DNA of 64,000 bases, from NCBI RefSeq assembly GCF_014243445.1, contig NZ_JACLQD010000001.1:1-64000 (forward strand), given 5' to 3'. Made by a program: the position numbers and the translations under genes. This DNA comes from Paragemmobacter straminiformis (GTDB taxonomy: Bacteria > Pseudomonadota > Alphaproteobacteria > Rhodobacterales > Rhodobacteraceae). The notes beneath the pieces are model-generated. The model was not told the origin of the DNA. It saw only the letters and a list, made by a program, of their open reading frames with translations, and did not search any database. Every line of letters starts with the position of its first letter. Position 1 is the first letter of the stretch. Positions 1 through 64,000 of this stretch are shown piece by piece.

Positions 1-179
1 CGCCCGTCCCTCGCCTCCCGTCCCTCCCTCCCCCTCGCACCGCGTCGCGCCCTCCCCCGCCCCTCGCGCCCTTCGATAGGACGCCGTCCCTCGCCCCCCT
101 CCCCCTCACCCACCCCCACACAACCAACCCCGCCGATCCCCGTTGCCCCGCACCGATCCGCTGCTATCCTTGTCGCGTC
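1..179. other. Polypyrimidine-rich intergenic left edge
   Basis: No coding region is supported here. Up to about position 140 the plus strand is almost only C and T with scattered G and A, and it repeats CCCTCGC and CCCTCCC words. A weak promoter for the next gene can be drawn: TTGCCC at 143-148 and TATCCT at 165-170, 16 bases apart. That would start transcription only a few bases before the ATG at 180, so the message could be nearly leaderless; no ribosome binding site is visible. Confidence 0.4.
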
Positions 180-1202
180 ATGAGTGCCAAACCCCTCCCC
201 CTTGCCGCCTTTGCCGTGGCGACGCTGCTTCCCGCCGCCCTCCTCGGCCTCGGGGCGACACTCGGCGGCCTCTGGCTCGGGGCGGCCCTTTTCTGGATGT
301 GCGCGCTTTCGCTGCTGCTCGACCAACTCCTGCCGCTGGTCGAAGCCGATGCCCCCGAAGGGGCCGAGTTTCCGGCCGCCGATCCGCTTCTCGCAGGTCT
401 CGCCCTCTCGGCCCTTGCCCTTCTCGTGCTGGCCACCCATGCGGCCACCTCGGGCAGCCTGACCCTGCCGCAAAAGGCGGCACTCCTCATAGCCACCGGC
501 CTCTGGCTCGGCCAGATCGCCCATCCCGCCGCGCATGAGCTGATTCACCGCAGCGACCGGCGTCTCTTCCGCCTCGGCGTGCTCGTCTACTCGGCCCTGC
601 TCATCGGCCATCACGCCTCGTCCCACCGCCTTGTCCACCACCGCCACGTCGCCACCGCCCAAGACCCCGCCACCGCCCGCCGGGGCGAGGGCTTCTGGCG
701 CTTTCTGCTGCGCGCGGGCTGGCAGGGGTTCCGTCAGGGCCTGCGGGCCGAATCCGCCCGCCCGCACCGCCTGCACCCCTATCTCGCCTATCTCGGCCTC
801 GCCGCCCTCGCCCTCGGCGTCGCGGCAGCGGTCGGCGGCGCTGCGGGCGTCGCCGTCTGGACCGCCCTCGCCCTGCACGCCCAGATGCAGATCCACCTGT
901 CCGATTACGTCCAGCACTACGGCCTCACCCGCAGCGTCGCCGCAGATGGCCACCCCGAACCCGTCGGCCCCGCGCACAGCTGGAACACCGCGCACTGGTT
1001 CTCCTCGGCGCTGCTGCTGAACGCCCCGCGCCATTCCGACCACCACGCCCATCCGCAGCGCCCCTACCCCGCGCTGCGCCTGCCGCCCGACGCCCCGCGA
1101 CTGCCCTGGCCCTTGCCCCTTGCCGCCCTGATCGCACTGGTTCCGCCGCTCTGGCGCCGCCTCATGCGGCCCCACCTTTCGCGCATCCGCCCACCGCAAT
1201 GA
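180..1202 (+). CDS. AlkB-like membrane di-iron hydroxylase (alkane 1-monooxygenase / fatty acid desaturase superfamily)
   Basis: 340-residue integral membrane protein, predicted to be a non-haem di-iron oxygenase that hydroxylates or desaturates an alkyl substrate in the inner membrane. Hydrophobic helices fill residues 5-50 and 70-110. Histidine boxes are visible: HPAAHELIHR near 114, HRLVHHRHV near 149, DYVQHYGL near 242 and RHSDHHAHP near 284. The last two match the AlkB signatures NYxEHYGL and LQRHSDHHA, which favours the alkane monooxygenase branch over ordinary acyl desaturases. It is about 50-60 residues shorter than classical AlkB. No rubredoxin or rubredoxin reductase gene lies nearby, so the electron donor and true substrate are unknown. 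The ATG at 180 lacks a clear Shine-Dalgarno sequence. Confidence 0.8.
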   Translation: MSAKPLPLAAFAVATLLPAALLGLGATLGGLWLGAALFWMCALSLLLDQLLPLVEADAPEGAEFPAADPLLAGLALSALALLVLATHAATSGSLTLPQKAALLIATGLWLGQIAHPAAHELIHRSDRRLFRLGVLVYSALLIGHHASSHRLVHHRHVATAQDPATARRGEGFWRFLLRAGWQGFRQGLRAESARPHRLHPYLAYLGLAALALGVAAAVGGAAGVAVWTALALHAQMQIHLSDYVQHYGLTRSVAADGHPEPVGPAHSWNTAHWFSSALLLNAPRHSDHHAHPQRPYPALRLPPDAPRLPWPLPLAALIALVPPLWRRLMRPHLSRIRPPQ

Positions 1203-1255
1203 CTGGTCATCGCCCCGCCTTTCTGGCATTTTCCCGCCAGTTGACCGGAGCTGCC

Positions 1256-1669
1256 ATGACCCTTCGCCCCCTCGCCTTCACCGTCGCACTGGGACTGTCC
1301 GGCACCGCCTTCGCCGCTCCCGCCGCCGACGTGCCCATGACGGCCGAGGAATTCTCCGCCTATGCCACCGGCAAGACCCTCTCCTATGCCCAGGGCGGCG
1401 AGGTCTGGGGCTCGGAACAATACCTCCCCGACCGCCACGTCGTCTGGACCTTCTCGGGCGAGGAATGCCAATACGGCCAATGGTTCGAGGATGACGGCGC
1501 GATCTGCTTCGTCTACGACAAGGACCCCACCCCGCAATGCTGGCGCTTCTTCCGCGAGGCGCGGGGCCTGCGGGCCGAATTCCTTGACGATCCGGTCAAC
1601 ACCAACCTGTCCGAGGTGAGCCAAAGCCCGAAGCCGCTCGCCTGCCCCGGCCCCGACCTCGGCGCATAG
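1256..1669 (+). CDS. Small secreted protein of unknown function
   Basis: 137-residue protein with a clear signal peptide (residues 1-20, hydrophobic core, cleavage after AFA), so probably periplasmic. The mature part is acidic and contains four cysteines (in EECQYG, AICF, QCWRF and ACPG) that could form disulfides. Similar short proteins with a Y-GGE-G-E-YLP core and a CPGPDLG end occur in Rhodobacteraceae without an assigned function (recollection of the family, not a search). The ATG at 1256 is preferred to an upstream in-frame start at 1199 because it places the signal peptide at the N-terminus and follows GACCGGAGC, a usable ribosome binding site. It follows the hydroxylase gene by about 50 bases and may be cotranscribed. 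Confidence 0.6.
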   Translation: MTLRPLAFTVALGLSGTAFAAPAADVPMTAEEFSAYATGKTLSYAQGGEVWGSEQYLPDRHVVWTFSGEECQYGQWFEDDGAICFVYDKDPTPQCWRFFREARGLRAEFLDDPVNTNLSEVSQSPKPLACPGPDLGA

Positions 1670-1703
1670 GCCAGCCCCCCGGCACCCTCGCCCTGCGGCC
1701 CCG

Positions 1704-1784
1704 TTTCAGCCTTGCGGAAATACTCCACGGGGGGGGCCATCGGTTCCCCGAACCGATGGACGGGGGGCGTGAAGCCCCCCCCCC
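1704..1784 (-). repeat. Dispersed G/C-tract element, copy 1
   Basis: On the minus strand, just past the xseA stop, it reads G-tract hairpin, second hairpin, C tract, then GGAGTATTT. The hairpins are GGGGGGC/GCCCCCC around GTGAA, and a perfect 9-bp stem with arms CCATCGGTT and AACCGATGG (1737-1759). The first may act as a terminator for xseA. Confidence 0.6.
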
Positions 1785-1795
1785 TTTCGCGCGGC

Positions 1796-3352
1796 TCAGA
1801 ACAGCGACCCCTGCCCCCCGTCGCCGCCCGCCTTGCCCTTGCCTGCGGCCAGCCTCACCCGCCCGTCCGCGAATTCGATCTCCAGCACCGCCGCCCGTTC
1901 CGCGGCGGCCTTTCCGGTGACGACCGCGCCATCCCCGCGCACCACGGCAAAGCCGCGCCGCAAGGTCTCGGCATAGCCCAGCGTCACCCGCGTCCGGTCC
2001 AGCGCATCCAGCCGTTGCTCCAGCGCCGCAAAGCGCGCGGCAGGCGCCGCCTCAAGCCGCGCGGCCAGCGGGACCAGCCGGTCCCTGCCCTCGCGGGTCT
2101 TGCGCAGGGCATCCCCGATCACCCGCGCCAGCGACGGCAGCAACCGCGCGCCCAAAGCCTCAAGCCGCGCGGCCCTCCGCTCGGCCCAGCGCTCGCCCGC
2201 AACCCCGAGCCGCTGCGCCGCCTCGGCCAGATCGCGCCGCCGGTGCATGACCAGCCCCAGCAGCAACTCGGGCCGCACCAACCCCGCCCGCGCCTCGAAC
2301 CGCTGCCGCTTGCGCGCCGCGGCCATGCCCAGCCCCGCGCCCAGTCGCCCCGCCCACAGGTCCAGCCGCTGCGCGGCCCCGCCCGTCAGCGCCTCGAGCC
2401 GCGGCAAGGCCCGTCCCAGATCGCGCAACCGCTGCCCGCGCAGCCCCACGCCCGAGACCGCCGCCCGCATCGCCCGCGCGCCCAGCCCGTCGACCGCCGC
2501 CAGCAGTTCCAGCCGCACCGGAACCGCCATCTCCGCCGCCGCCGTGGGGGTGGGCGCGCGGCGGTCGGCGGCATAGTCGATCAGCGTGGTGTCGGTCTCG
2601 TGGCCCACGGCGGAAATCAGCGGAATCCGGCTCGCCGCCGCGGCCCGCACCACGATCTCCTCGTTGAAGCCCCACAGATCCTCGAGCGACCCGCCCCCCC
2701 GCGCCACGATGATCAGATCGGGCCGCGGCACCGGCCCCCCCGCCTCGATGGCATTGAACCCGCGGATCGCCGCCGCCACCTCGGGCGCGCAGGCCTGCCC
2801 CTGCACCGCGACGGGCCAGATCAGCACATGGCGCGGAAAGCGGTCGCGCAGGCGGTGCAGGATATCGCGGATCACCGCACCACTGGGCGAGGTGACCACC
2901 CCGATCACCCCCGGCAGGAACGGCAAGGGCTTTTTGCGCGCGGCATCGAACAGCCCCTCGGCGGCCAGCGCCGCGCGGCGCTTCTCGAGCATCGCCATCA
3001 GGGCACCCGCCCCCGCAGGGGCCACATCCTCGACGATCAGCTGGTATTTCGACTGCCCCGGAAAGGTGGTCATCCGCCCCGTGGCGACAACCTCCATTCC
3101 CTCCTCGGGGCGCACCTGCATTCGGGAAAGCTGCCCCTTCCAGCTGATCGCCGCGATCACGCTGCGGTCGTCCTTGAGGTCGAAATACAGATGCCCCGAG
3201 GCCGGACGCGACACCCGCCCCACCTCGCCCCGCACGCGGACAAGGCCGAACTCGCCCTCGATCACCCGCTTCACCGCGCCGGAGAGTTCCGACACGGTAT
3301 ATTCCGGCTGGTTTCCCTGCGGCGCGGGGGCGGGGTCTTCGAACAGATCCAT
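1796..3352 (-). CDS. xseA: Exodeoxyribonuclease VII large subunit
   Basis: 518 residues. With the small subunit XseB this enzyme degrades single-stranded DNA from both ends into oligonucleotides, and large-subunit excess can be toxic. An N-terminal OB-fold covers about residues 12-110. The catalytic core follows, with GVVTSPSGAVIRDI near 150, RGGGSLEDLWGFNEE near 215 and GHETDTT near 248. After about 330 comes an Ala/Arg/Leu-rich, probably coiled-coil region, and the protein ends GSLF as is typical. The ATG at 3352 (MDLFED) is chosen because the frame upstream runs into the non-coding hairpin region. xseB is not adjacent. The gene is divergent from purD across the hairpin array. Confidence 0.95.
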   Translation of the reverse strand: MDLFEDPAPAPQGNQPEYTVSELSGAVKRVIEGEFGLVRVRGEVGRVSRPASGHLYFDLKDDRSVIAAISWKGQLSRMQVRPEEGMEVVATGRMTTFPGQSKYQLIVEDVAPAGAGALMAMLEKRRAALAAEGLFDAARKKPLPFLPGVIGVVTSPSGAVIRDILHRLRDRFPRHVLIWPVAVQGQACAPEVAAAIRGFNAIEAGGPVPRPDLIIVARGGGSLEDLWGFNEEIVVRAAAASRIPLISAVGHETDTTLIDYAADRRAPTPTAAAEMAVPVRLELLAAVDGLGARAMRAAVSGVGLRGQRLRDLGRALPRLEALTGGAAQRLDLWAGRLGAGLGMAAARKRQRFEARAGLVRPELLLGLVMHRRRDLAEAAQRLGVAGERWAERRAARLEALGARLLPSLARVIGDALRKTREGRDRLVPLAARLEAAPAARFAALEQRLDALDRTRVTLGYAETLRRGFAVVRGDGAVVTGKAAAERAAVLEIEFADGRVRLAAGKGKAGGDGGQGSLF

Positions 3353-3403
3353 TGCGTCGGTCTCCGGCTTGTGCGCGAATGTTAAGTCGCCCGCAGGCAA
3401 AGG

Positions 3404-4133
3404 AAAACCGCAAAGCGGTTTCTGACGCAGAAACCGCGCCGGAATTTGACGCAAATTCCGCGCCCCGCCCCGCGCGCCCCCGCCCGCGACAAGGGCGCAC
3501 CCGATTTCCGCTGCCACCCGATTTCCGCGTCAGAAATCGTCGCGAAATCCGCGTCAGATTTCGCCCCCGCCACCCGCCCCGCGCCCCCCGGCCCGCGAAA
3601 AATGCGCAGCCGATTTCCACAGCCCACCCGATTTCTACGTCAGAAATCGTCGCGAAATCCGCGCCAGATTTCGCCCCCGCCGCCCGCCCCGCGCCCCCCG
3701 GCCCGCGACAAAGGCGCAGCCGATTTCCGCAGCCCACCCGATTTCTGCGCCAGAAACCGTCGCGAAATCCGCGTCAGACTTCGCCCCCGCCGCCCGCCCC
3801 GCGCCCCCCGCCCCGCGACAAGGGCGCAGCCGATTTCCGCAGCCCACCCGATTTCTGCGCCAGAAACCGTCGCGAAATCTGCGCCAGATTTCGCCCCCGC
3901 CGCCCGCCCCGCGCCCCCCGCCCCGCGACAAGGGCGCACCCGATTTCCACAGCGCAGCCGATTTCTGCGTCAGAAATCGTCGCGAAATCTGCGCCAGATT
4001 TCGCCCGCCCCGCCCGCCCCGCGCCCCCCGGCCCGCGACAAGGGCGCACCCGATTTCCGCAGCCCGCCCGATTTCTGCGTCAGAAATCGTCGCGAAATCT
4101 GCGCCAGATTTCGCCCCCGCCGCCCGCCCCGCG
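3404..4133. repeat. Tandem array of a 110-bp unit, each with two perfect hairpins
   Basis: The word CAGAAATCGT, or CAGAAACCGT, recurs at 3531, 3641, 3751, 3861, 3971 and 4081, an exact 110-base period. A degenerate 103-base copy starts near 3428. Each unit carries two adjacent perfect stem-loops, seen best in the last unit: CGATTTCTG/CAGAAATCG around CGT (4069-4089) and GCGAAATCT/AGATTTCGC around GCGCC (4092-4114). The rest of the unit is a C-rich spacer. Two extra hairpins precede the array: AAACCGC/GCGGTTT (3405-3421) and CGGAATTTG/CAAATTCCG (3440-3460). The period is not a multiple of three and apparent proteins change frame between units, so it is not coding. It sits between the divergent xseA and purD starts and ends just before the purD -35 box. 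Confidence 0.9.
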
Positions 4134-4134
4134 C

Positions 4135-4163
4135 TTGCACCGATGCCCCGCCCCCCCTATAGC
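4135..4163 (+). promoter_or_regulatory. Predicted housekeeping promoter of purD
   Basis: TTGCAC at 4135-4140 and TATAGC at 4158-4163 with 17-base spacing, about 30 bases before the purD ATG. The -35 box follows directly on the last hairpin-array unit. Confidence 0.5.
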
Positions 4164-4192
4164 CCACCCAACCAGCAAGGGGGGCAGCGCCC

Positions 4193-5455
4193 ATGAACAT
4201 CCTCATCCTCGGCAGCGGCGGGCGCGAACACGCCCTTGCATGGGCCGTCAAACAGAACCCCAAGACCGACCGCCTCATCGTCGCCCCCGGCAATGCGGGC
4301 ATCGCCCAGCTTGCCGAATGCGCCGAGATCGACATCCTTTCGGGCGCGACCGTGGTCACCTTCTGCGAAGAGAACGCCATCGACTTCGTGATCGTCGGCC
4401 CCGAAGCCCCCCTTGCCGCAGGCGTGGCCGATGCCACCCGCGCCGCTGGCATCCTGACCTTCGGACCTTCGGCCGAGGCCGCAAAGCTCGAAGCCTCAAA
4501 ATCCTTCACCAAGGAAATCTGCGACGCCTGCGCCGCCCCGACCGCCGCCTATGCCCGCTTCACCGCCCCCGCCCCCGCCCGCGCCTATGTGCAGGCGCAG
4601 GGCGCGCCCATCGTGGTGAAAGCCGACGGCCTTGCCGCGGGCAAGGGCGTGATCGTGGCAATGACGATCGACGAGGCGCTTGCCGCCATCGACGACATGT
4701 TCGGCGGCGAATTCGGCGCCGCAGGGGCCGAAGTGGTGATCGAGGAATTCATGACGGGCGAGGAAGCCTCGTTCTTCATCCTCACCGACGGCACCCATGC
4801 CCTGCCCATCGGCACGGCGCAGGACCACAAGCGCGTGGGCGACGGCGACACGGGGCCGAACACCGGCGGCATGGGCGCCTATTCCCCCGCCCCCGTCCTG
4901 TCGGATGCCATCGCCACACGCGCCATGCAGGAAATCGTCCTGCCCACCATCCGCGAAATGGCCCGCCGTGGCACGCCCTACCAAGGCGTCCTCTACGCCG
5001 GATTGATGATCGAGAACGGACAAGGCCGCCTTGTCGAATACAACGCCCGCTTCGGCGACCCCGAATGCCAGGTGCTGATGATGCGCCTCGGCGCGCAGGC
5101 CCTCGACCTGCTGCTCGCCTGCGCCGAAGGCCGGCTGGACGAGGCGCAGGTGACCTGGGCCGAAGACCACGCCCTGACCGTTGTCATGGCCGCGCGCGGC
5201 TACCCCGCCGCCTATGTCAAGGGAACCGAGATCAGGGGGCTCGACGCCCTGCCCGAAACCTCGTCGCAGATGGTGTTCCACGCCGGAACCCGCGCCGAAG
5301 GCGGCAAGACCCTCGCCACGGGGGGCCGCGTCCTCAACGTCACCGCCCGAGGCGCCACATTGGCCGAGGCGCAGGCCCGCGCCTATGCGATGGTCGATGC
5401 CATCGACTGGCCCGAAGGCTTCTGCCGCCGCGACATCGGCTGGCGCGCGCTCTGA
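4193..5455 (+). CDS. purD: Phosphoribosylamine--glycine ligase (GARS)
   Basis: 420 residues, normal length. Joins glycine to 5-phosphoribosylamine using ATP, the second step of de novo purine synthesis in the cytoplasm. The N-terminal domain begins MNILILGSGGREHALAW. The ATP-grasp domain spans about 100-290 with KADGLAAGKGV near 142 and GGMGAYSPAPV near 223; the metal-binding NARFGDPE lies near 283. AGGGGGGCAGCGCCC precedes the ATG but no strong Shine-Dalgarno is seen. The following glycosyltransferase gene starts within a few bases of its stop. Confidence 0.97.
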   Translation: MNILILGSGGREHALAWAVKQNPKTDRLIVAPGNAGIAQLAECAEIDILSGATVVTFCEENAIDFVIVGPEAPLAAGVADATRAAGILTFGPSAEAAKLEASKSFTKEICDACAAPTAAYARFTAPAPARAYVQAQGAPIVVKADGLAAGKGVIVAMTIDEALAAIDDMFGGEFGAAGAEVVIEEFMTGEEASFFILTDGTHALPIGTAQDHKRVGDGDTGPNTGGMGAYSPAPVLSDAIATRAMQEIVLPTIREMARRGTPYQGVLYAGLMIENGQGRLVEYNARFGDPECQVLMMRLGAQALDLLLACAEGRLDEAQVTWAEDHALTVVMAARGYPAAYVKGTEIRGLDALPETSSQMVFHAGTRAEGGKTLATGGRVLNVTARGATLAEAQARAYAMVDAIDWPEGFCRRDIGWRAL

Positions 5456-5465
5456 CGGTGCGGTC

Positions 5466-6914
5466 GTGGCGGGGCTGACCGCAGCAGGGGGGCGTGGCCC
5501 GACGCTTCTGGCCCTCGCCCTCGCAGCGCTTGCCCTGCTAAGCCTCGCGCCCCGCCTGCCCCATGCAGAACTGTGGCAATACGACGAATGGTACAGCGCC
5601 GAGCGGGTCCACGGCATCCTGCAAGGCGACTGGCTCACCTTGCGCGAAAACGGCCTGCCGGTGTTCAAGAAGCCGCCGCTGCAATACTGGCTTTCGGCGG
5701 GCCTCGTCCATCTGGGGCTGTCCGACAGGCTCGCCCTGCGCCTGCCCTCGCTTCTTGCCGCGCTGGGCACGCTGGCGCTGACCGCGCATCTGGCCCGCCG
5801 CCTTTCGCCCCATCCGCTTGCTGCCCCCGTGGCACTGGTGCTTGTGCTGTCCTCGACACTGTTCTGGATTTCGGCCAGTTCGGCCATGCTCGATGCAGGC
5901 GCGGCCTTCCTGCTGACTGCGGCCATCGCCGCACTCTTCGCGGCGTGGCAGACCCCCCGTTACTGGTGGCTCGTGGCGCTCGCCCTCGGCCTTGGCGCGC
6001 TGCAAAAGGCGCCCGTCGCGGCCCTCGCCCTGCCGCTTGCCGCGCTGATGCTCGCAACGGGCGGCCGCCCCGCGCGCTGCGGCAAACACGCCCTCGCGCT
6101 GATCCCCGCCCTCGCCCTGCTTGCGCTCTGGCCCCTCGTCACCCTTGCGCTGCACGGGCCGGATGCGCTGCGCGTCGCCTATCTGCGCGAAACCCTCCTG
6201 CGCTTCACGCCAGCCCCCGCCGACTGGTCGCGCCACCTGCGCTGGACGACATGGGCCGCAAAGGACGGCGTCCTGCTGTGGACCACCCTCGTCCTCGCCC
6301 CGCTTGCCCTTGCCGCCCTTTCCCTTGCCCGCGCCCCCTTCGTCCCCGCCCTCGGCCAGCGCCGCCCGCAGGCCCGCGCCACGGCATTGCTGGTGCTGGT
6401 GTTCTTCGCCGCCCTCACCGCGGCACGAGGCGAGGTGTTCGACCGCTACCTCGTGCAAATCCTGCCCCTCGCCGCCGCCGGCACCGCCGCCCTCCTCTGC
6501 GCCCTGCCGCGCAACAGCGGCCCCCTCGCCGCCGCGATCCTGACCATCGCAAGCGGCGGGCCGTTGAAATCGCCCCATGACGCCGGCCTGACCGAGGCGG
6601 GAATAGCCCCCTTCCGCCCGCTGCTCGCGCATTTCCACGCCCGCCTGACGCCCGCCGAACAGCCCGTGGTCTGCGGCTGGGAGAAATCCGACCAGATCAT
6701 CTTCCCCGCCGCGCTCTGGCTGCTCGGCTCGGGCAACCGGCCCTTCCGCCGCATCTGGAGCGCCGCCGAACTGCCCAAGGCCCTCGCCATCGCGAACCTG
6801 ACACCCCCGCTGCGCGGCCTCTGCCTTGATACGGAATACGCGGCCCTATCCCGCGCCCTGCCCCTGACCGTCGCCGAACGCGACGCAGGCTGGGTCCACT
6901 GGACCTACCCCTGA
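5466..6914 (+). CDS. ArnT/PMT-like glycosyltransferase family 39 membrane protein
   Basis: About 482 residues if it starts at the GTG at 5466, ten bases after purD. Predicted integral membrane glycosyltransferase using a polyprenyl-phosphate sugar. The first periplasmic loop contains DEWYSAERVHGILQGDW and then KKPPLQYWLSA, the conserved acidic and K-PPL-YW features of the ArnT/PMT superfamily. Roughly ten hydrophobic helices follow, and the last 120 residues are a soluble domain. The acceptor is unknown; no lipid A or exopolysaccharide genes are next to it. The start is uncertain: GTG has no strong ribosome binding site and in-frame ATGs exist inside purD. Confidence 0.75.
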   Translation: MAGLTAAGGRGPTLLALALAALALLSLAPRLPHAELWQYDEWYSAERVHGILQGDWLTLRENGLPVFKKPPLQYWLSAGLVHLGLSDRLALRLPSLLAALGTLALTAHLARRLSPHPLAAPVALVLVLSSTLFWISASSAMLDAGAAFLLTAAIAALFAAWQTPRYWWLVALALGLGALQKAPVAALALPLAALMLATGGRPARCGKHALALIPALALLALWPLVTLALHGPDALRVAYLRETLLRFTPAPADWSRHLRWTTWAAKDGVLLWTTLVLAPLALAALSLARAPFVPALGQRRPQARATALLVLVFFAALTAARGEVFDRYLVQILPLAAAGTAALLCALPRNSGPLAAAILTIASGGPLKSPHDAGLTEAGIAPFRPLLAHFHARLTPAEQPVVCGWEKSDQIIFPAALWLLGSGNRPFRRIWSAAELPKALAIANLTPPLRGLCLDTEYAALSRALPLTVAERDAGWVHWTYP

Positions 6915-6931
6915 CCGCCCGCACCACCCGC

Positions 6932-6957
6932 GAAAAACTTTCCTCCGAAAGTTTTTC
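6932..6957. repeat. AT-rich perfect hairpin
   Basis: Arms GAAAAACTTT and AAAGTTTTTC around CCTCCG, a perfect 10-bp stem just after the glycosyltransferase stop. It stands out in GC-rich surroundings. It could terminate transcription because the 3' arm is T-rich. Confidence 0.7.
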
Positions 6958-6992
6958 CGCCCCCGCCCGCACGGCGGCAGCCCGATCCGCCC

Positions 6993-7021
6993 TTGCACGC
7001 CTCGGCTGCCCCGCATAAGAA
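6993..7021 (+). promoter_or_regulatory. Predicted promoter of lysC
   Basis: TTGCAC at 6993-6998 and TAAGAA at 7016-7021, 17 bases apart, about 35 bases before the lysC ATG. Confidence 0.4.
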
Positions 7022-7054
7022 GCGCGCGAATTATGGCCTTGGCGGGGGGGACGC

Positions 7055-8317
7055 ATGCCGCTTCTCGTGATGAAATTCGGCGGCACCTCGGTGGCCGACC
7101 TTGCGCGCATCAAGAACGCCGCGGCCAAGGTCAAGCGCGAGGTCGAGCGCGGCTATGACGTGATCGTCATCGTCTCGGCCATGTCGGGCAAGACCAACGA
7201 ACTCGTCGGCTGGGTCGAGGCGACCTCGCCCCTCTACGACGCGCGCGAATATGACGCGGTGGTCTCCTCGGGCGAGAATGTGACCGCAGGCCTCATGGCG
7301 CTGACCTTGCAGGAAATGGAGGTCCCCGCCCGTTCGTGGCAGGGCTGGCAGGTTCCGATCCTGACCACCTCGGCCCATGCCTCGGCGCGCTTCATCGACA
7401 TTCCCCGCGCCAACATCGACGCGAAATTCGCCGAAGGCTTCAAGGTCGCGGTCGTCGCGGGCTTTCAGGGCGTCAGCCCCGAAGGCCGCATCACCACGCT
7501 AGGCCGCGGCGGTTCCGACACCACCGCCGTCGCCTTCGCCGCCGCCTTCGGCGCCGAACGCTGCGACATCTACACCGATGTCGACGGCGTCTACACCACC
7601 GACCCGCGCATCACCGACAAGGCCCGCAAACTTCCGAAGATCGCCTTCGAGGAGATGCTGGAACTCGCCTCGCTGGGTGCCAAGGTGCTGCAAACCCGCT
7701 CGGTCGAGCTTGCCATGCGCTACAAGGTGCGGCTGCGCGTTCTGTCCTCGTTCGAGGACACCGACGAAAACTCTGGAACCCTGGTCTGTGACGAGGATGA
7801 AATCATGGAATCGAAAGTCGTCTCGGGCGTCGCCTATTCGCGCGACGAAGCCAAAATGACCCTTGTGACCGTCGAAGACCGCCCCGGCGTCGCCTCGGCC
7901 ATCTTCGGCCCGCTGGCCGAGGCAGGGGTGAACGTGGACATGATCGTCCAGAACATCTCGGAAAAGAACTACGCGGGCCATTCGGGTGCCGTTACCGACA
8001 TGACCTTCTCGGTCCCCACCAATCAGGTGGCGCGGGCGAAAAAGGCGATGGAAGACGCCCAGGCCGCAGGCATGATCAAATACGACGACCTCAACGTCGA
8101 CACCGATGTCGCCAAGGTATCGGTCGTGGGCATCGGCATGCGGAGCCACGCAGGCGTTGCCGCCAAGATGTTCGCGGCCCTCGCGGCCGAGAACATCAAC
8201 ATCAAGGTCATCGCCACCTCCGAGATCAAGATTTCCGTCCTGATCGACCGCAAATACATGGAACTGGCCGTGCAGGCGCTGCACGACGCCTTCGAACTGG
8301 ACAAGGCCGGAGCCTGA
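7055..8317 (+). CDS. lysC: Aspartate kinase
   Basis: 420 residues. Phosphorylates aspartate, the first step towards lysine, methionine, threonine and diaminopimelate. The kinase domain starts with KFGGTSVAD at residue 6 and contains GRGGSDTTAVA near 150 and DVDGVYTTDPR near 175. Two ACT regulatory domains occupy about 265-405, the usual site of feedback inhibition by lysine or threonine. It lies just upstream of ptsP. A strong hairpin follows its stop, so it is probably monocistronic. Confidence 0.97.
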   Translation: MPLLVMKFGGTSVADLARIKNAAAKVKREVERGYDVIVIVSAMSGKTNELVGWVEATSPLYDAREYDAVVSSGENVTAGLMALTLQEMEVPARSWQGWQVPILTTSAHASARFIDIPRANIDAKFAEGFKVAVVAGFQGVSPEGRITTLGRGGSDTTAVAFAAAFGAERCDIYTDVDGVYTTDPRITDKARKLPKIAFEEMLELASLGAKVLQTRSVELAMRYKVRLRVLSSFEDTDENSGTLVCDEDEIMESKVVSGVAYSRDEAKMTLVTVEDRPGVASAIFGPLAEAGVNVDMIVQNISEKNYAGHSGAVTDMTFSVPTNQVARAKKAMEDAQAAGMIKYDDLNVDTDVAKVSVVGIGMRSHAGVAAKMFAALAAENINIKVIATSEIKISVLIDRKYMELAVQALHDAFELDKAGA

Positions 8318-8340
8318 GGCTTCCGCCTCACCGCGTGAAC

Positions 8341-8370
8341 CAAGGGGCGTGCAGCGATGCGCGCCCCTTG
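8341..8370 (+). terminator. Rho-independent terminator after lysC
   Basis: 12-bp stem, CAAGGGGCGTGC with GCGCGCCCCTTG (one G-T pair) around AGCGAT, followed by CCTTTTG. A smaller hairpin, GAGGC/GCCTC around TTCC, lies at 8316-8329 over the stop codon. Confidence 0.7.
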
Positions 8371-8630
8371 CCTTTTGCGGCAAGGCCGAACGCCCGCGCA
8401 CAATCCGGCCCCGGTCCACCCTGCCCGACCCTACCCTTGCGGCAAGGCGTCCCCCGGGGCCACGGGCGGGTGGCGTCCCTGCGCCGCGTGGCACGGGCTG
8501 CCGCCCTTACCGCTCCCGACCTGCCGCCCCGCGCCCGCGCCTTTTCCCGACCGGCGGCTTAACCATCCCCGTTTCCCTTCCCGCCCCTTTATGATCTAAC
8601 GCAGCTAAACCCCCAACCATCGGGCGGAGC
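8371..8630. other. Intergenic region lysC-ptsP
   Basis: No supported gene. It holds a small dyad CCTTG/CAAGG around CGG near 8436-8448 and C-rich sequence. The last 60 bases before ptsP are less GC-rich (TTTATGATCTAACGCAGC) and probably hold its promoter, but no confident -35/-10 pair is seen. Confidence 0.3.
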
Positions 8631-10877
8631 ATGATGCCGGAACGGACAGAAAGCGACAGCCGCAAGCTCTTGCGCCGCCTGCGCGACACACTCGCCATTC
8701 CCGGTCAGGGTCAGGACCGGCTGAACCGCATCACCCACCTCATCGCCGACAGCATGGGAACCGAGGTCTGCTCGATCTACCTGTTCCGCGACCCCGAAAC
8801 GCTCGAACTCTGCGCCACCGAGGGTCTGCGCCCCGAATCCGTCCACCAGACGCGCATGAAACTGGGCGAAGGGCTCGTCGGCCGCGTCGCCCGCACCGGC
8901 CTTCCCGTCAACACCGCCAACGCCCCCTCGGAAAAGGGCTTCCGCTACATGCCCGAAACGGGAGAGGAGATTTACTCCTCCTTCCTCGGCGTGCCGATCC
9001 AGCGCGTGGGCGAGAAACTCGGCGTCCTCGTCGTCCAGTCCCGCACCGCCCGCCAGTTCACCGAAGACGAGATCTACGCCCTCGAAGTCGTGGCGATGGT
9101 GCTGGCCGAAATGACCGAGCTTGGCCTCTTCGCGGGCGATGTCGACGGGATGCGCGCGCTGCACAAGCAACCCGTGATGATCCGTGGCGGCACGGGGCAA
9201 GAGGGTGCTGCCGAAGGCCGCGTCTGGCTGCACGAAGCCCGCGTCGTGGTGACGAATCCCGTGGCCGACGACCCGCTGACCGAAATCGAACGCATCCGCG
9301 CGGCGGTGGGGCAACTGCGGGTCTCGGTCGATGATCTTCTGGCCGCCGAAAGCCTCGACAAGGACCAGAAACAGGTTCTCGAAGCCTATCGCATGTTCGC
9401 CCATTCCCGTGGCTGGCTGCGGCGGATGGAGGATGACATCGCCCTCGGCCTCTCGGCCGAAGCCGCGGTCGAAAAGGAACAATCCGCCACCCGCGCCCGC
9501 CTCGAACAGGTGCCCGACGCCTACCTGCGCGAACGTCTGCACGACCTTGACGACCTGTCGAACCGCCTGTTGCGCATCCTGACGGGCCAGGGCCACGACA
9601 CAGGCGCCGAAATGCCGGAAAATCCGGTGCTGGTCGCGCGCAACATCGGCCCTGCCGAGCTTCTGGAATATGGCCGCAAGCTCAAGGGCGTGGTGCTCGA
9701 GGAAGGCTCGGTCGGCAGCCACGCCGCCATCGTCGCCCGCGCGCTGGCCATTCCGCTCGTCATCCACGCCGACCGCATCGTGACCGAGGCGCTGAACGGC
9801 GACCCGATCCTCGTCGATGGCGATCAGGGCATCGTCCACCTCCGCCCCGAGGAAACCGTGGCCCGCGCCTTCCGCGACAAGATCGCGATGCAAGCCGCCG
9901 CCCAGCAACGCTATTCCAGCCTGCGCGGCCTGCCCGCCCAGTCGAAATGCGGCACCGTCACCAGCCTGATGATGAACGCGGGCCTCATGGCCGACCTGCC
10001 CAGCCTCGACGGCTCGGGGGCCGAAGGCGTGGGCCTCTTCCGGACCGAGCTGCAATTCCTCGTCCGCAACAAGATGCCCCAGCGCGCCGAACTCGCCGCC
10101 CTCTACGCCCGCGTGATGGACGCGGCCAAAGGCAAGCGCGTCGCCTTCCGCACCCTCGACATCGGCTCCGACAAGGTGCTGCCCTACATGAAGCCGCAGG
10201 ACGAACCCAACCCCGCGATGGGCTGGCGCGCGATCCGCGTGGGGCTCGACAAGCCGGGCGTGCTTCGGATGCAGTTGCAGGCGCTGATCCGCGCCGCCAA
10301 GGGGCGTCCGCTGTCGGTCATGTTCCCCTTCATCACCGAATACGGCGAATTCGTCACCGCCCGCGATGTCGTCATGGCCGAACTCGACCGCGAAGCCGCG
10401 ATGGGCCACCCCGTGCCCGAAACGGTCGAGGTGGGGGCCATGCTCGAAACCCCCAGCCTTGCCTATGCGCCCAAGGCCTTCTTCGACCTGACCGATTTCG
10501 TCTCGATCGGCGGCAACGACCTGAAGCAGTTCTTCTTCGCCGCCGACCGCGAGAATGAACGCGTGCGCCGCCGTTACGACACGCTCAACGTCTCGTTCCT
10601 GCGCTTTCTCGACCATATCATCGCCCGCTGCGCCGCCTCGGGAACGCCGCTCTCCTTCTGCGGCGAGGATGCGGGCCGCCCGGTCGAGGCGCTGGCCTTC
10701 GCGGCGCGCGGCTTGCGCACGCTGTCCATGCGCCCCGCCTCGATCGGCCCGATCAAGGCGCTCTTGCGCCGCGTCGATCTGGCCGAAGCCAATGCCGTCA
10801 TCGACAGGGCGATGGCCGAGGGCCACGAAACCATCCGCCCCGCCTTGATGGACTGGCTGGCCGACCAGCCCGAATAA
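8631..10877 (+). CDS. ptsP: Phosphoenolpyruvate-protein phosphotransferase with GAF domain (enzyme I-Ntr)
   Basis: 748 residues, the size of enzyme I-Ntr, which passes phosphate from PEP to NPr in the regulatory nitrogen PTS rather than to a sugar permease. A GAF domain occupies about 18-155. The phosphohistidine domain carries GSHAAIVARAL, with the active His near 364. The PEP-binding barrel has GLFRTELQFL near 466 and the C-terminal FCGEDAGRP near 677. No sugar-specific PTS gene is in the window. A second ATG at 8634 fits the GGAG at 8626-8629 slightly better. Confidence 0.93.
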   Translation: MMPERTESDSRKLLRRLRDTLAIPGQGQDRLNRITHLIADSMGTEVCSIYLFRDPETLELCATEGLRPESVHQTRMKLGEGLVGRVARTGLPVNTANAPSEKGFRYMPETGEEIYSSFLGVPIQRVGEKLGVLVVQSRTARQFTEDEIYALEVVAMVLAEMTELGLFAGDVDGMRALHKQPVMIRGGTGQEGAAEGRVWLHEARVVVTNPVADDPLTEIERIRAAVGQLRVSVDDLLAAESLDKDQKQVLEAYRMFAHSRGWLRRMEDDIALGLSAEAAVEKEQSATRARLEQVPDAYLRERLHDLDDLSNRLLRILTGQGHDTGAEMPENPVLVARNIGPAELLEYGRKLKGVVLEEGSVGSHAAIVARALAIPLVIHADRIVTEALNGDPILVDGDQGIVHLRPEETVARAFRDKIAMQAAAQQRYSSLRGLPAQSKCGTVTSLMMNAGLMADLPSLDGSGAEGVGLFRTELQFLVRNKMPQRAELAALYARVMDAAKGKRVAFRTLDIGSDKVLPYMKPQDEPNPAMGWRAIRVGLDKPGVLRMQLQALIRAAKGRPLSVMFPFITEYGEFVTARDVVMAELDREAAMGHPVPETVEVGAMLETPSLAYAPKAFFDLTDFVSIGGNDLKQFFFAADRENERVRRRYDTLNVSFLRFLDHIIARCAASGTPLSFCGEDAGRPVEALAFAARGLRTLSMRPASIGPIKALLRRVDLAEANAVIDRAMAEGHETIRPALMDWLADQPE

Positions 10878-11169
10878 CCCCGCCACCCCGCGCAGGTGCC
10901 ACGCATCGGGGCAAGGCGCCCCCGACCGACCAAAGGCTCCCGCCCTTCCCCTTGCAGACATCGGGGCGCATCTCGCTTCGGGAATCGGGGCGGCTAGCAC
11001 AGCCGAAACAGCCGTCAGACCACCGTTGCACCCCGACCCGCCCGCACAGCCACCCGCCGCTGGCAGGCACGGCGGCGGCCGCAAAACGCGGTCGGGACGA
11101 ACCGCTGTCAGGGCGGGCCGCTGTCAGGGCGGGCCGCCCCGATTTTTCGCAGAAAAATCGTGCCCCGCC
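10878..11169. other. Intergenic region between convergent ptsP and uvrD-type gene
   Basis: No supported gene. It contains an exact tandem duplication of a 16-base unit, CTGTCAGGGCGGGCCG, at 11105-11120 and 11121-11136, next to an AT-rich hairpin. Confidence 0.5.
11140..11160 (-). terminator. AT-rich perfect hairpin after the uvrD-type gene
   Basis: Arms CGATTTTTC and GAAAAATCG around GCA, nine bases past the helicase stop on the minus strand. Likely a terminator. The same hairpin, within one base, recurs at 58606-58624. Confidence 0.6.
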
Positions 11170-13596
11170 TCAGAACGGCAGGTCGTCGGCCTGATCGGCA
11201 TCGACAACGAAACCCGCCACCACGCGCTTGACGCCGGCCTTGCTGAAATCGACCTCCAGCTTGTCGCCCTCGATCCCGATCACGATGCCATAGCCGAATT
11301 TCTGGTGGAACACGCGGTCCCCTTCGGCAAAGGCCGATACGGCGGTGGCGTCGATCACGATGCCCCGCGCCTCGCGCGGCTGGGCCACGGGACGGGTCGC
11401 CGCACGGTCCTGCATCCGCCGCCAACCGGGCGAGTTGTAGACATCCGCCTTGCCCACGCGGTCGTCAAAGGACGTGCTGCCATAGCTCACCGCCGCCGCG
11501 CCGAAACCGCCGCCATACAGCCCCGGCGGCGTCAGCACCTCGACATGGGCGGCGGGCAATTCGTCGATGAAGCGGCTTGGCAACTGGCTTTGCCACTGGC
11601 CATAGACGCGGCGGTTCGACGCAAAGGAGATCGTGCAGACCTCCTCGGCCCGCGTGATGCCCACATAGGCCAGACGCCGCTCCTCCTCCAACCCCTTCAA
11701 CCCGCTTTCATCCATGCTGCGCTGGCTCGGGAACAGCCCGTCCTCCCAGCCCGGCAGAAACACCACCGGAAACTCCAGTCCCTTGGCCGCATGCAGCGTC
11801 ATGATCGACACCTTTTCCAGCGCCTCTTCGGACTCGTTCTCCATGATCAACGAGACATGTTCGAGGAACCCTTGCAGATTGTCGAACTGCTCCAGCGCCT
11901 TGACCAGTTCCTTGAGGTTCTCGAGCCGCCCCGGAGCCTCGGGCGTCTTGTCGTTCTGCCACATCGCCGTGTAGCCCGATTCCTCGAGAATCACCTCGGC
12001 CAGCCGCACATGGTCCATCGGCTTCGGCGCGGCCCCGATCTCTTCGACCAGCGCGTCATCCTCACCGCCCACCACCCGCGCAGCGCCCAGCGTCAGCGCA
12101 TGCCAGCGGTCGATCCCCTCGACAAAGGCGCGCAGTTGCCCAGCCCCCTTGCCGCCGATCCCGCCGCTTGCAACCAGCTCCCGCGCGCCCTCGTGCAAGC
12201 TGACACCCGCCATCCGCGCCGTCCGCTGGATATCGGCCTGCGCCTTGTCGCCCAGCCCCCGCTTGGGCAGGTTGACCACCCGCTCAAAGGCCAGATCGTC
12301 CTCGGGGCTGACCGCCAGCCGGAAATAGGCCATCGCATCGCGGATTTCCTGCCGCTCGTAGAATCGCGGCCCCCCGATCACGCGATAGGGCAGGCCGATG
12401 GTCAGGAAGCGGTCCTCGAAGGCCCGCATCTGGTGCGACGCACGGACAAGAATCGCCTGATCCTCCAGCCCGTATGTCCCCATCCCGCGCGTGCCGCGTT
12501 GCAGCGCCTCGATCTCTTCCCCGATCCAGCGCGCTTCTTCCTCGCCATCCCAATGGCCGATCAGCCGCACCTTCTCGCCCGCCTGCGCCTCGGTCCACAG
12601 CGTCTTGCCAAGCCGCCCCGCATTGGCCGAAATCACCCCGCTCGCGGCGGCAAGGATATGGGGCGTGCTGCGGTAATTCTGCTCAAGCTTGATCACCACA
12701 GCGCCGGGAAAATCCTTTTCGAACCGCAGGATATTGCCCACCTCGGCCCCGCGCCAGCCATAGATCGACTGGTCGTCGTCGCCCACGCAGCAGATGTTGC
12801 GATGGCCCTGCGCCAGCAGGCGCAGCCAAAGGTACTGGCAAACGTTGGTGTCCTGATATTCGTCGACAAGGATGTATCTGAACCAGCGCTGATACTGCGC
12901 CAGCACATCGCCATGCGTCTGGAAGATCGTCACGCAGTGCAAGAGCAGGTCGCCGAAATCCGTGGCGTTCAGCGTCCGCAGCCGCTCCTGATATTGCGCG
13001 TAAAGCTCGGTCCCGCGGTTGTTGTAGCCTGCCGCCTCGCCCGACGGCACGCGCTCGGGCGTGAGGGCGCGGTTCTTCCATCCGTCGATCATTCCGGCCA
13101 GCATCCGCGCGGGCCAGCGTTTCTCGTCGATGTTCGCGGCCACGATCAACTGCTTGAGCAACCTGATCTGGTCATCTGTATCCAGAATCGTGAAGTTCGA
13201 CTTCAACCCCACCAGTTCCGCATGCCGCCGCAGGATCTTGACCGACAGGCTGTGAAAGGTGCCCATCCACGGCATCCCCTCGACCACCTCGCCCAAAAGG
13301 CGCCCGACCCGCTCCTTCATCTCGCGCGCCGCCTTGTTGGTGAAGGTCACGGCCAGAATCTCGTTCGGCCTTGCCCGACCCATCCGCATCAGATGCACGA
13401 TCCGCGCGGTCAGCGCCTTGGTCTTGCCCGTCCCCGCCCCCGCCAGCATCAGCACAGGGCCGTCCATCGCCTCGACCGCGCGGCGCTGTTCGGGGTTCAG
13501 ATCGTCCATATAGCGCGCCGGCCGCGCCGCGACGGCCCGCTGCGACAGGGGAATGGCCGCAGCCTCGAAAGCGTCGTTTTCGTCGTACTGGCTCAT
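11170..13596 (-). CDS. uvrD: UvrD/PcrA-type ATP-dependent DNA helicase II
   Basis: 808 residues, superfamily 1A 3'-5' helicase acting in nucleotide excision repair, mismatch repair and removal of RecA filaments. Seen: Q-motif region LNPEQRRAVEAMDGPVLMLA, Walker A AGAGTGKT near 54, DEYQDTN near 240, GDDDQSIYGWRGA near 268, QNYRST near 302, and the C-terminal VTLHAAKGLE-type motif (MTLHAAKGLEFPVVFLPGWEDG). The C-terminus (FVVDADQADDLPF) is the usual Tudor-like end. UvrD and PcrA cannot be separated by sight. Divergent from pyc. Confidence 0.93.
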   Translation of the reverse strand: MSQYDENDAFEAAAIPLSQRAVAARPARYMDDLNPEQRRAVEAMDGPVLMLAGAGTGKTKALTARIVHLMRMGRARPNEILAVTFTNKAAREMKERVGRLLGEVVEGMPWMGTFHSLSVKILRRHAELVGLKSNFTILDTDDQIRLLKQLIVAANIDEKRWPARMLAGMIDGWKNRALTPERVPSGEAAGYNNRGTELYAQYQERLRTLNATDFGDLLLHCVTIFQTHGDVLAQYQRWFRYILVDEYQDTNVCQYLWLRLLAQGHRNICCVGDDDQSIYGWRGAEVGNILRFEKDFPGAVVIKLEQNYRSTPHILAAASGVISANAGRLGKTLWTEAQAGEKVRLIGHWDGEEEARWIGEEIEALQRGTRGMGTYGLEDQAILVRASHQMRAFEDRFLTIGLPYRVIGGPRFYERQEIRDAMAYFRLAVSPEDDLAFERVVNLPKRGLGDKAQADIQRTARMAGVSLHEGARELVASGGIGGKGAGQLRAFVEGIDRWHALTLGAARVVGGEDDALVEEIGAAPKPMDHVRLAEVILEESGYTAMWQNDKTPEAPGRLENLKELVKALEQFDNLQGFLEHVSLIMENESEEALEKVSIMTLHAAKGLEFPVVFLPGWEDGLFPSQRSMDESGLKGLEEERRLAYVGITRAEEVCTISFASNRRVYGQWQSQLPSRFIDELPAAHVEVLTPPGLYGGGFGAAAVSYGSTSFDDRVGKADVYNSPGWRRMQDRAATRPVAQPREARGIVIDATAVSAFAEGDRVFHQKFGYGIVIGIEGDKLEVDFSKAGVKRVVAGFVVDADQADDLPF

Positions 13597-13829
13597 ACAG
13601 CCAGTCTAGCGGCATCCGGCCCAAAGGAAAAGGGCGATGTTCCCCAAATGTTCGCCGCTCCGCCCTCGCCCGCGCGTCAAGATCGCTCAAGAACGCACCT
13701 GCGCACCTTGTCGCAGCGCCCGAGTGTCGCATTTCCTTCACTTGGCAGCGCATACGCCCCTTGCGCTGCGCTGCAGCAACAATAGAGTGCCCTGCAATTT
13801 CCGTTGCCAATCCGCCAAAGGACATGCCC
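13597..13829. other. Divergent intergenic region uvrD-pyc
   Basis: Presumably carries both promoters. The stretch 13740-13800 is less GC-rich and contains TTGCGC at 13761 and TAGAGT at 13783, 16 bases apart, a weak candidate for pyc. AAAGGA at 13817-13822 is the pyc ribosome binding site. Confidence 0.3.
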
Positions 13830-16800
13830 ATGCCCGAATTCCGCAAGATCCTTGTCGCCAACCGCGGCGAGATCGCCATCCGTGTCATGCGTGCCGCGAA
13901 CGAGATGGGCAAGAAGACCGTCGCCGTCTTCGCGGAAGAGGACAAGCTGTCGCTGCACCGCTTCAAGGCGGACGAGGCCTACCGCATCGGCGAGGGGCTC
14001 TCGCCCGTGGGCGCCTACCTCTCCATCCCCGAAATCATCCGCGTGGCCAAGATGGCCGGGGCCGACGCCATCCACCCCGGCTACGGCCTCCTTTCCGAAA
14101 ACCCCGATTTCGTCGAAGCTTGCGACAACGCGGGCATCACCTTCATCGGCCCCCGCGCCGAAACCATGCGCGCCCTCGGTGACAAGGCCTCGGCCCGCCG
14201 CGTGGCGATGGAGGCGGGCGTGCCCGTCATCCCCGCGACCGAAGTTCTGGGCGACGACATGGCGCTCATCAAGAAACAGGCCGCCGAAGTCGGCTACCCG
14301 CTGATGCTGAAAGCGTCATGGGGCGGCGGCGGTCGCGGCATGCGCCCGATCCTGTCGGAATCCGAACTCGAGGCCAAGGTCCGCGAAGGCCGGCGCGAGG
14401 CCGAGGCCGCCTTCGGCAACGGCGAGGGCTATCTGGAAAAGATGATCCAGCGCGCCCGCCACGTCGAGGTGCAGATCCTCGGCGACAAGCACGGCAACAT
14501 CTACCACCTGTGGGAACGCGACTGCACCGTGCAGCGCCGCAACCAGAAGGTCGTCGAACGCGCCCCCGCCCCCTACCTCACCCCCGAACAGCGGGCCGAG
14601 GTCTGCGAAATGGGCCGCCGCATCTGCGCCCATGTGAATTACGAATGCGCCGGCACCGTCGAATTCCTGATGGATATGGATTCGGGCAAGTTCTACTTCA
14701 TCGAGGTGAACCCCCGCGTGCAGGTCGAACACACCGTCACCGAAGAGGTGACCGGCATCGACATCGTGCAGGCCCAGATCCTGATCGAAGAGGGCAAGAC
14801 GCTGGCCGAAGCCACCGGCATCGCCAGCCAGGACGGCGTGCAACTCAACGGCCACGCCCTGCAATGCCGCGTGACGACCGAGGACCCGCTCAACAACTTC
14901 ATCCCCGACTATGGCCGCCTCACCGCCTATCGTTCGGCCACGGGCAACGGCATCCGCCTCGATGGCGGCACGGCCTATGCGGGCGGCGTCATCACCCGCT
15001 ATTACGATTCGCTTCTGGTAAAGGTCACCGCCCACGCCCAGACGCCCGAAAAGGCCATCGCCCGCATGGACCGCGCCCTGCGCGAATTCCGCATCCGCGG
15101 GGTGGCGACGAACATCGATTTCGTCATCAACCTGCTCAAGCACCCGACGTTCCTCGATGACACCTACACCACCAAGTTCATCGACACGACGCCCGACCTT
15201 TTCGTGTTCAAAAAGCGCCGCGACCGCGCCACCAAGATCCTGACCTACATCGCCGACATCACGGTGAACGGTCACCCCGAAACCGCAGGCCGCCCGAAAC
15301 CGCCGGCCGAGGCGCGCCCGCCCAAACCGCCGAAACTGCTGACCGAACAGCCCGGCACAGGCACGCGCAACCTTCTCGAACAAAAAGGCCCGCAGGCCGT
15401 CGCCGACTGGATGAAGGCACAGAAAAAGGTCCTGCTGACCGACACCACCATGCGCGACGGCCACCAGTCGCTGCTGGCGACGCGCATGCGCTCGGTCGAC
15501 ATGATCCGCGTGGCACCCGCCTATGCCGCCAACCTGCCGCAACTGTTCTCGGTCGAATGCTGGGGCGGGGCGACGTTTGACGTCGCCTATCGCTTCTTGC
15601 AGGAATGCCCGTGGCAACGCCTGCGCGACCTGCGCGCGGCCATGCCCAATGTCATGACCCAGATGCTGCTGCGCGCCTCGAACGGGGTGGGCTACACCAA
15701 TTACCCCGACAACGTGGTCAAGGCCTTCGTCAAACAGGCCGCGACCACCGGCGTCGATGTGTTCCGCGTCTTCGACAGCCTGAACTGGGTCGAGAACATG
15801 CGCGTCGCGATGGATGCTGTGATCGAGGCGAACAAGGTCTGCGAAGGCACGATCTGCTACACCGGTGACATCCTCGACCCCGCCCGCGCCAAATACGACC
15901 TGAAATATTACGTCGACCGCGCCAAAGAGCTGAAGGCCGCAGGCGCGCATGTCCTCGGCCTCAAGGACATGGCGGGCCTGCTGAAACCCGCAGGCGCGCG
16001 GCTTCTGGTCAAGACGCTCAAGCAGGAAGTCGGCCTGCCGATCCACTTCCACACCCATGACACCTCGGGCGCGGGTGCGGCCACCATCCTTGCCGCCTGC
16101 GACGCGGGCGTCGACGCCGTGGATGCCGCGATGGACGCCTTCTCGGGCGGCACCTCGCAGCCCTGCCTCGGCTCCATCGTCGAGGCGCTCCGCCATACCG
16201 ACCGCGACACCGGCCTCGACATCGCCGCCATCCGCGACATCTCGAACTACTGGGAGGCCGTGCGCCGCCAGTATCTCGCCTTCGAATCCGGCCTGCCCGC
16301 CCCCGCGTCCGAAGTCTACCTGCACGAAATGCCCGGCGGCCAGTTCACCAACCTCAAGGCGCAGGCCCGCTCGCTCGGTCTCGAAGAGCGTTGGCCCGAA
16401 GTGGCACAGGCCTATGCCGACGCCAACCAGATGTTCGGCGACATCGTCAAGGTCACGCCCTCGTCGAAAGTCGTGGGCGACATGGCGCTGATGATGGTGG
16501 CACAGGGCCTGACCCGCGCGCAGGTCGAAGACCCCGCCACCGATGTGGCCTTCCCCGACTCGGTCGTCGACATGATGAAGGGCAATCTCGGCCATCCCCA
16601 CGGCGGCTGGCCCGCGGGCATCCAGAAAAAGGTGCTCAAGGGCGACACGCCCCTCACCGACCGCCCCGGCAAGACCCTGCCCCCCGTCGATCTCGAGGAA
16701 ACCCGCGCCAAGCTCTCGGCCGAACTCAACGGCTACACCGTGGATGACGAGGACCTGAACGGCTACCTCATGTATCCCAAGGTGTTCCTCGACTACATGG

Positions 16801-17273
16801 GCCGCCACCGCCTTTACGGCCCCGTCCGCGCCCTGCCGACCAAGACCTTCTTCTACGGCATGGAACCGGGCGAAGAGATCACCCCCGAAATCGACCCCGG
16901 CAAGCAGCTCGTCATCCGCCTGCAAGCCGTGGGCGAGACGACCGAGGACGGCGACGTCAAGGTGTTCTTCGAACTCAACGGCCAGCCCCGCGTGATCCGC
17001 GTGCCGAACCGCGCCATCAAGGCCAAGGCCGCAGTCAAGCCCAAGGCGGCCGAGGGCAACCCCGCCCATGTCGGCGCGCCCATGCCCGGCTCCATCGCAT
17101 CCGTGGCCGTCTCGGTCGGCCAGAAGGTCCGCGCGGGCGACCTGCTTTTGACCATCGAGGCGATGAAGATGGAAACCGGCCTCCACGCCGACCGCGAGGC
17201 GACCGTCAAGGCGCTGCACGTCCATCCCGGCAGCCAGATCGAGGCCAAGGACCTGCTCGTCGAACTGGAATGA
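13830..17273 (+). CDS. pyc: Pyruvate carboxylase
   Basis: 1147 residues, full length for the single-chain enzyme that makes oxaloacetate from pyruvate, bicarbonate and ATP (anaplerosis). Biotin carboxylase domain 1-450 (ILVANRGEIAIRVMRAA; GGGGRGMR; MDSGKFYFIEVNPRVQVEH). Carboxyltransferase domain about 530-800 (TTMRDGHQSLLATR near 541; MAGLLKPAGA). Biotin carrier domain at the end, with the biotinylated lysine in EAMKMETG near 1113. The ATG at 13830 is 7 bases after AAGGA; an ATG two codons upstream is too close to the Shine-Dalgarno. Confidence 0.97.
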   Translation: MPEFRKILVANRGEIAIRVMRAANEMGKKTVAVFAEEDKLSLHRFKADEAYRIGEGLSPVGAYLSIPEIIRVAKMAGADAIHPGYGLLSENPDFVEACDNAGITFIGPRAETMRALGDKASARRVAMEAGVPVIPATEVLGDDMALIKKQAAEVGYPLMLKASWGGGGRGMRPILSESELEAKVREGRREAEAAFGNGEGYLEKMIQRARHVEVQILGDKHGNIYHLWERDCTVQRRNQKVVERAPAPYLTPEQRAEVCEMGRRICAHVNYECAGTVEFLMDMDSGKFYFIEVNPRVQVEHTVTEEVTGIDIVQAQILIEEGKTLAEATGIASQDGVQLNGHALQCRVTTEDPLNNFIPDYGRLTAYRSATGNGIRLDGGTAYAGGVITRYYDSLLVKVTAHAQTPEKAIARMDRALREFRIRGVATNIDFVINLLKHPTFLDDTYTTKFIDTTPDLFVFKKRRDRATKILTYIADITVNGHPETAGRPKPPAEARPPKPPKLLTEQPGTGTRNLLEQKGPQAVADWMKAQKKVLLTDTTMRDGHQSLLATRMRSVDMIRVAPAYAANLPQLFSVECWGGATFDVAYRFLQECPWQRLRDLRAAMPNVMTQMLLRASNGVGYTNYPDNVVKAFVKQAATTGVDVFRVFDSLNWVENMRVAMDAVIEANKVCEGTICYTGDILDPARAKYDLKYYVDRAKELKAAGAHVLGLKDMAGLLKPAGARLLVKTLKQEVGLPIHFHTHDTSGAGAATILAACDAGVDAVDAAMDAFSGGTSQPCLGSIVEALRHTDRDTGLDIAAIRDISNYWEAVRRQYLAFESGLPAPASEVYLHEMPGGQFTNLKAQARSLGLEERWPEVAQAYADANQMFGDIVKVTPSSKVVGDMALMMVAQGLTRAQVEDPATDVAFPDSVVDMMKGNLGHPHGGWPAGIQKKVLKGDTPLTDRPGKTLPPVDLEETRAKLSAELNGYTVDDEDLNGYLMYPKVFLDYMGRHRLYGPVRALPTKTFFYGMEPGEEITPEIDPGKQLVIRLQAVGETTEDGDVKVFFELNGQPRVIRVPNRAIKAKAAVKPKAAEGNPAHVGAPMPGSIASVAVSVGQKVRAGDLLLTIEAMKMETGLHADREATVKALHVHPGSQIEAKDLLVELE

Positions 17274-17498
17274 CCTTGCCCTGACCCTTATGCACGCCAC
17301 CACCTGACGGCCCGCCCCACGGCGGGCAGTTTGGCATGCTGCAACCGGAACGCCGGGGGGCTGTCTGCCCCCCACGAAGGGCCGCGTGCCGCGCCCCTTC
17401 TCCCCCCGAGGATATTTGGACGAGCATGAAAGCAGCGCCCCGCGCGAATTGCGTCCAGAGAGGCAAGAACATCCCCGCAGGGGTTTTGCGGGCGGCCC
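17274..17498. other. Convergent intergenic region pyc / phnA-like gene
   Basis: No gene. Most of it is copy 2 of the dispersed G/C-tract element, listed separately. Confidence 0.5.
17355..17433 (+). repeat. Dispersed G/C-tract element, copy 2
   Basis: Downstream of pyc on the same strand: GGGGGG/CCCCCC hairpin around CTGTCTG, about 30 variable bases, then CCCCCCGAGGATATTT and GAGCATGAAAG. Confidence 0.6.
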
Positions 17499-18017
17499 CT
17501 ACCGCTTCTTGACGAACTCGGTCAGAATCACGATCCGCTGCCCTTCGACACGACCCTCGATCTGCGCCGCATTGTCGGACACCAACGCGATCCCGCGCAC
17601 CGCCGTGCCGCGCTTGGCGGTGAAATTCGCGCCCTTGACCACAAGGTCCTTGATCAGCACCACCGTATCGCCCTGCGCCAGAACCGCGCCGTTGCTGTCC
17701 TTGTGGACCACGCCCGCCGCAGCCTCGGTCCAGCCCTGCACCTCGTCCGACAGCATCATCCCCGCCCGCGCCTCGGCGGCCCAATCGGCATCCAGCGTGC
17801 CAAGCTTGCGCCAGACGGCCAGTTGCACCGCAGGCACCCCCGACCAAGCCGCGCCCTCGAGGCAGCGCCAGTGGCTTTCCCCCACGGTTTCGTCGCCGCG
17901 ACAGGCCGCGCAAAGCGCCACCTCGCCCGCAGGCGGCACATCGACCGCTTCCAGCCCCTCGGCCACGCCGCAGAATTCGCAAACCCCGCCCGACCGCGCG
18001 ATCAGTTCCCCGTCCAT
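17499..18017 (-). CDS. PhnA-like zinc-ribbon protein
   Basis: 172 residues. An N-terminal zinc ribbon has C13, C16, C36 and C39. The C-terminal 70 residues are the small barrel of the PhnA family (GDTVVLIKDLVVKGANF, then IEGRVEGQRIVILTEFVKK). PhnA is named from a phosphonate locus, but no phosphonate genes are near and the family's biochemical role is not settled. The ATG at 18017 follows AAGGTGAC; reading further upstream adds an unlikely basic extension. Confidence 0.8.
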   Translation of the reverse strand: MDGELIARSGGVCEFCGVAEGLEAVDVPPAGEVALCAACRGDETVGESHWRCLEGAAWSGVPAVQLAVWRKLGTLDADWAAEARAGMMLSDEVQGWTEAAAGVVHKDSNGAVLAQGDTVVLIKDLVVKGANFTAKRGTAVRGIALVSDNAAQIEGRVEGQRIVILTEFVKKR

Positions 18018-18159
18018 TCCGTCACCTTTCGACAAACTCCCCCTCCCCCTACGCCCCCCGCAGGGAAAAGACAAAGCCGCCGCGATTTTTCGCCAAAGCC
18101 GCTTTTCCCCCCTTGCGGTGCGCGCGCCTCTTTTATACATCCCCCCTCGTCCAGACGGT

Positions 18160-18234
18160 GCGGGCGTAGCTCAGGGGTAGAGCATAACCTTGCCAAGGTT
18201 AGGGTCGTGAGTTCGAATCTCATCGCCCGCTCCA
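18160..18234 (+). tRNA. tRNA-Gly (GCC), copy 1
   Basis: 75 bases with encoded CCA. Acceptor GCGGGCG pairs with CGCCCGC, the anticodon loop reads CTTGCCAAG with GCC at the centre, and the T-loop is GTTCGAATC. Identical to the copy at 19173. A TTATACAT word at 18133-18140 is a possible -10. Confidence 0.97.
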
Positions 18235-18248
18235 ATGGACCAGCCAAG

Positions 18249-18270
18249 CGGCCACCCCCCCGGGTGGCCG
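18249..18270 (+). terminator. Terminator after tRNA-Gly copy 1
   Basis: Perfect 9-bp stem CGGCCACCC/GGGTGGCCG around CCCC, followed by TTTCG. Confidence 0.65.
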
Positions 18271-18347
18271 TTTCGCATTGCGCCCCCCCGCTTTCCTTCC
18301 GCCCCGATCCGCGCCACTCTCTGCCGCACCGAAGCCAAGGCCGCGCC

Positions 18348-18977
18348 ATGTATGTCCCGCCCCATTTCCACGAGATCGACCCGACCGAGATCGCCGCCGT
18401 CATCGCGGCCTTTCCTCTCGCCTGCCTCGTGGCCCAGACACCCCTCGGGCTGATCGCCAACCACATCCCCCTGCTTGCCGCCCCCGATGGCACGCTGGTC
18501 GGCCACGTGGCGCTTGCCAACGACCTGCACCGCCTGATCCCCGACGGGGCCGAGGTGCTGGCGATCTTCCGCGCCGAAGACGCCTATATCTCGCCCAACA
18601 CCTACCCCTCCAAGGCCGAGCATCACCGCCACGTGCCGACATGGAACTATCAGGCCGTGCATATGGCGGGCCGCATCGCCTTCCAGCACGACAGCCACAG
18701 CAAACGCGCCGCCGTCGGCCTGCTCACCCGTCTGCACGAACGCCGCGTGAACGGCGCGGACGCATGGCGCATGGCCGATGCGCCGCCCGACTACATGGAG
18801 ACGATGCTGGAAAACATTGTCGCCTTCCGCATCACGGTCGCGCAGACGCTTGCGAAATCGAAACTCGGCCAGAACCGCGACGACCGCGACCTGCACGGCG
18901 CGGTCGAGGGGCTGCGCCGCCAGGGCCGGAACGACATCGCGGACAAGATGGCCAAGGCCCGCACGCGCAAGGGCTGA
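18348..18977 (+). CDS. PaiB-like FMN-binding negative transcriptional regulator
   Basis: 209 residues, split-barrel FMN-binding protein of the PaiB family. Named after Bacillus PaiB, which affects degradative enzymes and sporulation; the molecular role elsewhere is unclear. Hallmarks are MYVPPHF at the start, YISPNTYPSK near 82, VPTWNYQAVH near 97 and the C-terminal KLGQNRDDRD. The ATG at 18348 gives the family's standard N-terminus. The gene lies alone between two identical tRNA-Gly genes, each with its own terminator. Confidence 0.85.
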   Translation: MYVPPHFHEIDPTEIAAVIAAFPLACLVAQTPLGLIANHIPLLAAPDGTLVGHVALANDLHRLIPDGAEVLAIFRAEDAYISPNTYPSKAEHHRHVPTWNYQAVHMAGRIAFQHDSHSKRAAVGLLTRLHERRVNGADAWRMADAPPDYMETMLENIVAFRITVAQTLAKSKLGQNRDDRDLHGAVEGLRRQGRNDIADKMAKARTRKG

Positions 18978-19129
18978 CCCGCCCCGACACCGCCTGCCAC
19001 AGCGCTGATTTCCCGCAGAAAAATCTCGCCGCCCCGCCACTGCGGCCCGCCCGCCCCGCCAGTTCCCGCGCCGGATTCGCCGCCGGATCACCCACAGCGT
19101 CCTCTGCGCGGCGGCGCGCAAATTTCCCC

Positions 19130-19158
19130 TTGCACCCCGCCCGCTCTCGCACTATCAC
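19130..19158 (+). promoter_or_regulatory. Predicted promoter of tRNA-Gly copy 2
   Basis: TTGCAC at 19130-19135 and TATCAC at 19153-19158, spacing 17, about 15 bases before the mature tRNA. Confidence 0.45.
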
Positions 19159-19172
19159 CCGCCCCACGGAGT

Positions 19173-19247
19173 GCGGGCGTAGCTCAGGGGTAGAGCATAA
19201 CCTTGCCAAGGTTAGGGTCGTGAGTTCGAATCTCATCGCCCGCTCCA
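19173..19247 (+). tRNA. tRNA-Gly (GCC), copy 2
   Basis: Identical over all 75 bases to the copy at 18160, same orientation, about 1 kb apart. CCA is encoded. Confidence 0.97.
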
Positions 19248-19255
19248 ATCGACCA

Positions 19256-19277
19256 AAGGGCGCCTTCGGGCGCCCTT
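19256..19277 (+). terminator. Terminator after tRNA-Gly copy 2
   Basis: 9-bp stem AAGGGCGCC/GGCGCCCTT closed by a TTCG tetraloop. Confidence 0.75.
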
Positions 19278-19293
19278 CGTCATTTCCGCCCCC

Positions 19294-19322
19294 TTCCCAA
19301 CACCGCCCCCCGCGCCTATAAC
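19294..19322 (+). promoter_or_regulatory. Possible promoter of hisB
   Basis: TATAAC at 19317-19322 is a good -10; TTCCCA at 19294-19299 is a weak -35, spacing 17. AGGAG follows at 19335. Confidence 0.35.
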
Positions 19323-19346
19323 GCCCCCGTCAGACAGGAGCGCCGC

Positions 19347-19934
19347 ATGCGTACCGCCGAAATCCACCGCACGACCGCCGAAACCGAAATCGCCGTCACC
19401 GTCAACCTCGACGGCACGGGCGCCTACGACAACCACACCGGCGTCGGCTTCTTCGACCACATGCTGGACCAGCTCGCCCGCCACTCGCTCATCGACATCA
19501 CGGTGAAAGCCGATGGCGATCTGCACATCGACGACCACCACACGGTCGAGGATTGCGGCATCGCGCTGGGACAGGCGCTGGTAAAGGCACTCGGCGACAA
19601 AAAGGGCATCCGCCGCTACGGCCACTTCAACCTCGCGATGGACGATGCGCAGGTGGCCTCGGCGCTTGACCTTTCGGCGCGGCCCTTCCTCGTCTGGAAC
19701 GTGGCCTTCCCGACGCAGAAGATCGGCAGTTTCGATACCGAACTGGTGCGCGAATTCTTCCAGGCGCTGGCGACCCACGGCGGCATCACGCTGCATGTCG
19801 ATCTGGTTCACGGGGTGAACAGCCACCACATCGCAGAGGCCGCCTACAAATCGGTGGCCCGCGCCCTGCGTCAGGCGGTCGAACCCGACCCGCGCATGGC
19901 AGGCGTGCTGCCCTCGACCAAGGGCGCGCTCTGA
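19347..19934 (+). CDS. hisB: Imidazoleglycerol-phosphate dehydratase
   Basis: 195 residues, the monofunctional form without the phosphatase domain. Converts imidazole glycerol phosphate to imidazole acetol phosphate (histidine synthesis). Metal-binding motifs are visible: [19 protein letters not shown] near 29, [17 protein letters not shown] near 62, [20 protein letters not shown] near 150. An AGGAG sits 7 bases before the ATG. First gene of the his cluster on this strand. Confidence 0.97.
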
Positions 19935-20028
19935 CCCCGCGCCTGCGCGCCCCCGCGCAGGCCTGTTTCTCCGAAGAAATCTGCACGGATCTCCCGCGAT
20001 CCCTGCCACCAGCCGGACCCGTAGCGCC

Positions 20029-20667
20029 ATGCCCCTGACCGTCCTCGTCGATTACGACAGCGGCAACCTCCACTCGGCCGAGAAAGCCTTCCAGCGCATG
20101 GCCGCCGAAACCGGCGCGGGCGATGTCCGCGTCACCTCCGACCCCGACCTGGTGGCCAAGGCCGACCGCATCGTCCTTCCCGGCGACGGCGCCTTTCCCG
20201 CCTGCCGCAAGGCGCTGGGCAATTATGGCGGGCTGTTCGACGCGATTTCCCAAGGCGTCACCGCAGGCAAACCCTTCCTCGGCATCTGTGTGGGCATGCA
20301 GATGCTCGCCACATGGGGCCGCGAATACGAAGACACCGCAGGGTTCGGCTGGATCGGGGGCGAGGTCGTCCGCATCACCCCCGCCGACCCTGCGCTAAAG
20401 GTGCCGCATATGGGCTGGAACGATCTGGTGATCGACCGCCCCCACCCCGTGCTTGCCGGCATCGCCACGGGCGACCACGCCTATTTCGTGCATTCCTACC
20501 ACTTCAAGGTGGCCGACCCCGCCCACCTTCTGGCCCACGCCGATTACGCAGGCCCCATCACCGCGATCGTCGGGCGCGACAATATCATCGGCACCCAGTT
20601 CCACCCCGAGAAAAGCCAGACCCTCGGCCTGCGCCTCATCGCCAATTTCCTCGGCTGGCGGCCCTAG
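20029..20667 (+). CDS. hisH: Imidazole glycerol phosphate synthase, glutamine amidotransferase subunit
   Basis: 212 residues. Releases ammonia from glutamine and feeds it to HisF. The class I amidotransferase nucleophile is in GICVGMQML (C near 87) and the His/Glu pair in FHPEKSQ (near 192-194). Its 3' end overlaps the convergent DMT-transporter gene by 32 bases. No strong ribosome binding site precedes the ATG. Confidence 0.96.
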   Translation: MPLTVLVDYDSGNLHSAEKAFQRMAAETGAGDVRVTSDPDLVAKADRIVLPGDGAFPACRKALGNYGGLFDAISQGVTAGKPFLGICVGMQMLATWGREYEDTAGFGWIGGEVVRITPADPALKVPHMGWNDLVIDRPHPVLAGIATGDHAYFVHSYHFKVADPAHLLAHADYAGPITAIVGRDNIIGTQFHPEKSQTLGLRLIANFLGWRP

Positions 20668-21523
20668 GCTTCCGCCCCACCGCCACCAGCCCCAGGGCGA
20701 TCAGCGCAAATCCCGCCAGATGGCGCGGCTCGGGCATCTGCCCCAGAAAGGCAATGCCCAGTCCCGTCGCACTGACCGGAATAAGGAACGTCACCAGCGA
20801 CAGCCGCATCGCCCCGGCCGAGGCGAGGATGCCGAAGAACAGCACATAGGCCAGCACCGTCGACAAAAGCCCCAACCCCGCCATCGCGGCCCAGACCTTC
20901 GCCTCCGGCAGGGGAAACGGCACCGCAAAGGCCAGCATCACCGGCAAGACCACCACCGCCGCACTGGCGCATTGCCCGAAGGCCACCTGCATCGGCCCGA
21001 CCCCCAGCCGCTTGAACCGCCGCGCCCAGACCCCCGCCACCCCGTATGAGCAGGCCGCCCCCAGACAGGCGATCTTGGCCCAAAGCGTGCCATCCAGCCC
21101 CCGCCCCCACATCATCACGGCCACGCCCGCAAGGCCCGCCACCAGCCCGAACAGCCGCGCCGGCGTGATCCGGTCATCCGTGGTGAACAGATGCAGGGCG
21201 ACCAGCGTGAACAAAGGCGTGGTCGCGTTCAATATCGCAGCCAGCCCCCCGCTGATCTGCCCCTGCGCCAGCGCGAAAAGCGTAAAGGGAATGGCGTTGT
21301 TCAGCACCCCCATCCCCGCCAGCGCCGCCCAGACCGCCCGCCCCCGCGGCAGGCCCTGCCCCGAGACACGGATGACCCCCGCCAGCCCCAGCGCCCCCAT
21401 GACCACCCGCAGCCAGACGATGGCCAAGGGCGGCAATCCCGCCAGCGCGATCTCGACGAAAAAGAACGACCCGCCCCAAAGCAGCGACAAAAGCCCCAGC
21501 CGCAGCCAATCCACCCGCGCCAT
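20636..21523 (-). CDS. DMT-superfamily (EamA) transporter
   Basis: 295 residues with about ten hydrophobic helices arranged as two EamA repeats (LLWGGSFFFVEIAL near 11; ACSYGVAGVWARRF near 152). Members export amino acids, nucleobases or other metabolites; the substrate is not predictable here. The ATG at 21523 follows GGGGGAGACGCCT. It runs against hisH and overlaps its last 32 bases, so transcripts from the two genes are antisense at their ends. Confidence 0.85.
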   Translation of the reverse strand: MARVDWLRLGLLSLLWGGSFFFVEIALAGLPPLAIVWLRVVMGALGLAGVIRVSGQGLPRGRAVWAALAGMGVLNNAIPFTLFALAQGQISGGLAAILNATTPLFTLVALHLFTTDDRITPARLFGLVAGLAGVAVMMWGRGLDGTLWAKIACLGAACSYGVAGVWARRFKRLGVGPMQVAFGQCASAAVVVLPVMLAFAVPFPLPEAKVWAAMAGLGLLSTVLAYVLFFGILASAGAMRLSLVTFLIPVSATGLGIAFLGQMPEPRHLAGFALIALGLVAVGRKPRAASRGNWR

Positions 21524-21859
21524 AGGCGTCTCCCCCTGTTGCGGATCACCGCGTCCACCCGGCCGCCTGCCGCCGCCGCCTGCCCCCGCCGTCTGTCCCC
21601 GCCTTCTGCCAGCCCCGCACCGCAAGCGCGACCCGAAACCTGCCGCTTTGCAACCCTACGCCCCCAGCCTCACGCCCCCAGCGCGCAGCCCCGGCCTGCC
21701 GCGCAGCGCGCCCCCCGCCTTCATCCTTGCCCAAATACTCTCGGGGGGGGGCGGCTCGCCTGCGAGCCGCGGGGGGCAGACAGCCCCCCGCCCGGCCCGC
21801 CAAGCGCGCCACCTCGCAGACCCGCCGCCCCGCGCCTGCGGCAGGCGCGGCGGCAGCCG
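21524..21859. other. Intergenic region between two minus-strand genes
   Basis: No gene is supported. It contains copy 3 of the dispersed G/C-tract element and otherwise only C-rich low-complexity sequence. Confidence 0.4.
21719..21790 (-). repeat. Dispersed G/C-tract element, copy 3
   Basis: Minus-strand reading: G/C-tract hairpin around CTGTCTG, a variable hairpin with arms CGGCTCGC and GCGAGCCG, C tract, GAGAGTATTTGGGC. It lies downstream of the DUF2147 gene on the same strand. Confidence 0.6.
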
Positions 21860-22255
21860 CTATTTCACCCGTGTCCAGGTCCCGCCATCGCGGCAGATGA
21901 ACAGCACGCAGCCCTCGACCGCCAGACTGTCCCCCGTCAGCGTCATCTTCGAGGCATAGACCTTGTCGCGATCCGGCGACCAGACCTTGCCGCCGTCATA
22001 GAAGCCGCCGCCCTCGGCCACCATGTCCCAGATGATCTGCTTGCCGATCTCGGGCGCGTCATCGATTGCGGCCCCCGTCTCGTCAAAGGCCCTGACCAGC
22101 ACGCCACAGAACGCCGCCCCGCAGGGCTTCACCTCGATATGCCCGTAATGCCCGTTGTCGTCGGGAATGGTCTGCCAGACCCCCTCGACCGGATCGGTGG
22201 CATAGGCCGCCCCCGCCATCAGCCAGACCGCAATTCCCGCACCCAGAACCCGCAT
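21860..22255 (-). CDS. DUF2147-family secreted protein
   Basis: 131 residues. Signal peptide at 1-19 ([19 protein letters not shown]). The mature part is a small lipocalin-like beta domain typical of DUF2147: [19 protein letters not shown] at its start and [18 protein letters not shown] in the middle, with cysteine pairs at CGAAFC and CVLFIC. Family members sit in the envelope; function unknown. Embedded antisense inside the his cluster, between hisH and hisA. Confidence 0.8.
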
Positions 22256-22310
22256 CGCCGCCCTCCTGCCAAATCCCTGCGCCAACTCTGCCCGAACCGC
22301 CCGCACGATC

Positions 22311-22374
22311 AAGCCCCGACCACTCGGCCCCAACCCGCAAGCCCCGACCACCCGGCCCCACCCCGCAAGCCCCG
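22311..22374. repeat. 28-bp direct repeat upstream of hisA
   Basis: Units starting AAGCCCCG at 22311, 22339 and 22367, a 28-base period. The first two are complete with three mismatches; the third is partial. Confidence 0.7.
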
Positions 22375-22460
22375 CCCCGCCCTGCGGCGGCGTTCCGCCC
22401 TTGCGAGGCCCGTTTCCCCGTGGCAAAGCACCGCGCATCACAGCAGAACGGACCGCGGCC

Positions 22461-23180
22461 ATGATCCTTTACCCCGCCATCGACCTCAAAGACGGCCAAT
22501 GCGTCCGCCTCCTGCGCGGCGAGATGTCCGCCGCCACCGTCTTCGGTGACGATCCCGCCGCACAGGCGCTGAAATTCGAAGCGGCGGGCTGCCAGTGGCT
22601 CCACCTCGTCGACCTCAACGGCGCTTTCGCCGGAACCCCCGTCAACGGCGCGGCAGTCGAGGCGATCCTGAAATCCGTCAGCGTGCCCACCCAGCTCGGC
22701 GGCGGCATCCGCGACATGGCAACCATCGCCATGTGGCTGGAAAAGGGCCTCTCCCGCGTCATCCTCGGCACCGTCGCCGTGGAAAACCCCGACCTCGTGC
22801 GCGAGGCCGCCCGCAGCTTCCCCGGACAGGTCGCCGTCGGCATCGACGCCCGCCGCGGTTTCGTTGCCACCAAGGGATGGGCCACCGAAACCACCGTTCA
22901 GGCAACCGACCTCGCCCGCAGCTTCGAGGACGCGGGTGTCGCCGCCATCATCTACACCGACATCGACCGCGACGGCGCGATGCAAGGCCCGAACATCGAG
23001 GCGACCGAGGCCCTCGCCCGCGCCGTCACCATCCCCGTGATCGCATCCGGCGGCGTGTCCCGCATGGAAGACCTCGTCGCATTGCGCGACACCGGCATCA
23101 TCGCAGGCGCCATCTCGGGCCGCGCCCTCTATGACGGCGCGATCGACCTCGCGGCGGCCATCGCGGCGCTCAGGGGCTAA
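22461..23180 (+). CDS. hisA: Phosphoribosylformimino-AICAR phosphate isomerase
   Basis: 239 residues, TIM barrel. Opens the ProFAR ribose ring to PRFAR. Catalytic aspartates lie in AIDLKDG near residue 8 and [14 protein letters not shown] near 170; phosphate-binding loops are GGGIRD near 78 and ASGGV near 196. The ATG at 22461 is standard for the family (MILYPAIDL). The gene is separated from hisF by an antisense HNH gene. Confidence 0.96.
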
Positions 23181-23250
23181 GGCAGACCCGACCCCCGCGA
23201 CAGCCGGCAAGTCGCAACGCGCAAAACGCACGGCGCAACGCGCAAGGCCC

Positions 23251-24168
23251 TCAATTCCAGGGCGTCGGCCCGTCAAGCAGACGCTGGCCGAAGACGTTCT
23301 CGCGGTGCCAGCGCAGGTTTTCCGGATGCGGCCAGTCGCGCTCGTCCTTCGGTCGCCACAACTTGCCCCCGGGCAGGATCAAACGGTCGACAACCTCGCC
23401 CGGCACCTTGTTGCGCGAGACAAGCACCGTCCAATCCTCGGCAACCGACAATAGCCCGCGGTCGAACATCCAATGCAGCGTCCCCGACAAGGCCAGACCG
23501 TTCCTGACCGAGTCGCTTCCCCGATGCTCGACAGGGCGGATATGCGCGGCCTGCACCTCGGGCCGCCCCCCGCCATTGCGCAACCGCAGTCCCGATATGG
23601 CGCAGCGATAGTCATAGGCCTCGCGCACCTTGCGGCGAAAGGCGATGTCGCGATAGGCGCGGCTGGTCAGCCGTTCGATCAGCGGCCGCTCGAAAGGGGC
23701 CGCCCCCTCGTCGATCTCTCCGGTCGCGGAATACCGCCGCGCCTCGCGCTCGGGCAGGTCCACCGGCAGACCGGCCCCGACGATGGCTGCGAATTCCGCC
23801 TCGGGCAGCCTGCGCACCGCAAGTTGCTGCGCCCCGCCCTTCTTGACCTGCCCCGTTTGCGTCATCAGACCGGCTTCCCATGCCCGCCCCCCGACCAGTC
23901 GCGGCACCTCGTGGTCAAAGGGCAGAAAGCTGCCCGCCTCGATCAAGGCCAGAAACCGGCCCTCGACCCGTGGCTTGGGGATCACCTGCGCGATCTTTGC
24001 CACCGCGAAATAGCCGCGCGGTCCCGCCTTGACCGGCTCGTAATAGACGACCCAATCCCCCACCGCCTCCCGAACCGCCTTCAGGTAGGCGCGCGGGAAA
24101 TCATAGACGCGATCCGGCTCGTCCTCGTAGATCGAGCCTGCCTTGTGCAAGAGAACCAGTTTCACCAT
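23251..24168 (-). CDS. HNH endonuclease with probable N-terminal PUA/EVE-like domain
   Basis: 305 residues. The C-terminal third is an HNH nuclease: RRKVREAYDYRCAISGL near 175-190 (only one C in the first position, not a C-x2-C knuckle), AAHIRPVEHRGSDSVRNGL near 205-223 and LHWMFDRGLLSV after it. The first 110 residues (MVKLVLLHKAG; DWVVYYEPVKAGPRGYFAVAK) look like a PUA/EVE-type fold with its aromatic cage residues. That combination is known from modification-dependent (type IV) restriction enzymes, so reading modified cytosine and cutting is a possibility; this is inference. The gene is alone, on the opposite strand between hisA and hisF. No partner methylase is nearby. Confidence 0.7.
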   Translation of the reverse strand: MVKLVLLHKAGSIYEDEPDRVYDFPRAYLKAVREAVGDWVVYYEPVKAGPRGYFAVAKIAQVIPKPRVEGRFLALIEAGSFLPFDHEVPRLVGGRAWEAGLMTQTGQVKKGGAQQLAVRRLPEAEFAAIVGAGLPVDLPEREARRYSATGEIDEGAAPFERPLIERLTSRAYRDIAFRRKVREAYDYRCAISGLRLRNGGGRPEVQAAHIRPVEHRGSDSVRNGLALSGTLHWMFDRGLLSVAEDWTVLVSRNKVPGEVVDRLILPGGKLWRPKDERDWPHPENLRWHRENVFGQRLLDGPTPWN

Positions 24169-24260
24169 AGGCCCAGGAAACCGCGCCCCGGCCCTGATTG
24201 GCAAGCCCTTTCATGGCCTGCCCCCTTGCCTTTCGCCCCCCCGCGCGGCATTCAGTCCCC

Positions 24261-25022
24261 ATGCTCAAGATCCGTCTCATCCCCTGTCTCGATGTCGCCG
24301 ATGGCCGCGTGGTCAAGGGCGTGAATTTCGTCGATCTGCGCGATGCGGGCGATCCGGTCGAAGCGGCCCGCGCCTATGACGCGGCGGGGGCGGACGAGCT
24401 GTGCTTCCTCGACATCCACGCCACGCATGAAAACCGTGGCACGATGTTCGACCTCGTCACCCGCACCGCCGAGCAATGCTTCATGCCGCTCACCGTCGGC
24501 GGCGGCGTCCGCACCCCCGAGGATGTGCGCGCCCTGCTGCTGGCAGGGGCCGACAAGGTCTCGTTCAACTCTGCCGCCGTGGCCGACCCCGACGTGGTGG
24601 CCCGCAGCGCCGACCGGTTCGGCTCGCAATGCATCGTCGTCGCCATCGACGCCAAGACCGTCGCGCCGGGCAAATGGGAAATCTTCACCCACGGCGGGCG
24701 CAAGGCCACGGGCATCGACGCGGTTGAATTCGCCCGCACCGTCGCCGCCAAGGGGGCGGGGGAAATCCTGCTCACCTCGATGGACCGCGACGGCACCAAG
24801 GGCGGCTACAACCTGCCCCTCACCCGCGCCATCTCCGATGCCGTCCCCGTTCCCGTCATCGCATCGGGCGGCGTCGGCACGCTCGACCACCTCGTCGAGG
24901 GCGTGACCCAAGGCGGCGCCTCTGCCGTCCTCGCCGCCTCGATCTTCCATTTCGGCACCTTCACCATTGGGCAGGCCAAGGCCCACATGGCCGCCGCCGG
25001 CATCCCGATGAGGCTTTCATGA
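24261..25022 (+). CDS. hisF: Imidazole glycerol phosphate synthase, cyclase subunit
   Basis: 253 residues, TIM barrel. With HisH it makes imidazole glycerol phosphate and AICAR from PRFAR and ammonia. Catalytic aspartates lie in [15 protein letters not shown] near residue 11 and [14 protein letters not shown] near 171. The ATG at 24261 gives the conserved [11 protein letters not shown] start. Its stop overlaps the hisE start by four bases (ATGA), so the two are translationally coupled. Confidence 0.97.
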
Positions 25023-25330
25023 CCACGCTCGACCGCCTCGCCGCGACCATCGCCGCCCGCAAGGGCGCCGATCCCGAAAGCAGCTGGACCGCCAAGCTTC
25101 TGGCCAAAGGCCCCGAGAAATGCGCCGAGAAATTCGGCGAAGAGGCCGTCGAAGCCATCATCGAAGCGGTCAAGGGCGACCGCGCCCGCCTGACCAGCGA
25201 AGCGGCGGATGTCCTTTACCACCTTCTCGTCATGCTCGCCGCCCGCGACGTGACACTGGCCGAGGTGCTGGCCGAACTCGACCGCCGCGAGGGCGTGTCG
25301 GGCATCGCGGAAAAGGCCGGACGCGGCTGA
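25019..25330 (+). CDS. hisE: Phosphoribosyl-ATP pyrophosphatase
   Basis: 103 residues, all-alpha MazG-like NTP pyrophosphohydrolase. Second step of histidine synthesis (PR-ATP to PR-AMP). The motif [31 protein letters not shown] and [14 protein letters not shown] carries the metal-binding acidic residues. Separate from HisI, which is not in the window. It overlaps hisF by four bases. Confidence 0.95.
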
Positions 25331-25404
25331 ATTCGCCCGCCGCCCCGCCTCCGCCCGCGACCGCCCCGCCTCTGCCCGCCCGCGACCGCCTACGCCCGCC
25401 CGCC

Positions 25405-26244
25405 TCAGGCGGCCTTGCGTGCGATCACCAGCCCCAGCGCGATCTGCCCCGCCTCGGCCATCGCGATCATGTTCTGCGACTTCTCCTTGGCCGTGCTGCC
25501 CTGCAACAAGTGCAGCCCAAGCGGCGACGGCGTCCCCCCCGACGAAAGCTCTGCCACTCTGGCGCGGTGGTGCTGCAACACGATGGGCGTGCGGTCCTGT
25601 TCGACCAGAACCGTGAACCCCGCCGCCGCCAGCAACGCGCGCAACGCCTCGGCCGTGACCAGATGGCTCGTCGCGGGCGTATCGGCCCAGGGCACGGGAA
25701 AGCGCATCCCCGCCTCGCGGCCTTTCAGCACGTCATAGATCACCAGCGTGCCCCCCTTTTGCAGCACGCGGAACGCCTCGCGGTATTTCGTCGCGCGGTC
25801 GGCGATGTTCATGCCGACATGAAAGGTCAGCGCCGCGGAAAACGCGCCATCGTCAAAGGGCAGCGCCAGCGCACTGCCCAGCACGAAATCGGCCCTGCCC
25901 GACAGGCCCGTCCTTTCGGTGAACTCGCGCGCCAGCGCCACATATTCCGGCGTCAGGTCAAGCCCCGTCACACGGCAGCCCGTCTCGCTGGCCAGATAGC
26001 GCACCAGCCCGCCCAGACCGCAGCCGATGTCCAGCACGCGGTCCTCGGCAGACAGCCCCGCGCGCGCCACGATATCGGCCGTCGCCATCCGCCCGCCCAT
26101 GTGGAATTCGTCGACCGGCGCCAGATCGGCAGGCTCCAGCCTGTCCGCATCCAGCCCCGCGCGGCGGATCGCATCGAAGATGCGCTCCCGCAAATCGCCG
26201 CCCCCGTAATGCTCCGCAACCGCGCGTTCGCTCGCATCACCCAT
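25405..26244 (-). CDS. Class I SAM-dependent methyltransferase
   Basis: 279 residues. SAM-binding motif VLDIGCGLGGLVRYLA near 69, with the acidic residue in GLDLTPEYV. It resembles sarcosine/dimethylglycine or small-molecule methyltransferases by its DEFHMGG segment before motif I (residues about 45-52), but the substrate is not assignable. The ATG at 26244 follows a strong GGGAGGTG; a longer frame upstream lacks such a site. A perfect 12-base palindrome lies about 40 bases upstream. Confidence 0.8.
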   Translation of the reverse strand: MGDASERAVAEHYGGGDLRERIFDAIRRAGLDADRLEPADLAPVDEFHMGGRMATADIVARAGLSAEDRVLDIGCGLGGLVRYLASETGCRVTGLDLTPEYVALAREFTERTGLSGRADFVLGSALALPFDDGAFSAALTFHVGMNIADRATKYREAFRVLQKGGTLVIYDVLKGREAGMRFPVPWADTPATSHLVTAEALRALLAAAGFTVLVEQDRTPIVLQHHRARVAELSSGGTPSPLGLHLLQGSTAKEKSQNMIAMAEAGQIALGLVIARKAA

Positions 26245-26285
26245 CGGCACCTCCCTTGGTCGGCACAAGCCCAGCCTAGCAGAAA

Positions 26286-26297
26286 CCGACCGGTCGG
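26286..26297. promoter_or_regulatory. Candidate operator palindrome CCGACCGGTCGG
   Basis: Perfect 12-base palindrome, 42 bases before the methyltransferase ATG. Such ACCGACCGGT-centred dyads are typical of TetR-family operators. No TetR gene is in the window. Confidence 0.35.
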
Positions 26298-26339
26298 GCG
26301 AGTCTGCCCTGACCCACCCGCCCCGCACGGCGTGGGGGG

Positions 26340-27248
<909 letters not shown>

Positions 27249-27319
27249 CTAGGCACGGCGCGCGCGCACCGCAACCGCCATCCCGCGCGCTGCAACCGGC
27301 ATCCCCCTCGGCGCGGCCC

Positions 27320-27874
27320 CTAGGCGCGACGGTGCGTCGCCGCGGTGCGCGCCACTTCCTCGTAGATGCCCGACAACAGGTTCAAGGTCCGCGTCGCCTC
27401 GGCCAGACGGCCCGCGAAACCGGGCAGGTTCTCGATCGCGGTCATCAGCAACCGCCGGCGCAAGGCGCCGTAATCCTCGGTCACGCGCAGCCCTTCTTCG
27501 GTCACCTCATAGGTCACCCCCGACCGCCCCGCCCCCTTGCGCAGGATCAGCCCCGCCCCCAGCAGCTTGCGCAGCGAATACTGGATATTGGGCACATCAT
27601 CCCGATTGGTCAGCCGCGCCAGATCCTTGATCGTCTTGGGCCGGTCGTTCATGCGGATGATATGCAGCAGCGCATTCTCCGGCCCCGTCGCCGCCAGATC
27701 GCAGACCGAAGCCAGACATTCCGACTGCCAGCGCCCGAATCCCTCAAAGGCCCGCATCAGCGCGAATTCCAGTTCCGTCGTGTCCACCTCGGCATCGCTC
27801 TGCGCGAGATGCCAAAGGTAATCCAGACCGGTTTCCTTGCCAGCGGCTTGATCGGACTGCGATTTCTGCGCCAT
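27320..27874 (-). CDS. MarR-like winged-helix transcriptional regulator
   Basis: 184 residues. Central winged helix about 65-135 with NDRPKTIKDLARLTNRDDVPNIQYSLRKLLGAGLI as the helix-turn-helix and GVTYEVTEEG as the wing; long helices flank it for dimerisation. It is divergently transcribed from the flavin monooxygenase gene 100 bases away and probably controls it, a neighbourhood inference. An AT-rich intergenic region separates them. Ligand unknown. Confidence 0.8.
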   Translation of the reverse strand: MAQKSQSDQAAGKETGLDYLWHLAQSDAEVDTTELEFALMRAFEGFGRWQSECLASVCDLAATGPENALLHIIRMNDRPKTIKDLARLTNRDDVPNIQYSLRKLLGAGLILRKGAGRSGVTYEVTEEGLRVTEDYGALRRRLLMTAIENLPGFAGRLAEATRTLNLLSGIYEEVARTAATHRRA

Positions 27875-27988
27875 GCGGGGCCTCCTCGGATGTCGCCACC
27901 ATCCCCGCTCAAACCTGTTGACGCAATGGGGTTTTAAGATAGAGTTTCAAACATAAAATACTTACAACATTCAACAGGGATGGCAAAA
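27875..27988. promoter_or_regulatory. AT-rich divergent promoter/operator region
   Basis: Between regulator and monooxygenase genes. Unusually AT-rich for this window from 27927 to 27970, with TTGACG at 27919 and a small dyad GTTT-C-AAAC near 27944. A likely binding site for the MarR-like protein. Confidence 0.4.
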
Positions 27989-29083
27989 ATGTCTGACGCA
28001 CCGATGCTCTCGGGCGACCGCTTCCGCTTGGGCACCTTCTCGACCAACTGCTCCTCGGGCATGACGCCCACACAGGCGGCCGACCGCTGGGTCAACTCGT
28101 GGGACAACAACCTGACACTCGCCAAGATGCTGGACGAGGCGGGGATCGACTTCATGCTGCCCATCGCGCGCTGGATCGGCTACGGCGGGCCGACCGATTT
28201 CCACGGCGGCGTCCTCGAAACCATGACATGGGCGGCGGGCCTTCTGGCCTCGACCAAGAACATCACCGTCTTTGCCACCATCCACGCATCGGCCAACCAT
28301 CCGGTCGTCGTCGCCAAGCAAATCGCCACCATCGACCAGATCGGCAAGGGCCGCGCGGGGCTGAACATCGTCGCGGGCTGGAACAAGCCCGAATACGAAG
28401 CCCTCGGCCTCACCCTGCCCGACGACCACGAAACCCGCTACGGCTATGCGCAGGAATGGTATGACCTGATCCGCAAGATCTGGTCCTCCGACACGCATTT
28501 CGACTGGGACAAGACATATTTCAAAGGGATCAAGGGCCTCAAGGGCGACCCCGCCCCGATGCGCGGCTCGGTTCCGGTCATCAATGCCGCAGGTTCGCCG
28601 CAGGGCCGCGAATTCGCCACCGACAACGCGAACTTCCTCTTCACCCCCGCCATCGACCTTGCGCGCTCCAAAGACGAGATCGCGGCCCTCAAGGCGCAGG
28701 CCGCCGCCAAGAACCGCAAGGTCGGCGTGCTGACCTTCAGCCATGTCGTCTGCCGCCCGACCGAGAAAGAGGCGCAGGATTACGTCCGCTACATCGTCGA
28801 CGAAAACGCCGACTGGGAGGCGACCGACAACCTCATCCGCCTGCAACTCGCCCACGCCCTCTCGTTCCCGCATGACCTGCTGACCCAGATCCGCTACGGC
28901 TTTGCCCTTGGCCACGGCGGCTTCCCCCTCATCGGCACGCCCGATCAGGTGGCCGCAGGTCTGATCCGCCTGCACGAGACGGGCTTCGCCGGCACGACCC
29001 TCTCCTTCGTGGACTACGTCAAGGAATTCCCCTACTTCCGCGACGAAGTCCTGCCGCGTCTGGCCAAGGCCGGCATCCGCTGA
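27989..29083 (+). CDS. RutA-like FMNH2-dependent (luciferase-like) monooxygenase
   Basis: 364 residues, bacterial luciferase-like barrel. Close in pattern to RutA, which opens the uracil ring with peroxy-flavin: DFMLPIARWIGYGGPTDFHGG near 47, NITVFATIHASANHP near 88, KGRAGLNIVAGWNKPEY near 124. Followed 20 bases later by a flavin reductase gene, giving a two-component monooxygenase. No other rut genes are present, so a pyrimidine substrate is not proven. The ATG at 27989 is chosen since AGGGA lies 8 bases before it; an ATG at 27980 has no room for a Shine-Dalgarno. Confidence 0.85.
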   Translation: MSDAPMLSGDRFRLGTFSTNCSSGMTPTQAADRWVNSWDNNLTLAKMLDEAGIDFMLPIARWIGYGGPTDFHGGVLETMTWAAGLLASTKNITVFATIHASANHPVVVAKQIATIDQIGKGRAGLNIVAGWNKPEYEALGLTLPDDHETRYGYAQEWYDLIRKIWSSDTHFDWDKTYFKGIKGLKGDPAPMRGSVPVINAAGSPQGREFATDNANFLFTPAIDLARSKDEIAALKAQAAAKNRKVGVLTFSHVVCRPTEKEAQDYVRYIVDENADWEATDNLIRLQLAHALSFPHDLLTQIRYGFALGHGGFPLIGTPDQVAAGLIRLHETGFAGTTLSFVDYVKEFPYFRDEVLPRLAKAGIR

Positions 29084-29102
29084 CCGATCACGGGGTGACA
29101 CC

Positions 29103-29594
29103 ATGACCGAACCATCCGCCAAGGACTTCCGCGACGCGATGCGCGCCCTTGTGGGCAATGTCAGCGTCATCACGGTCGGCGCGGGCGAACAGGCTTCGGG
29201 ACTGGTCGTCACCTCGGCCATATCGCTATCGGCCGAACCCGCGTTGCTTCTGGCCTGCGTCAACCGCAGCGCCTCGAGCCATCCTCTGCTCGTCGAATAC
29301 GGCTGCTTCGGCTGGTCCTCTCTCGGGGCCGCGCATCAGGCCGTGGCCGAACGGTTCTCGGGCTTCGGCGGGATCAAGGGCCCCGCCCGCTATGACGGGG
29401 CCGGATGGGAGACCGCGGTCACAGGGGCGCGTCTGCTGCAAGGCGCGCCCGCCGCCTTTGACTGCAACGTCGAGGAGATGATCGAACGCGCGACCCACAG
29501 CATCGTCATCGGTCGCGTCCGCGCCATCCGCACCACGGCCGGTGCCGGGGCGCTGACCTACTGGAACGGCCAGTACCGCGCCCTCACCGACTGA
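29103..29594 (+). CDS. Flavin reductase (RutF/HpaC-like)
   Basis: 163 residues, split-barrel flavin reductase. Uses NAD(P)H to supply reduced FMN to the preceding monooxygenase. Seen: DFRDAMRALVGNVSVITVG at residue 8, GLVVTSAISLSAEPALLLACVNRSAS near 36 (FMN-binding strand pair), ATHSIVIGRV near 131. Gene order and 20-base spacing support an operon with the monooxygenase. Confidence 0.88.
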   Translation: MTEPSAKDFRDAMRALVGNVSVITVGAGEQASGLVVTSAISLSAEPALLLACVNRSASSHPLLVEYGCFGWSSLGAAHQAVAERFSGFGGIKGPARYDGAGWETAVTGARLLQGAPAAFDCNVEEMIERATHSIVIGRVRAIRTTAGAGALTYWNGQYRALTD

Positions 29595-29612
29595 CCTCCC
29601 GCCCCGCCGCGC

Positions 29613-30029
29613 CTATAGGCCAAGGCGCGGAATCTCGATCGCGGGGCAACGGTCCATGACCACGGCCACCCCTTCGGCCCGCGCCCGCGCGGCGGCGTCG
29701 GCGTCGACCACACCCAGTTGCATCCAGATCGCCGTCAGCCCCGGCAGCACGCGCAAGGCCTCGTCCACCACCGCCCCCGCCTCTTCGCTGCGGCGGAAGA
29801 TGTCGACCATATCCACCGGCACGTCGATCTCGGCCAGAGACGCCCGCACCACCTCGCCCAGCGCGACCTGCCCCGCCTGCCCCGGATTGACCGGAATCAC
29901 GCGATAGCCCCGCCGGTGCAGGAATGCCGCCACCCCGTGGCTCGCCCGCTCGGGCTTGGGCGACCAGCCGACCACGGCGATCACCTTCGCCCGCGCCAGC
30001 ACATCGCGGATCACCGCATCCTCATCCAT
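29613..30029 (-). CDS. CoA-binding Rossmann-fold protein (YccU-like)
   Basis: 138 residues, a single CoA_binding domain: AKVIAVVGWSPKPERASHGVA near 15, GYRVIPVNPGQ near 42, PVDMVDIFRRSEEA near 70 and the C-terminal VMDRCPAIEIPRLGL. YccU-type proteins bind CoA or related nucleotides; their role is not established. The ATG at 30029 avoids a longer, unlikely N-terminal extension. Confidence 0.8.
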   Translation of the reverse strand: MDEDAVIRDVLARAKVIAVVGWSPKPERASHGVAAFLHRRGYRVIPVNPGQAGQVALGEVVRASLAEIDVPVDMVDIFRRSEEAGAVVDEALRVLPGLTAIWMQLGVVDADAAARARAEGVAVVMDRCPAIEIPRLGL

Positions 30030-30249
30030 GACGGCCTCCAGAATAAAAAGGCGCCCGAACCAATCGGTCGGGCGCCAGTCGCGGAACGAGGGACAGTGAA
30101 TGGAAGGAATGGGAGTTCCGGGCCCACCCCTCTGCTGTGACATAGAAACCGCAACGGCGGATTAAAGTTCCCATCAAGAGAATGTTACCGCCCGAAAACC
30201 CCGATCCGCGCCCCGATCCGGCAAACGGCACGTTTCCCCGCGAAAGGCC

Positions 30250-30273
30250 GCAAAAGTTTTCCAAAACTTTTGC
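30250..30273. repeat. AT-rich perfect hairpin
   Basis: Arms GCAAAAGTTTT and AAAACTTTTGC around CC, an 11-bp perfect stem just beyond the rlmB stop (minus strand). Terminator-like; same class as 6932-6957. Confidence 0.7.
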
Positions 30274-30289
30274 CACCCGCCCCAAGCCG

Positions 30290-31075
30290 TCAGCCCCGCA
30301 CCGAGGCCGCATAAAGCCCCACCGCCGCCGCGTTCGACACGTTCAGCGACCCGAACGCGCCGGCAAAGGGAATCCGCGCGATCACATCGCAGGTCTCGCG
30401 CGTCCGCTCGCGCAGCCCCGGCCCTTCGGCCCCCAGCACCAGCGCCACCGCGCGGCTGCCCGCCTGCGCCAGCGCATCGGCCAGCTCGACCGTGCCATCC
30501 CCGTCCAGCCCGATCAGCACATAGCCCATCTCGCGCAGCTCGCCCATCGCATCGGCAAGGTTCGTCACCCGCAGATAGGGCTGCCGCTCCAGCGCCCCGC
30601 TTGCCGTCTTGGCCAGCGCCCCCGTCTCGGGCGCGGAATGGTGGCGCGGCGCGATCACGGCCCGCGCGCCGAAGACCTCGGCCGAACGCAGCACTGCCCC
30701 CACGTTATGCGGGTCCGTCACGCGGTCAAGGCAGACGACAAGCGGCTTGCCCGCCCCCGAAATCGCGACATCGGCCAGCTTGCCCCAGTTGAGCGGCCGC
30801 ACCTCGAGCGCCGCCCCCTGATGCACCGACCCCTCGTCGATCGGCACGTCGAATTTCCGCGGGTCCGCGATTTCCGGCTCCATCCCGCTTGTCGCGATCG
30901 CCTCGGCCAGACGGTCCGCCGCATTGCGCGTCACCACCAGCCGCAGCTTCTCGCGCGCGGGGTTGACGAGGGCGTCGCGCACGGCATGAATCCCGAACAG
31001 CCAGACCGTTTCCCGCGCCTCGGCCCGCTTGCCGCGCTCCTTGTCGACCACCCAAGCCGGTTTCTTCTGTGTCAT
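30290..31075 (-). CDS. rlmB: 23S rRNA (guanosine-2'-O)-methyltransferase, TrmH/SpoU family
   Basis: 261 residues. Methylates the 2'-OH of G2251 in 23S rRNA in E. coli. Substrate-binding domain at 20-95 (WLFGIHAVRDALVNP), then the knotted SPOUT domain: VCLDRVTDPHNVGAVLRSAEVFGA near 113, LVLGAEGPGLRERT near 212 and IPFAGAFGSLNVSNAAAVGLY near 236, the three SpoU motifs. The start at 31075 (MTQKKPAW) omits an unlikely upstream extension. Divergent from tRNA-Tyr. Confidence 0.92.
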   Translation of the reverse strand: MTQKKPAWVVDKERGKRAEARETVWLFGIHAVRDALVNPAREKLRLVVTRNAADRLAEAIATSGMEPEIADPRKFDVPIDEGSVHQGAALEVRPLNWGKLADVAISGAGKPLVVCLDRVTDPHNVGAVLRSAEVFGARAVIAPRHHSAPETGALAKTASGALERQPYLRVTNLADAMGELREMGYVLIGLDGDGTVELADALAQAGSRAVALVLGAEGPGLRERTRETCDVIARIPFAGAFGSLNVSNAAAVGLYAASVRG

Positions 31076-31168
31076 CGCCGCGACCCTTCGCATATCCCCT
31101 CCCTCCATGCCGCGAGCCACCCCCAAGTTGCAAGCCGCTTTTGGGTCGCGAAATTCCCCCTTTCCGCC

Positions 31169-31197
31169 TTGACGCCCCTTTTCCCCTCGGCTATCCC
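31169..31197 (+). promoter_or_regulatory. Predicted promoter of tRNA-Tyr
   Basis: TTGACG at 31169-31174 and TATCCC at 31192-31197, spacing 17, about 12 bases before the tRNA 5' end. Confidence 0.5.
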
Positions 31198-31209
31198 CCG
31201 CCTCGCGTC

Positions 31210-31293
31210 GGGCGACGAGCTGCAAGGTGCGGCAGCGGACTGTAACTCCGCCGGGGAGACCCACGCCTGGTTCGATTCCAGGGTCGCCCACCA
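31210..31293 (+). tRNA. tRNA-Tyr (GTA) with long variable arm and unusual D-arm
   Basis: 84 bases with encoded CCA. Acceptor GGGCGAC pairs fully with GTCGCCC; anticodon stem GCGGA/TCCGC holds loop CTGTAAC (anticodon GTA); the variable arm contains GGG-GAGA-CCC; T-stem CCTGG/CCAGG holds TTCGATT. All of this fits a bacterial class II tRNA-Tyr. Odd points: position 8 is G rather than the near-universal T, and the D-loop CAAGGTG lacks A14 and A21. The D-stem is GCTG/CGGC with one wobble. Confidence 0.85.
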
Positions 31294-31315
31294 TCCCTTC
31301 CTCTGCTAGGGATGG
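31291..31315 (+). terminator. Possible terminator overlapping the tRNA-Tyr CCA
   Basis: Perfect 8-bp stem CCATCCCT/AGGGATGG around TCCTCTGCT. It includes the CCA end, and no T tract follows. Confidence 0.4.
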
Positions 31316-31319
31316 TGGC

Positions 31320-32114
31320 ATGACGCAAGACGCCTCCTTCCGCTTCACCCATGCCATCACCCGCCGCCCGCCGGGCAGCGTGGCAAACGGCCTGCGCGCC
31401 ATCGACACGGGCGCACCCGATCCCGCCCTTGTCGCGCAACACCACGCCGCCTATGTCGCGGCCCTGCGCGCGACCGGTGCCACGGTGATCGAGCTGCCCG
31501 CGCTCGACGCCTACCCCGATTCCCTCTTTGTCGAGGACACCGCCCTCTGCCTGCCCCAAGGCGCCGTCATCATGCGCCCCGGCGCCCCCTCGCGGCTGGG
31601 CGAAGCCGCCGAGATGGAACCCCACCTCCGCGCCCTCTATTCCCGCATCCACCGCATCGAGGCCCCCGCCACCATCGAGGGCGGCGACATCCTCGTGACG
31701 GGGCGCGAAATCCTCGTCGGCACCTCGGCCCGCACCAATGCCGCCGGCATCGCGGCGCTTGATGCCATCACCTCGCGCTGGGGCCACCGCCTACGTCAGG
31801 TCCACACGCCCCCCGGTGTCCTGCATTTCAAGACCGACTGCGCGCTGCTCGATGCCGGAACGATCCTGTCGACCGAACGCCTCGCGGCCTCGGGCTGCTT
31901 TGCGGGCTACCGCGTGATCCATACGGCGCCGGGCGAAGAGGCCGCCGCCAACGTCATCCGCTTCAACGACGCGGTCCTGATGCCCGCAGGTTTCCCCGCC
32001 ACGGCGCAACGCCTGCGCGACGCGGGCTATGGCGTCACCGAACTTCCCAACAGCGAATGCGCCAAGCTCGACGGCGGCATGTCCTGCCTCTCGTTGCGAT
32101 TCACCCCGTCCTAA
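31320..32114 (+). CDS. Dimethylargininase (DDAH) / arginine deiminase-fold hydrolase
   Basis: 264 residues, pentein fold. Hydrolyses N-omega-methylated arginines to citrulline and methylamines. Seen: ALDAYPDSLFVEDTALC near 59 (guanidino-binding acidic residues), ATIEGGDIL near 117, GVLHFKTDCALLD near 167 with the catalytic His, and the catalytic Cys in the C-terminal LDGGMSCLSLRF. The ATG at 31320 lies 26 bases after the tRNA-Tyr, with no separate promoter visible, so readthrough from the tRNA promoter is possible. Confidence 0.88.
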   Translation: MTQDASFRFTHAITRRPPGSVANGLRAIDTGAPDPALVAQHHAAYVAALRATGATVIELPALDAYPDSLFVEDTALCLPQGAVIMRPGAPSRLGEAAEMEPHLRALYSRIHRIEAPATIEGGDILVTGREILVGTSARTNAAGIAALDAITSRWGHRLRQVHTPPGVLHFKTDCALLDAGTILSTERLAASGCFAGYRVIHTAPGEEAAANVIRFNDAVLMPAGFPATAQRLRDAGYGVTELPNSECAKLDGGMSCLSLRFTPS

Positions 32115-32121
32115 GTGCCCC

Positions 32122-33096
32122 ATGTTCAACATCCTCGCCATCGCCCAGTCGGGGCGGCTGCAATACGAAGCCATCCTCCTTGCCGCCTCGCTCCGCGCGC
32201 ATGATCCCGCGTTCAAGGGGCGTCTGTTCCTGGCCACCCCGAACCCCGGCCCCCTCTGGGACCATGACCCCCGCATCACCGACGCGGCCACCCTGTCGCT
32301 GCTGGCCGATCTCGGCGCGGAACTCCTGCCCTTCGACAGCCGGCATTTCGGGTCGTCCTACCCCTATGGCAACAAGATCGAGGCCATCACCCACCTGCCG
32401 GAAGAACCCTTCCTCTTCCTCGACACCGACACGCTGGTCACAGGCCCGCTTTCCGCGCTGCCCTTCGATTTCGCCCGCCCCTCCGCCTCGATGAAGCGCG
32501 AGGGCACATGGCCCCAGCCCGACCTCTACGGTCCGGGCTACACCGATATCTGGAAATCGCTCTACGACCGCTTCGGCCTCGACTTCGCCGCCAGCCTCGA
32601 CCTGTCGCAGCCCGACGAATACTGGCAGCGCTACCTCTACTTCAACGCCGGCTGGTTCTTTCACGAAAGCCCCCGCCGCTTCGGCAAGACCTTCCTGCGC
32701 TTCGCCAGCGAGATCGCCGCCCATCCCGGCGCGGCGCTGGCCTGCCAAAGCCTCGACCCGTGGCTCGACCAGATCGCGCTGCCCCTCGTCATCCACGCGC
32801 TGGGCGGAGGCCGCCCCCCCGCCAGCCTCGGGGCGCTCGACACGACGCACAGCTGCCACTGGCGGCTGATGCCGCTGCTCTATGCCCGCGAATCCGACGA
32901 TGTGGTGGCAAAGCTCGAAGCCCTCGCCCACCGCCCCGAAATCGCCGCCGTGCTGCGCGGCTACCCGCCCTTCAAGCGCATGATCTATCAGCAGAAAGGG
33001 GCCGAGGTCCGCGCCCTTTTCGACCGCGCCAACCTGCCGCGCAAGGAACAGGCCATGCGCAACACGATCAAACGCGCGGGTCTCTGGACGCGCTAG
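32122..33096 (+). CDS. Putative glycosyltransferase-like protein of unknown function
   Basis: 324 residues, soluble. Not recognised with confidence. The fold suggested is nucleotide-sugar-dependent GT-A: FNILAIAQSGRLQYEAILLAASLRAH at the N-terminus, PYGNKIEAI near 83 and FLFLDTDTLVTGPL near 96 with a DTD triad where a metal-binding DxD would sit. Later come YFNAGWFFHESP near 174 and CQSLDPWLDQIALPL near 211, both patterns seen in GT8-like enzymes. It starts 7 bases after the dimethylargininase stop, so probably cotranscribed. Confidence 0.6.
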   Translation: MFNILAIAQSGRLQYEAILLAASLRAHDPAFKGRLFLATPNPGPLWDHDPRITDAATLSLLADLGAELLPFDSRHFGSSYPYGNKIEAITHLPEEPFLFLDTDTLVTGPLSALPFDFARPSASMKREGTWPQPDLYGPGYTDIWKSLYDRFGLDFAASLDLSQPDEYWQRYLYFNAGWFFHESPRRFGKTFLRFASEIAAHPGAALACQSLDPWLDQIALPLVIHALGGGRPPASLGALDTTHSCHWRLMPLLYARESDDVVAKLEALAHRPEIAAVLRGYPPFKRMIYQQKGAEVRALFDRANLPRKEQAMRNTIKRAGLWTR

Positions 33097-33137
33097 GCCC
33101 GACCCCGACCCGGGCGGTGCTGCCCCGCCGTTGCGGC

Positions 33138-33191
33138 GGGGGGCTTTGCGCCCCCCGCACCCCCCGCAGGATATTTGGGGCAAGAGGAAGA
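33138..33191 (+). repeat. Dispersed G/C-tract element, copy 4
   Basis: GGGGGGC/GCCCCCC hairpin around TTTGC, short spacer, CCCCCCGCAGGATATTTGGG, then AAGAGGAAG. Downstream of the glycosyltransferase-like gene on the same strand. Confidence 0.6.
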
Positions 33192-33291
33192 CGGACCCGA
33201 TCCGCGCCTTGCAGCCCCCGCTCGGGCAGGCTTCCGGTCTGCCGCGCAAAAAGCGTGCATCGGCTGTGCATCCCGCCCCGTAAACGGGGTG

Positions 33292-33705
33292 TCAATGCGC
33301 GAAAACGCCTTCCATCGTCGGAAATCCCTTGAACTCCAACGGGTTGCCCGAAGGATCGCGGAAGAACATCGTCCATTGCTCGCCCGGCTCGCCCGCGAAC
33401 CTGACCGAAGGCTCCAGCTCGAACGCCACCCCCGCCGCCCCGACCCTGTCGGCCAGCGCCCGCCAGTCGGGCAGCATCAGCACCACCCCGAAATGCGGCA
33501 TCGGCACCAGATGCGCCCCCACCTTCCCAGTGCGCGCATTGGCAAAAGGCTCGCCCAGATGCAGGCTCAGCTGATGGCCGAAGAAGTCGAAATCCACCCA
33601 GGTCGGCGCCGACCGCCCTTCTGCGCAGCCAAGGATTCCGCCATAGAATCCACGGGCTTCGTCAAGGTCCCTCACATGAAGGGCAAGATGGAACGGCGTC
33701 AGCAT
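33292..33705 (-). CDS. VOC-family glyoxalase/bleomycin-resistance-like protein
   Basis: 137 residues, one vicinal-oxygen-chelate domain. MLTPFHLALHVRDLDEARGFY at the start, GHQLSLHLG near 45 and the C-terminal MFFRDPSGNPLEFKGF carry the metal-ligand His and Glu positions. Probably a small dioxygenase, isomerase or binding protein; substrate unknown. AGGAGACTTGCCG precedes the ATG at 33705, a good ribosome binding site. Confidence 0.82.
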   Translation of the reverse strand: MLTPFHLALHVRDLDEARGFYGGILGCAEGRSAPTWVDFDFFGHQLSLHLGEPFANARTGKVGAHLVPMPHFGVVLMLPDWRALADRVGAAGVAFELEPSVRFAGEPGEQWTMFFRDPSGNPLEFKGFPTMEGVFAH

Positions 33706-33891
33706 CGGCAAGTCTCCTCTCGTCGCGCGCAGAAGGCTACACGCGCCAGAACCCCGCGCAAGGGAAACCCGTTCTCTGCCGCCACCCTTTGGCAAAGGCC
33801 CCGTTCCCTTCCCGCCACCCGCTGCGGCAGACCCTTCCCACAGGGCCGCGCCTGCCCTAGTCTGACGGCGAATATTAACCGAGGTGAACCC

Positions 33892-35178
33892 ATGACCACC
33901 GAACGCCCCCTTGCCTTCGACACCCTCGCCATCCACGCCGGCACCGCCCCCGACCCTGCAACCGGCGCGCGGCAAGTGCCGATCTACCAGACCACGGCCT
34001 ATGTGTTCCGCGATGCCGATCACGCCGCGAAACTGTTCAATCTTCAAGAGGTTGGCTATATCTATTCGCGCCTGACCAACCCCACCGTCTCGGCGCTGGC
34101 GAACCGCGTCTGCGCGCTCGAAGGCGGTGCGGGGGCGATCTGCTGCTCCTCGGGTCACGCGGCCCAGATCATGGCGCTGTTCCCGCTGATGGGTCCGGGG
34201 CGCAACATCATCGCCTCGACCCGCCTTTACGGCGGCACGGTCACCCAGTTCAGCCAGACGATCAAACGCTTCGGCTGGTCGGCGAAATTTGTCGATTTCG
34301 ACGACCTCGCAGCGCTCGAGGCCGCCATCGACGGCGACACCCGCGCCGTGTTCTGCGAGACCATCGCCAACCCCGGCGGCTATATCACCGACCTTGACGC
34401 CGTGGCAGCCGTGGCTGACCGCGCCGGCATCCCGCTCATCGTCGACAACACCACCGCCACCCCCTACCTCTGCCGCCCGATCGAGCATGGCGCCACCCTC
34501 GTCGTCCATTCCGCCACGAAATACCTGACCGGAAACGGCACGGTGACGGGCGGCGTGGTGGTGGATTCGGGCAAGTTCGACTGGTCCGCCTCTGACAAGT
34601 TCCCCTCGCTCTCGCAGCCCGAACCGGCCTACCACGGCCTGACCTTCCACCCCACTCTGGGTGCGATGGCCTATACGTTCCACTCCATCGCCATCGGTCT
34701 GCGCGACCTTGGCATGACCATGAACCCGCAGGGCGCGCATTACACGCTGATGGGGATCGAGACCCTTGGCCTGCGCATGCAGCGCCATGTCGAAAACGCG
34801 GGCAAGGTGGCGGAATGGCTTGAGAAACACCCCAAGGTAAAGGCCGTCACCTATGCGGGCCTGCCCTCCTCGCCCTATGCCGACCGCGTGCCGCGCATCA
34901 CACCCAAGGGGGCGGGGGCGCTGTTCACCTTCCAGCTCAAAGGCGGCTACGACGCCTGCGTCAAGCTCATCGACAGCCTCAAGCTCTTCAGCCATGTGGC
35001 CAACCTCGGCGACACGCGCAGCCTGGTGATCCACTCGGCCTCGACCACGCACCGCCAGCTGACCGAAGAGCAGCAGATCAAGGCCGGAGCCGCCCCCGAC
35101 GTGGTGCGCCTGTCGATCGGGATCGAAGATGTCTCGGACATCATCGCCGATCTCGAACAGGCGCTGGCGCAGGTCTGA
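33892..35178 (+). CDS. metY: O-acetylhomoserine aminocarboxypropyltransferase (sulfhydrylase)
   Basis: 428 residues, PLP-dependent Cys/Met-metabolism family. Makes homocysteine from O-acetylhomoserine and sulfide. Length and the long insert relative to cystathionine synthases match MetY. Seen: FDTLAIHAGTAPDPATGARQVPIYQTTAYVF at the start, VDNTTATPYLCRP near 184, and the PLP lysine in SATKYLTGNGTVTGG near 209. GAGGTGAACC precedes the ATG. A strong terminator follows. Confidence 0.93.
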   Translation: MTTERPLAFDTLAIHAGTAPDPATGARQVPIYQTTAYVFRDADHAAKLFNLQEVGYIYSRLTNPTVSALANRVCALEGGAGAICCSSGHAAQIMALFPLMGPGRNIIASTRLYGGTVTQFSQTIKRFGWSAKFVDFDDLAALEAAIDGDTRAVFCETIANPGGYITDLDAVAAVADRAGIPLIVDNTTATPYLCRPIEHGATLVVHSATKYLTGNGTVTGGVVVDSGKFDWSASDKFPSLSQPEPAYHGLTFHPTLGAMAYTFHSIAIGLRDLGMTMNPQGAHYTLMGIETLGLRMQRHVENAGKVAEWLEKHPKVKAVTYAGLPSSPYADRVPRITPKGAGALFTFQLKGGYDACVKLIDSLKLFSHVANLGDTRSLVIHSASTTHRQLTEEQQIKAGAAPDVVRLSIGIEDVSDIIADLEQALAQV

Positions 35179-35187
35179 CACCAAAGC

Positions 35188-35213
35188 AAAAGGGGGGCGA
35201 AAGCCCCCCTTTT
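35188..35213 (+). terminator. Bidirectional terminator between metY and the SIMPL gene
   Basis: 11-bp stem AAAAGGGGGGC/GCCCCCCTTTT with a GAAA tetraloop, T-run on both strands. The convergent SIMPL gene ends at 35231, so it can serve both genes. Confidence 0.88.
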
Positions 35214-35230
35214 CGTCCCTTCCATCGGGC

Positions 35231-35932
35231 TTACTGGACGATTTCGAAGGTGATCGTGACGCTTGTCGTCAATCCCACCTCGCCCGCCGCGACCGGCACG
35301 GCATCGGCCGCCGCCTCGGCCATGCGATACATCGGCATCGGACCGGGGTTGTAGCCGCCGCTTTCGGCCATCGACACGATACGCCCCAGCTTGGCCCCTG
35401 CGGCCCCCACCAGCAACTCGGCCCGTTTCCTTGCCGCGTTCACCGCATCGACCCGCGCTTTGTCGAGCGCGGGTTCGGGATCGTTCAGGCCAAAGCTGAT
35501 CCCGTTCAGCGTATTCGCCCCGTCGGTGATGGCCGCGTCCAGCACCTGCCCCACCGTGTCAAGCTTGCGCACCCGCACCGTCACCTGGTTCATCGCGATA
35601 TAGCCCACGATCTTCGGAGCCTGCGTGCCATCGTTCTGCTGCCAGTTCGGGTTCAGCGACAGGTTCGAGGTCTGCACATCGCGATCCTCGATCCCCGCAG
35701 CCTTCAGCCGCTCCATCACCGCCGTCAGCGCGGTGGAATTGGCCTCCATCGCCTCGCCCGCCGTCACGCCCTGCGTGGTGACGCCCAGCGACACGGTGGC
35801 AAGATCGGGGGCCGCGACAACATTTCCCTCGCCCGTCACCGTGATCGTGGCGGGCTGGACGGTTTCCTCCGCCAGAACGGGGGCTGCAAAAGGCAACAGG
35901 ACGGCCAGACAAAGGGCAGGGATATAGCGCAT
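35231..35932 (-). CDS. Secreted SIMPL-domain (DUF541) protein
   Basis: 233 residues. Signal peptide 1-21 (cleavage after VLA). The remainder is one SIMPL domain: ITVTGEGNVVAAPDLATVSLGVTT near 30, AAGIEDRDVQTSNLSLNPNW near 88, and the C-terminal TTSVTITFEIVQ. Members such as BP26/Omp28 are periplasmic or outer-membrane-associated oligomers; function poorly known. AAGGAG sits 8 bases before the ATG at 35932. Divergent from the large fusion gene. Confidence 0.85.
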   Translation of the reverse strand: MRYIPALCLAVLLPFAAPVLAEETVQPATITVTGEGNVVAAPDLATVSLGVTTQGVTAGEAMEANSTALTAVMERLKAAGIEDRDVQTSNLSLNPNWQQNDGTQAPKIVGYIAMNQVTVRVRKLDTVGQVLDAAITDGANTLNGISFGLNDPEPALDKARVDAVNAARKRAELLVGAAGAKLGRIVSMAESGGYNPGPMPMYRMAEAAADAVPVAAGEVGLTTSVTITFEIVQ

Positions 35933-36093
35933 TTCGGTCACTCCTTGATCGGCTGCACATTGGCGCGCCACAGGTGTTGCGGACAAGCGGTTTGACTGCC
36001 TTTTCCTTCCCTTCGGCGAAAAGCTGCTGTAACAGGATTCCGACCCCCGGCGCCACGTTTCCGCAATCCCAGAACCTGTGCTAGACCCGCGTA

Positions 36094-38985
36094 ATGAAAC
36101 CAAGTTTTGCCCTGAACTTCACGGATGACAGCGTCTCCCTGCTGCACAGGACCAAGCGCGGCTGGCTCGAAGTCGGGCGCACGGCCTATGACACGCCCGA
36201 CCTGCCCGAAGCGCTGGCCTACATGCGGGCGACCGCCCTCGGCCTCTCGCCGCAGGGCGTGACGACCAAGCTGGTCATCCCCCCCTCGCAGGTGCGCTAT
36301 TTCACCATCGCTGCCCCCGGCCCGGACGAGGCTGCGCGCCGCGCACAGATCGCCGCCGCACTCGACGGGCGCACCCCCTATGCGACCGAGGATCTTGCCT
36401 TCGACTGGTCGGGCAGCGGGCCGGAAGTCACCGTCGCAGTCGTCGCCCGCGAAACGCTGGCCGAGGCCGAGGCTTTCGCCAGCGAACACCGTTTCGCCCC
36501 CCTGTCTTTCGTCACCCGCCCTCCGGCCGAGGGCGAAGGCGCATCCTTCGGGGCCGAGCCGTGGTTCGGCCTGACAGCGCATGCATCCCGCGTGCTGTCG
36601 GGCGGCGAAACCGTCGAGCGTGACGCCGAGCCCCTCAACATCCTGTCCCGCGCCCTGCCGCAGGCCAAGGCCCCCGAACCCAGGCCCGCAGAATCCGGGC
36701 CTGCAGAAACCGGGCCCGCCGAAACGGAAACCGTCGCGGCAGACCCGCTGCCCGAACCCGAGCCGGAACCCGAGCCGACGCCAGAGCCGGAGCCGACGCC
36801 GGAACCCGCGCCTGAACAGGAGCCGGAACCCGAACCGCTGCCCGAACCGCTGCCCGAACCCGTTCCGGCACCCGAACTGCCCGAAGCGGAACCCGAATTG
36901 CCCGAGGCGGAACCCCTCGGCATCCCGCAGCCCGATATCTCGCCCGAACCGGCCCCCGAACCCGAACCCGAACCTGCCGGAATGCCGGGCTTCGATCCGC
37001 CTGACGACCCCGTCGTCATGGCGGACAAGGCCGCCTCCGCGCCCTCCGACAGCGCCTCAACGCCCGAAGACCGCGCCGATAGCGACGAAGCCCCGATGGC
37101 CCTCGACGTCGAAGAGGATGACCCCATCGTCAAATCGCCGCTCGCAGCGCCCGCAAAGCGGCCCGAGACGGCGCAGGTCACGGCAAACACGCTTTTGCCG
37201 GTCGAAGACGATGTGGCTCCGGTTCCGATGGGGGGCTTCACCAGCCGCCGCACGCCCGCCCTTGCAGGGGCCACCGCCGCCGCTGCGGCAGGCATCGCCC
37301 GCCGTCTCGGGGCCGCCTCGCGCATGGGGGCCGCGGGCGCCAAGGCCCGCGCCGTGCCGCGCCCCAAGGCAAGCCCGAAACTGGGCTATCCCGAAATTCC
37401 CGATGCAGGCGCGCCGCAGCGGCCCTCACCCGCAGCGGCTCCGGCCGTAGCTGCGGCACAGCAGCCCCCCGCTGCACTCGCCGCAGCGCCGCGCATCGCC
37501 GCCCCGCCCGCTGCCGCCCCGCCCACCGTCGCCCCGTCCACCGTCGCCGGAGCAGCGCCTGCCGTGACCAAGCCCGTCGCCCGCCCCGCGACGGCCCGCA
37601 GCACGCCGAAATCCTTCGGCACGGCACAGGGCAAGGCCGGTGGCAAACCGCGCTACCTCGGCCTCATCCTGACGGGCCTGCTGCTTGTCATGCTCGCTCT
37701 GGCGGCGGCGATCTCGTCCTTCTACGTCGCCCGCAACGACGCCACCCCGCCCGAACCGGCAACCGCCCTCGCCTCTGCCGACAGCACGGGCAGCGCCGAT
37801 CCGGCAGCGCAAGGTCTTGCGGGCGAAACCGATCCCACGATCACCGACGAAATGCTTGCCGACGGTCAGGACCCTGACACGCTGGCCGATCCGTCGGGTG
37901 CCGATGTCACGGCCGCCGACCTCGGCGTTCCCGAAACCGCAGCCCCCGCCCCCGCAGCCCAAAGCGCCATCCCCGCGATGCAATCGGCCACGGCAGGCAC
38001 AGCCCGGGGCGGGGACGAGATTTTCCTTTCGGCCTCCGACATGGCACCCGCGCCCGTCGATGCCGCAGCCCTGCCCCTGCCCGAAGCGCGCGGAGACCCC
38101 GCGCCCGATGCGCCGCTGCCACCGCCCGCCTTCGGCACGGTCTACCAGTTCGACGCCAACGGCCTCATCCGCCCAACGCCCGAGGGGATCACCACGCCCG
38201 AGGGCGTTCTTCTTGTGGCGGGCAAGCCTCCGGTCGTTCCGCCCGCGCGCCCTGCCGGTCTTGCGCCCGCCGCACCCACGCCCGAGGCAACGACCGCCCC
38301 CGATGCCGCGACAGGCGGCCAGACCGGCCTTGTCCCCGCCGATCCGGCGCTGCGCGGCAAACGCCCGCTCGCCCGCCCCGCGACCATCGTCGCCCTTCCG
38401 GCCGCGCCCGAAGCCGCCCCCGATGCCGCCGCCACCCAACCTGACAGCCGCCTTGCGGGTCTGCGCCCGCTGGCGCGCCCTGCATCCATCGCCCCCGCCC
38501 AGCCGCAAGACGGCACCCTTGCCCTTGTCGCACCCGATGGCGCGATCACCCCTCTCGGCGGTCTGACCCTCTCGCCGCGCCCCGCCGCCCGCCCCGATGC
38601 GATGGCAAACGCGGTCGCCGCCGCCGTCGCCGCCGCAGCCAGCGCCCCCATCCCCGACACCCCCATCATCGACGACGGCAACGTCACCCCCGAGACCGAA
38701 CAGGAACCCGAAGTCGCCTCTGCCGCGCCCTCGATCCCGACAAAGGCCAACGTCGCCAAGGAAGCCACGGTCAAGAACGCGATCAACCTCGGCAAGCTCG
38801 CCCTCATCGGGGTCTATGGCACGCAGTCGAACCGCTATGCCCTCGTCCGGCAGGCCAATGGCCGCATCGTCAAGGTCAGCGCCGGAGACCGGATCGACGG
38901 GGGCCGCGTCGCTGCCGTAACCGACAGCGAAGTGCGCTACGAAAAGCGCGGGCAAATCCTCGTTCTCTCGATGCCGCGCGGCTAG
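36094..38985 (+). CDS. 963-residue bitopic membrane protein: GspL/PilM-like N-terminus, disordered linkers, PilP/GspC-like C-terminus
   Basis: Residues 1-170 resemble the actin-like cytoplasmic domain of GspL/PilM ([38 protein letters not shown]). Residues 195-300 are Pro/Glu repeats (PEPEPEPEP), 300-515 Ala/Pro-rich. One membrane helix lies at about 520-545 ([20 protein letters not shown]). A 340-residue periplasmic Ala/Pro linker follows. The last 70 residues ([20 protein letters not shown], then [12 protein letters not shown]) match the PilP/GspC homology-region fold. Similar proteins are sometimes mis-named translation initiation factor 2 because of the repeats. The assignment to a type II secretion/type IV pilus-like platform is inference; no other such genes are adjacent. 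Confidence 0.6.
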
Positions 38986-39039
38986 TCCGCGTCCCGACAC
39001 AGACCAGACACCGGCCCGCGACAGGGCAGACAGGACAGA

Positions 39040-40989
39040 ATGGAAGGCATACTGCTTCAGGCCAGCATGTATCTGGGCGCCGCCGTGCTGATCGTGCCGC
39101 TTGCGGTGCGCTTCGGTCTCGGCTCGGTGCTGGGATATCTGGCGGCGGGCATCCTCGTCGGTCCGGTCCTCGGCATCGCCGGCACCGAATCCAAGGATTT
39201 GCAGCATTTCGCCGAATTCGGCGTCGTGCTGATGCTGTTCCTCATCGGGCTCGAACTCGAACCCAAAACCCTGTGGAACATGCGCCACAAGCTCATCGGC
39301 CTCGGCGGTGCGCAGGTGGTGCTGACAACGCTTGCCATCGCGGCGGCGCTCATGCTGCTCGGCCTCGTCTGGCAGGTGGCGCTGACGCTGGGTCTGGTGA
39401 TGTCGCTGTCCTCGACCGCCATCGTGCTGCAAACCCTGACCGAAAAGAACCTGATGCGCACGGCGGGGGGGCGGTCATCCTTTTCCGTCCTGCTCACGCA
39501 GGATATCGCCGTCGTGCCGATGCTGGCCTTCCTGCCGCTGCTGGCCCTTCCGGCGATCACCTCGACCGGCCCCACGGCGCAGCAATTCGGCATCACCAAT
39601 GCCACCGACACCGCCGCAATCCCCGAAAACGCCGCCGAACCGCTGCTGACGCTGGTCGACAAACTGCCCAACTGGGCCGCCACCGCACTGACGCTTGCCA
39701 TCGTCGCGGGCATCGTGCTGGCGGGGCATTTCCTGACCCGCCCCGTGTTCCGCTTCGTCCACGCCGCGCGCCTGCCCGAGATGTCGACCTTCATCTCGCT
39801 GCTCATCGTGTTCGGCATCGCCTTCTCGATGATGCTCGTCGGCCTGTCGCCCGCGCTCGGCACCTTCGTCGCGGGGGTCGTCCTCGCCAACTCGGAATTC
39901 CGCCACCAGATCGAGGCCGACATCAAACCCTTCAAGGGCCTGCTGCTCGGCCTGTTCTTCATGACGGTGGGCATCGGGATCGACACCCGCACCCTGCTTG
40001 ACGAACCGGTCACCGTTCTGGGCCTGACGCTCGGGCTTATCGCGATCAAGGCCACCGTGCTCTTCGGCCTGTCGCTGGTGTTCCGCATGCGCGGACAAGA
40101 CCGCATCCTCTTCAGCCTCGGCCTTGCACAGGCGGGTGAATTCGGCTTCGTCCTCGTGTCCTTCGCGCGCCAGCAGGGCATCTTCTCGGCCAGCCGCGGC
40201 GAGATGGCGCTTCTGGTCATCAGCCTGTCCATGCTGCTGACCCCGCTGCTGTTCTTCGGCTTCGAGCACCTCTCCCAGCGCCTGCGCGCCCGCACCCCCG
40301 AACGCGCCCCCGACGAGATCGACGAGAAAGGCCGCGTCATCATCGCGGGCATCGGCCGTTTCGGTCAGGTGGTCAACCGCCTCGTCCGCATGTCGGGCCT
40401 CTCCACCGTCGTCCTCGACGCCGATGCGGGCACCATCGAAACCATGCGCCGCTTCGGGGTAAAGGGTTTCTTCGGCGACCCGACGCGCCCCGAACTCCTC
40501 GAAGCGGCAGGCCTCGCGGATGCCGCCGTTCTGGTCGTCGCGGTCGATGATGCCGACAACGCCACCAAGATCGTGCGCTTCGCCCGCAGCCAGCGCCCCG
40601 ACCTGCACATTGTCGCCCGCGCCCGCGACCGCGTGCATGTCTACGAACTCTATCAGGCCGGCGCGTCCGACATCGTGCGCGAGACCTTCGACTCGAGCAT
40701 CCGCGCAGGCCGCTACGTGCTTGAAAACATGGGATTCACCGAATACGAGGCCGCCAAGCTGTCGCAAACCTATTTCAAGGTCGACCGTGGCGCGATGCGC
40801 GATCTGGCGCAGCTCTGGGTCCCGGGCCAGCCGGTCCACCTCAACGATGCCTACGTCGAACGCGCCAAGCAGCTTGACCGCGATCTCGAAACCGCCCTCA
40901 TCGAAGAGCTGTACGAGGTCGAGCCGATGCAGGCCGATTCCTCGTCGGATCCGGTCCCTGCCCCCGAAACGCCGCCGTCAAGCGCCTGA
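39040..40989 (+). CDS. CPA2-family monovalent cation/H+ antiporter with TrkA-N domain (KefB/C-like)
   Basis: 649 residues. N-terminal Na+/H+ exchanger domain with about 12 helices to residue 390 ([15 protein letters not shown] near 31; [15 protein letters not shown] near 66). A cytoplasmic NAD-binding TrkA-N domain spans about 420-530 ([19 protein letters not shown]). Expected to move K+ out in exchange for protons under electrophile or alkaline stress. The KefG/F ancillary subunit gene is absent. AGGACAGA precedes the ATG. Its stop overlaps the convergent cobT by 12 bases. Confidence 0.9.
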
Positions 40990-41994
40990 AACGCCCGCCT
41001 CGGCAAAGGTCGCCATGCCCGAATGGCAGGCAATCGCGCCCTTCAGCACGCCGATGGCCAGCGCCGCCCCCGACCCTTCGCCAAGCCGCAGCCCAAGGTT
41101 CAGCAGCGGCTCCTTGCCCAGCGCGGAAAGCAACTTGCCATGCGCGCCCTCGGCGCTCAGATGGCCCGCCACGCAATGGTCCAGCGCCCCCGCCACCGTC
41201 TTTTCCAGCACCGCCGCCGATGCGGTGCAGATAAACCCGTCCAGAATGACCGGAATACGCAAGGCCCGCGCCCGCGCGATCGCGCCCGCCATCGCGGCAA
41301 GCTCGCGCCCGCCAAGGCAGCGCATCACCTCGAGCGCATCGCCAAGAACCGCCGCATGCAGCGCCAGCCCCGCATCGACCACCCGCGCCTTGCGGGCCAG
41401 CCCCGCATCGTCCACGCCGGTCCCGCGCCCTACCCAAGACGCTCCGCCTCCGCCGAACAGCGCCGCCGCCAGCGCCGCCGCCGGGGTGGTGTTGCCGATC
41501 CCCATCTCGCCCACCACCACTAGGTCGGCCCCCGCGTCGACTGCGTTCCAACCCGTGGCAAGGGCGGCCACCACCTCGGCCTCGTCCATCGCGGCACCTC
41601 GGGTGAAATCGGCCGTCGGACGGTCCAGCTCCAGCGCATGCACCGACATCGACGCCCCGAAGGCTTTCGACAGCTGGTTGATCGCCGCCCCGCCCGCGTG
41701 GAAATTGCCGACCATCTGCACCGTCACCTCGGCCGGAAAGGCCGAAACGCCCTGCGCCACCACCCCGTGATTGCCCGCAAAGACAATGACCTGCGGCCGG
41801 TCGCAATGCGGCTTGTCCGTGCCCTGCCACCCTCCGGCCCAGATCGCCAGATCCTCCAGCCGGCCCAAAGCCCCCGGCGGCTTGGTCAACTGCCCGTTGC
41901 GCGCCGCAGCCCCCGCCAGCGCGGCCGCATCGACCATCGGCATCGCCTGCAACACAGCGCGGAATTCGGAAAGCGAGGCGAAGGAAGCGGTCAT
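40978..41994 (-). CDS. cobT: Nicotinate-nucleotide--dimethylbenzimidazole phosphoribosyltransferase
   Basis: 338 residues. Transfers phosphoribose from nicotinate mononucleotide to dimethylbenzimidazole, giving alpha-ribazole phosphate for B12. Seen: [14 protein letters not shown]-type start ([19 protein letters not shown] near 33), [17 protein letters not shown] near 72, [14 protein letters not shown] near 170, and the catalytic Glu in [21 protein letters not shown] near 303. Divergent from cobS, with a shared 105-base intergenic region. Confidence 0.95.
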
Positions 41995-42004
41995 GTCGGT
42001 CTCT

Positions 42005-42038
42005 TTCAATGATAGGCCAATGCTGCTTGCGCATTGAA
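42005..42038. promoter_or_regulatory. Inverted repeat in the cobT-cobS divergent region
   Basis: Arms TTCAATG (42005-42011) and CATTGAA (42032-42038), 20 bases apart. It lies between the two divergent starts and overlaps the cobS -35 box, so it could be a shared operator. Confidence 0.3.
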
Positions 42039-42062
42039 GCCTTGGTCCTGCTTGGCTACCTA
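42034..42062 (+). promoter_or_regulatory. Predicted promoter of cobS
   Basis: TTGAAG at 42034-42039 and TACCTA at 42057-42062, spacing 17, about 38 bases before the cobS ATG. Confidence 0.4.
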
Positions 42063-42100
42063 AGGCACAGGGCAAAGGCCAGTCGGGAAAGGACACATCC

Positions 42101-42868
42101 ATGCGACCCAGCGACACGGATCCCGCCCGCCTTGCGCTGCAAGACCTCGTCTCGGCCTTCGGCCTGCTCACCCGCCTGCCCGTGCCGCAGGGCTGGCCGA
42201 TGCGCGGCGCCGCATCTGCATGGGCCTGGCCCGTCGTCGGCCTTGCCGTGGCGCTGGTCGCCGCCGCCGCAGGCTCGCTCGCCCTCGCCCTCGGCCTGCC
42301 CGCAGGGGTCGCCGCAGCGGTGACCCTCGCCGCCTCGGCCCTCGTGACGGGGGCGATGCACGAAGACGGCCTTGCCGACACGACCGACGGCCTCTTCGGG
42401 GGCTGGAGCCGCGAACGCCGGCTCGAGATCATGAAAGACAGCGCCATCGGCAGCTACGGCACGCTGGCCCTCGTCTTCACCGCCCTCACCCGCTGGTCCG
42501 CGCTGACCGCCCTCATGGCTGCCGGGGCGCATTGGGCGGGCCTCGTCGCCGCCGCAGCCCTTGGCCGCGCCGCTATGGCGGTGGTGATGCAGGCCCTGCC
42601 CAATGCCCGCGACACCGGCCTTTCGTCCAGCGTGGGCCGCCCCGGCCCCCGCATCGCCGCAGCCTCGGCAGCCATCGCCCTCGTGATTGCCGCCCTCGCG
42701 ACCGGCACGGCCAGCTTCGCCATCGTCCCGACCGCCGCCCTCGCAGCGCTTGCCGTGGCACTTCTCGCCCGCGCCCGCATCGGCGGACAGACCGGCGACA
42801 TCCTCGGCGCGACCCAGTTCCTTGCCGAAACCGCCGCCCTCGCCACCGCGGCAGCCCTGCTCGTGTAA
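42101..42868 (+). CDS. cobS: Adenosylcobinamide-GDP ribazoletransferase (cobalamin synthase)
   Basis: 255 residues, multi-helix inner-membrane enzyme that joins adenosylcobinamide-GDP to alpha-ribazole(-phosphate), the last assembly step of cobalamin. Hallmarks: [10 protein letters not shown] near 23 and [18 protein letters not shown] near 84 with the acidic metal-binding residues; ends with [21 protein letters not shown]. Length is normal. Works downstream of bluB and cobT. Confidence 0.95.
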
Positions 42869-42880
42869 GACCGCCGCCCG

Positions 42881-42934
42881 CTTCCTCTTGCCGCAAATAT
42901 CCTCGGGGGGGTCCGGGGGGCAGAATGCCCCCCG
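42881..42934 (-). repeat. Dispersed G/C-tract element, copy 5
   Basis: Minus-strand reading, past the carD terminator: GGGGGGC hairpin around ATTCTG, second G/C block, C tract, GAGGATATTTGCGGC, AAGAGGAAG. Confidence 0.6.
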
Positions 42935-42950
42935 GCCTTTGGCCCCAAAG

Positions 42951-42980
42951 CAAAGGGCCGCAGGGTTTCCCCCGCGGCCC
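42951..42980 (-). terminator. Terminator after carD
   Basis: Minus-strand stem GGGCCGC/GCGGCCC with an inner G3/C3 pair, followed on that strand by TTTGCTTTGG. Confidence 0.65.
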
Positions 42981-42984
42981 GAGC

Positions 42985-43005
42985 ATTCAATTCAATTCAA
43001 TTCAA
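42985..43005. repeat. Pentanucleotide microsatellite (ATTCA)4
   Basis: Four exact copies of ATTCA in the 3' untranslated region of carD, between its stop and its terminator. Confidence 0.85.
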
Positions 43006-43012
43006 CGCAAGA

Positions 43013-43522
43013 TCAGGCCGCGCGGCCGGTCAGCACCGAACCCACGGTTTTCTGCGCGCCCGCCTCGTCCACGCCCGACACGGCAGCGACTTCGCGGGTC
43101 AGGCGCTCCAGCGCCGCTTCGTAAAGCTGGCGCTCGGAATAGCTCTGCTCGCGCTGGTCGTCGGTGCGGTGCAGGTCGCGCACCACTTCCGCGATGGACA
43201 GCAGATCGCCCGAGTTGATCTTCTGTTCATATTCCTGCGCACGGCGCGACCACATCGCCCGCTTGACCCGCGCCTTGCCCTTCAGCGTGTCGAGCGCCTT
43301 GGTCACGATATCGGGCGACGAAAGCTGCCGCATCCCGATCTCGGTCGCCTTGTGCGTCGGCACGCGCAGGGTCATCTTGTCCTTCTCGAACGAGATCACG
43401 AACAGCTCGAGATGCAGACCCGCAATCTCCTGTTCCTCGATCGAGATGATCCGGCCCACGCCATGCGCGGGGTAAACGACGAACTCGTTCGGGCGAAAAT
43501 CAGGCTTCTTCGACTTGGTCAT
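43013..43522 (-). CDS. carD: CarD/CdnL-family RNA polymerase-binding regulator
   Basis: 169 residues. Binds the RNA polymerase beta subunit and stabilises open complexes, notably at rRNA-type promoters (known for CarD/CdnL). N-terminal Tudor-like RNAP-interaction domain (FRPNEFVVYPAHGVGRIISIEEQEIAG) at 9-75; C-terminal helical DNA-binding domain with LKGKARVKRAMWSRRAQEYEQKINSGDLLSIAEVVRDL at 78-125. The tail to 169 is longer than in Mycobacterium. It is the last gene of the minus-strand cluster with fdxA but has its own 318-base upstream region. Confidence 0.93.
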   Translation of the reverse strand: MTKSKKPDFRPNEFVVYPAHGVGRIISIEEQEIAGLHLELFVISFEKDKMTLRVPTHKATEIGMRQLSSPDIVTKALDTLKGKARVKRAMWSRRAQEYEQKINSGDLLSIAEVVRDLHRTDDQREQSYSERQLYEAALERLTREVAAVSGVDEAGAQKTVGSVLTGRAA

Positions 43523-43840
43523 TCAACGTTCCCTCAGGGGACCCCCGATCCGGCGACAAAGAAACCGACCGGACCCTTGCGAACCCCGGCAGAACGGTCA
43601 GTTTGTCACAGGAAAACCCCACTCAGGCGAGCAGCACTGAGTCAGGCATCAGGCTTCCGTGCTAGTTTGTGCAGAGTGTATACCACAAAAACACCGTGAT
43701 TCCAACTGCGCCGAACGGTTTGCGTTCTGCCGGATGCCTTGAAATTACGCATTTATCCACAGCCATGTCACAGACGCATGACAGTCATGCCGAATCATCG
43801 GCACATCTTTTTCACAGGCGTTAACCGTGACGCGGCGGGG
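43523..43840. other. carD upstream region
   Basis: No gene. Relatively AT-rich. It holds a perfect DnaA-box word TTATCCACA at 43753-43761, a dyad GCCGA/TCGGC around ATCA at 43789-43802, and, on the minus strand, TTGTGG and ACTAGC 16 bases apart near 43665-43695 as a weak carD promoter. The sequence GAAACCGACCGG at 43561-43572 also occurs at 26282-26293. Confidence 0.4.
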
Positions 43841-44179
43841 TCAGTTCCCCTCGCCGGCCGCTTCCGAGAAGTATTTGGCCAGTTTGCCCGTCTCGCCATC
43901 CTTGGCCTCGGCGTCGGGCAGCGGGTCTTTCTTCACGGTGATGACCGGCCACATTTCCGAATATTTCCGGTTGAACGACACCCATTCGTCCATATCCGGC
44001 TCGGTATCGGGGCGGATCGCATCGGCGGGGCATTCGGGCTCGCACACGCCGCAGTCGATGCATTCATCCGGATGGATGACCAGCATGTTCTCGCCCTCGT
44101 AGAAGCAGTCCACCGGACACACCTCGACGCAATCGGTGTATTTGCAGGCGATGCAATTGTCGGTCACCACATAGGTCAT
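43841..44179 (-). CDS. fdxA: 7Fe (3Fe-4S/4Fe-4S) ferredoxin
   Basis: 112 residues, FdxA type. Nine cysteines in the N-terminal half (C9, C12, C17, C21, C25, C40, C43, C46, C50) match the Azotobacter ferredoxin I pattern shifted by one, ligating one 3Fe-4S and one 4Fe-4S cluster. The C-terminal half ([21 protein letters not shown]) is the usual extension. Low-potential electron carrier. AAGGAGACGGCC precedes the ATG. Confidence 0.95.
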
Positions 44180-44227
44180 GGCCGTCTCCTTCGAATGTCG
44201 GTCGCCTGACTAAGCCGCTTTGGCGGA

Positions 44228-44560
44228 TCATTCAAGCGGGGCAATCGTCTCATCTTCGCCCTGTTGCGCGTCGAGATCGTCATAAAGCCGCTGCGCCTCG
44301 TCGGCAGGCCCGCGCCGGTAGCCCAGCGCCGTGACGCGGATCACGCGGATGCGGTTGGCCTGCGGAAAGGTCAGCACATCCCCGACGCCCACCCCGTGCC
44401 CCGGCTTGCGCGTCGGCTGGCCGTTGATGCGCAGATGCCCGCCCTCGGCCAGATCGGCGGCCAAGGCGCGGGACTTGAAGAACCGCGCCTGCCATAGCCA
44501 TTTGTCCACCCGCAAGCTGGGGCGTTGGGCAGGGTTGGGCCTTGCCGAGGGTCCGGCCAA
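44228..44560 (-). CDS. S4-domain RNA-binding protein (HslR-like)
   Basis: 110 residues. S4 domain at about 16-65: RVDKWLWQARFFKSRALAADL and GGHLRINGQPTRKPGHGVGVGD. HslR-type proteins rescue stalled 50S subunits carrying nascent chain-tRNA; equivalence here is inferred. The start appears to be TTG at 44560, with GGAG five bases upstream inside the end of the helicase gene. An internal GTG at 44509 would cut into the S4 domain. It lies directly behind the helicase gene, so the two are coupled. Confidence 0.85.
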   Translation of the reverse strand: MAGPSARPNPAQRPSLRVDKWLWQARFFKSRALAADLAEGGHLRINGQPTRKPGHGVGVGDVLTFPQANRIRVIRVTALGYRRGPADEAQRLYDDLDAQQGEDETIAPLE

Positions 44561-44561
44561 A

Positions 44562-47471
44562 TCAGCTCCGGTTTTTCAACGCTGCCAGAACGGCAAAAGG
44601 GTTGTCCGGATCGATCGGCTTTTCGGCGCGCGGCGGGCGGGCCTCGAAAGACTTCGCCCCCTGCGGCTTTCCGCCACGCTCGCCCCGGTCTCCACCACGG
44701 TCACCACGGTCGCCCGGCTTGCCGCCCTTGGGCTTGTTGCCCTTGTAGCCGCCGCCCTTGCCCTCGCCGCCCCGCTCGCCACCACGGTCGCGGCGCTCGC
44801 CCTGCGGACGTTCGCCCTTCGGACGCTCGGCCCCCGCCTCGCCGGCAGGCTTTTCGCCCTCGGCGGGCTTCGGACCGCGCGGCGCACCCCGTTCGGGCCG
44901 CGGCCCGCGCTCGGGCCGCTGGAAGCGCGGCTTGGGTGCCCAGGTAAAGGTATAATAGGCTTCCATCTCGACCGGAGCCGCCTCGGCGCCCTCCTCCGCG
45001 ACGGGTTCGGGTTCCGGCGGCGGAGCCAGCACCGACACCTCCTCGGGGATCGGCGCGGTCGATTGCGGCGCGTCAAGCTTGGCCGGCTCGACGACCTTGG
45101 CCTTGGGCCGCTCGGCCTTTTCACCCTTGTAGCCCAGCCCCGCCATCAAGTCGGCAAACTGGTCCAGCGTCATGCCGGTGATCGACAGCATCTCGGGTGC
45201 CGCCTCGAAGCCCGCGCGGCTGTCCTTGGCGCGCAGCAGATCGGCCAGACGCTCCAGCATGTCGATGCGGATCGCACGGCTTCCGGCGGGATGATAGCCC
45301 GACAGAGTGTAATGCTGCTTCGGCACCTCGGTGATGTTCGGAATCGTCACCAGACCGGGCGGCGGGCTTTCGGGGAATTCGTCCAGATTGTTCCACAGCG
45401 ACCACAGCACCAGCCGCAACCGGGTCGGCGCGGGCTTGAGCAGCGCGGGCAGGAAGACCGTGAACTGGCCGAACCGCACGCCATGCTTGCGCAACGCGCC
45501 CCGCGCTTCCTGATCGAGTTGCTTGACTTCCTCGTTCACCGCATCGCGCGGCAAAACCCCCAGCGCCTCGACCAGCCTAAAGGCGAAGCCGCGGGCAAGC
45601 CCCGTCAGCGCCTCGTCACGGCTCATCGCGGTCAGCGGCTCGAACAGCGCGGCTGTCTTGCGGTCGATGAAATGCTGCAAGCGGCGCTTCACCTTCTCGG
45701 CCACATCCGGCCCCGCCTCGTCATCGACGAAGGCATCGACCGATGCGCGCAGCACCTCGGGGCCTTTCACCAGCTTGCCGACGGCCGTGGTTCCCCACAT
45801 CAGCCCGCCCTGCTCGGTGAAATCCAGTTCCGTGTCGGGCGCGTTGTAGAAACGGTCCGCCCGCAGGTGGAACTCGGGCTTCAGCGCCTGCACCGCCGCC
45901 TGACGCAGCGTCCGCGCCTCGTCGGGTGACGAGGACGCGTCCTGATGGAAACGGAACCCCTCGAGACGGCCGACGAACTCGCCTTCGACCGTCACTTCAC
46001 CCTTGTCATTCACCTCGGCCACGAGGGTCTCCTTCTGCTTCAACCGCCGCATCAGCACGCTCGTGCGCCGGTCAACAAATCTTTGCGTCAGACGTGCGTG
46101 CAGCGCATCCGACAGGCGGTCTTCTACAGCGCGAGTCTCGTCGCGCCAATGCATTTCGTCATCGACCCACCCTTTGCGCTGCGCCACATAGGTCCAGGTG
46201 CGGATATAGGCCAACCGTTTCGAGATCGCGTCGATGTCGCCATCCGTCTTGTCGATCCTCGAAACCGCCTTGGCAAGCCAGTCGCTCGGAACGCGCCCTT
46301 TCTTCAGGAACTCGTACAGACGCGCAAGCAGACTTGCGTGTTCCATGCCCGAAGACGACCGGAAATCCGGCACGCGGCACACATCCCACAGCAGGCGCAC
46401 ATCCGCCGGACCCTTCAGACGGTCGCGCACCTCGGGCATTTCCGAAAGGGCCTTCAGCGCCAGAACGTCATCGGCATCGCGCGCGCGCGACAGCCAGTCG
46501 TTGCTCGTCGGCGCCTCGAGCGACCGCACCAGCCGCTCGACCGTGCCGAACTCCAGCCCCTCGTTGCGCCATTGCAGCTTCTTGACGGGGGCGAAGCGGT
46601 GGTTCTCGATGGCCTCGACCAGATCCTCGTCAAGGGGCCGCGCCTCGCCCGTCACCCCGAAGGTGCCGTTCTCGGTATGCCGCCCCGCCCGCCCCGCGAT
46701 CTGCGCCAGCTCTTGCGGATAAAGCGCCCGCATCCGCCGCCCGTCGAACTTGGCCGTGCTGGAAAAGGCGACGTGATGGATATCGAGGTTCAGCCCCATC
46801 CCGATGGCATCGGTGGCCACCAGATAATCCACATCGCCATTCTGGTACAAAGCCACCTGCGCATTGCGCGTGCGGGGCGACAGCGCCCCCATGACCACGG
46901 CACAGCCGCCCTTCTGGCGGCGGATCAGCTCGGCGATGGCATAGACGTTTTCAACCGAAAAGCCCACGATCGCGCTGCGTGCAGGCATCCGGCTTATCTT
47001 TTTCGAACCTGTGTAGGTCAGCGTCGACAGACGGTCGCGCTTCATGAACTGCACACCCGGCACCAGCGCCGCTATCGCGGGGCGCATGGTGTCCGATCCC
47101 AGAAACAGCGTCTCGTGCAGCCCCCGCGCCCGCAGCAGACGGTCGGTGAACACATGCCCCCGCTCGGGGTCGGCGCAGAGCTGGATCTCGTCCACCGCCA
47201 CGAAATCGGCACCGATCTCGAGCGGCATCGCCTCGACCGTGCAGACCCAGTATTGCGCCCGCTCGGGCACGATCCGCTCTTCCCCCGTCACCAGCGCCAC
47301 GACCGAAGGCCCCCGCTGGGCCACGCAACGGTCATAGACCTCGCGCGCAAGCAGACGCAGCGGCAGGCCGATCACCCCCGTCCGGTGTGCCAGCATCCGG
47401 GTGATGGCGTAATGCGTCTTGCCGGTGTTCGTCGGCCCGAGGACCGCCGTAACCCGTGAGGTCGTGCCCAT
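44562..47471 (-). CDS. SUV3-like DExH RNA helicase with RGG-type tail
   Basis: 969 residues. Superfamily 2 motor of the mitochondrial SUV3/Ski2-like type: Walker A GPTNTGKTHYA at 12, VDEIQLC near 95, SPRTRNAQVALYQNG near 197, VATDAIGMGLNLD near 219, QIAGRAGRHTENGTFG near 258. A middle region follows, and the last 130 residues are low complexity, rich in RG, KG and PE repeats (GERRDRGGERGGEGKGGGYK), likely a disordered RNA-binding tail. Alphaproteobacterial homologues sit in the same helicase-S4-fdxA-carD order. A role in RNA decay or ribosome maintenance is inferred. The start is 12 bases after the TPR gene. Confidence 0.88.
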   Translation of the reverse strand: MGTTSRVTAVLGPTNTGKTHYAITRMLAHRTGVIGLPLRLLAREVYDRCVAQRGPSVVALVTGEERIVPERAQYWVCTVEAMPLEIGADFVAVDEIQLCADPERGHVFTDRLLRARGLHETLFLGSDTMRPAIAALVPGVQFMKRDRLSTLTYTGSKKISRMPARSAIVGFSVENVYAIAELIRRQKGGCAVVMGALSPRTRNAQVALYQNGDVDYLVATDAIGMGLNLDIHHVAFSSTAKFDGRRMRALYPQELAQIAGRAGRHTENGTFGVTGEARPLDEDLVEAIENHRFAPVKKLQWRNEGLEFGTVERLVRSLEAPTSNDWLSRARDADDVLALKALSEMPEVRDRLKGPADVRLLWDVCRVPDFRSSSGMEHASLLARLYEFLKKGRVPSDWLAKAVSRIDKTDGDIDAISKRLAYIRTWTYVAQRKGWVDDEMHWRDETRAVEDRLSDALHARLTQRFVDRRTSVLMRRLKQKETLVAEVNDKGEVTVEGEFVGRLEGFRFHQDASSSPDEARTLRQAAVQALKPEFHLRADRFYNAPDTELDFTEQGGLMWGTTAVGKLVKGPEVLRASVDAFVDDEAGPDVAEKVKRRLQHFIDRKTAALFEPLTAMSRDEALTGLARGFAFRLVEALGVLPRDAVNEEVKQLDQEARGALRKHGVRFGQFTVFLPALLKPAPTRLRLVLWSLWNNLDEFPESPPPGLVTIPNITEVPKQHYTLSGYHPAGSRAIRIDMLERLADLLRAKDSRAGFEAAPEMLSITGMTLDQFADLMAGLGYKGEKAERPKAKVVEPAKLDAPQSTAPIPEEVSVLAPPPEPEPVAEEGAEAAPVEMEAYYTFTWAPKPRFQRPERGPRPERGAPRGPKPAEGEKPAGEAGAERPKGERPQGERRDRGGERGGEGKGGGYKGNKPKGGKPGDRGDRGGDRGERGGKPQGAKSFEARPPRAEKPIDPDNPFAVLAALKNRS

Positions 47472-47483
47472 ATCGTCTCTCTG

Positions 47484-48032
47484 TCAGAGGTCCTGCCCGG
47501 CTGCCTCGGCCTCAAGCCGTTGGACAGAATCCAATACCCCGCTCAGGTGGGGATGTATAGCCAAGGCCGCCTTGTAGACCTCGAGCGCCTTCTTGGGCTG
47601 GTCGAGTTGCTCGAAGATCATCCCGAGGCCCGCAAGCGCCCCGAAATGCCGCGGGTTCAGCGTCAGCACATGGGCGATGTCCTGCACGGCGGGGCCAAGC
47701 TCGCCCATCTGGTAATAGGCCGTGGCCCGTGCGTTCCAGCCTTCGGCGAAATCCGGCGCATGGTCGGTCAGCGCGGTCAGATGTTCGATCGCCGCAGGCA
47801 AATCCCCCTCGGCCATCGCCTTGCGCCCGCGCTCCAGCAGCAGGTCCATCGCGGGCGAGCCGGACTTGGACCATTCGTTCCAGATTTCCTGCTCGATCCG
47901 CCCCGACGCCTGCGCGTCCGACGTTTTCAGCTCGTCAAACAGCTTGTCCAAAGCCGCATCGTCCGCGAAAACCGGCCATGCCAGCGCGAAAACGGCCAGA
48001 ACTGCCGCAACGAGACGATTGTGAAATGGCAT
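47484..48032 (-). CDS. Secreted tetratricopeptide-repeat protein
   Basis: 182 residues. Signal peptide at 1-23 (cleavage after VFA). Three TPR units cover about 65-170 (DLLLERGRKAMAEGDLPAAIEHL; FAEGWNARATAYYQMGELGPAVQDI; HFGALAGLGMIFEQLDQPKKALEVY). Periplasmic scaffold of unknown partner. The ATG at 48032 is preferred to one at 48044 because GGAAG is at the right distance. It heads the operon with the helicase, 12 bases apart. Confidence 0.85.
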   Translation of the reverse strand: MPFHNRLVAAVLAVFALAWPVFADDAALDKLFDELKTSDAQASGRIEQEIWNEWSKSGSPAMDLLLERGRKAMAEGDLPAAIEHLTALTDHAPDFAEGWNARATAYYQMGELGPAVQDIAHVLTLNPRHFGALAGLGMIFEQLDQPKKALEVYKAALAIHPHLSGVLDSVQRLEAEAAGQDL

Positions 48033-48119
48033 CCGCGCTTCCATAACTGCATAGGTAACGCAACCGCGCCGAAACGCCAGACGTTCTGCGGTCACGACAA
48101 AGCGAGAAGGACCGACCCC

Positions 48120-48407
48120 ATGAGCCACGTCATAGACGCCGCCGTCACGGCACTCGCGGCCAAGCTCTCGGGTCCGCTCGACGGCGTGGCGAAATTCGTG
48201 ATCGAGGGCGAAGGCGCGGTCATGATCGACGGGGCGACCGTCCGCGCGGGTGACGACCCCGCCGATGTGACCCTGACCGCCAGCACCGACACCTTCCGCG
48301 CCATCCTCGACGGCAGCCTGAACCCGACCACCGCCTTCATGACGGGCAAGCTCTCGGTCGATGGCAGCATGGGCCTTGCGATGAAACTCGGCTCGGTGCT
48401 GGGATGA
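48120..48407 (+). CDS. SCP2 sterol-carrier-domain protein
   Basis: 95 residues, one SCP2 domain: VAKFVIEGEGAVMIDGATVRAGDDPADVTLTAS near 23 and SLNPTTAFMTGKLSVDGSMGLAMKL near 63. Binds lipids or acyl-CoA-like molecules in a hydrophobic tunnel (family knowledge). AGAAGGACCGACCCC precedes the ATG. Its stop shares ATGA with the next gene, so lipid binding and the lysophospholipase-like hydrolase are translationally coupled. Confidence 0.88.
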   Translation: MSHVIDAAVTALAAKLSGPLDGVAKFVIEGEGAVMIDGATVRAGDDPADVTLTASTDTFRAILDGSLNPTTAFMTGKLSVDGSMGLAMKLGSVLG

Positions 48408-49363
48408 CAGCCGCCGCCCGCGCCAACGCCTCCCCCTCGCCCGCGCCCTACTATGCCGAGGTGGCCGACGGCCCCGCGGCGGGCCACGCGTTCTGGGTGC
48501 AGGCGCCGGGCGCGCGCATCCGCATCGGCATATGGCCCGAAGGGTCAAAGGGCACCGTCCTGCTGTTGCCCGGCCGCACCGAATATGTCGAGAAATACGG
48601 CCGCGCCGCCGAAGACCTGCGCCGGCGCGGCTATGCCTCGGTGGCCATCGACTGGCGCGGGCAGGGGCTTGCCGACCGCCCCGAGATCGACCGCATGGTC
48701 GGCCATGTCGCGCATTTCGACGAATACCAGCACGACCTCGACGCGGCCCTTGCCTTTGCGGCAAGCCTCGATCTGCCGCAGCCCTTCTACATGCTGGCCC
48801 ATTCGATGGGCGGCTGCATCGGCCTGCGCGCACTGATGCGCGGGCTTCCCTTCAAGGCGGCGGCGTTTTCCGCCCCCATGTGGGGCATCAGCCTGTCGTC
48901 ATGGATGCGCCCGCTTGCCCATGCGGTCACCACTCTGGCCGGTCCCTTCGGTCAGGCCCTGCGCTACGCGCCGATGACCAACCGCTTCAGCTATGTCCTG
49001 ACCGCCCCGATGGCCGGAAACGTGCTGACCACCGATCCCGACATGTGGCACTACATGCACCGCCAACTCGTGGCGCACCCCGACCTCGCGCTTGGCGGGC
49101 CCAGCCTCGGCTGGGTCAACGCGGCCTTGCGCGAATGCGGCGCGCTCTCGAACCTGCCCGCCCCCGCCACGGCCTGCCTCACCGCCCTCGGCACCGCCGA
49201 ACGGGTCGTCGACGTGGCACCGATCCACGAGCGGATGGCCGGTTGGCGCACAGGCCGCCTCGACCTTTACCAAGGGGCCGAGCACGAGGTCATCATGGAA
49301 ACCGGAACCCATCGGACCCGCTTTTTCGACAGCGCGGCCGCCCTTTTCGACAGCCACCGCTGA
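48404..49363 (+). CDS. Alpha/beta hydrolase, lysophospholipase (PldB) type
   Basis: 319 residues. Serine-aided lipid hydrolase: oxyanion segment VLLLPGRTEYVEKYG near 52, nucleophile elbow LAHSMGGCIGLRAL near 130, late Asp in the LTALGTAERVVD region near 262 and His in YQGAEHEVIMET near 290. Closest in pattern to PldB/monoglyceride lipase proteins, cytoplasmic, no signal peptide. It overlaps the SCP2 gene by four bases. Confidence 0.88.
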   Translation: MTAAARANASPSPAPYYAEVADGPAAGHAFWVQAPGARIRIGIWPEGSKGTVLLLPGRTEYVEKYGRAAEDLRRRGYASVAIDWRGQGLADRPEIDRMVGHVAHFDEYQHDLDAALAFAASLDLPQPFYMLAHSMGGCIGLRALMRGLPFKAAAFSAPMWGISLSSWMRPLAHAVTTLAGPFGQALRYAPMTNRFSYVLTAPMAGNVLTTDPDMWHYMHRQLVAHPDLALGGPSLGWVNAALRECGALSNLPAPATACLTALGTAERVVDVAPIHERMAGWRTGRLDLYQGAEHEVIMETGTHRTRFFDSAAALFDSHR

Positions 49364-49432
49364 AGCGAAGCCCTTCAAGGGACTTTGCGGAAATCTTGCC
49401 CGGCCTTGCGCCCGGACCCGCCGTGACGGGCG

Positions 49433-50158
49433 TCAGATGTTGATCTGGGCGAAGCCGTCGCGCAGCGCCTTGGACCATGCCTCCGACATGGCGCGGAACT
49501 GCTCGTCCCCCGCCTCGATCCGCCGCGTCTGCGACACCCGCAGCGCGTCGCGCTCGATCACGGCCAGATCGAGCGGCATCCCCACCGACAGGTTCGACCG
49601 CAAGGTCGAATCCATCGACAGCAGCACCGCCTTCTTGGCATCCGCAAGGCTGGTCGTGGGCTTCACCACACGGTCCAGAATCGGCTTGCCGTATTTATGC
49701 TCGCCGATCTGCAAGAAGGGCGTGTCCTCGGTCGCCTCGATGAAATTCCCCTCGGGATAGATCAGGAACAGCCGCATCGCGCCGCCCTTCCTTTGCCCCG
49801 CGACGATCATGCTGGCCGAAGCGCCCTGGTTCATCGCGCTCAGCTTTTCGTCCACATCGGCGCGCACCTGCGCCAGCGTGCTGCCGACCATCTCGGCCAC
49901 CTTCAGCAAGGTCGGCGCCTTCAGGATCGAGGTTTCGGGCGTGCTCTCGGGGTCTTCCACCGCCTCGCGCAAGCGCGCCATCGTGGTCTGCGTCACCGAC
50001 AGGCTGCCCGCCGTCATGATCGCGATCACCCGCTCGCCGGGATCTTCAAAGGTGAACATCTTGCGATAGGTCGAGATATTGTCGAGCCCCGCATTGGTGC
50101 GCGTATCCGACAGCAAGACCATGCCGTCCCGCAGCAGCAAGCCCACGCAATAGGTCAT
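49433..50158 (-). CDS. Anbu (bacterial proteasome-homologue) peptidase
   Basis: 241 residues, Ntn-hydrolase of the proteasome beta type. It begins MTYCVGLLLRDGMVLLSDTRTNAG; removal of Met would expose Thr2 as nucleophile, and the Asp/Lys partners are in SDTRTNAG and YRKMFTF. Unlike proteasome beta subunits it has no propeptide. Anbu proteins form open helical rings (published structures), and peptidase activity has been hard to show. It is the last gene of a four-gene operon (ATP-grasp, alpha-E, transglutaminase-like, Anbu). The start at 50158 is fixed by the Thr. Confidence 0.92.
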   Translation of the reverse strand: MTYCVGLLLRDGMVLLSDTRTNAGLDNISTYRKMFTFEDPGERVIAIMTAGSLSVTQTTMARLREAVEDPESTPETSILKAPTLLKVAEMVGSTLAQVRADVDEKLSAMNQGASASMIVAGQRKGGAMRLFLIYPEGNFIEATEDTPFLQIGEHKYGKPILDRVVKPTTSLADAKKAVLLSMDSTLRSNLSVGMPLDLAVIERDALRVSQTRRIEAGDEQFRAMSEAWSKALRDGFAQINI

Positions 50159-50192
50159 CTCCGGCCCCCTTCGCTCCGTTCCCGCGCAGACC

Positions 50193-50999
50193 CTATTGCT
50201 GCACCTGCCGGACCGCAACGGCCACATCCAAACTTTCCGCCCCGCCGCCCCGCGCCGTGCCGCGGATGGGGGCGGCATCCACCGCGTCGAACCCCGATCC
50301 AAGCCGGATGTAGCGGTCATCGGGGCAGCAGCGGTTCGATGCGTCGAACCCGATCCAGCCCAGCCCGCCCACGAAGATTTCGGCCCAGGCATGCGCCGCC
50401 TCCGGCGCGCCCTCGCCACTGGCGAACAGATAGCCCGAGACATAGCGCGCCGGCAGCCCCAGATGCCGCGCACAGGCGATCAGCGCCTGCGTATGGTCCT
50501 GACAGACGCCCTGCCCCTGCGCCAGCGCCTCGGCGGCCGTGGTCCGCGCATGGGTGGCCCCCGGCACATAGGCGATGGCATCCGACACCAGCGCCGAAAG
50601 CCTGTGCGCCTGCGCCAGATCGCCCGCCTCGTCGCGGGCCTGTTCGGCCAGCGCCGCCAGCGCCGCATCCGCCTGCGTGGCCAGCGTGTCGCACAGATAG
50701 ACCTCGGCCGGCACGCTTTCGCGGTGGCCGCGCAACACGCCCGCCAGATCGACCGTCTCGACCGTGCCCGCCACGCGCACCGTGATCTCGCTCACCGGTC
50801 CGCGCACGGTCCAGCCCTGCACGCGGTCGCCCGCCCCGTCGCGGAACGCCCCGCCCTGCACGCCGTCGCTCACCGTCACGCTCCAGTCGCGCAGCTTCTG
50901 CCCGTCAAAGGCGCTCGGCACCAGCCGGTGGCTCTGCACCACCCCCCGCACGGGGCGGTCGTAGCGATAGGTGGTCACATGATCGACCGACAGCAGCAT
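50193..50999 (-). CDS. Transglutaminase-like protease/amidase of the Anbu cluster
   Basis: 268 residues. N-terminal beta domain (MLLSVDHVTTYRYDRPVRGVVQSHRLVPS), then a papain-like transglutaminase domain: catalytic Cys in GQGVCQDHTQALIACARHLG near 165, His in AAHAWAEIF near 202 and Asp in FDASN near 221. Could cleave, hydrolyse or cross-link peptide bonds; direction unknown. Its start codon overlaps the stop of the alpha-E gene, so the two are coupled, and Anbu follows 34 bases later. Confidence 0.9.
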   Translation of the reverse strand: MLLSVDHVTTYRYDRPVRGVVQSHRLVPSAFDGQKLRDWSVTVSDGVQGGAFRDGAGDRVQGWTVRGPVSEITVRVAGTVETVDLAGVLRGHRESVPAEVYLCDTLATQADAALAALAEQARDEAGDLAQAHRLSALVSDAIAYVPGATHARTTAAEALAQGQGVCQDHTQALIACARHLGLPARYVSGYLFASGEGAPEAAHAWAEIFVGGLGWIGFDASNRCCPDDRYIRLGSGFDAVDAAPIRGTARGGGAESLDVAVAVRQVQQ

Positions 51000-51949
51000 C
51001 AGCGCATATCCCCGCTCAGATAGGTTTCATGGATCACCGACCCCAGCGCCGCCGTCTGCTTGATGAAGCGCGTCAGGAAATCATGCAGCCCTTCCTCGAA
51101 GATGTCGTCCACCTTGGTCTCCTCGAGCGCCGCCCGCATCGCCCGCGCCTGCGCCTGCGCGTCGGTCGTCGCCCCGTATAGCTTTGCCAGCCGGTCCAGA
51201 TGCCCCGAAAGGCCCTCGGCACAGGTGATCAGCGACCTGGGGCATTGCGAGTTCAGGATCAGGAAATGCGCGATCTTCGCCGCCGTGATCTCGCCGCCAT
51301 AGGCCCAGTGGAACGCCCGGTGCGACGACATCGCCCGCAGCAGCGTCGACCATTGGTAATTGTCCAACCCCGAGCCGACGAAATCGAGCCGCGGCAGCAG
51401 GACGTAATATTTCACATCCATCAGACGCGCCGTGTTGTCCGCCCGTTCCAGCAGATAGCCGAGGTTCAGGAAATCCCATCCGTCATTGCGCAGCAGCGTG
51501 GCGTCGATCGCGCCCCGCACCATCGCGGCATGGCGCATGGTCCATTCGGTCAGGCGGCTCAACTCCAGCTCGCTGCGCGGCATCCGCTCCAGCGCCCGCA
51601 ACTCCTGAAAGGCCGAATTGAGCGCGTCCCAGACCTGCGCCGTCAGCGCCGTCCGCACGATCCGCCCGTTCTCGCGCGCCGCCGTGATGCAGGCCGCGAC
51701 CGAGGACGGGTTGTCATGGTCGAAGAACAGGAAACTTTCGATGTTCCGCTGCACGGGGTCGCCGTATTTCTTGGCAAAGGCATCGGCATTGCCCCCCGCC
51801 TGCAACAGGCTGTCCCATTCGTTGCGGTATCCCGCCGCACTCGGCAAAAGCGCGATCCGCGCCCCCACCTCGAGCAGCCGCGCCGCGGTTTCCGCCCGTT
51901 CCATATAGCGGGCGATCCAGAAAAGGTTGTCAGCGGTCCGGCTCAGCAT
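50999..51949 (-). CDS. Alpha-E domain protein of the Anbu cluster
   Basis: 316 residues, all-helical alpha-E (DUF403) domain. It starts MLSRTADNLFWIARYMERAETAARLLEV, the signature of the family, and repeats charged helices to the end (DIFEEGLHDFLTRFIKQTAALGSVIHETYL). Biochemical role unknown; in comparative genomics it always accompanies the circularly permuted ATP-grasp and transglutaminase-like proteins. It starts four bases after the ATP-grasp stop. Confidence 0.9.
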   Translation of the reverse strand: MLSRTADNLFWIARYMERAETAARLLEVGARIALLPSAAGYRNEWDSLLQAGGNADAFAKKYGDPVQRNIESFLFFDHDNPSSVAACITAARENGRIVRTALTAQVWDALNSAFQELRALERMPRSELELSRLTEWTMRHAAMVRGAIDATLLRNDGWDFLNLGYLLERADNTARLMDVKYYVLLPRLDFVGSGLDNYQWSTLLRAMSSHRAFHWAYGGEITAAKIAHFLILNSQCPRSLITCAEGLSGHLDRLAKLYGATTDAQAQARAMRAALEETKVDDIFEEGLHDFLTRFIKQTAALGSVIHETYLSGDMR

Positions 51950-51953
51950 GTCA

Positions 51954-53366
51954 TCACTCCGCCAGCACCCAGGTATCCTTGACGCCCCCGCCCTGCGACG
52001 AGTTCACGACCAGCGACCCCTCCTTCAGCGCCACCCGCGTCAGCCCGCCCGGCACCAGTTCGATCCGCTCGCCCACCAGACAATAGGGCCGCAGGTCCAC
52101 ATGGCGCGGGGCCACCCCTTCGGCCACGAAGGTCGGCGTGGTCGAAAGCGCCAGCGTCGGCTGGGCGATGTAGTTTCCGGGGTCCGCCATGATCCGGTGA
52201 CGGAAGCTTTCCACCTGCTCCCTGCTCGACTTCGGCCCCACCAGCATCCCGTAGCCACCCGATCCATGCACCTCCTTGACCACCAGATCGCCAAGGTTCG
52301 ACAGCACATATTTCAGATCGTCCTCCTTGCCGCATTGCCATGTGGGCACGTTGTTGAGCAGCGGCTCCTCGCCCAGATAGAAGCGGATCATCTCGGGCAC
52401 GAAGGTATAGACTGCCTTGTCATCGGCCACGCCCGCGCCGGGGGCCGAACAGATCGACACCCCGCCCGAGCGGTAGACATCCATCAACCCCGGCACGCCC
52501 AGCATGGAATCGGGCCTGAAACACAAAGGGTCGATGAAGGCATCGTCGATCCGGCGGTAGACCACATCCACGCGCCGCGGCCCCTCGGTCGTGCGCATGT
52601 AAAGGAACGGCCCCTGCACGAACAGATCCTGCCCCTCGACCAGTTCGATCCCCATCAGATCGGCAAGGAAGGAATGCTCGTAATAGGCGCTGTTGAAATG
52701 CCCCGGCGTCAGCAGGACGACAGTCGGCTCACCCTCGCATTTCTCGGGCGCGACCGATGCCAGCGTGCGGCGCAGCAGTTCGGGATAGCGGTCGACGGGT
52801 TCGATCCGGTTCTCGCGGAACAGATCGGGGAACATCCGCATCATGATCTCGCGGTTTTCCAGCATGTAGGACACACCCGACGGCGTGCGGCAATTGTCCT
52901 CGAGGACGAAGAAATCGTCCGGCCCTGTGCGGACAAGGTCCACCCCCACGATATGGCTGTATACCCCCTTCGGCGGCTTTATCCCCGCCACGGCCTTTTC
53001 ATAGGCCTCGTTCTGGTAGACCAGCTTCGACGGAATCCGCCCCGCCCGCACGATCTCGCCCCGCCCGTAGATATCGACCAGAAAGGCGTTGAGCGCCCGC
53101 GCCCGCTGCTTGATGCCCTTCTCCAGCTTGCCCCATTCGGCCGAGGTAAAGACCCGCGGGAACATGTCGAACGGGATCAGCCGGTCCGGATCGCCCCCCT
53201 CGCCATAGACGGCAAAGGTGATCCCGATGCGGCGGAACAGCGCCTCGGCCTCGGCCTGCTTGAGGCTGCGCAATTCGGCAGGCATGGCCCGCATCCAGTC
53301 TTCCAGCCGCGCATAGGGCACCCGCACGCCGCCGCCCTGATACATCTCGTTGAAATAATCCGTCAC
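51954..53366 (-). CDS. Circularly permuted type 2 ATP-grasp ligase of the Anbu cluster
   Basis: 470 residues from GTG at 53366 (VTDYFNEMY read as MTDYFNEMY); a further GTG at 53381 is possible. Signature segments are YGEGGDPDRLIPFDMFPRV near 58, LVYQNEAYEKAVAGI near 117, FFVLEDNCRTPSGVSYMLENRE near 152 and VVKEVHGSGGYGMLVGP near 361. Expected to form an amide bond with ATP, adding an amino acid or peptide to an acceptor (inference from fold). First gene of the operon; the other three follow with gaps of 4, -1 and 34 bases. Confidence 0.92.
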   Translation of the reverse strand: MTDYFNEMYQGGGVRVPYARLEDWMRAMPAELRSLKQAEAEALFRRIGITFAVYGEGGDPDRLIPFDMFPRVFTSAEWGKLEKGIKQRARALNAFLVDIYGRGEIVRAGRIPSKLVYQNEAYEKAVAGIKPPKGVYSHIVGVDLVRTGPDDFFVLEDNCRTPSGVSYMLENREIMMRMFPDLFRENRIEPVDRYPELLRRTLASVAPEKCEGEPTVVLLTPGHFNSAYYEHSFLADLMGIELVEGQDLFVQGPFLYMRTTEGPRRVDVVYRRIDDAFIDPLCFRPDSMLGVPGLMDVYRSGGVSICSAPGAGVADDKAVYTFVPEMIRFYLGEEPLLNNVPTWQCGKEDDLKYVLSNLGDLVVKEVHGSGGYGMLVGPKSSREQVESFRHRIMADPGNYIAQPTLALSTTPTFVAEGVAPRHVDLRPYCLVGERIELVPGGLTRVALKEGSLVVNSSQGGGVKDTWVLAE

Positions 53367-53732
53367 CCGCAGCCCCCGCACCCGTCGTTGACCCGATCTA
53401 ATCAGCCGAAACCGGCATGGGAAAGCGAAAGCGGACCGCCAAGCGGCTGCGACGGAAGCATTCGCCTATTTTTTGTGCATCACCCCCGGCACCCCCGGCG
53501 CGGCGCGCATGGCATGACCGCTCCGTCCCGCAGCGCGTCCCACCCGCGAAAGGGGGGCCGTCTGCCCCCCTCCGGCGCGTTCCGCGCCGCCCCCCGAGGA
53601 TATTTTTGCGAGCATGAAAGCAGCAAGGGCCACAGTGGCCACGGTCAAAAAGCGGCAGACCGGCCTTTGCCCGCCACCGCACGTAGCCCGCCCCGTTTGG
53701 CCTTTTCCCCTGCGCGCACTACACTTGCCCGC
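53367..53732. other. Divergent intergenic region Anbu operon / exonuclease gene
   Basis: No gene. It holds copy 6 of the dispersed G/C-tract element and an A/T-richer stretch TATTTTTTGTGCATC at 53466-53480. No confident promoter pair is seen for either side. Confidence 0.4.
53552..53624 (+). repeat. Dispersed G/C-tract element, copy 6
   Basis: GGGGGGC hairpin around CGTCTG, inner stem GGCGCG/CGCGCC around TTC, then CCCCCCGAGGATATTT and GAGCATGAAAG. It lies in a divergent region, so it cannot be the terminator of an upstream gene here. Confidence 0.6.
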
Positions 53733-54749
53733 ATGACAGCGCTTCTCACCTTCACCGACCGCGGCATCTACTGCCCTGACGGAGATTTCTTCATCGACCC
53801 GTGGCGCCCCGTGCCGCGCGCGCTGGTCACGCACGGCCATTCCGACCACGCCCGCCGTGGCCACGGCCAGTATCTCTGCACCCATCAGGCGCTCCCCGTC
53901 ATCCGCCACCGGCTGGGCGAGATCACCGCCTCCGGCATCGCCTATGGCGAAAGGCGGCGCATCGGCGGCGTCACCGTCAGCTTCCACCCCGCGGGCCATG
54001 TCCCCGGATCGGCCCAGATCAGGGTCGAGCGGGCGGGCGAGGTCTGGGTCGTCTCGGGCGACTACAAGACCGAAGCCGACGGTCTGGCCGAAGCCTTCGA
54101 CCCCGTGCCGTGCCACGCCTTCATCACCGAATGCACCTTCGGCCTGCCCGTGTTCCGCTGGCAGCCACAGGCGCAGGTCATGGCCGGGATCGGCGCATGG
54201 TGGGCTGCCAATGCCGCCCTCGGCCGCCCCTCGATCATCGGGGCCTACAGCTTCGGCAAGGCCCAGCGCCTGATGGCGGGCCTGACACCGCAAGGGCCGA
54301 TCCTCACCCACGGCGCTGTCGAAGATGTCACCACGATCCTGCGCAGCCAAGGCTATGCCCTGCCCGAAACCACCCGCGTCACCCCCGGCATCGACGCCAG
54401 ATCCCACCCCGGCGCGCTGGTCATAGCGCCCCCCTCCGCCTTAGGCTCCGTCTGGGCACGGCGCTTCCAGAACGCGGACGAGGCCTTTGCCTCGGGCTGG
54501 ATGGCCCTGCGCGGCATCCGCCGCCGCCGCGCCCTCGGCACGGGCTTCACCGTCTCCGACCACGCCGACTGGGACGGGCTCAACACCGCCATCCGCGCCA
54601 CGGGCTGCGAACGCGTCTTCGTCACCCACGGCTACACCGGCCCCTTCCGCCGCTGGCTCGCCGAACAGGGCTATGACGCGGGCATCGTCGAAACCGCCTA
54701 TGGCGACGAAGAAGAGGAAACCGCCCCCGTAGCCGAGGCCCACCCGTGA
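53733..54749 (+). CDS. DNA-ligase-associated exonuclease (metallo-beta-lactamase fold)
   Basis: 338 residues. Beta-CASP/metallo-beta-lactamase nuclease: VTHGHSDHARRG near 33 (HxHxDH metal motif), FHPAGHVPGSAQIRV near 87, VSGDYKTEAD near 107, and late metal His in SDHADW near 274 and VTHGYTGPF near 296. In many proteobacteria it is linked to an ATP-dependent ligase, an Lhr-type helicase and a PdeM phosphoesterase, a predicted DNA repair set. Here only the ligase follows, 116 bases away with an element copy between. Confidence 0.88.
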   Translation: MTALLTFTDRGIYCPDGDFFIDPWRPVPRALVTHGHSDHARRGHGQYLCTHQALPVIRHRLGEITASGIAYGERRRIGGVTVSFHPAGHVPGSAQIRVERAGEVWVVSGDYKTEADGLAEAFDPVPCHAFITECTFGLPVFRWQPQAQVMAGIGAWWAANAALGRPSIIGAYSFGKAQRLMAGLTPQGPILTHGAVEDVTTILRSQGYALPETTRVTPGIDARSHPGALVIAPPSALGSVWARRFQNADEAFASGWMALRGIRRRRALGTGFTVSDHADWDGLNTAIRATGCERVFVTHGYTGPFRRWLAEQGYDAGIVETAYGDEEEETAPVAEAHP

Positions 54750-54783
54750 CCGCCCCCCGTCTCGCCTGCATGAAGCCCCCCCT

Positions 54784-54842
54784 GTTCCTCTTGCCCCAAA
54801 TATCCTCGGGAGGGGTCCGGGGAGGGCAGACAGCCCGCCCCG
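54784..54842 (-). repeat. Dispersed G/C-tract element, copy 7
   Basis: Antisense to the two plus-strand genes around it. Less regular G tracts (GGGAGGGG), with AAATATCCTCGGG as the core and CTCTTGCCCC beside it. Confidence 0.55.
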
Positions 54843-54864
54843 GCCTTTGCGCAAGGGTCCCGCG

Positions 54865-56475
54865 ATGAAAGCCTTCGCCACCCTCTTTGCCGCCCTCGAC
54901 GGCACGACCAAGACCGGCGCGAAACTCGCGGCCCTGACCCATTACTTCCAGACCGCCCCCGAAGCCGACCGCCTTTGGACCATCGCCCTCCTGTCGGGCC
55001 GCCGCCCCAAGCGCAGCGTCAACGCGACCGAACTGCGCCTCTGGGCGGCCGAGGCCGCGCACCTCCCCCTCTGGCTTTTTGAAGAGGCCTATGCCGTCAC
55101 CGGCGACCTTGCCGAAACCATCGCCCATATCCTGCCGCCCCCCGCCACCGCCAGCGACCGCAGCCTGACCGCGACCATCACCTTCCTCGCCTCCCTCACC
55201 GGCCACCCTCCCGAGGCGCGCCGCGCCGCCATCTTTGCTGCATGGAACGAACTGGTCCCGACCGAGCGTTTCCTCTTCAACAAACTCCTGACCGGCGGCT
55301 TCCGCATGGGCGTCTCCCAAGGGCTGATGACGCGGGCGCTGGCCACGGCCACGGGGCAGGACGAAGCCACCCTCGCCCACCGCCTGATGGGCGACTGGTC
55401 GCCGCAGACCACCACCTTCGCCGCCCTCACCGCAGGCGCGGGCGACACGGGCACGGGCGACACGGGCGCAGGCTCGCGCCCCTATCCCTTCGCCCTTGCG
55501 GCCCAGCTTGAAGGCGGCCCCGAAACGCTTGGCGATCCCGCCGACTGGCGCGCCGAATGGAAATGGGATGGCATCCGCGGCCAGCTCGTCCACCGCGCAG
55601 GGGCCTTCGCCCTCTGGTCGCGGGGCGAGGAACTGGTGACCGACCGCTTTCCCGAATTCGCCCCCCTCGCGGATTTCCTGCCCCAAGGCACAGTGGTCGA
55701 CGGCGAAATCCTCGCATGGGGGTCAAACCGCCCCCTTCCCTTCGCGCAACTTCAACCCCGCATCGGCCGCAAGACCGTGCCGAAGAAACTGCTGACCGAG
55801 GCCCCCGCCCGCCTCCTCGCCTATGACCTCCTGGAGGAAAACGGCCAGGACCTCCGCCCCCTGCCCTATGACACCCGCCGCGCCCGCCTCGCCGCCCTAC
55901 TGGCAGACCTCCCCCCAACCCTCCCCATCGCCCTCTCTCTCGACGTCCCCTTCACCGACTGGGCCAGCCTCAGCGAAACCCGCGCCACCTCGCGCAGTGA
56001 AATGGCCGAGGGGATCATGCTCAAACGCGCCGCCTCGCCCTATCACGTGGGGCGCAAGCGCGGCGACTGGTGGAAATGGAAGCTCGACCCGTGGTCGGTC
56101 GATGCGGTGATGATCTACGCCCAATCCGGCCACGGCCGCCGCGCGGGCCTGTTCACCGACTTCACCTTTGCGTTGCGCGACGGCAACGACCTTGTCCCCT
56201 TCACCAAGGCCTATTCCGGCCTGACCGATGCCGAATTTGCCGAAATCACCCGCTGGGTCGGCAAGAACACGCTCGAACGCTTCGGCCCCGTCCGCCGCGT
56301 CACCCCCGAACTGGTGTTCGAAATCGCCTTCGAGGGCATCCAGAAAAGCCCCCGCCACAAATCGGGGCTGGCGCTGCGCTTCCCCCGCATGGCCCGCTGG
56401 CGGCGTGACAAGGGCGTGGACGGGATCGACACCTTGGCCAGCCTGCATGCGCTTTTGACCGCCACCTCGGGCTGA
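54865..56475 (+). CDS. ATP-dependent DNA ligase (exonuclease-associated type)
   Basis: 536 residues. N-terminal DNA-binding domain at 1-200. Adenylation domain with the nucleotidyl lysine in EWKWDGIRGQLVHR near 233, VDGEILAW near 276, and DWWKWKLDP near 399 (motif V). C-terminal OB-fold to 536. Seals nicks using ATP; a repair ligase distinct from NAD-dependent LigA. The ATG at 54865 is preferred to an upstream TTG. No Ku or LigD polymerase is present, and the usual Lhr helicase and PdeM genes do not follow. Confidence 0.92.
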   Translation: MKAFATLFAALDGTTKTGAKLAALTHYFQTAPEADRLWTIALLSGRRPKRSVNATELRLWAAEAAHLPLWLFEEAYAVTGDLAETIAHILPPPATASDRSLTATITFLASLTGHPPEARRAAIFAAWNELVPTERFLFNKLLTGGFRMGVSQGLMTRALATATGQDEATLAHRLMGDWSPQTTTFAALTAGAGDTGTGDTGAGSRPYPFALAAQLEGGPETLGDPADWRAEWKWDGIRGQLVHRAGAFALWSRGEELVTDRFPEFAPLADFLPQGTVVDGEILAWGSNRPLPFAQLQPRIGRKTVPKKLLTEAPARLLAYDLLEENGQDLRPLPYDTRRARLAALLADLPPTLPIALSLDVPFTDWASLSETRATSRSEMAEGIMLKRAASPYHVGRKRGDWWKWKLDPWSVDAVMIYAQSGHGRRAGLFTDFTFALRDGNDLVPFTKAYSGLTDAEFAEITRWVGKNTLERFGPVRRVTPELVFEIAFEGIQKSPRHKSGLALRFPRMARWRRDKGVDGIDTLASLHALLTATSG

Positions 56476-56487
56476 ACCGGCAGAAGC

Positions 56488-56541
56488 GGGGGGTTTCACA
56501 CCCCCCGCACCCCCCGTGGGATATTTGTCCGAGTATGAAAG
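56488..56541 (+). repeat. Dispersed G/C-tract element, copy 8
   Basis: Just after the ligase stop on the same strand: GGGGGG hairpin around TTTCACA, CCCCCCGTGGGATATTT, GAGTATGAAAG. Confidence 0.6.
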
Positions 56542-56636
56542 GCGGCAGGGCGTTGAGCAGATTTCGCCCCTGTGACTTGCACCTTCCCGCCCCAGCCCCC
56601 TAGATACATCCCAGCACGTTAGATGAGGTTTGCCGA

Positions 56637-58463
56637 ATGACGCTTCCCCTTCCCCGCCCCGTTTTCGACGCCAACGCCGCAGGCGGAGCCTTTGGCAAGC
56701 TTCCCGACTGGGACCTGACCGACCTTTACCCCGCCACGGACGCGCCCGAATTCACCCGCGACATGGGCTGGCTTGAAACGGCCTGCGCCGGTTTCGCCGC
56801 CCGATACGAAGGCAAACTCGCCAGCCTCGACGCAGCCGCCCTTCTCGCCTGCGTCAAGGAATACGAACAGATCGACGTGATCGCGGGCCGCATCATGTCC
56901 TTCGCGGGCCTGCGCTACTACCAGAACACGATGGACAGCGAGCGCGCCAAGTTCATGGCCGACGCGCAGGACAAGATCACCACCTTCACCACGCCGCTCG
57001 TGTTCTTCACGCTGGAATTCAACCGCCTCGACGAAGCCCACCTTGCAGGGCTGCTGGCGCAGAACGCCGACCTTGCCCGCTACAAGCCGGTGTTCGACCG
57101 CATGCGCGCCATGCGCCCCTACCAGCTGTCGGACGAGCTTGAGAAGTTCCTCCACGACCAGTCCACCGTCGGCTCGGCCGCATGGAACCGGCTCTTCGAT
57201 GAAACCATGGCCGGCCTCATGTTCAGGGTCGCGGGCGAAGACGAGGAGCTGAACCTCGAAGCCACCCTCAACCTGCTCACCGACACCGACCGCAGCAAGC
57301 GCGAAGCCGCCGCCCGCGCGCTGGCCGAGGTGTTCGACAAGCACATCAAACTCTTCGCCCGCGTCCACAACACGCTGGCCAAAGAGAAAGAGATCGAGGA
57401 CCGCTGGCGCAAGATGCCGAACCCGCAGACCGCGCGGCACCTTTCCAACCACGTCGAACCCGAGGTTGTCGAAGCCCTGCGCAATGCCGTGGTCGCGGCC
57501 TATCCCAAACTCTCGCACCGCTACTACCGACTGAAAGCGAAATGGATGGGGCTGGACAAGCTGCAAATCTGGGACCGCAACGCCCCCCTGCCCATCGAAA
57601 ATCCGAAAACCGTCGACTGGGACACCGCCCGCAGCATGGTGATGGACGCTTACGGCGCCTTTGCCCCCGAAATGGCCGACCTTGCCAAGCCCTTCTTCGA
57701 AAAGGGCTGGATCGACGCAGGCGTGAAACCCGGCAAAGCCCCCGGCGCCTTTGCCCATCCGACCGTCACCACCGTCCACCCCTATGTCATGCTCAACTAC
57801 CTGGGCAAACCGCGCGATGTGATGACGCTGGCCCATGAACTCGGCCACGGCGTGCATCAGGTCCTCGCCGCAGGCCAGGGCGAACTCCTTTCCTCCACCC
57901 CCCTCACCCTTGCCGAAACCGCATCCGTCTTCGGCGAGATGCTGACCTTCCGCAAACTCCTCGACAACGCCAAAACCCCCGCCGAGCGCAAGACCCTCCT
58001 CGCCGGCAAGGTCGAGGACATGATCAACACGGTCGTGCGCCAGATCGCTTTCTACGATTTCGAATGCAAACTCCACGCCGCACGGGCGACAGGGGAACTC
58101 ACCCCCGACGACATCAACGCCCTGTGGATGAGCGTTCAGGCCCAATCCCTCGGCGATGCCTTCGACTTCATGGACGGGTATGAGACTTTCTGGGCCTATA
58201 TCCCGCATTTCGTCCACTCGCCCTTCTACGTCTATGCCTATGCCTTCGGCGACGGCCTCGTGAACGCGCTCTATGCCGCCTATGCCGATGGCCTGCCCGA
58301 CTTCCAGACCAAATACTTCGACATGCTGAAAGCGGGCGGCTCGAAACACCACAAGGACCTTCTCGCCCCCTTCGGCCTCGACGCCTCGGACCCGAAGTTC
58401 TGGGACAAGGGCCTGTCCATGATCGCGGGTTTCATCGACGAACTCGAGGCGATGGAAGACTGA
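56637..58463 (+). CDS. pepF: Oligoendopeptidase F (M3 metallopeptidase)
   Basis: 608 residues, M3B family zinc peptidase that trims cytoplasmic oligopeptides of roughly 7-17 residues. Helical N-terminal half; catalytic LAHELGHGVHQVLA near 400 with the HExxH zinc site, and the third ligand Glu in TLAETASVFGEMLTF near 425. C-terminal substrate channel residues include FVHSPFYVYAYAFGDGLVNALY near 528. Normal length, no signal peptide. Ends in a clear terminator. Confidence 0.96.
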   Translation: MTLPLPRPVFDANAAGGAFGKLPDWDLTDLYPATDAPEFTRDMGWLETACAGFAARYEGKLASLDAAALLACVKEYEQIDVIAGRIMSFAGLRYYQNTMDSERAKFMADAQDKITTFTTPLVFFTLEFNRLDEAHLAGLLAQNADLARYKPVFDRMRAMRPYQLSDELEKFLHDQSTVGSAAWNRLFDETMAGLMFRVAGEDEELNLEATLNLLTDTDRSKREAAARALAEVFDKHIKLFARVHNTLAKEKEIEDRWRKMPNPQTARHLSNHVEPEVVEALRNAVVAAYPKLSHRYYRLKAKWMGLDKLQIWDRNAPLPIENPKTVDWDTARSMVMDAYGAFAPEMADLAKPFFEKGWIDAGVKPGKAPGAFAHPTVTTVHPYVMLNYLGKPRDVMTLAHELGHGVHQVLAAGQGELLSSTPLTLAETASVFGEMLTFRKLLDNAKTPAERKTLLAGKVEDMINTVVRQIAFYDFECKLHAARATGELTPDDINALWMSVQAQSLGDAFDFMDGYETFWAYIPHFVHSPFYVYAYAFGDGLVNALYAAYADGLPDFQTKYFDMLKAGGSKHHKDLLAPFGLDASDPKFWDKGLSMIAGFIDELEAMED

Positions 58464-58470
58464 CACAGCA

Positions 58471-58500
58471 AAAAGGCGCGGGATACCCCCCGCGCCCTTT
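58471..58500 (+). terminator. Rho-independent terminator after pepF
   Basis: Stem GGCGCGGG/CCCGCGCC around ATACCC, flanked by AAAAA and CTTT. Confidence 0.8.
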
Positions 58501-58562
58501 CAGCCTTGCAAGAAATACTCCGGGGGGGATCGGCCATGGGCCGATCGGGGGGCTGGCCCCCC
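58498..58562 (-). repeat. Dispersed G/C-tract element, copy 9
   Basis: Downstream of the Gfo/Idh/MocA gene on its strand. GGGGGGC hairpin, perfect stem GATCGGCC/GGCCGATC around ATG, C tract, GGAGTATTT, then GGCTGAAAG overlapping the pepF terminator. Confidence 0.6.
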
Positions 58563-58605
58563 TCCTCGCCGGGTCAGGCAAATACCCCGCCCCAAGAAGG
58601 GGCGG

Positions 58606-58624
58606 GATTTTTCGCAGAAAAATC
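58606..58624 (-). terminator. AT-rich perfect hairpin after the Gfo/Idh/MocA gene
   Basis: Arms GATTTTTC and GAAAAATC around GCA, four bases beyond the stop on the minus strand. Matches 11140-11160. Confidence 0.6.
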
Positions 58625-58627
58625 GCC

Positions 58628-59611
58628 CTAAAGCGAAATCTCCCGCGCCGTGGCAAAGGCCGCGTCGATCATCTTCTGCGTGCCGATGGTGAACTCCAGC
58701 GGGCAGGGATAGGCGGCACCCGTCCGCAGCGAACGCCCGAAATTCTCGACCTGCAACTTGTAATGGTTCGCCGCGGGCCAACGCTCGCTCGTCACCGTCT
58801 GCCCGTTGTGCAACTCGATCCGCGCCTCGGCAAAAAGGTTCGCGTTGAACGGCCCGTTCGCCACCTTGAGCAAGCCCTTGTCGCCGTGGAACGTCACCTC
58901 CTGCCGGTTCTGCAACCGCATCGAGGTCATGGCGGTATAGGTCGCGCGTCCCAGCGGCCCTTGCAGGATCGCATCGACCTCGGCCCAGACATCGACGCCA
59001 TTCTCGCGGATCATCCGGCAGGACAGGTCCACCGCCTCGGCCCCCGTCACGAAGCGCGCCGATCCATAGGTGTAGACCCCGATGTCGCGGATACCGCCGC
59101 CGCCCGTATCGGGGCGGTTGCGGATGTTTTCCGGCTCATCCTCGTTGTTGTAGCTGAAAAAGGCATCCACATGCTTCAGCTTGCCGATGGCCCCGCCCTG
59201 CACCAGTTCGCGCGCGCGGATCCATTGCGGATGGTGCACGATCATATAGGCCTCGGCCACCAGCAGCCCCGATTTGTCCCGCGCCGCGATCAACTGGTCG
59301 ATCTCTGCGGCGGTCATCGAAATCGGCTTCTCGGTCAGCACATGCTTGCCCGCCGCCACCGCCTTCAGCGTCCATTCCACATGCACGTGGTTCGGCAGCG
59401 GAATATAGACCGCGTCGATCGTCGGGTCGGCCAGCAACTCGGCATAGCTCATCTGTTTCAGCGAGGGGCAGAAATCCCAGCCTTCCGCCGCTCCGGGCTT
59501 CGAGGTGCCAAGCGCCACCAACTCGGCATTGTCGGCCATATGGATGGCGGGCGCCATCTGCTCGCGTGCGAATTTGGCGTTGCCAAGCACGCCCCAACGG
59601 ACGGTTTTCAT
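58628..59611 (-). CDS. Gfo/Idh/MocA-family NAD(P)-dependent oxidoreductase
   Basis: 327 residues. N-terminal Rossmann fold (VRWGVLGNAKFAREQMAPAI at 4), the catalytic-type lysine in HVLTEKPIS near 96, and the C-terminal beta-sheet domain (RNRPDTGGGGIRDIGVYTYGSARFVTG near 164). Oxidises or reduces a sugar or cyclitol; the substrate is not predictable. The first glycine-rich motif reads GVLGNAKFA rather than the classic GxGxxG. No sugar transporter is beside it. Starts at the ATG at 59611, GAGGAAACCGCG upstream. Confidence 0.85.
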   Translation of the reverse strand: MKTVRWGVLGNAKFAREQMAPAIHMADNAELVALGTSKPGAAEGWDFCPSLKQMSYAELLADPTIDAVYIPLPNHVHVEWTLKAVAAGKHVLTEKPISMTAAEIDQLIAARDKSGLLVAEAYMIVHHPQWIRARELVQGGAIGKLKHVDAFFSYNNEDEPENIRNRPDTGGGGIRDIGVYTYGSARFVTGAEAVDLSCRMIRENGVDVWAEVDAILQGPLGRATYTAMTSMRLQNRQEVTFHGDKGLLKVANGPFNANLFAEARIELHNGQTVTSERWPAANHYKLQVENFGRSLRTGAAYPCPLEFTIGTQKMIDAAFATAREISL

Positions 59612-59735
59612 CGCGGTTTCCTCCCAAGGATTGTGATGCGGACGCTATTGCCAAGCGCCGGCGGGCGCAAGCGCGGCCACGCCATGCCCTTGCGCGGGGT
59701 CCGGCACGACGGGCGGGCCCGATGCCCGCCGCCGC

Positions 59736-60359
59736 TCAGTCCTTGCGCAGGCGCAACAGGGTCATCATGCGGAAAGGCGGCAGATAGGCTTCCTCGACCA
59801 GCGTGACGCCCTTGGTGCCCAGAACCACCTCGCGGCGGAAATCCGAATGCCAGCCGATCAGGTTCGCCAAGGGGGCCGCCCAGTCCTCGAGCGTCGCAAG
59901 CAGGCCCTTGTCCGACGGGTCGCGCGCGAAATGGTTCACCACCAGCAAGGTGCCGCCGGGGCGCAGCACGCGCACCATCTCGGCCATCACCCGTTCGGGT
60001 TCGGGCACCACCGACATGATATGCATCGCCGCCACGGAATCGAAGCTGCCATCGGCAAAATCCATCCGCCGCGCATCCATCTCGCGCAGCGCCGCCACAT
60101 GGCCAAGCCCAAGTTCGGCCACCTTTTCGCGCGCCTTCTCAAGCATCTCGGCCGAAGCGTCGATCCCCGTCACCTCGACACCCGCGCCATAGTGCTGCAA
60201 GGCCAGCCCCGTGCCGACCCCGACTTCCAGCACCCGCCCCCCCAGACCGTTCAGCACCGAAACCGCACGCCGCCGCCCGACGCCCGTGACCCGCCCGAAG
60301 GTCAGGTCATAGACAGGCGCCCAAAGCGCGTATGATTTCCGAACGGCCTGAATATCCAT
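59736..60359 (-). CDS. pmtA: Phosphatidylethanolamine N-methyltransferase
   Basis: 207 residues, class I SAM methyltransferase of the Rhodobacter PmtA type. Methylates phosphatidylethanolamine stepwise to phosphatidylcholine at the membrane surface. Motif I is VLEVGVGTGLALQHYG near 44 and motif II GIDASAEML near 66; the N-terminal SYALWAPVYDLTFGRV is typical. It directly follows psd and pssA with its ATG overlapping the pssA stop (TGATG), which supplies its substrate pathway. A TTG one codon upstream is possible. Confidence 0.9.
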   Translation of the reverse strand: MDIQAVRKSYALWAPVYDLTFGRVTGVGRRRAVSVLNGLGGRVLEVGVGTGLALQHYGAGVEVTGIDASAEMLEKAREKVAELGLGHVAALREMDARRMDFADGSFDSVAAMHIMSVVPEPERVMAEMVRVLRPGGTLLVVNHFARDPSDKGLLATLEDWAAPLANLIGWHSDFRREVVLGTKGVTLVEEAYLPPFRMMTLLRLRKD

Positions 60360-61129
60360 CAATGCGCCTTTCTTTCCGCGACTTCACGCCGCCACAGGAA
60401 CCCGATCGCCACCAGATAGGCCACAGCCAGCCCCAGCAGCGTCACCCAAGGATAGGTCAGCAGCGCGGCAACCACCGCCGCCCCGCCAACCAGATAATAC
60501 TTCGCGTTCTCGGCATAGACCGTCACCCGCTTGAGCGAGGGCGTGCGGATGCGGCTGATCATCAAAGCCCCCATCGCCACCATCCAGATCGCGATGGCCG
60601 CCCCGGGCACCTTCAGCCCGCCATACCAGCAGAACGACAGATACATCGGCGCCAGCACCAGCATCGCCCCCGCAGGGCTGGGAACGCCGATAAAGGTGGT
60701 GCGTTCCGCAGGCTCGGCCCCGACCGCGGCCTTGTTGCCCACGTTGAACCGCGCCAGCCGCAACATGCAGCAGATGGCATAGATCAAAGCCGCGATCCAG
60801 CCGAGCGACGCCTCCCCCTTCAGCCCCCAGAAATAGAGAACCATCGCCGGGGTGACGCCGAAATTGACGAAATCGCCAAGGCTGTCCAGTTCGGCCCCGA
60901 TGGCGCTTTCCGATTTCAGGATCCGCGCCAGACGCCCGTCAAGCGCATCGAGCGCCGCCGCCAGCCCGATCAGCGCAATCGCCGTGGCATAGCGCCCGTC
61001 GACCGCGAAGCGGATCGCCGTCAGCCCCGAACACAGGCCAAGGATCGACACGAGGTTCGGCAAAAGCTGGAGGATATGCAGCTTGCGGCGCGGCGTCGGC
61101 GCGTTGTGGGGCGCGTCCATTCCCGTCAC
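60359..61129 (-). CDS. pssA: CDP-diacylglycerol--serine O-phosphatidyltransferase
   Basis: 256 residues, integral membrane CDP-alcohol phosphatidyltransferase. Makes phosphatidylserine from CDP-diacylglycerol and serine. The catalytic motif DG-x2-AR-x8-G-x3-D-x3-D is complete: [20 protein letters not shown] then SLGDF at about 63-88. Around seven hydrophobic segments. The start is probably GTG at 61129, which overlaps the psd stop (GTGA); an ATG lies three codons in. Middle gene of the psd-pssA-pmtA operon. Confidence 0.94.
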
Positions 61130-61818
61130 TCCATCCGCGCCATGCGCTGCGGCGTCTCCTGTCCCAGCACCGCGATCACGGTTTCGCCCGCCACGCAGTT
61201 CTGGCCCAGCGCCACCTGCGGCTGCACGCCATCGGGCAGGTAGATGTCAAGCCGCGACCCGAAGCGGATCAGCCCGAACCGCTCGCCCGTGCGCAACTCC
61301 TGCCCCTTGACGGCGAAGCAGACGATCCGCCGCGCCACCAGCCCGGCAATCTGCACCACCGCGATCGAGCGGCCATCGGCCATGTCGATCCGCAGCGAAT
61401 TGCGCTCGTTGTCGATCGAGGCCTTGTCCATCGCCGCATTCAGGAACTTGCCCGGACGATAGGCGATTTCCGCCACACGCCCCGCGATCGGCGCGCGGTT
61501 CACATGGCAGTTGAATACCGACATGAAAACCGACACCCGCATCAGCGCCTCGGGGCCCATGCCAAGCTCTTCCGGCGGCACGGCCCGCTCGATCAGCGAC
61601 ACCACCCCGTCGGCGGGCGAGACCATCAGCCCCGCATTCAGCGGCACGGCGCGTTTCGGATCGCGAAAGAAGTAATAGCACCAGACCGTCAGCCCGACGC
61701 CAACCCAGCCCAGCGGCTCCCAGACCCAGAACAGGACCAGCGTCACGGCGGCGAAAGCCGCGACAAAGGGATAACCCTCGCGGTGCATCGGCTTCAGGAA
61801 AGTCTCAAGCATCGTCAT
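61126..61818 (-). CDS. psd: Phosphatidylserine decarboxylase
   Basis: 230 residues, the short alphaproteobacterial form. Decarboxylates phosphatidylserine to phosphatidylethanolamine. Pyruvoyl enzyme: self-cleavage before the Ser of RFGSRLD near 188 yields alpha and beta chains. N-terminal membrane segment at 20-50 ([23 protein letters not shown]). [15 protein letters not shown] near 98 carries the conserved His. The ATG at 61818 ([10 protein letters not shown]) is 8 bases after GGAG; ATGs at 61824 and 61812 are alternatives. First gene of the operon. Confidence 0.94.
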
Positions 61819-61998
61819 CGGCATCACTCCGGGTTCGGGCGTCGTAACGGCTGCCCCCCGAACGGGCAACCGGAAACGACGCTTCATCACGAAAAAACGT
61901 CAGACACGGCGGCCCGACGGGTTCACGGGGTTAGATAATGCAATCCCGCCCCCGCAACCACCCCGACAAACCGCCCCGCCCCGCTGCCTCCCGCCAAA

Positions 61999-62065
61999 GG
62001 GGGGCCGTCTGCCCCCCTCGCGCCCCTGGCGCTCACCCCCCGAGAGTATTTGGGCAAAGGTGACG
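61999..62065 (+). repeat. Dispersed G/C-tract element, copy 10
   Basis: GGGGGC hairpin around CGTCTG, spacer, CCCCCCGAGAGTATTTGGGC, then AAAGGTGACG. Antisense to the flanking minus-strand genes. Confidence 0.6.
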
Positions 62066-62068
62066 CAC

Positions 62069-62105
62069 AAAAAAGAAAAGGCGCAGGCCGGAAAGCCGCG
62101 CCTTT
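62069..62105 (-). terminator. Rho-independent terminator of rpoH
   Basis: On the minus strand: arms AAAGGCGC and GCGCCTTT around a 13-base loop, followed by TTCTTTTTTG. Clear T tract. Confidence 0.88.
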
Positions 62106-62190
62106 GCCCATTAGCGCTTGCCAAAATAGGCGGGGTGGGTCGGGCGGCGGAGGGGCTGGCCCCCCGTCTTTGCCGGGGCAAGGGGCAGGC

Positions 62191-63087
62191 TCAGCCCGGA
62201 ACGACCATGCCCTTGCCCTTGGCCAGTTCGCGCATCCGCACCTGCAGCTTTTCAAAGGCGCGCACCTCGATCTGGCGGATGCGCTCGCGGCTCACGCCAT
62301 AGCTTTCCGACAGTTCTTCCAGCGTGACGGGCGTGTCGGCCAGACGGCGCTGCATCAGGATGTCGCGCTCGCGCTCGTTCAGCACCGAAAAGGCCTGCGT
62401 CAGCAGGGCGCGCCGCGTGTCAAGCTCGTCGCGCTCGGCATAGGCGCCCGCCTGATCGCTGTCCTCGTCCTCCAGCCAGTCCTGCCACTGGGTCGACCCG
62501 TCGCCATCGGACCCGACCGTCGCATTCAGCGAGGCATCTGCCCCGGCCATGCGGCGGTTCATGTCGATGACTTCCTCTTCCGTCACCGACAGGTCCTTGG
62601 CGATCTGCGCGACATTCTCGGGGCGCAGGTCACCCTCCTCGAGAGCGCCAAGCTTGGCCTTGGCCTTGCGCAGGTTGAAGAACAGCTTTTTCTGCGCGCT
62701 GGTGGTGCCCAGTTTCACAAGGCTCCACGACCGCAGGATGTATTCCTGGATCGACGCGCGGATCCACCACATGGCATAGGTCGCAAGCCGGAAGCCGCGC
62801 TCGGGATCGAAGCGCTTGACGGCCTGCATCAGACCGACATTCGCCTCCGAGATCACCTCGGCCTGCGGCAGGCCATAGCCGCGATAGCCCATCGCGATCT
62901 TGGCGGCGAGCCGCAGGTGGCTTGTGACCAGCTGGTGTGCCGCGCCCGCGTCCTCGTGGTCGACCCAGCGCTTGGCCAGCATGTATTCCTCTTCCGGTTC
63001 CAGCAGGGGAAACTTGCGGATCTCCTGCAGGTAGCGGTTCAGCCCCTGTTCCGGACTCGGCGCCGGAAGGTTGGTATAGGTGCTCAT
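62191..63087 (-). CDS. rpoH: RNA polymerase sigma factor RpoH (sigma-32 family)
   Basis: 298 residues. Directs heat-shock transcription. Region 2 includes HLRLAAKIAMGYRGYGLPQAEVISEANVG near 58 and RGFRLATYAMWWIRASIQEYIL near 97; the RpoH box QKKLFFNLRKAK lies near 131 (sigma-32-specific). Region 4 helix-turn-helix: VTLEELSESYGVSRERIRQIEVRAF near 253. No membrane or anti-sigma gene adjacent. A good housekeeping-type promoter lies upstream. Rhodobacterales often have two rpoH genes; only one is here. Confidence 0.95.
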   Translation of the reverse strand: MSTYTNLPAPSPEQGLNRYLQEIRKFPLLEPEEEYMLAKRWVDHEDAGAAHQLVTSHLRLAAKIAMGYRGYGLPQAEVISEANVGLMQAVKRFDPERGFRLATYAMWWIRASIQEYILRSWSLVKLGTTSAQKKLFFNLRKAKAKLGALEEGDLRPENVAQIAKDLSVTEEEVIDMNRRMAGADASLNATVGSDGDGSTQWQDWLEDEDSDQAGAYAERDELDTRRALLTQAFSVLNERERDILMQRRLADTPVTLEELSESYGVSRERIRQIEVRAFEKLQVRMRELAKGKGMVVPG

Positions 63088-63417
63088 GTCGTGCCCCCTC
63101 TCTGTCCCCCGGTCTTTTCTAAGCCCCGGCGGGATCGGCTAAGTTAGGAAAGCCCGGCGTCGCTTGCAAGACCGCCGCGCATTCCAGATTTTAACGCAAG
63201 ATGGTGACCATTCCGTTGCGACCCAAGGCCCGCTTCGGTGCGCTCACGCACATGTCAGCGATTGTTTCAGCATCCGCCGGCGCTGTTTGCGCCGGACATG
63301 TGCACAGATGCGCGGCACATGCGCCGACCCAACGCCCGACTCTGCCTGCCGTTCCCCCCGAACGCCCGCCCCAGACCGCCCGCGCCCGTCTGACGGCGCC
63401 CGACTGGCAGACCGCCT
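63088..63417. other. Region between the RluA-family gene and rpoH
   Basis: No gene. Contains the predicted rpoH promoter at 63141-63169. Further on it is C-rich sequence after the RluA-family stop, with TGTTTGCGCCGGACATGTG near 63287-63305; nothing else recognised. Confidence 0.4.
63141..63169 (-). promoter_or_regulatory. Predicted housekeeping promoter of rpoH
   Basis: On the minus strand: TTGCAA (63169-63164) and TAACTT (63146-63141), spacing 17, ahead of a leader of about 45 bases to the ATG. Match to sigma-70 consensus is good. The -35 hexamer is itself palindromic. Confidence 0.55.
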
Positions 63418-64000
63418 TCACACGCCTGCCCGCAGCGCCTCGACCAGTGCCGCCAGATCGTCGGGCAGAGGGGCCTCGAATTCCATCCGCGCGCCCGTCA
63501 CCGGATGGTCGAAGCCAAGCGAGGCCGCATGCAGCGCCTGCCGCGCAAAGGCGTTGCCCAGGGCCGCCGCCGCATCGCCCACCGCCTTGGGAGACAACCG
63601 CCGCTTGCCGCCATAGGTCTGGTCGCCCAAAAGGCCGTGCCCCGCATGGGCCATATGCACCCTGATCTGGTGCGTCCGCCCCGTTTCCAGCCAGCATTCC
63701 ACCAGCGCGGCCCCGCCCATCGCCTGCCGCCCGCCATAGCTTTCCAGAACCCGCGCCCGCGTCACCGCATGCCGCCCGGCCCCGTCCCAGACGACCGCCT
63801 GCCGCTGGCGGTCGGTCTTATGCCGCGCAAGGCCCGTGGCGATCCGGACGATGCCGCCGGTCTCGAAGGTCACCCCCTTCATCCCGCGCAGGCGCGGGTC
63901 GGCGGCATCGGGCGTGCCGTGGACAAGCGCGATGTAATGGCGCGTGACCGAATGGTCCTCGAACTGCCGGGCAAGGCCGTGATGCGCGCGGTCGGTCTTG
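63418..64000 (-). CDS. RluA-family 23S rRNA pseudouridine synthase, 5'-truncated by the window
   Basis: Partial: the C-terminal 193 residues. Isomerises uridines in 23S rRNA. Visible are KTDRAHHGLARQFEDHSVTRHYIALVHG at the edge, then LLECWLETGRTHQIRVHMA-like text (VECWLETGRTHQIRVHMAHAG) and GDQTYGG, the RluA-family C-terminal motifs. The catalytic Asp segment (HRLDKDTSG) would lie just outside. Gene order with rpoH is typical of Rhodobacterales. RluC or RluD cannot be decided. Confidence 0.9.
   Translation of the reverse strand, partial: KTDRAHHGLARQFEDHSVTRHYIALVHGTPDAADPRLRGMKGVTFETGGIVRIATGLARHKTDRQRQAVVWDGAGRHAVTRARVLESYGGRQAMGGAALVECWLETGRTHQIRVHMAHAGHGLLGDQTYGGKRRLSPKAVGDAAAALGNAFARQALHAASLGFDHPVTGARMEFEAPLPDDLAALVEALRAGV

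What the first reader, a model, noticed from the sequence alone, without database searches (positions are those of the whole stretch)
3404..4133. Seven-unit tandem array of a 110-bp sequence with two perfect hairpins per unit between xseA and purD
Exact 110-base spacing of CAGAAATCGT-type words at six positions, a seventh degenerate unit, and two different perfect stems in every unit, about 14 hairpins in 0.7 kb. Differences between units fall mainly outside the stems or change loop/arm bases together (CAGAAACCGT pairs with a less perfect partner in units 3 and 4). The stems belong to the same style of AT-rich hairpin found singly elsewhere in the window, as if one intergenic hairpin pair had been amplified. 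Position next to divergent promoters suggests an effect on supercoiling, transcription or a DNA-binding protein. Copy number could vary between strains.
Basis: seen in the sequence. Interest (0 to 1): 0.75.

Follow-up and report, generated by a model that had tools for sequence, protein, structure and literature searches.

The report
Four-hairpin repeat amplified between xseA/purD
The array is a locally multiplied half of a four-hairpin DNA repeat found at many gene ends in this bacterial genus; its hairpins keep their shape while their letters change, which makes it a good test case for what such repeats do.

Summary
The array is real but better described differently: one left half plus six tandem right halves (110-bp period) of a dispersed four-hairpin element, not seven copies of one unit. 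The standard element has two ~10-bp hairpins with loop ACG, a short spacer, then two with loop CGT ("<< >>"), centres 24 nt apart within each half. I count 31 loci in this genome; all 19 genomes of the genus gave matches, 39 genomes of other families none. At xseA-purD, 9 of 18 sister genomes carry one element.

Between orthologous sites stem pairs change on both sides (22) far more than on one (4). Outside arrays G-U is not commoner than A-C (5 vs 10), which favours a DNA-level palindrome; but the uncompensated changes in this very array are all G-U on the minus strand. Most elements abut stop codons; xseA-purD (divergent) is an exception. Neighbouring or nested stems are never identical in the own genome (0 seen, 13.2 expected).

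Closest known kind: REP/BIME repeats, without RAYT and without GTAG or CGTC end tags. Best reading: a REP-like gene-boundary element working as DNA hairpins, its right half amplified here. Function is inferred.

The parts
3413..3464 (+). left half-element: hairpins H1 (3415-3437) and H2 (3440-3460), loops ACG
   Evidence: R1 covariance-model match 75.9 bits; perfect arms
3515..3566 (-). right half-element, copy 1 (two non-Watson-Crick pairs)
   Evidence: R1 60.1 bits
3625..3676 (-). right half-element, copy 2 (two non-Watson-Crick pairs)
   Evidence: R1 58.4 bits
3735..3786 (-). right half-element, copy 3 (three non-Watson-Crick pairs)
   Evidence: R1 57.5 bits
3845..3896 (-). right half-element, copy 4 (one non-Watson-Crick pair)
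   Evidence: R1 65.4 bits
3955..4006 (-). right half-element, copy 5, all pairs intact
   Evidence: R1 69.9 bits
4065..4116 (-). right half-element, copy 6 (outermost, next to purD), all pairs intact
   Evidence: R1 70.8 bits, best of the six
3464..4134 (.). tandem array, period 110, 6.1 copies; short GC-rich direct repeat (CCCGCCCCGCGC) near both ends
   Evidence: TRF; ends printed
1796..3352 (-). xseA, exodeoxyribonuclease VII large subunit
   Evidence: TIGR00237, E 2.8e-119
4135..4163 (+). possible purD promoter TTGCAC-N17-TATAGC, downstream of the array
   Evidence: similar motif ahead of purD in relatives, read by eye; the strict sigma-70 scan found none
4193..5455 (+). purD, phosphoribosylamine-glycine ligase
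   Evidence: TIGR00877, E 1.8e-158

Best explanation
It is a REP/BIME-like dispersed repeat: a four-hairpin element '<< >>' that sits at gene boundaries, mostly right after stop codons. Shown: anatomy, dispersal, compensatory stem change at orthologous sites, avoidance of identical neighbouring stems, and a single-copy state at this site in sister genomes. Inferred: each ~23-nt palindrome works as a separate DNA hairpin (cruciform or single-strand hairpin) that some host factor reads by its loop and 24-nt spacing, so that the element acts as a topological or transcriptional boundary between genes. At xseA-purD the right half with its spacer was then multiplied six-fold, probably by slippage or recombination between short GC-rich direct repeats; inner copies may be decaying.
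For: 31 own-genome loci. 19 of 19 genus genomes matched. Of 77 loci analysed 73 show both halves, each in << >> order. Stems: 99.2% paired, 14 of 19 pairs with two-sided change, 0 of 500 shuffles as high in covariation (a set picked as palindromes); 98.3% and 16 of 19 in 89 model matches. Between sites with shared flanks in this genome and G006, 22 pair positions changed on both sides, 4 on one, 199 not at all (25 of 28 hairpins compared). Outside arrays G-U 1 vs A-C 8 in 68 half-elements, and 4 vs 2 in a further 79: no wobble excess. 14 of 31 loci lie between convergent genes (background 25 of 167 gaps of 100 bp or more); 23 of 31 have a stop codon within 11 nt of an outer hairpin (crude gene caller). 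Identical neighbouring or nested stems 0, expected 13.2 (29 own elements). Single element at xseA-purD in 9 of 18 sisters. Three other own-genome loci with one half repeated.
Against: No experiment and no binding factor. In the finding's array all 8 non-Watson-Crick cells (5 changed columns) are G-U on the minus strand and none A-C; over all arrays G-U 11 vs A-C 2. That is what RNA of that strand would tolerate, although the cells share ancestry. RNA of both strands could also give the lack of G-U excess elsewhere. 17 of 31 loci are not between convergent genes (15 codirectional, 2 divergent, window row corrected by hand). The xseA-purD slot holds an unrelated palindromic repeat in five sisters and nothing recognised in four. 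Folded as RNA, and in one of two whole elements as DNA, distant hairpins pair with each other instead of staying separate. 'Decay of inner copies' rests on two arrays where the outermost copy scores best; in the third it is second.
Confidence: 0.45

Rival explanations
1. RNA 3'-end element: tandem hairpins after the stop codons of both genes act as a bidirectional terminator or protect mRNA 3' ends from exonucleases.
For: 23 of 31 loci within 11 nt of a stop codon, 14 of 31 between convergent genes. RNA folds are stable, z -4.5 to -7.9 for the five sequences folded. In the finding's array the uncompensated changes are all G-U on one strand. In another genus one such hairpin has a T-run behind it (L181).
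Against: Outside arrays G-U 5 vs A-C 10. T-rich tails beyond the outer hairpins at 6 of 62 ends (the window's left end is one of the six). At xseA-purD the genes are divergent and the possible purD promoter lies downstream of the array. Stems are AT-rich in a 68% GC window.
Confidence: 0.31
2. Selfish or neutral REP-like repeat: spread in the past by an unknown transposase, tolerated at gene ends; perfect stems kept by palindrome-correcting template switching rather than by selection.
For: Patchy distribution: 23 of 198 family genomes with R1, two of them of the own genus; 0 of 39 genomes of other families with R2. Location and tandem growth are also reported for REPs (PMC3733652).
Against: No RAYT over the cut-off in 19 genus genomes. 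The 29 complete own elements all have different stem combinations, so no recent copies. Palindrome correction alone does not explain the fixed loop, the 24-nt spacing, or the avoidance of identical neighbours.
Confidence: 0.2
3. Operator array: the six pairs bind a regulator of xseA and purD.
For: Location between two divergent genes; palindromes.
Against: The same element occurs at 30 other own loci, mostly at 3' ends, with different stem sequences; the 18 sisters have one or none at this site.
Confidence: 0.02
4. Assembly artefact.
For: Repeats are a usual source of error; copy number was not verified by reads.
Against: Units differ from each other (73-105 of 110 identical), contig of 1.24 Mb, three other own loci with one half repeated at other periods.
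Confidence: 0.01

Closest known systems
CGTC-tagged REPs of Alphaproteobacteria (Di Nocera et al. 2013, PMC3733652)
   Same: Short palindromes, paired in opposite orientation, close to 3' ends of convergent and codirectional genes, no dedicated transposase, dimer partners in several families with different stems.
   Different: There CGTC is unpaired at one end, stems are 8-9 bp with A/T pairs first, loops 4-5, clusters rare, and frequent G-T pairs are cited. Here CGT/ACG is the hairpin loop, stems are 9-10 bp starting with G/C, a half has two tandem hairpins and the element four, G-U is rare outside arrays, and half-arrays occur.
GTAG REPs / REPINs / BIMEs with RAYT transposases
   Same: Dispersed, intergenic, inverted pairs, tandem amplification (BIME-2-like, recalled).
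   Different: No GTAG tag, no RAYT over the cut-off in the genus, stems vary by compensatory change.
Tandem or bidirectional hairpin terminators between convergent genes (recalled)
   Same: Two hairpins in a row at 3' ends, symmetric for both genes.
   Different: T-tract mostly absent (6 of 62 ends), conserved loop and spacing, AT-rich stems, also between divergent genes.

Membership tests
REP/BIME-like dispersed palindromic repeat (broad sense) | 20-60 nt palindromes, many intergenic copies, often in inverted pairs | tested here: met
   31 own loci; 73 of 77 analysed loci complete, each << >>
REP/BIME-like dispersed palindromic repeat (broad sense) | preference for 3' ends, convergent and codirectional gaps | tested here: met
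   23 of 31 next to a stop codon; 14 convergent, 15 codirectional, 2 divergent (crude caller, window row corrected by hand)
GTAG REP (REPIN) | cognate RAYT transposase (PF01797) in the genome | tested here: not met
   0 of 19 genus genomes over the cut-off; 1 weak match in G008; 5 of 14 control genomes ring, E. coli among them
GTAG REP (REPIN) | unpaired GTAG at one end | tested here: not met
   stem flanks vary, no GTAG in the consensus
CGTC REP | unpaired CGTC at one end, stem 8-9 bp with A/T first, loop 4-5 | tested here: not met
   CGT/ACG is the loop, stems start G/C, loop mostly 3
Intrinsic terminator | hairpin followed by T-tract | tested here: not met
   5 T in 8 at 6 of 62 outer ends, the window's left end among them; one terminator-like site in 3300-4260, in a spacer, shuffles mean 1.8
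BIME as gyrase/IHF site | binding of gyrase or IHF | not testable with these tools
   no binding data
Known structured RNA family | match to an Rfam model | tested here: not met
   none at E<=1 for 3000-4600; none at gathering score in five loci

The most novel reading that the evidence does not exclude
A DNA hairpin quartet with a stem code: four palindromes of fixed loop, direction and spacing in which stems may change as long as each stays paired, neighbours and nested partners avoid matching, and alternate hairpins (H1/H3, H2/H4) tend to be reverse complements of each other. This A-B-A-B order exceeds what avoidance alone gives in the pooled 73 elements (29 seen, 17-19.5 expected, P about 0.001-0.002), though not clearly in the 29 own elements alone (11 seen, 8.2-8.6 expected, P 0.12-0.14). 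It could mark a new class of structure-read DNA site, for example a supercoil-driven switch between two alternative cruciforms at gene boundaries.
Probability: 0.15. Interest if true: 0.8.

Novelty: new variant of a known kind. Interest (0 to 1): 0.55.

Why it matters
Whether REP-type repeats act as DNA, as RNA or as parasites is unsettled in the survey I read (PMC3733652). Here positions can be kept between species while stem letters are replaced pairwise, with a rule on which stems may be neighbours. That makes the DNA-versus-RNA question testable by mutating one arm, then both arms, of a single chromosomal element. The array also shows how one half of such an element grows in tandem, with the single-copy state preserved in sister genomes.

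Tried and rejected
Rejected: (1) coding array - 110 is not a multiple of 3, relatives have a single element there; (2) REP moved by RAYT; (3) Rfam family; (4) seven equal units; (5) simple inverted repeat of one half - nested order A-B-B-A is avoided; (6) toxicity of long palindromes alone as the reason for stem diversity - H1=H4 has the longer gap yet is rarer than expected, H1=H3 is not; (7) whole-hairpin swapping - orthologous hairpins differ by 0.88 pairs on average (1.8 among those that changed), random pairs by 2.3, so stepwise change is likelier, not proven. Led nowhere: paper searches for this element; only one search gave the REP survey. That I found no description in print rests on these nine searches of open-access text.

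Rows dropped: one search used 86 of the 89 rows of A2 and the top 79 of 131 rows of A5 (the rest reverse-strand duplicates or weaker; L199:392-443 may be a decayed extra right half). One search left out 3 of 28 orthologous hairpins (register unclear or degenerate). Orthologous elements recur among the 73, so the own-genome tests (29 elements) are the independent ones. One search's gene caller is crude: it missed xseA, and I corrected that row by hand. The genome search scored at most 150 candidates per genome, fewer in samples over 40 genomes, so copy counts are lower bounds.

Full report
What is there. The gap between xseA (1796-3352, minus) and purD (4193-5455, plus) is 840 bp. TRF reports period 110, 6.1 copies, 3464-4134. 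Scanning for palindromes showed that the repeated unit is not the basic object. In 404 kb of contiguous own-genome sequence (window included), three further own stretches and twenty stretches of a sister genome (G006), the recurring object is a set of four hairpins: two with loop ACG, centres 24 nt apart, then two with loop CGT, again 24 nt apart. In the window, 3413-3464 is the left half and the array is six copies of the right half.

Family. A covariance model (R1) from 25 half-elements gave 104 matches in the own genome, many of them one site on both strands, which I merged into 31 loci. Two of the 31 (L155, L161) showed one half only at the score used; 29 are complete. R1 matched 19 of 19 genus genomes, 2 to 135 matches each, and 23 of 198 family genomes, two of them of the own genus. 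A broader model (R2) matched 7 of 41 family genomes at 1e-5, own included. In a class-wide sample of 41 it matched only the own genome; one other family member and 39 genomes of other families had no match. The family is Rhodobacteraceae by the record titles. In other genera the same geometry occurs with other stems, some GC-rich, plus two-hairpin forms. Rfam has nothing in what I gave it. The gap between the two 52-nt halves is 9-16 nt in 50 of 73 complete elements.

Half-arrays. Four own loci carry one half more than once: this one (1 left + 6 right, period 110), C8:1066369 (1 + 6, period 83), C12:391203 (4 left + 1 right, period 102) and C12:343921 (2 left + 1 right). So either half can grow. 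In a set from G005, G007 and G011, 37 of 38 complete elements are 1 + 1 and one is 2 + 1. In both six-copy arrays the outermost copy has the best model score (70.8 and 71.6 bits); in the four-copy array it is second (63.8 against 64.0).

The xseA-purD site in relatives. I looked at the 18 other genus genomes. Nine carry one element (L131, L132, L133, L135, L136, L137, L138, L140, L141). Nine do not (L134, L139, L142-L148; L147 and L148 lie near contig ends). In five of these (L142-L145, L148) a different dispersed palindromic repeat lies there, with 11-27 matches per genome in G009, G011, G012, G015 and G016 and 0-6 in the other genus genomes. Pseudotabrizicola formosa (L012) and P. algicola (L015) have a short gap without it. 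Spacers in the single elements differ more than the hairpins.

Structure, not sequence, is kept. In 25 half-elements 99.2% of pair cells are standard pairs, 14 of 19 pairs show two-sided change, and no one-sided change to a standard pair was counted; 0 of 500 shuffles reached the covariation score. That set was picked as palindromes, so I repeated it on model matches: 98.3%, 16 of 19. Seven own loci share flanking sequence on both sides with one of the 24 G006 stretches compared; in one (L150) the left flank lies about 2.4 kb away. At these, 25 of 28 hairpins were compared: 22 pair positions changed on both sides, 4 on one, 199 unchanged. All four xseA-purD hairpins were unchanged in that comparison, but other sisters show paired changes there, and some unpaired ones.

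G-U against A-C. G-U is tolerated in RNA stems, A-C is not; in DNA both are mismatches. Over 86 half-elements G-U is 12, A-C 10, other 19 of 1633 cells. Split: 68 outside arrays have G-U 1, A-C 8; 18 in arrays have G-U 11, A-C 2. In the second set (79 rows, counted as outside arrays) G-U 4, A-C 2. So single elements show no G-U preference, which favours DNA. The finding's array goes the other way: its 8 cells, from five changed columns, are all G-U on the minus strand and uncompensated. Those copies are related and few, but the result is against my reading and for the RNA rival.

Stem rule. Writing the hairpins H1-H4, stems (7-nt cores) of neighbours or nested partners never coincide in the 29 complete own elements: 0 seen, 13.2 expected under permutation. 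In G005, G007 and G011 (38 elements): H1=H2 0, H3=H4 0, H2=H3 2 (7.7 expected), H1=H4 2 (4.6 expected, P 0.12). Opposite stems coincide more than by permutation: 11 against 5.6 in the own set, P 0.006; in the second set H1=H3 7 (3.2 expected, P 0.016) and H2=H4 5 (3.4 expected, P 0.23). Part of this follows from avoidance. With avoidance built in, the 73 pooled elements give 17-19.5 expected against 29 (P about 0.001-0.002), the 29 own ones 8.2-8.6 against 11 (P 0.12-0.14). Avoidance is solid; the A-B-A-B excess is only suggestive because orthologues recur in the pool. Di Nocera et al. note an unexplained heterodimer preference in REPs and suggest protection from hairpin-cleaving enzymes (PMC3733652, section 14).

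Position. With a crude gene caller, 14 of 31 own loci lie between convergent genes, 15 between codirectional and 2 between divergent ones (window row corrected by hand); gaps of 100 bp or more in the sampled own genome are 25 convergent, 109 codirectional, 33 divergent. In 23 of 31 an adjacent gene's stop codon lies within 11 nt of an outer hairpin. T-rich tails are present at 6 of 62 outer ends, one of them the window's left end. The possible purD promoter (4135-4163) is downstream of the array; that reading is by eye, and the strict scan found none.

Folding. As DNA, G006's xseA-purD copy folds into four separate hairpins on both strands (z -7.5 and -6.5). As RNA, one strand pairs H1 with H3 and the other H1 with H4 (z -5.7 and -4.7). 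In L164, where H1 and H3 share stems, DNA and RNA predictions both pair H1 with H3.

Compared with the known. I read the abstract, sections 6, 14, 15, part 1 of the discussion and search passages of PMC3733652; other papers I saw as listings only. The element shares with REPs its location and inverted pairing; it fails the GTAG, CGTC and RAYT criteria tested. I call it REP/BIME-like, a new variant, not a member of either named super-family. The 29 complete own elements all have different stem combinations, so there is no trace of recent copying; how the family spread is open.

Mechanism. Shown: maintained palindromes, fixed loop and spacing, gene-end preference, tandem growth of halves. Inferred: hairpins act in DNA. 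Not shown: any effect on transcription, supercoiling or binding.

Noticed in passing
window 11140-11160 and 58606-58624; L110:939, L110:1197, L111:708, L111:751, L126:13179, L128:12499: A second family of AT-rich hairpins with loop GCA or TGC (TTTTTC-GCA-GAAAAA type), single or in inverted pairs; distinct from the element of this finding.
   Followed up: partly
L142-L145, L148 upstream of purD: An unrelated GC-rich palindromic repeat (about 71 bp, 11-27 matches per genome) fills the xseA-purD gap in five sister genomes; four of them have 24-44 R1 matches, G011 has 95.
   Followed up: partly
window 18160-18234 and 19173-19247: Two tRNA-Gly(gcc) genes 1013 bp apart; their arms appear as identical hairpins in the palindrome scan.
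   Followed up: no
L181 near 4000-4050: In genome G177 a hairpin with the same GCGTC loop has a 12-bp stem flanked by an A-run and a T-run, like a bidirectional intrinsic terminator; a possible link between the family and terminators.
   Followed up: no
window 3500-4110, inside each 110-bp unit: Each unit's spacer carries an extra CCGATTTCC(G/A)C, a partial copy of the first arm of the next hairpin, about 20 bp before it; perhaps a slippage scar.
   Followed up: no
L154 near 3970-4020 and L165 near 3970-4020: Between the halves of two own elements lies what looks like a decayed extra half (read by eye; for L154 a weak match at 312171-312222), so repeated halves may be commoner than the four loci counted.
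   Followed up: no
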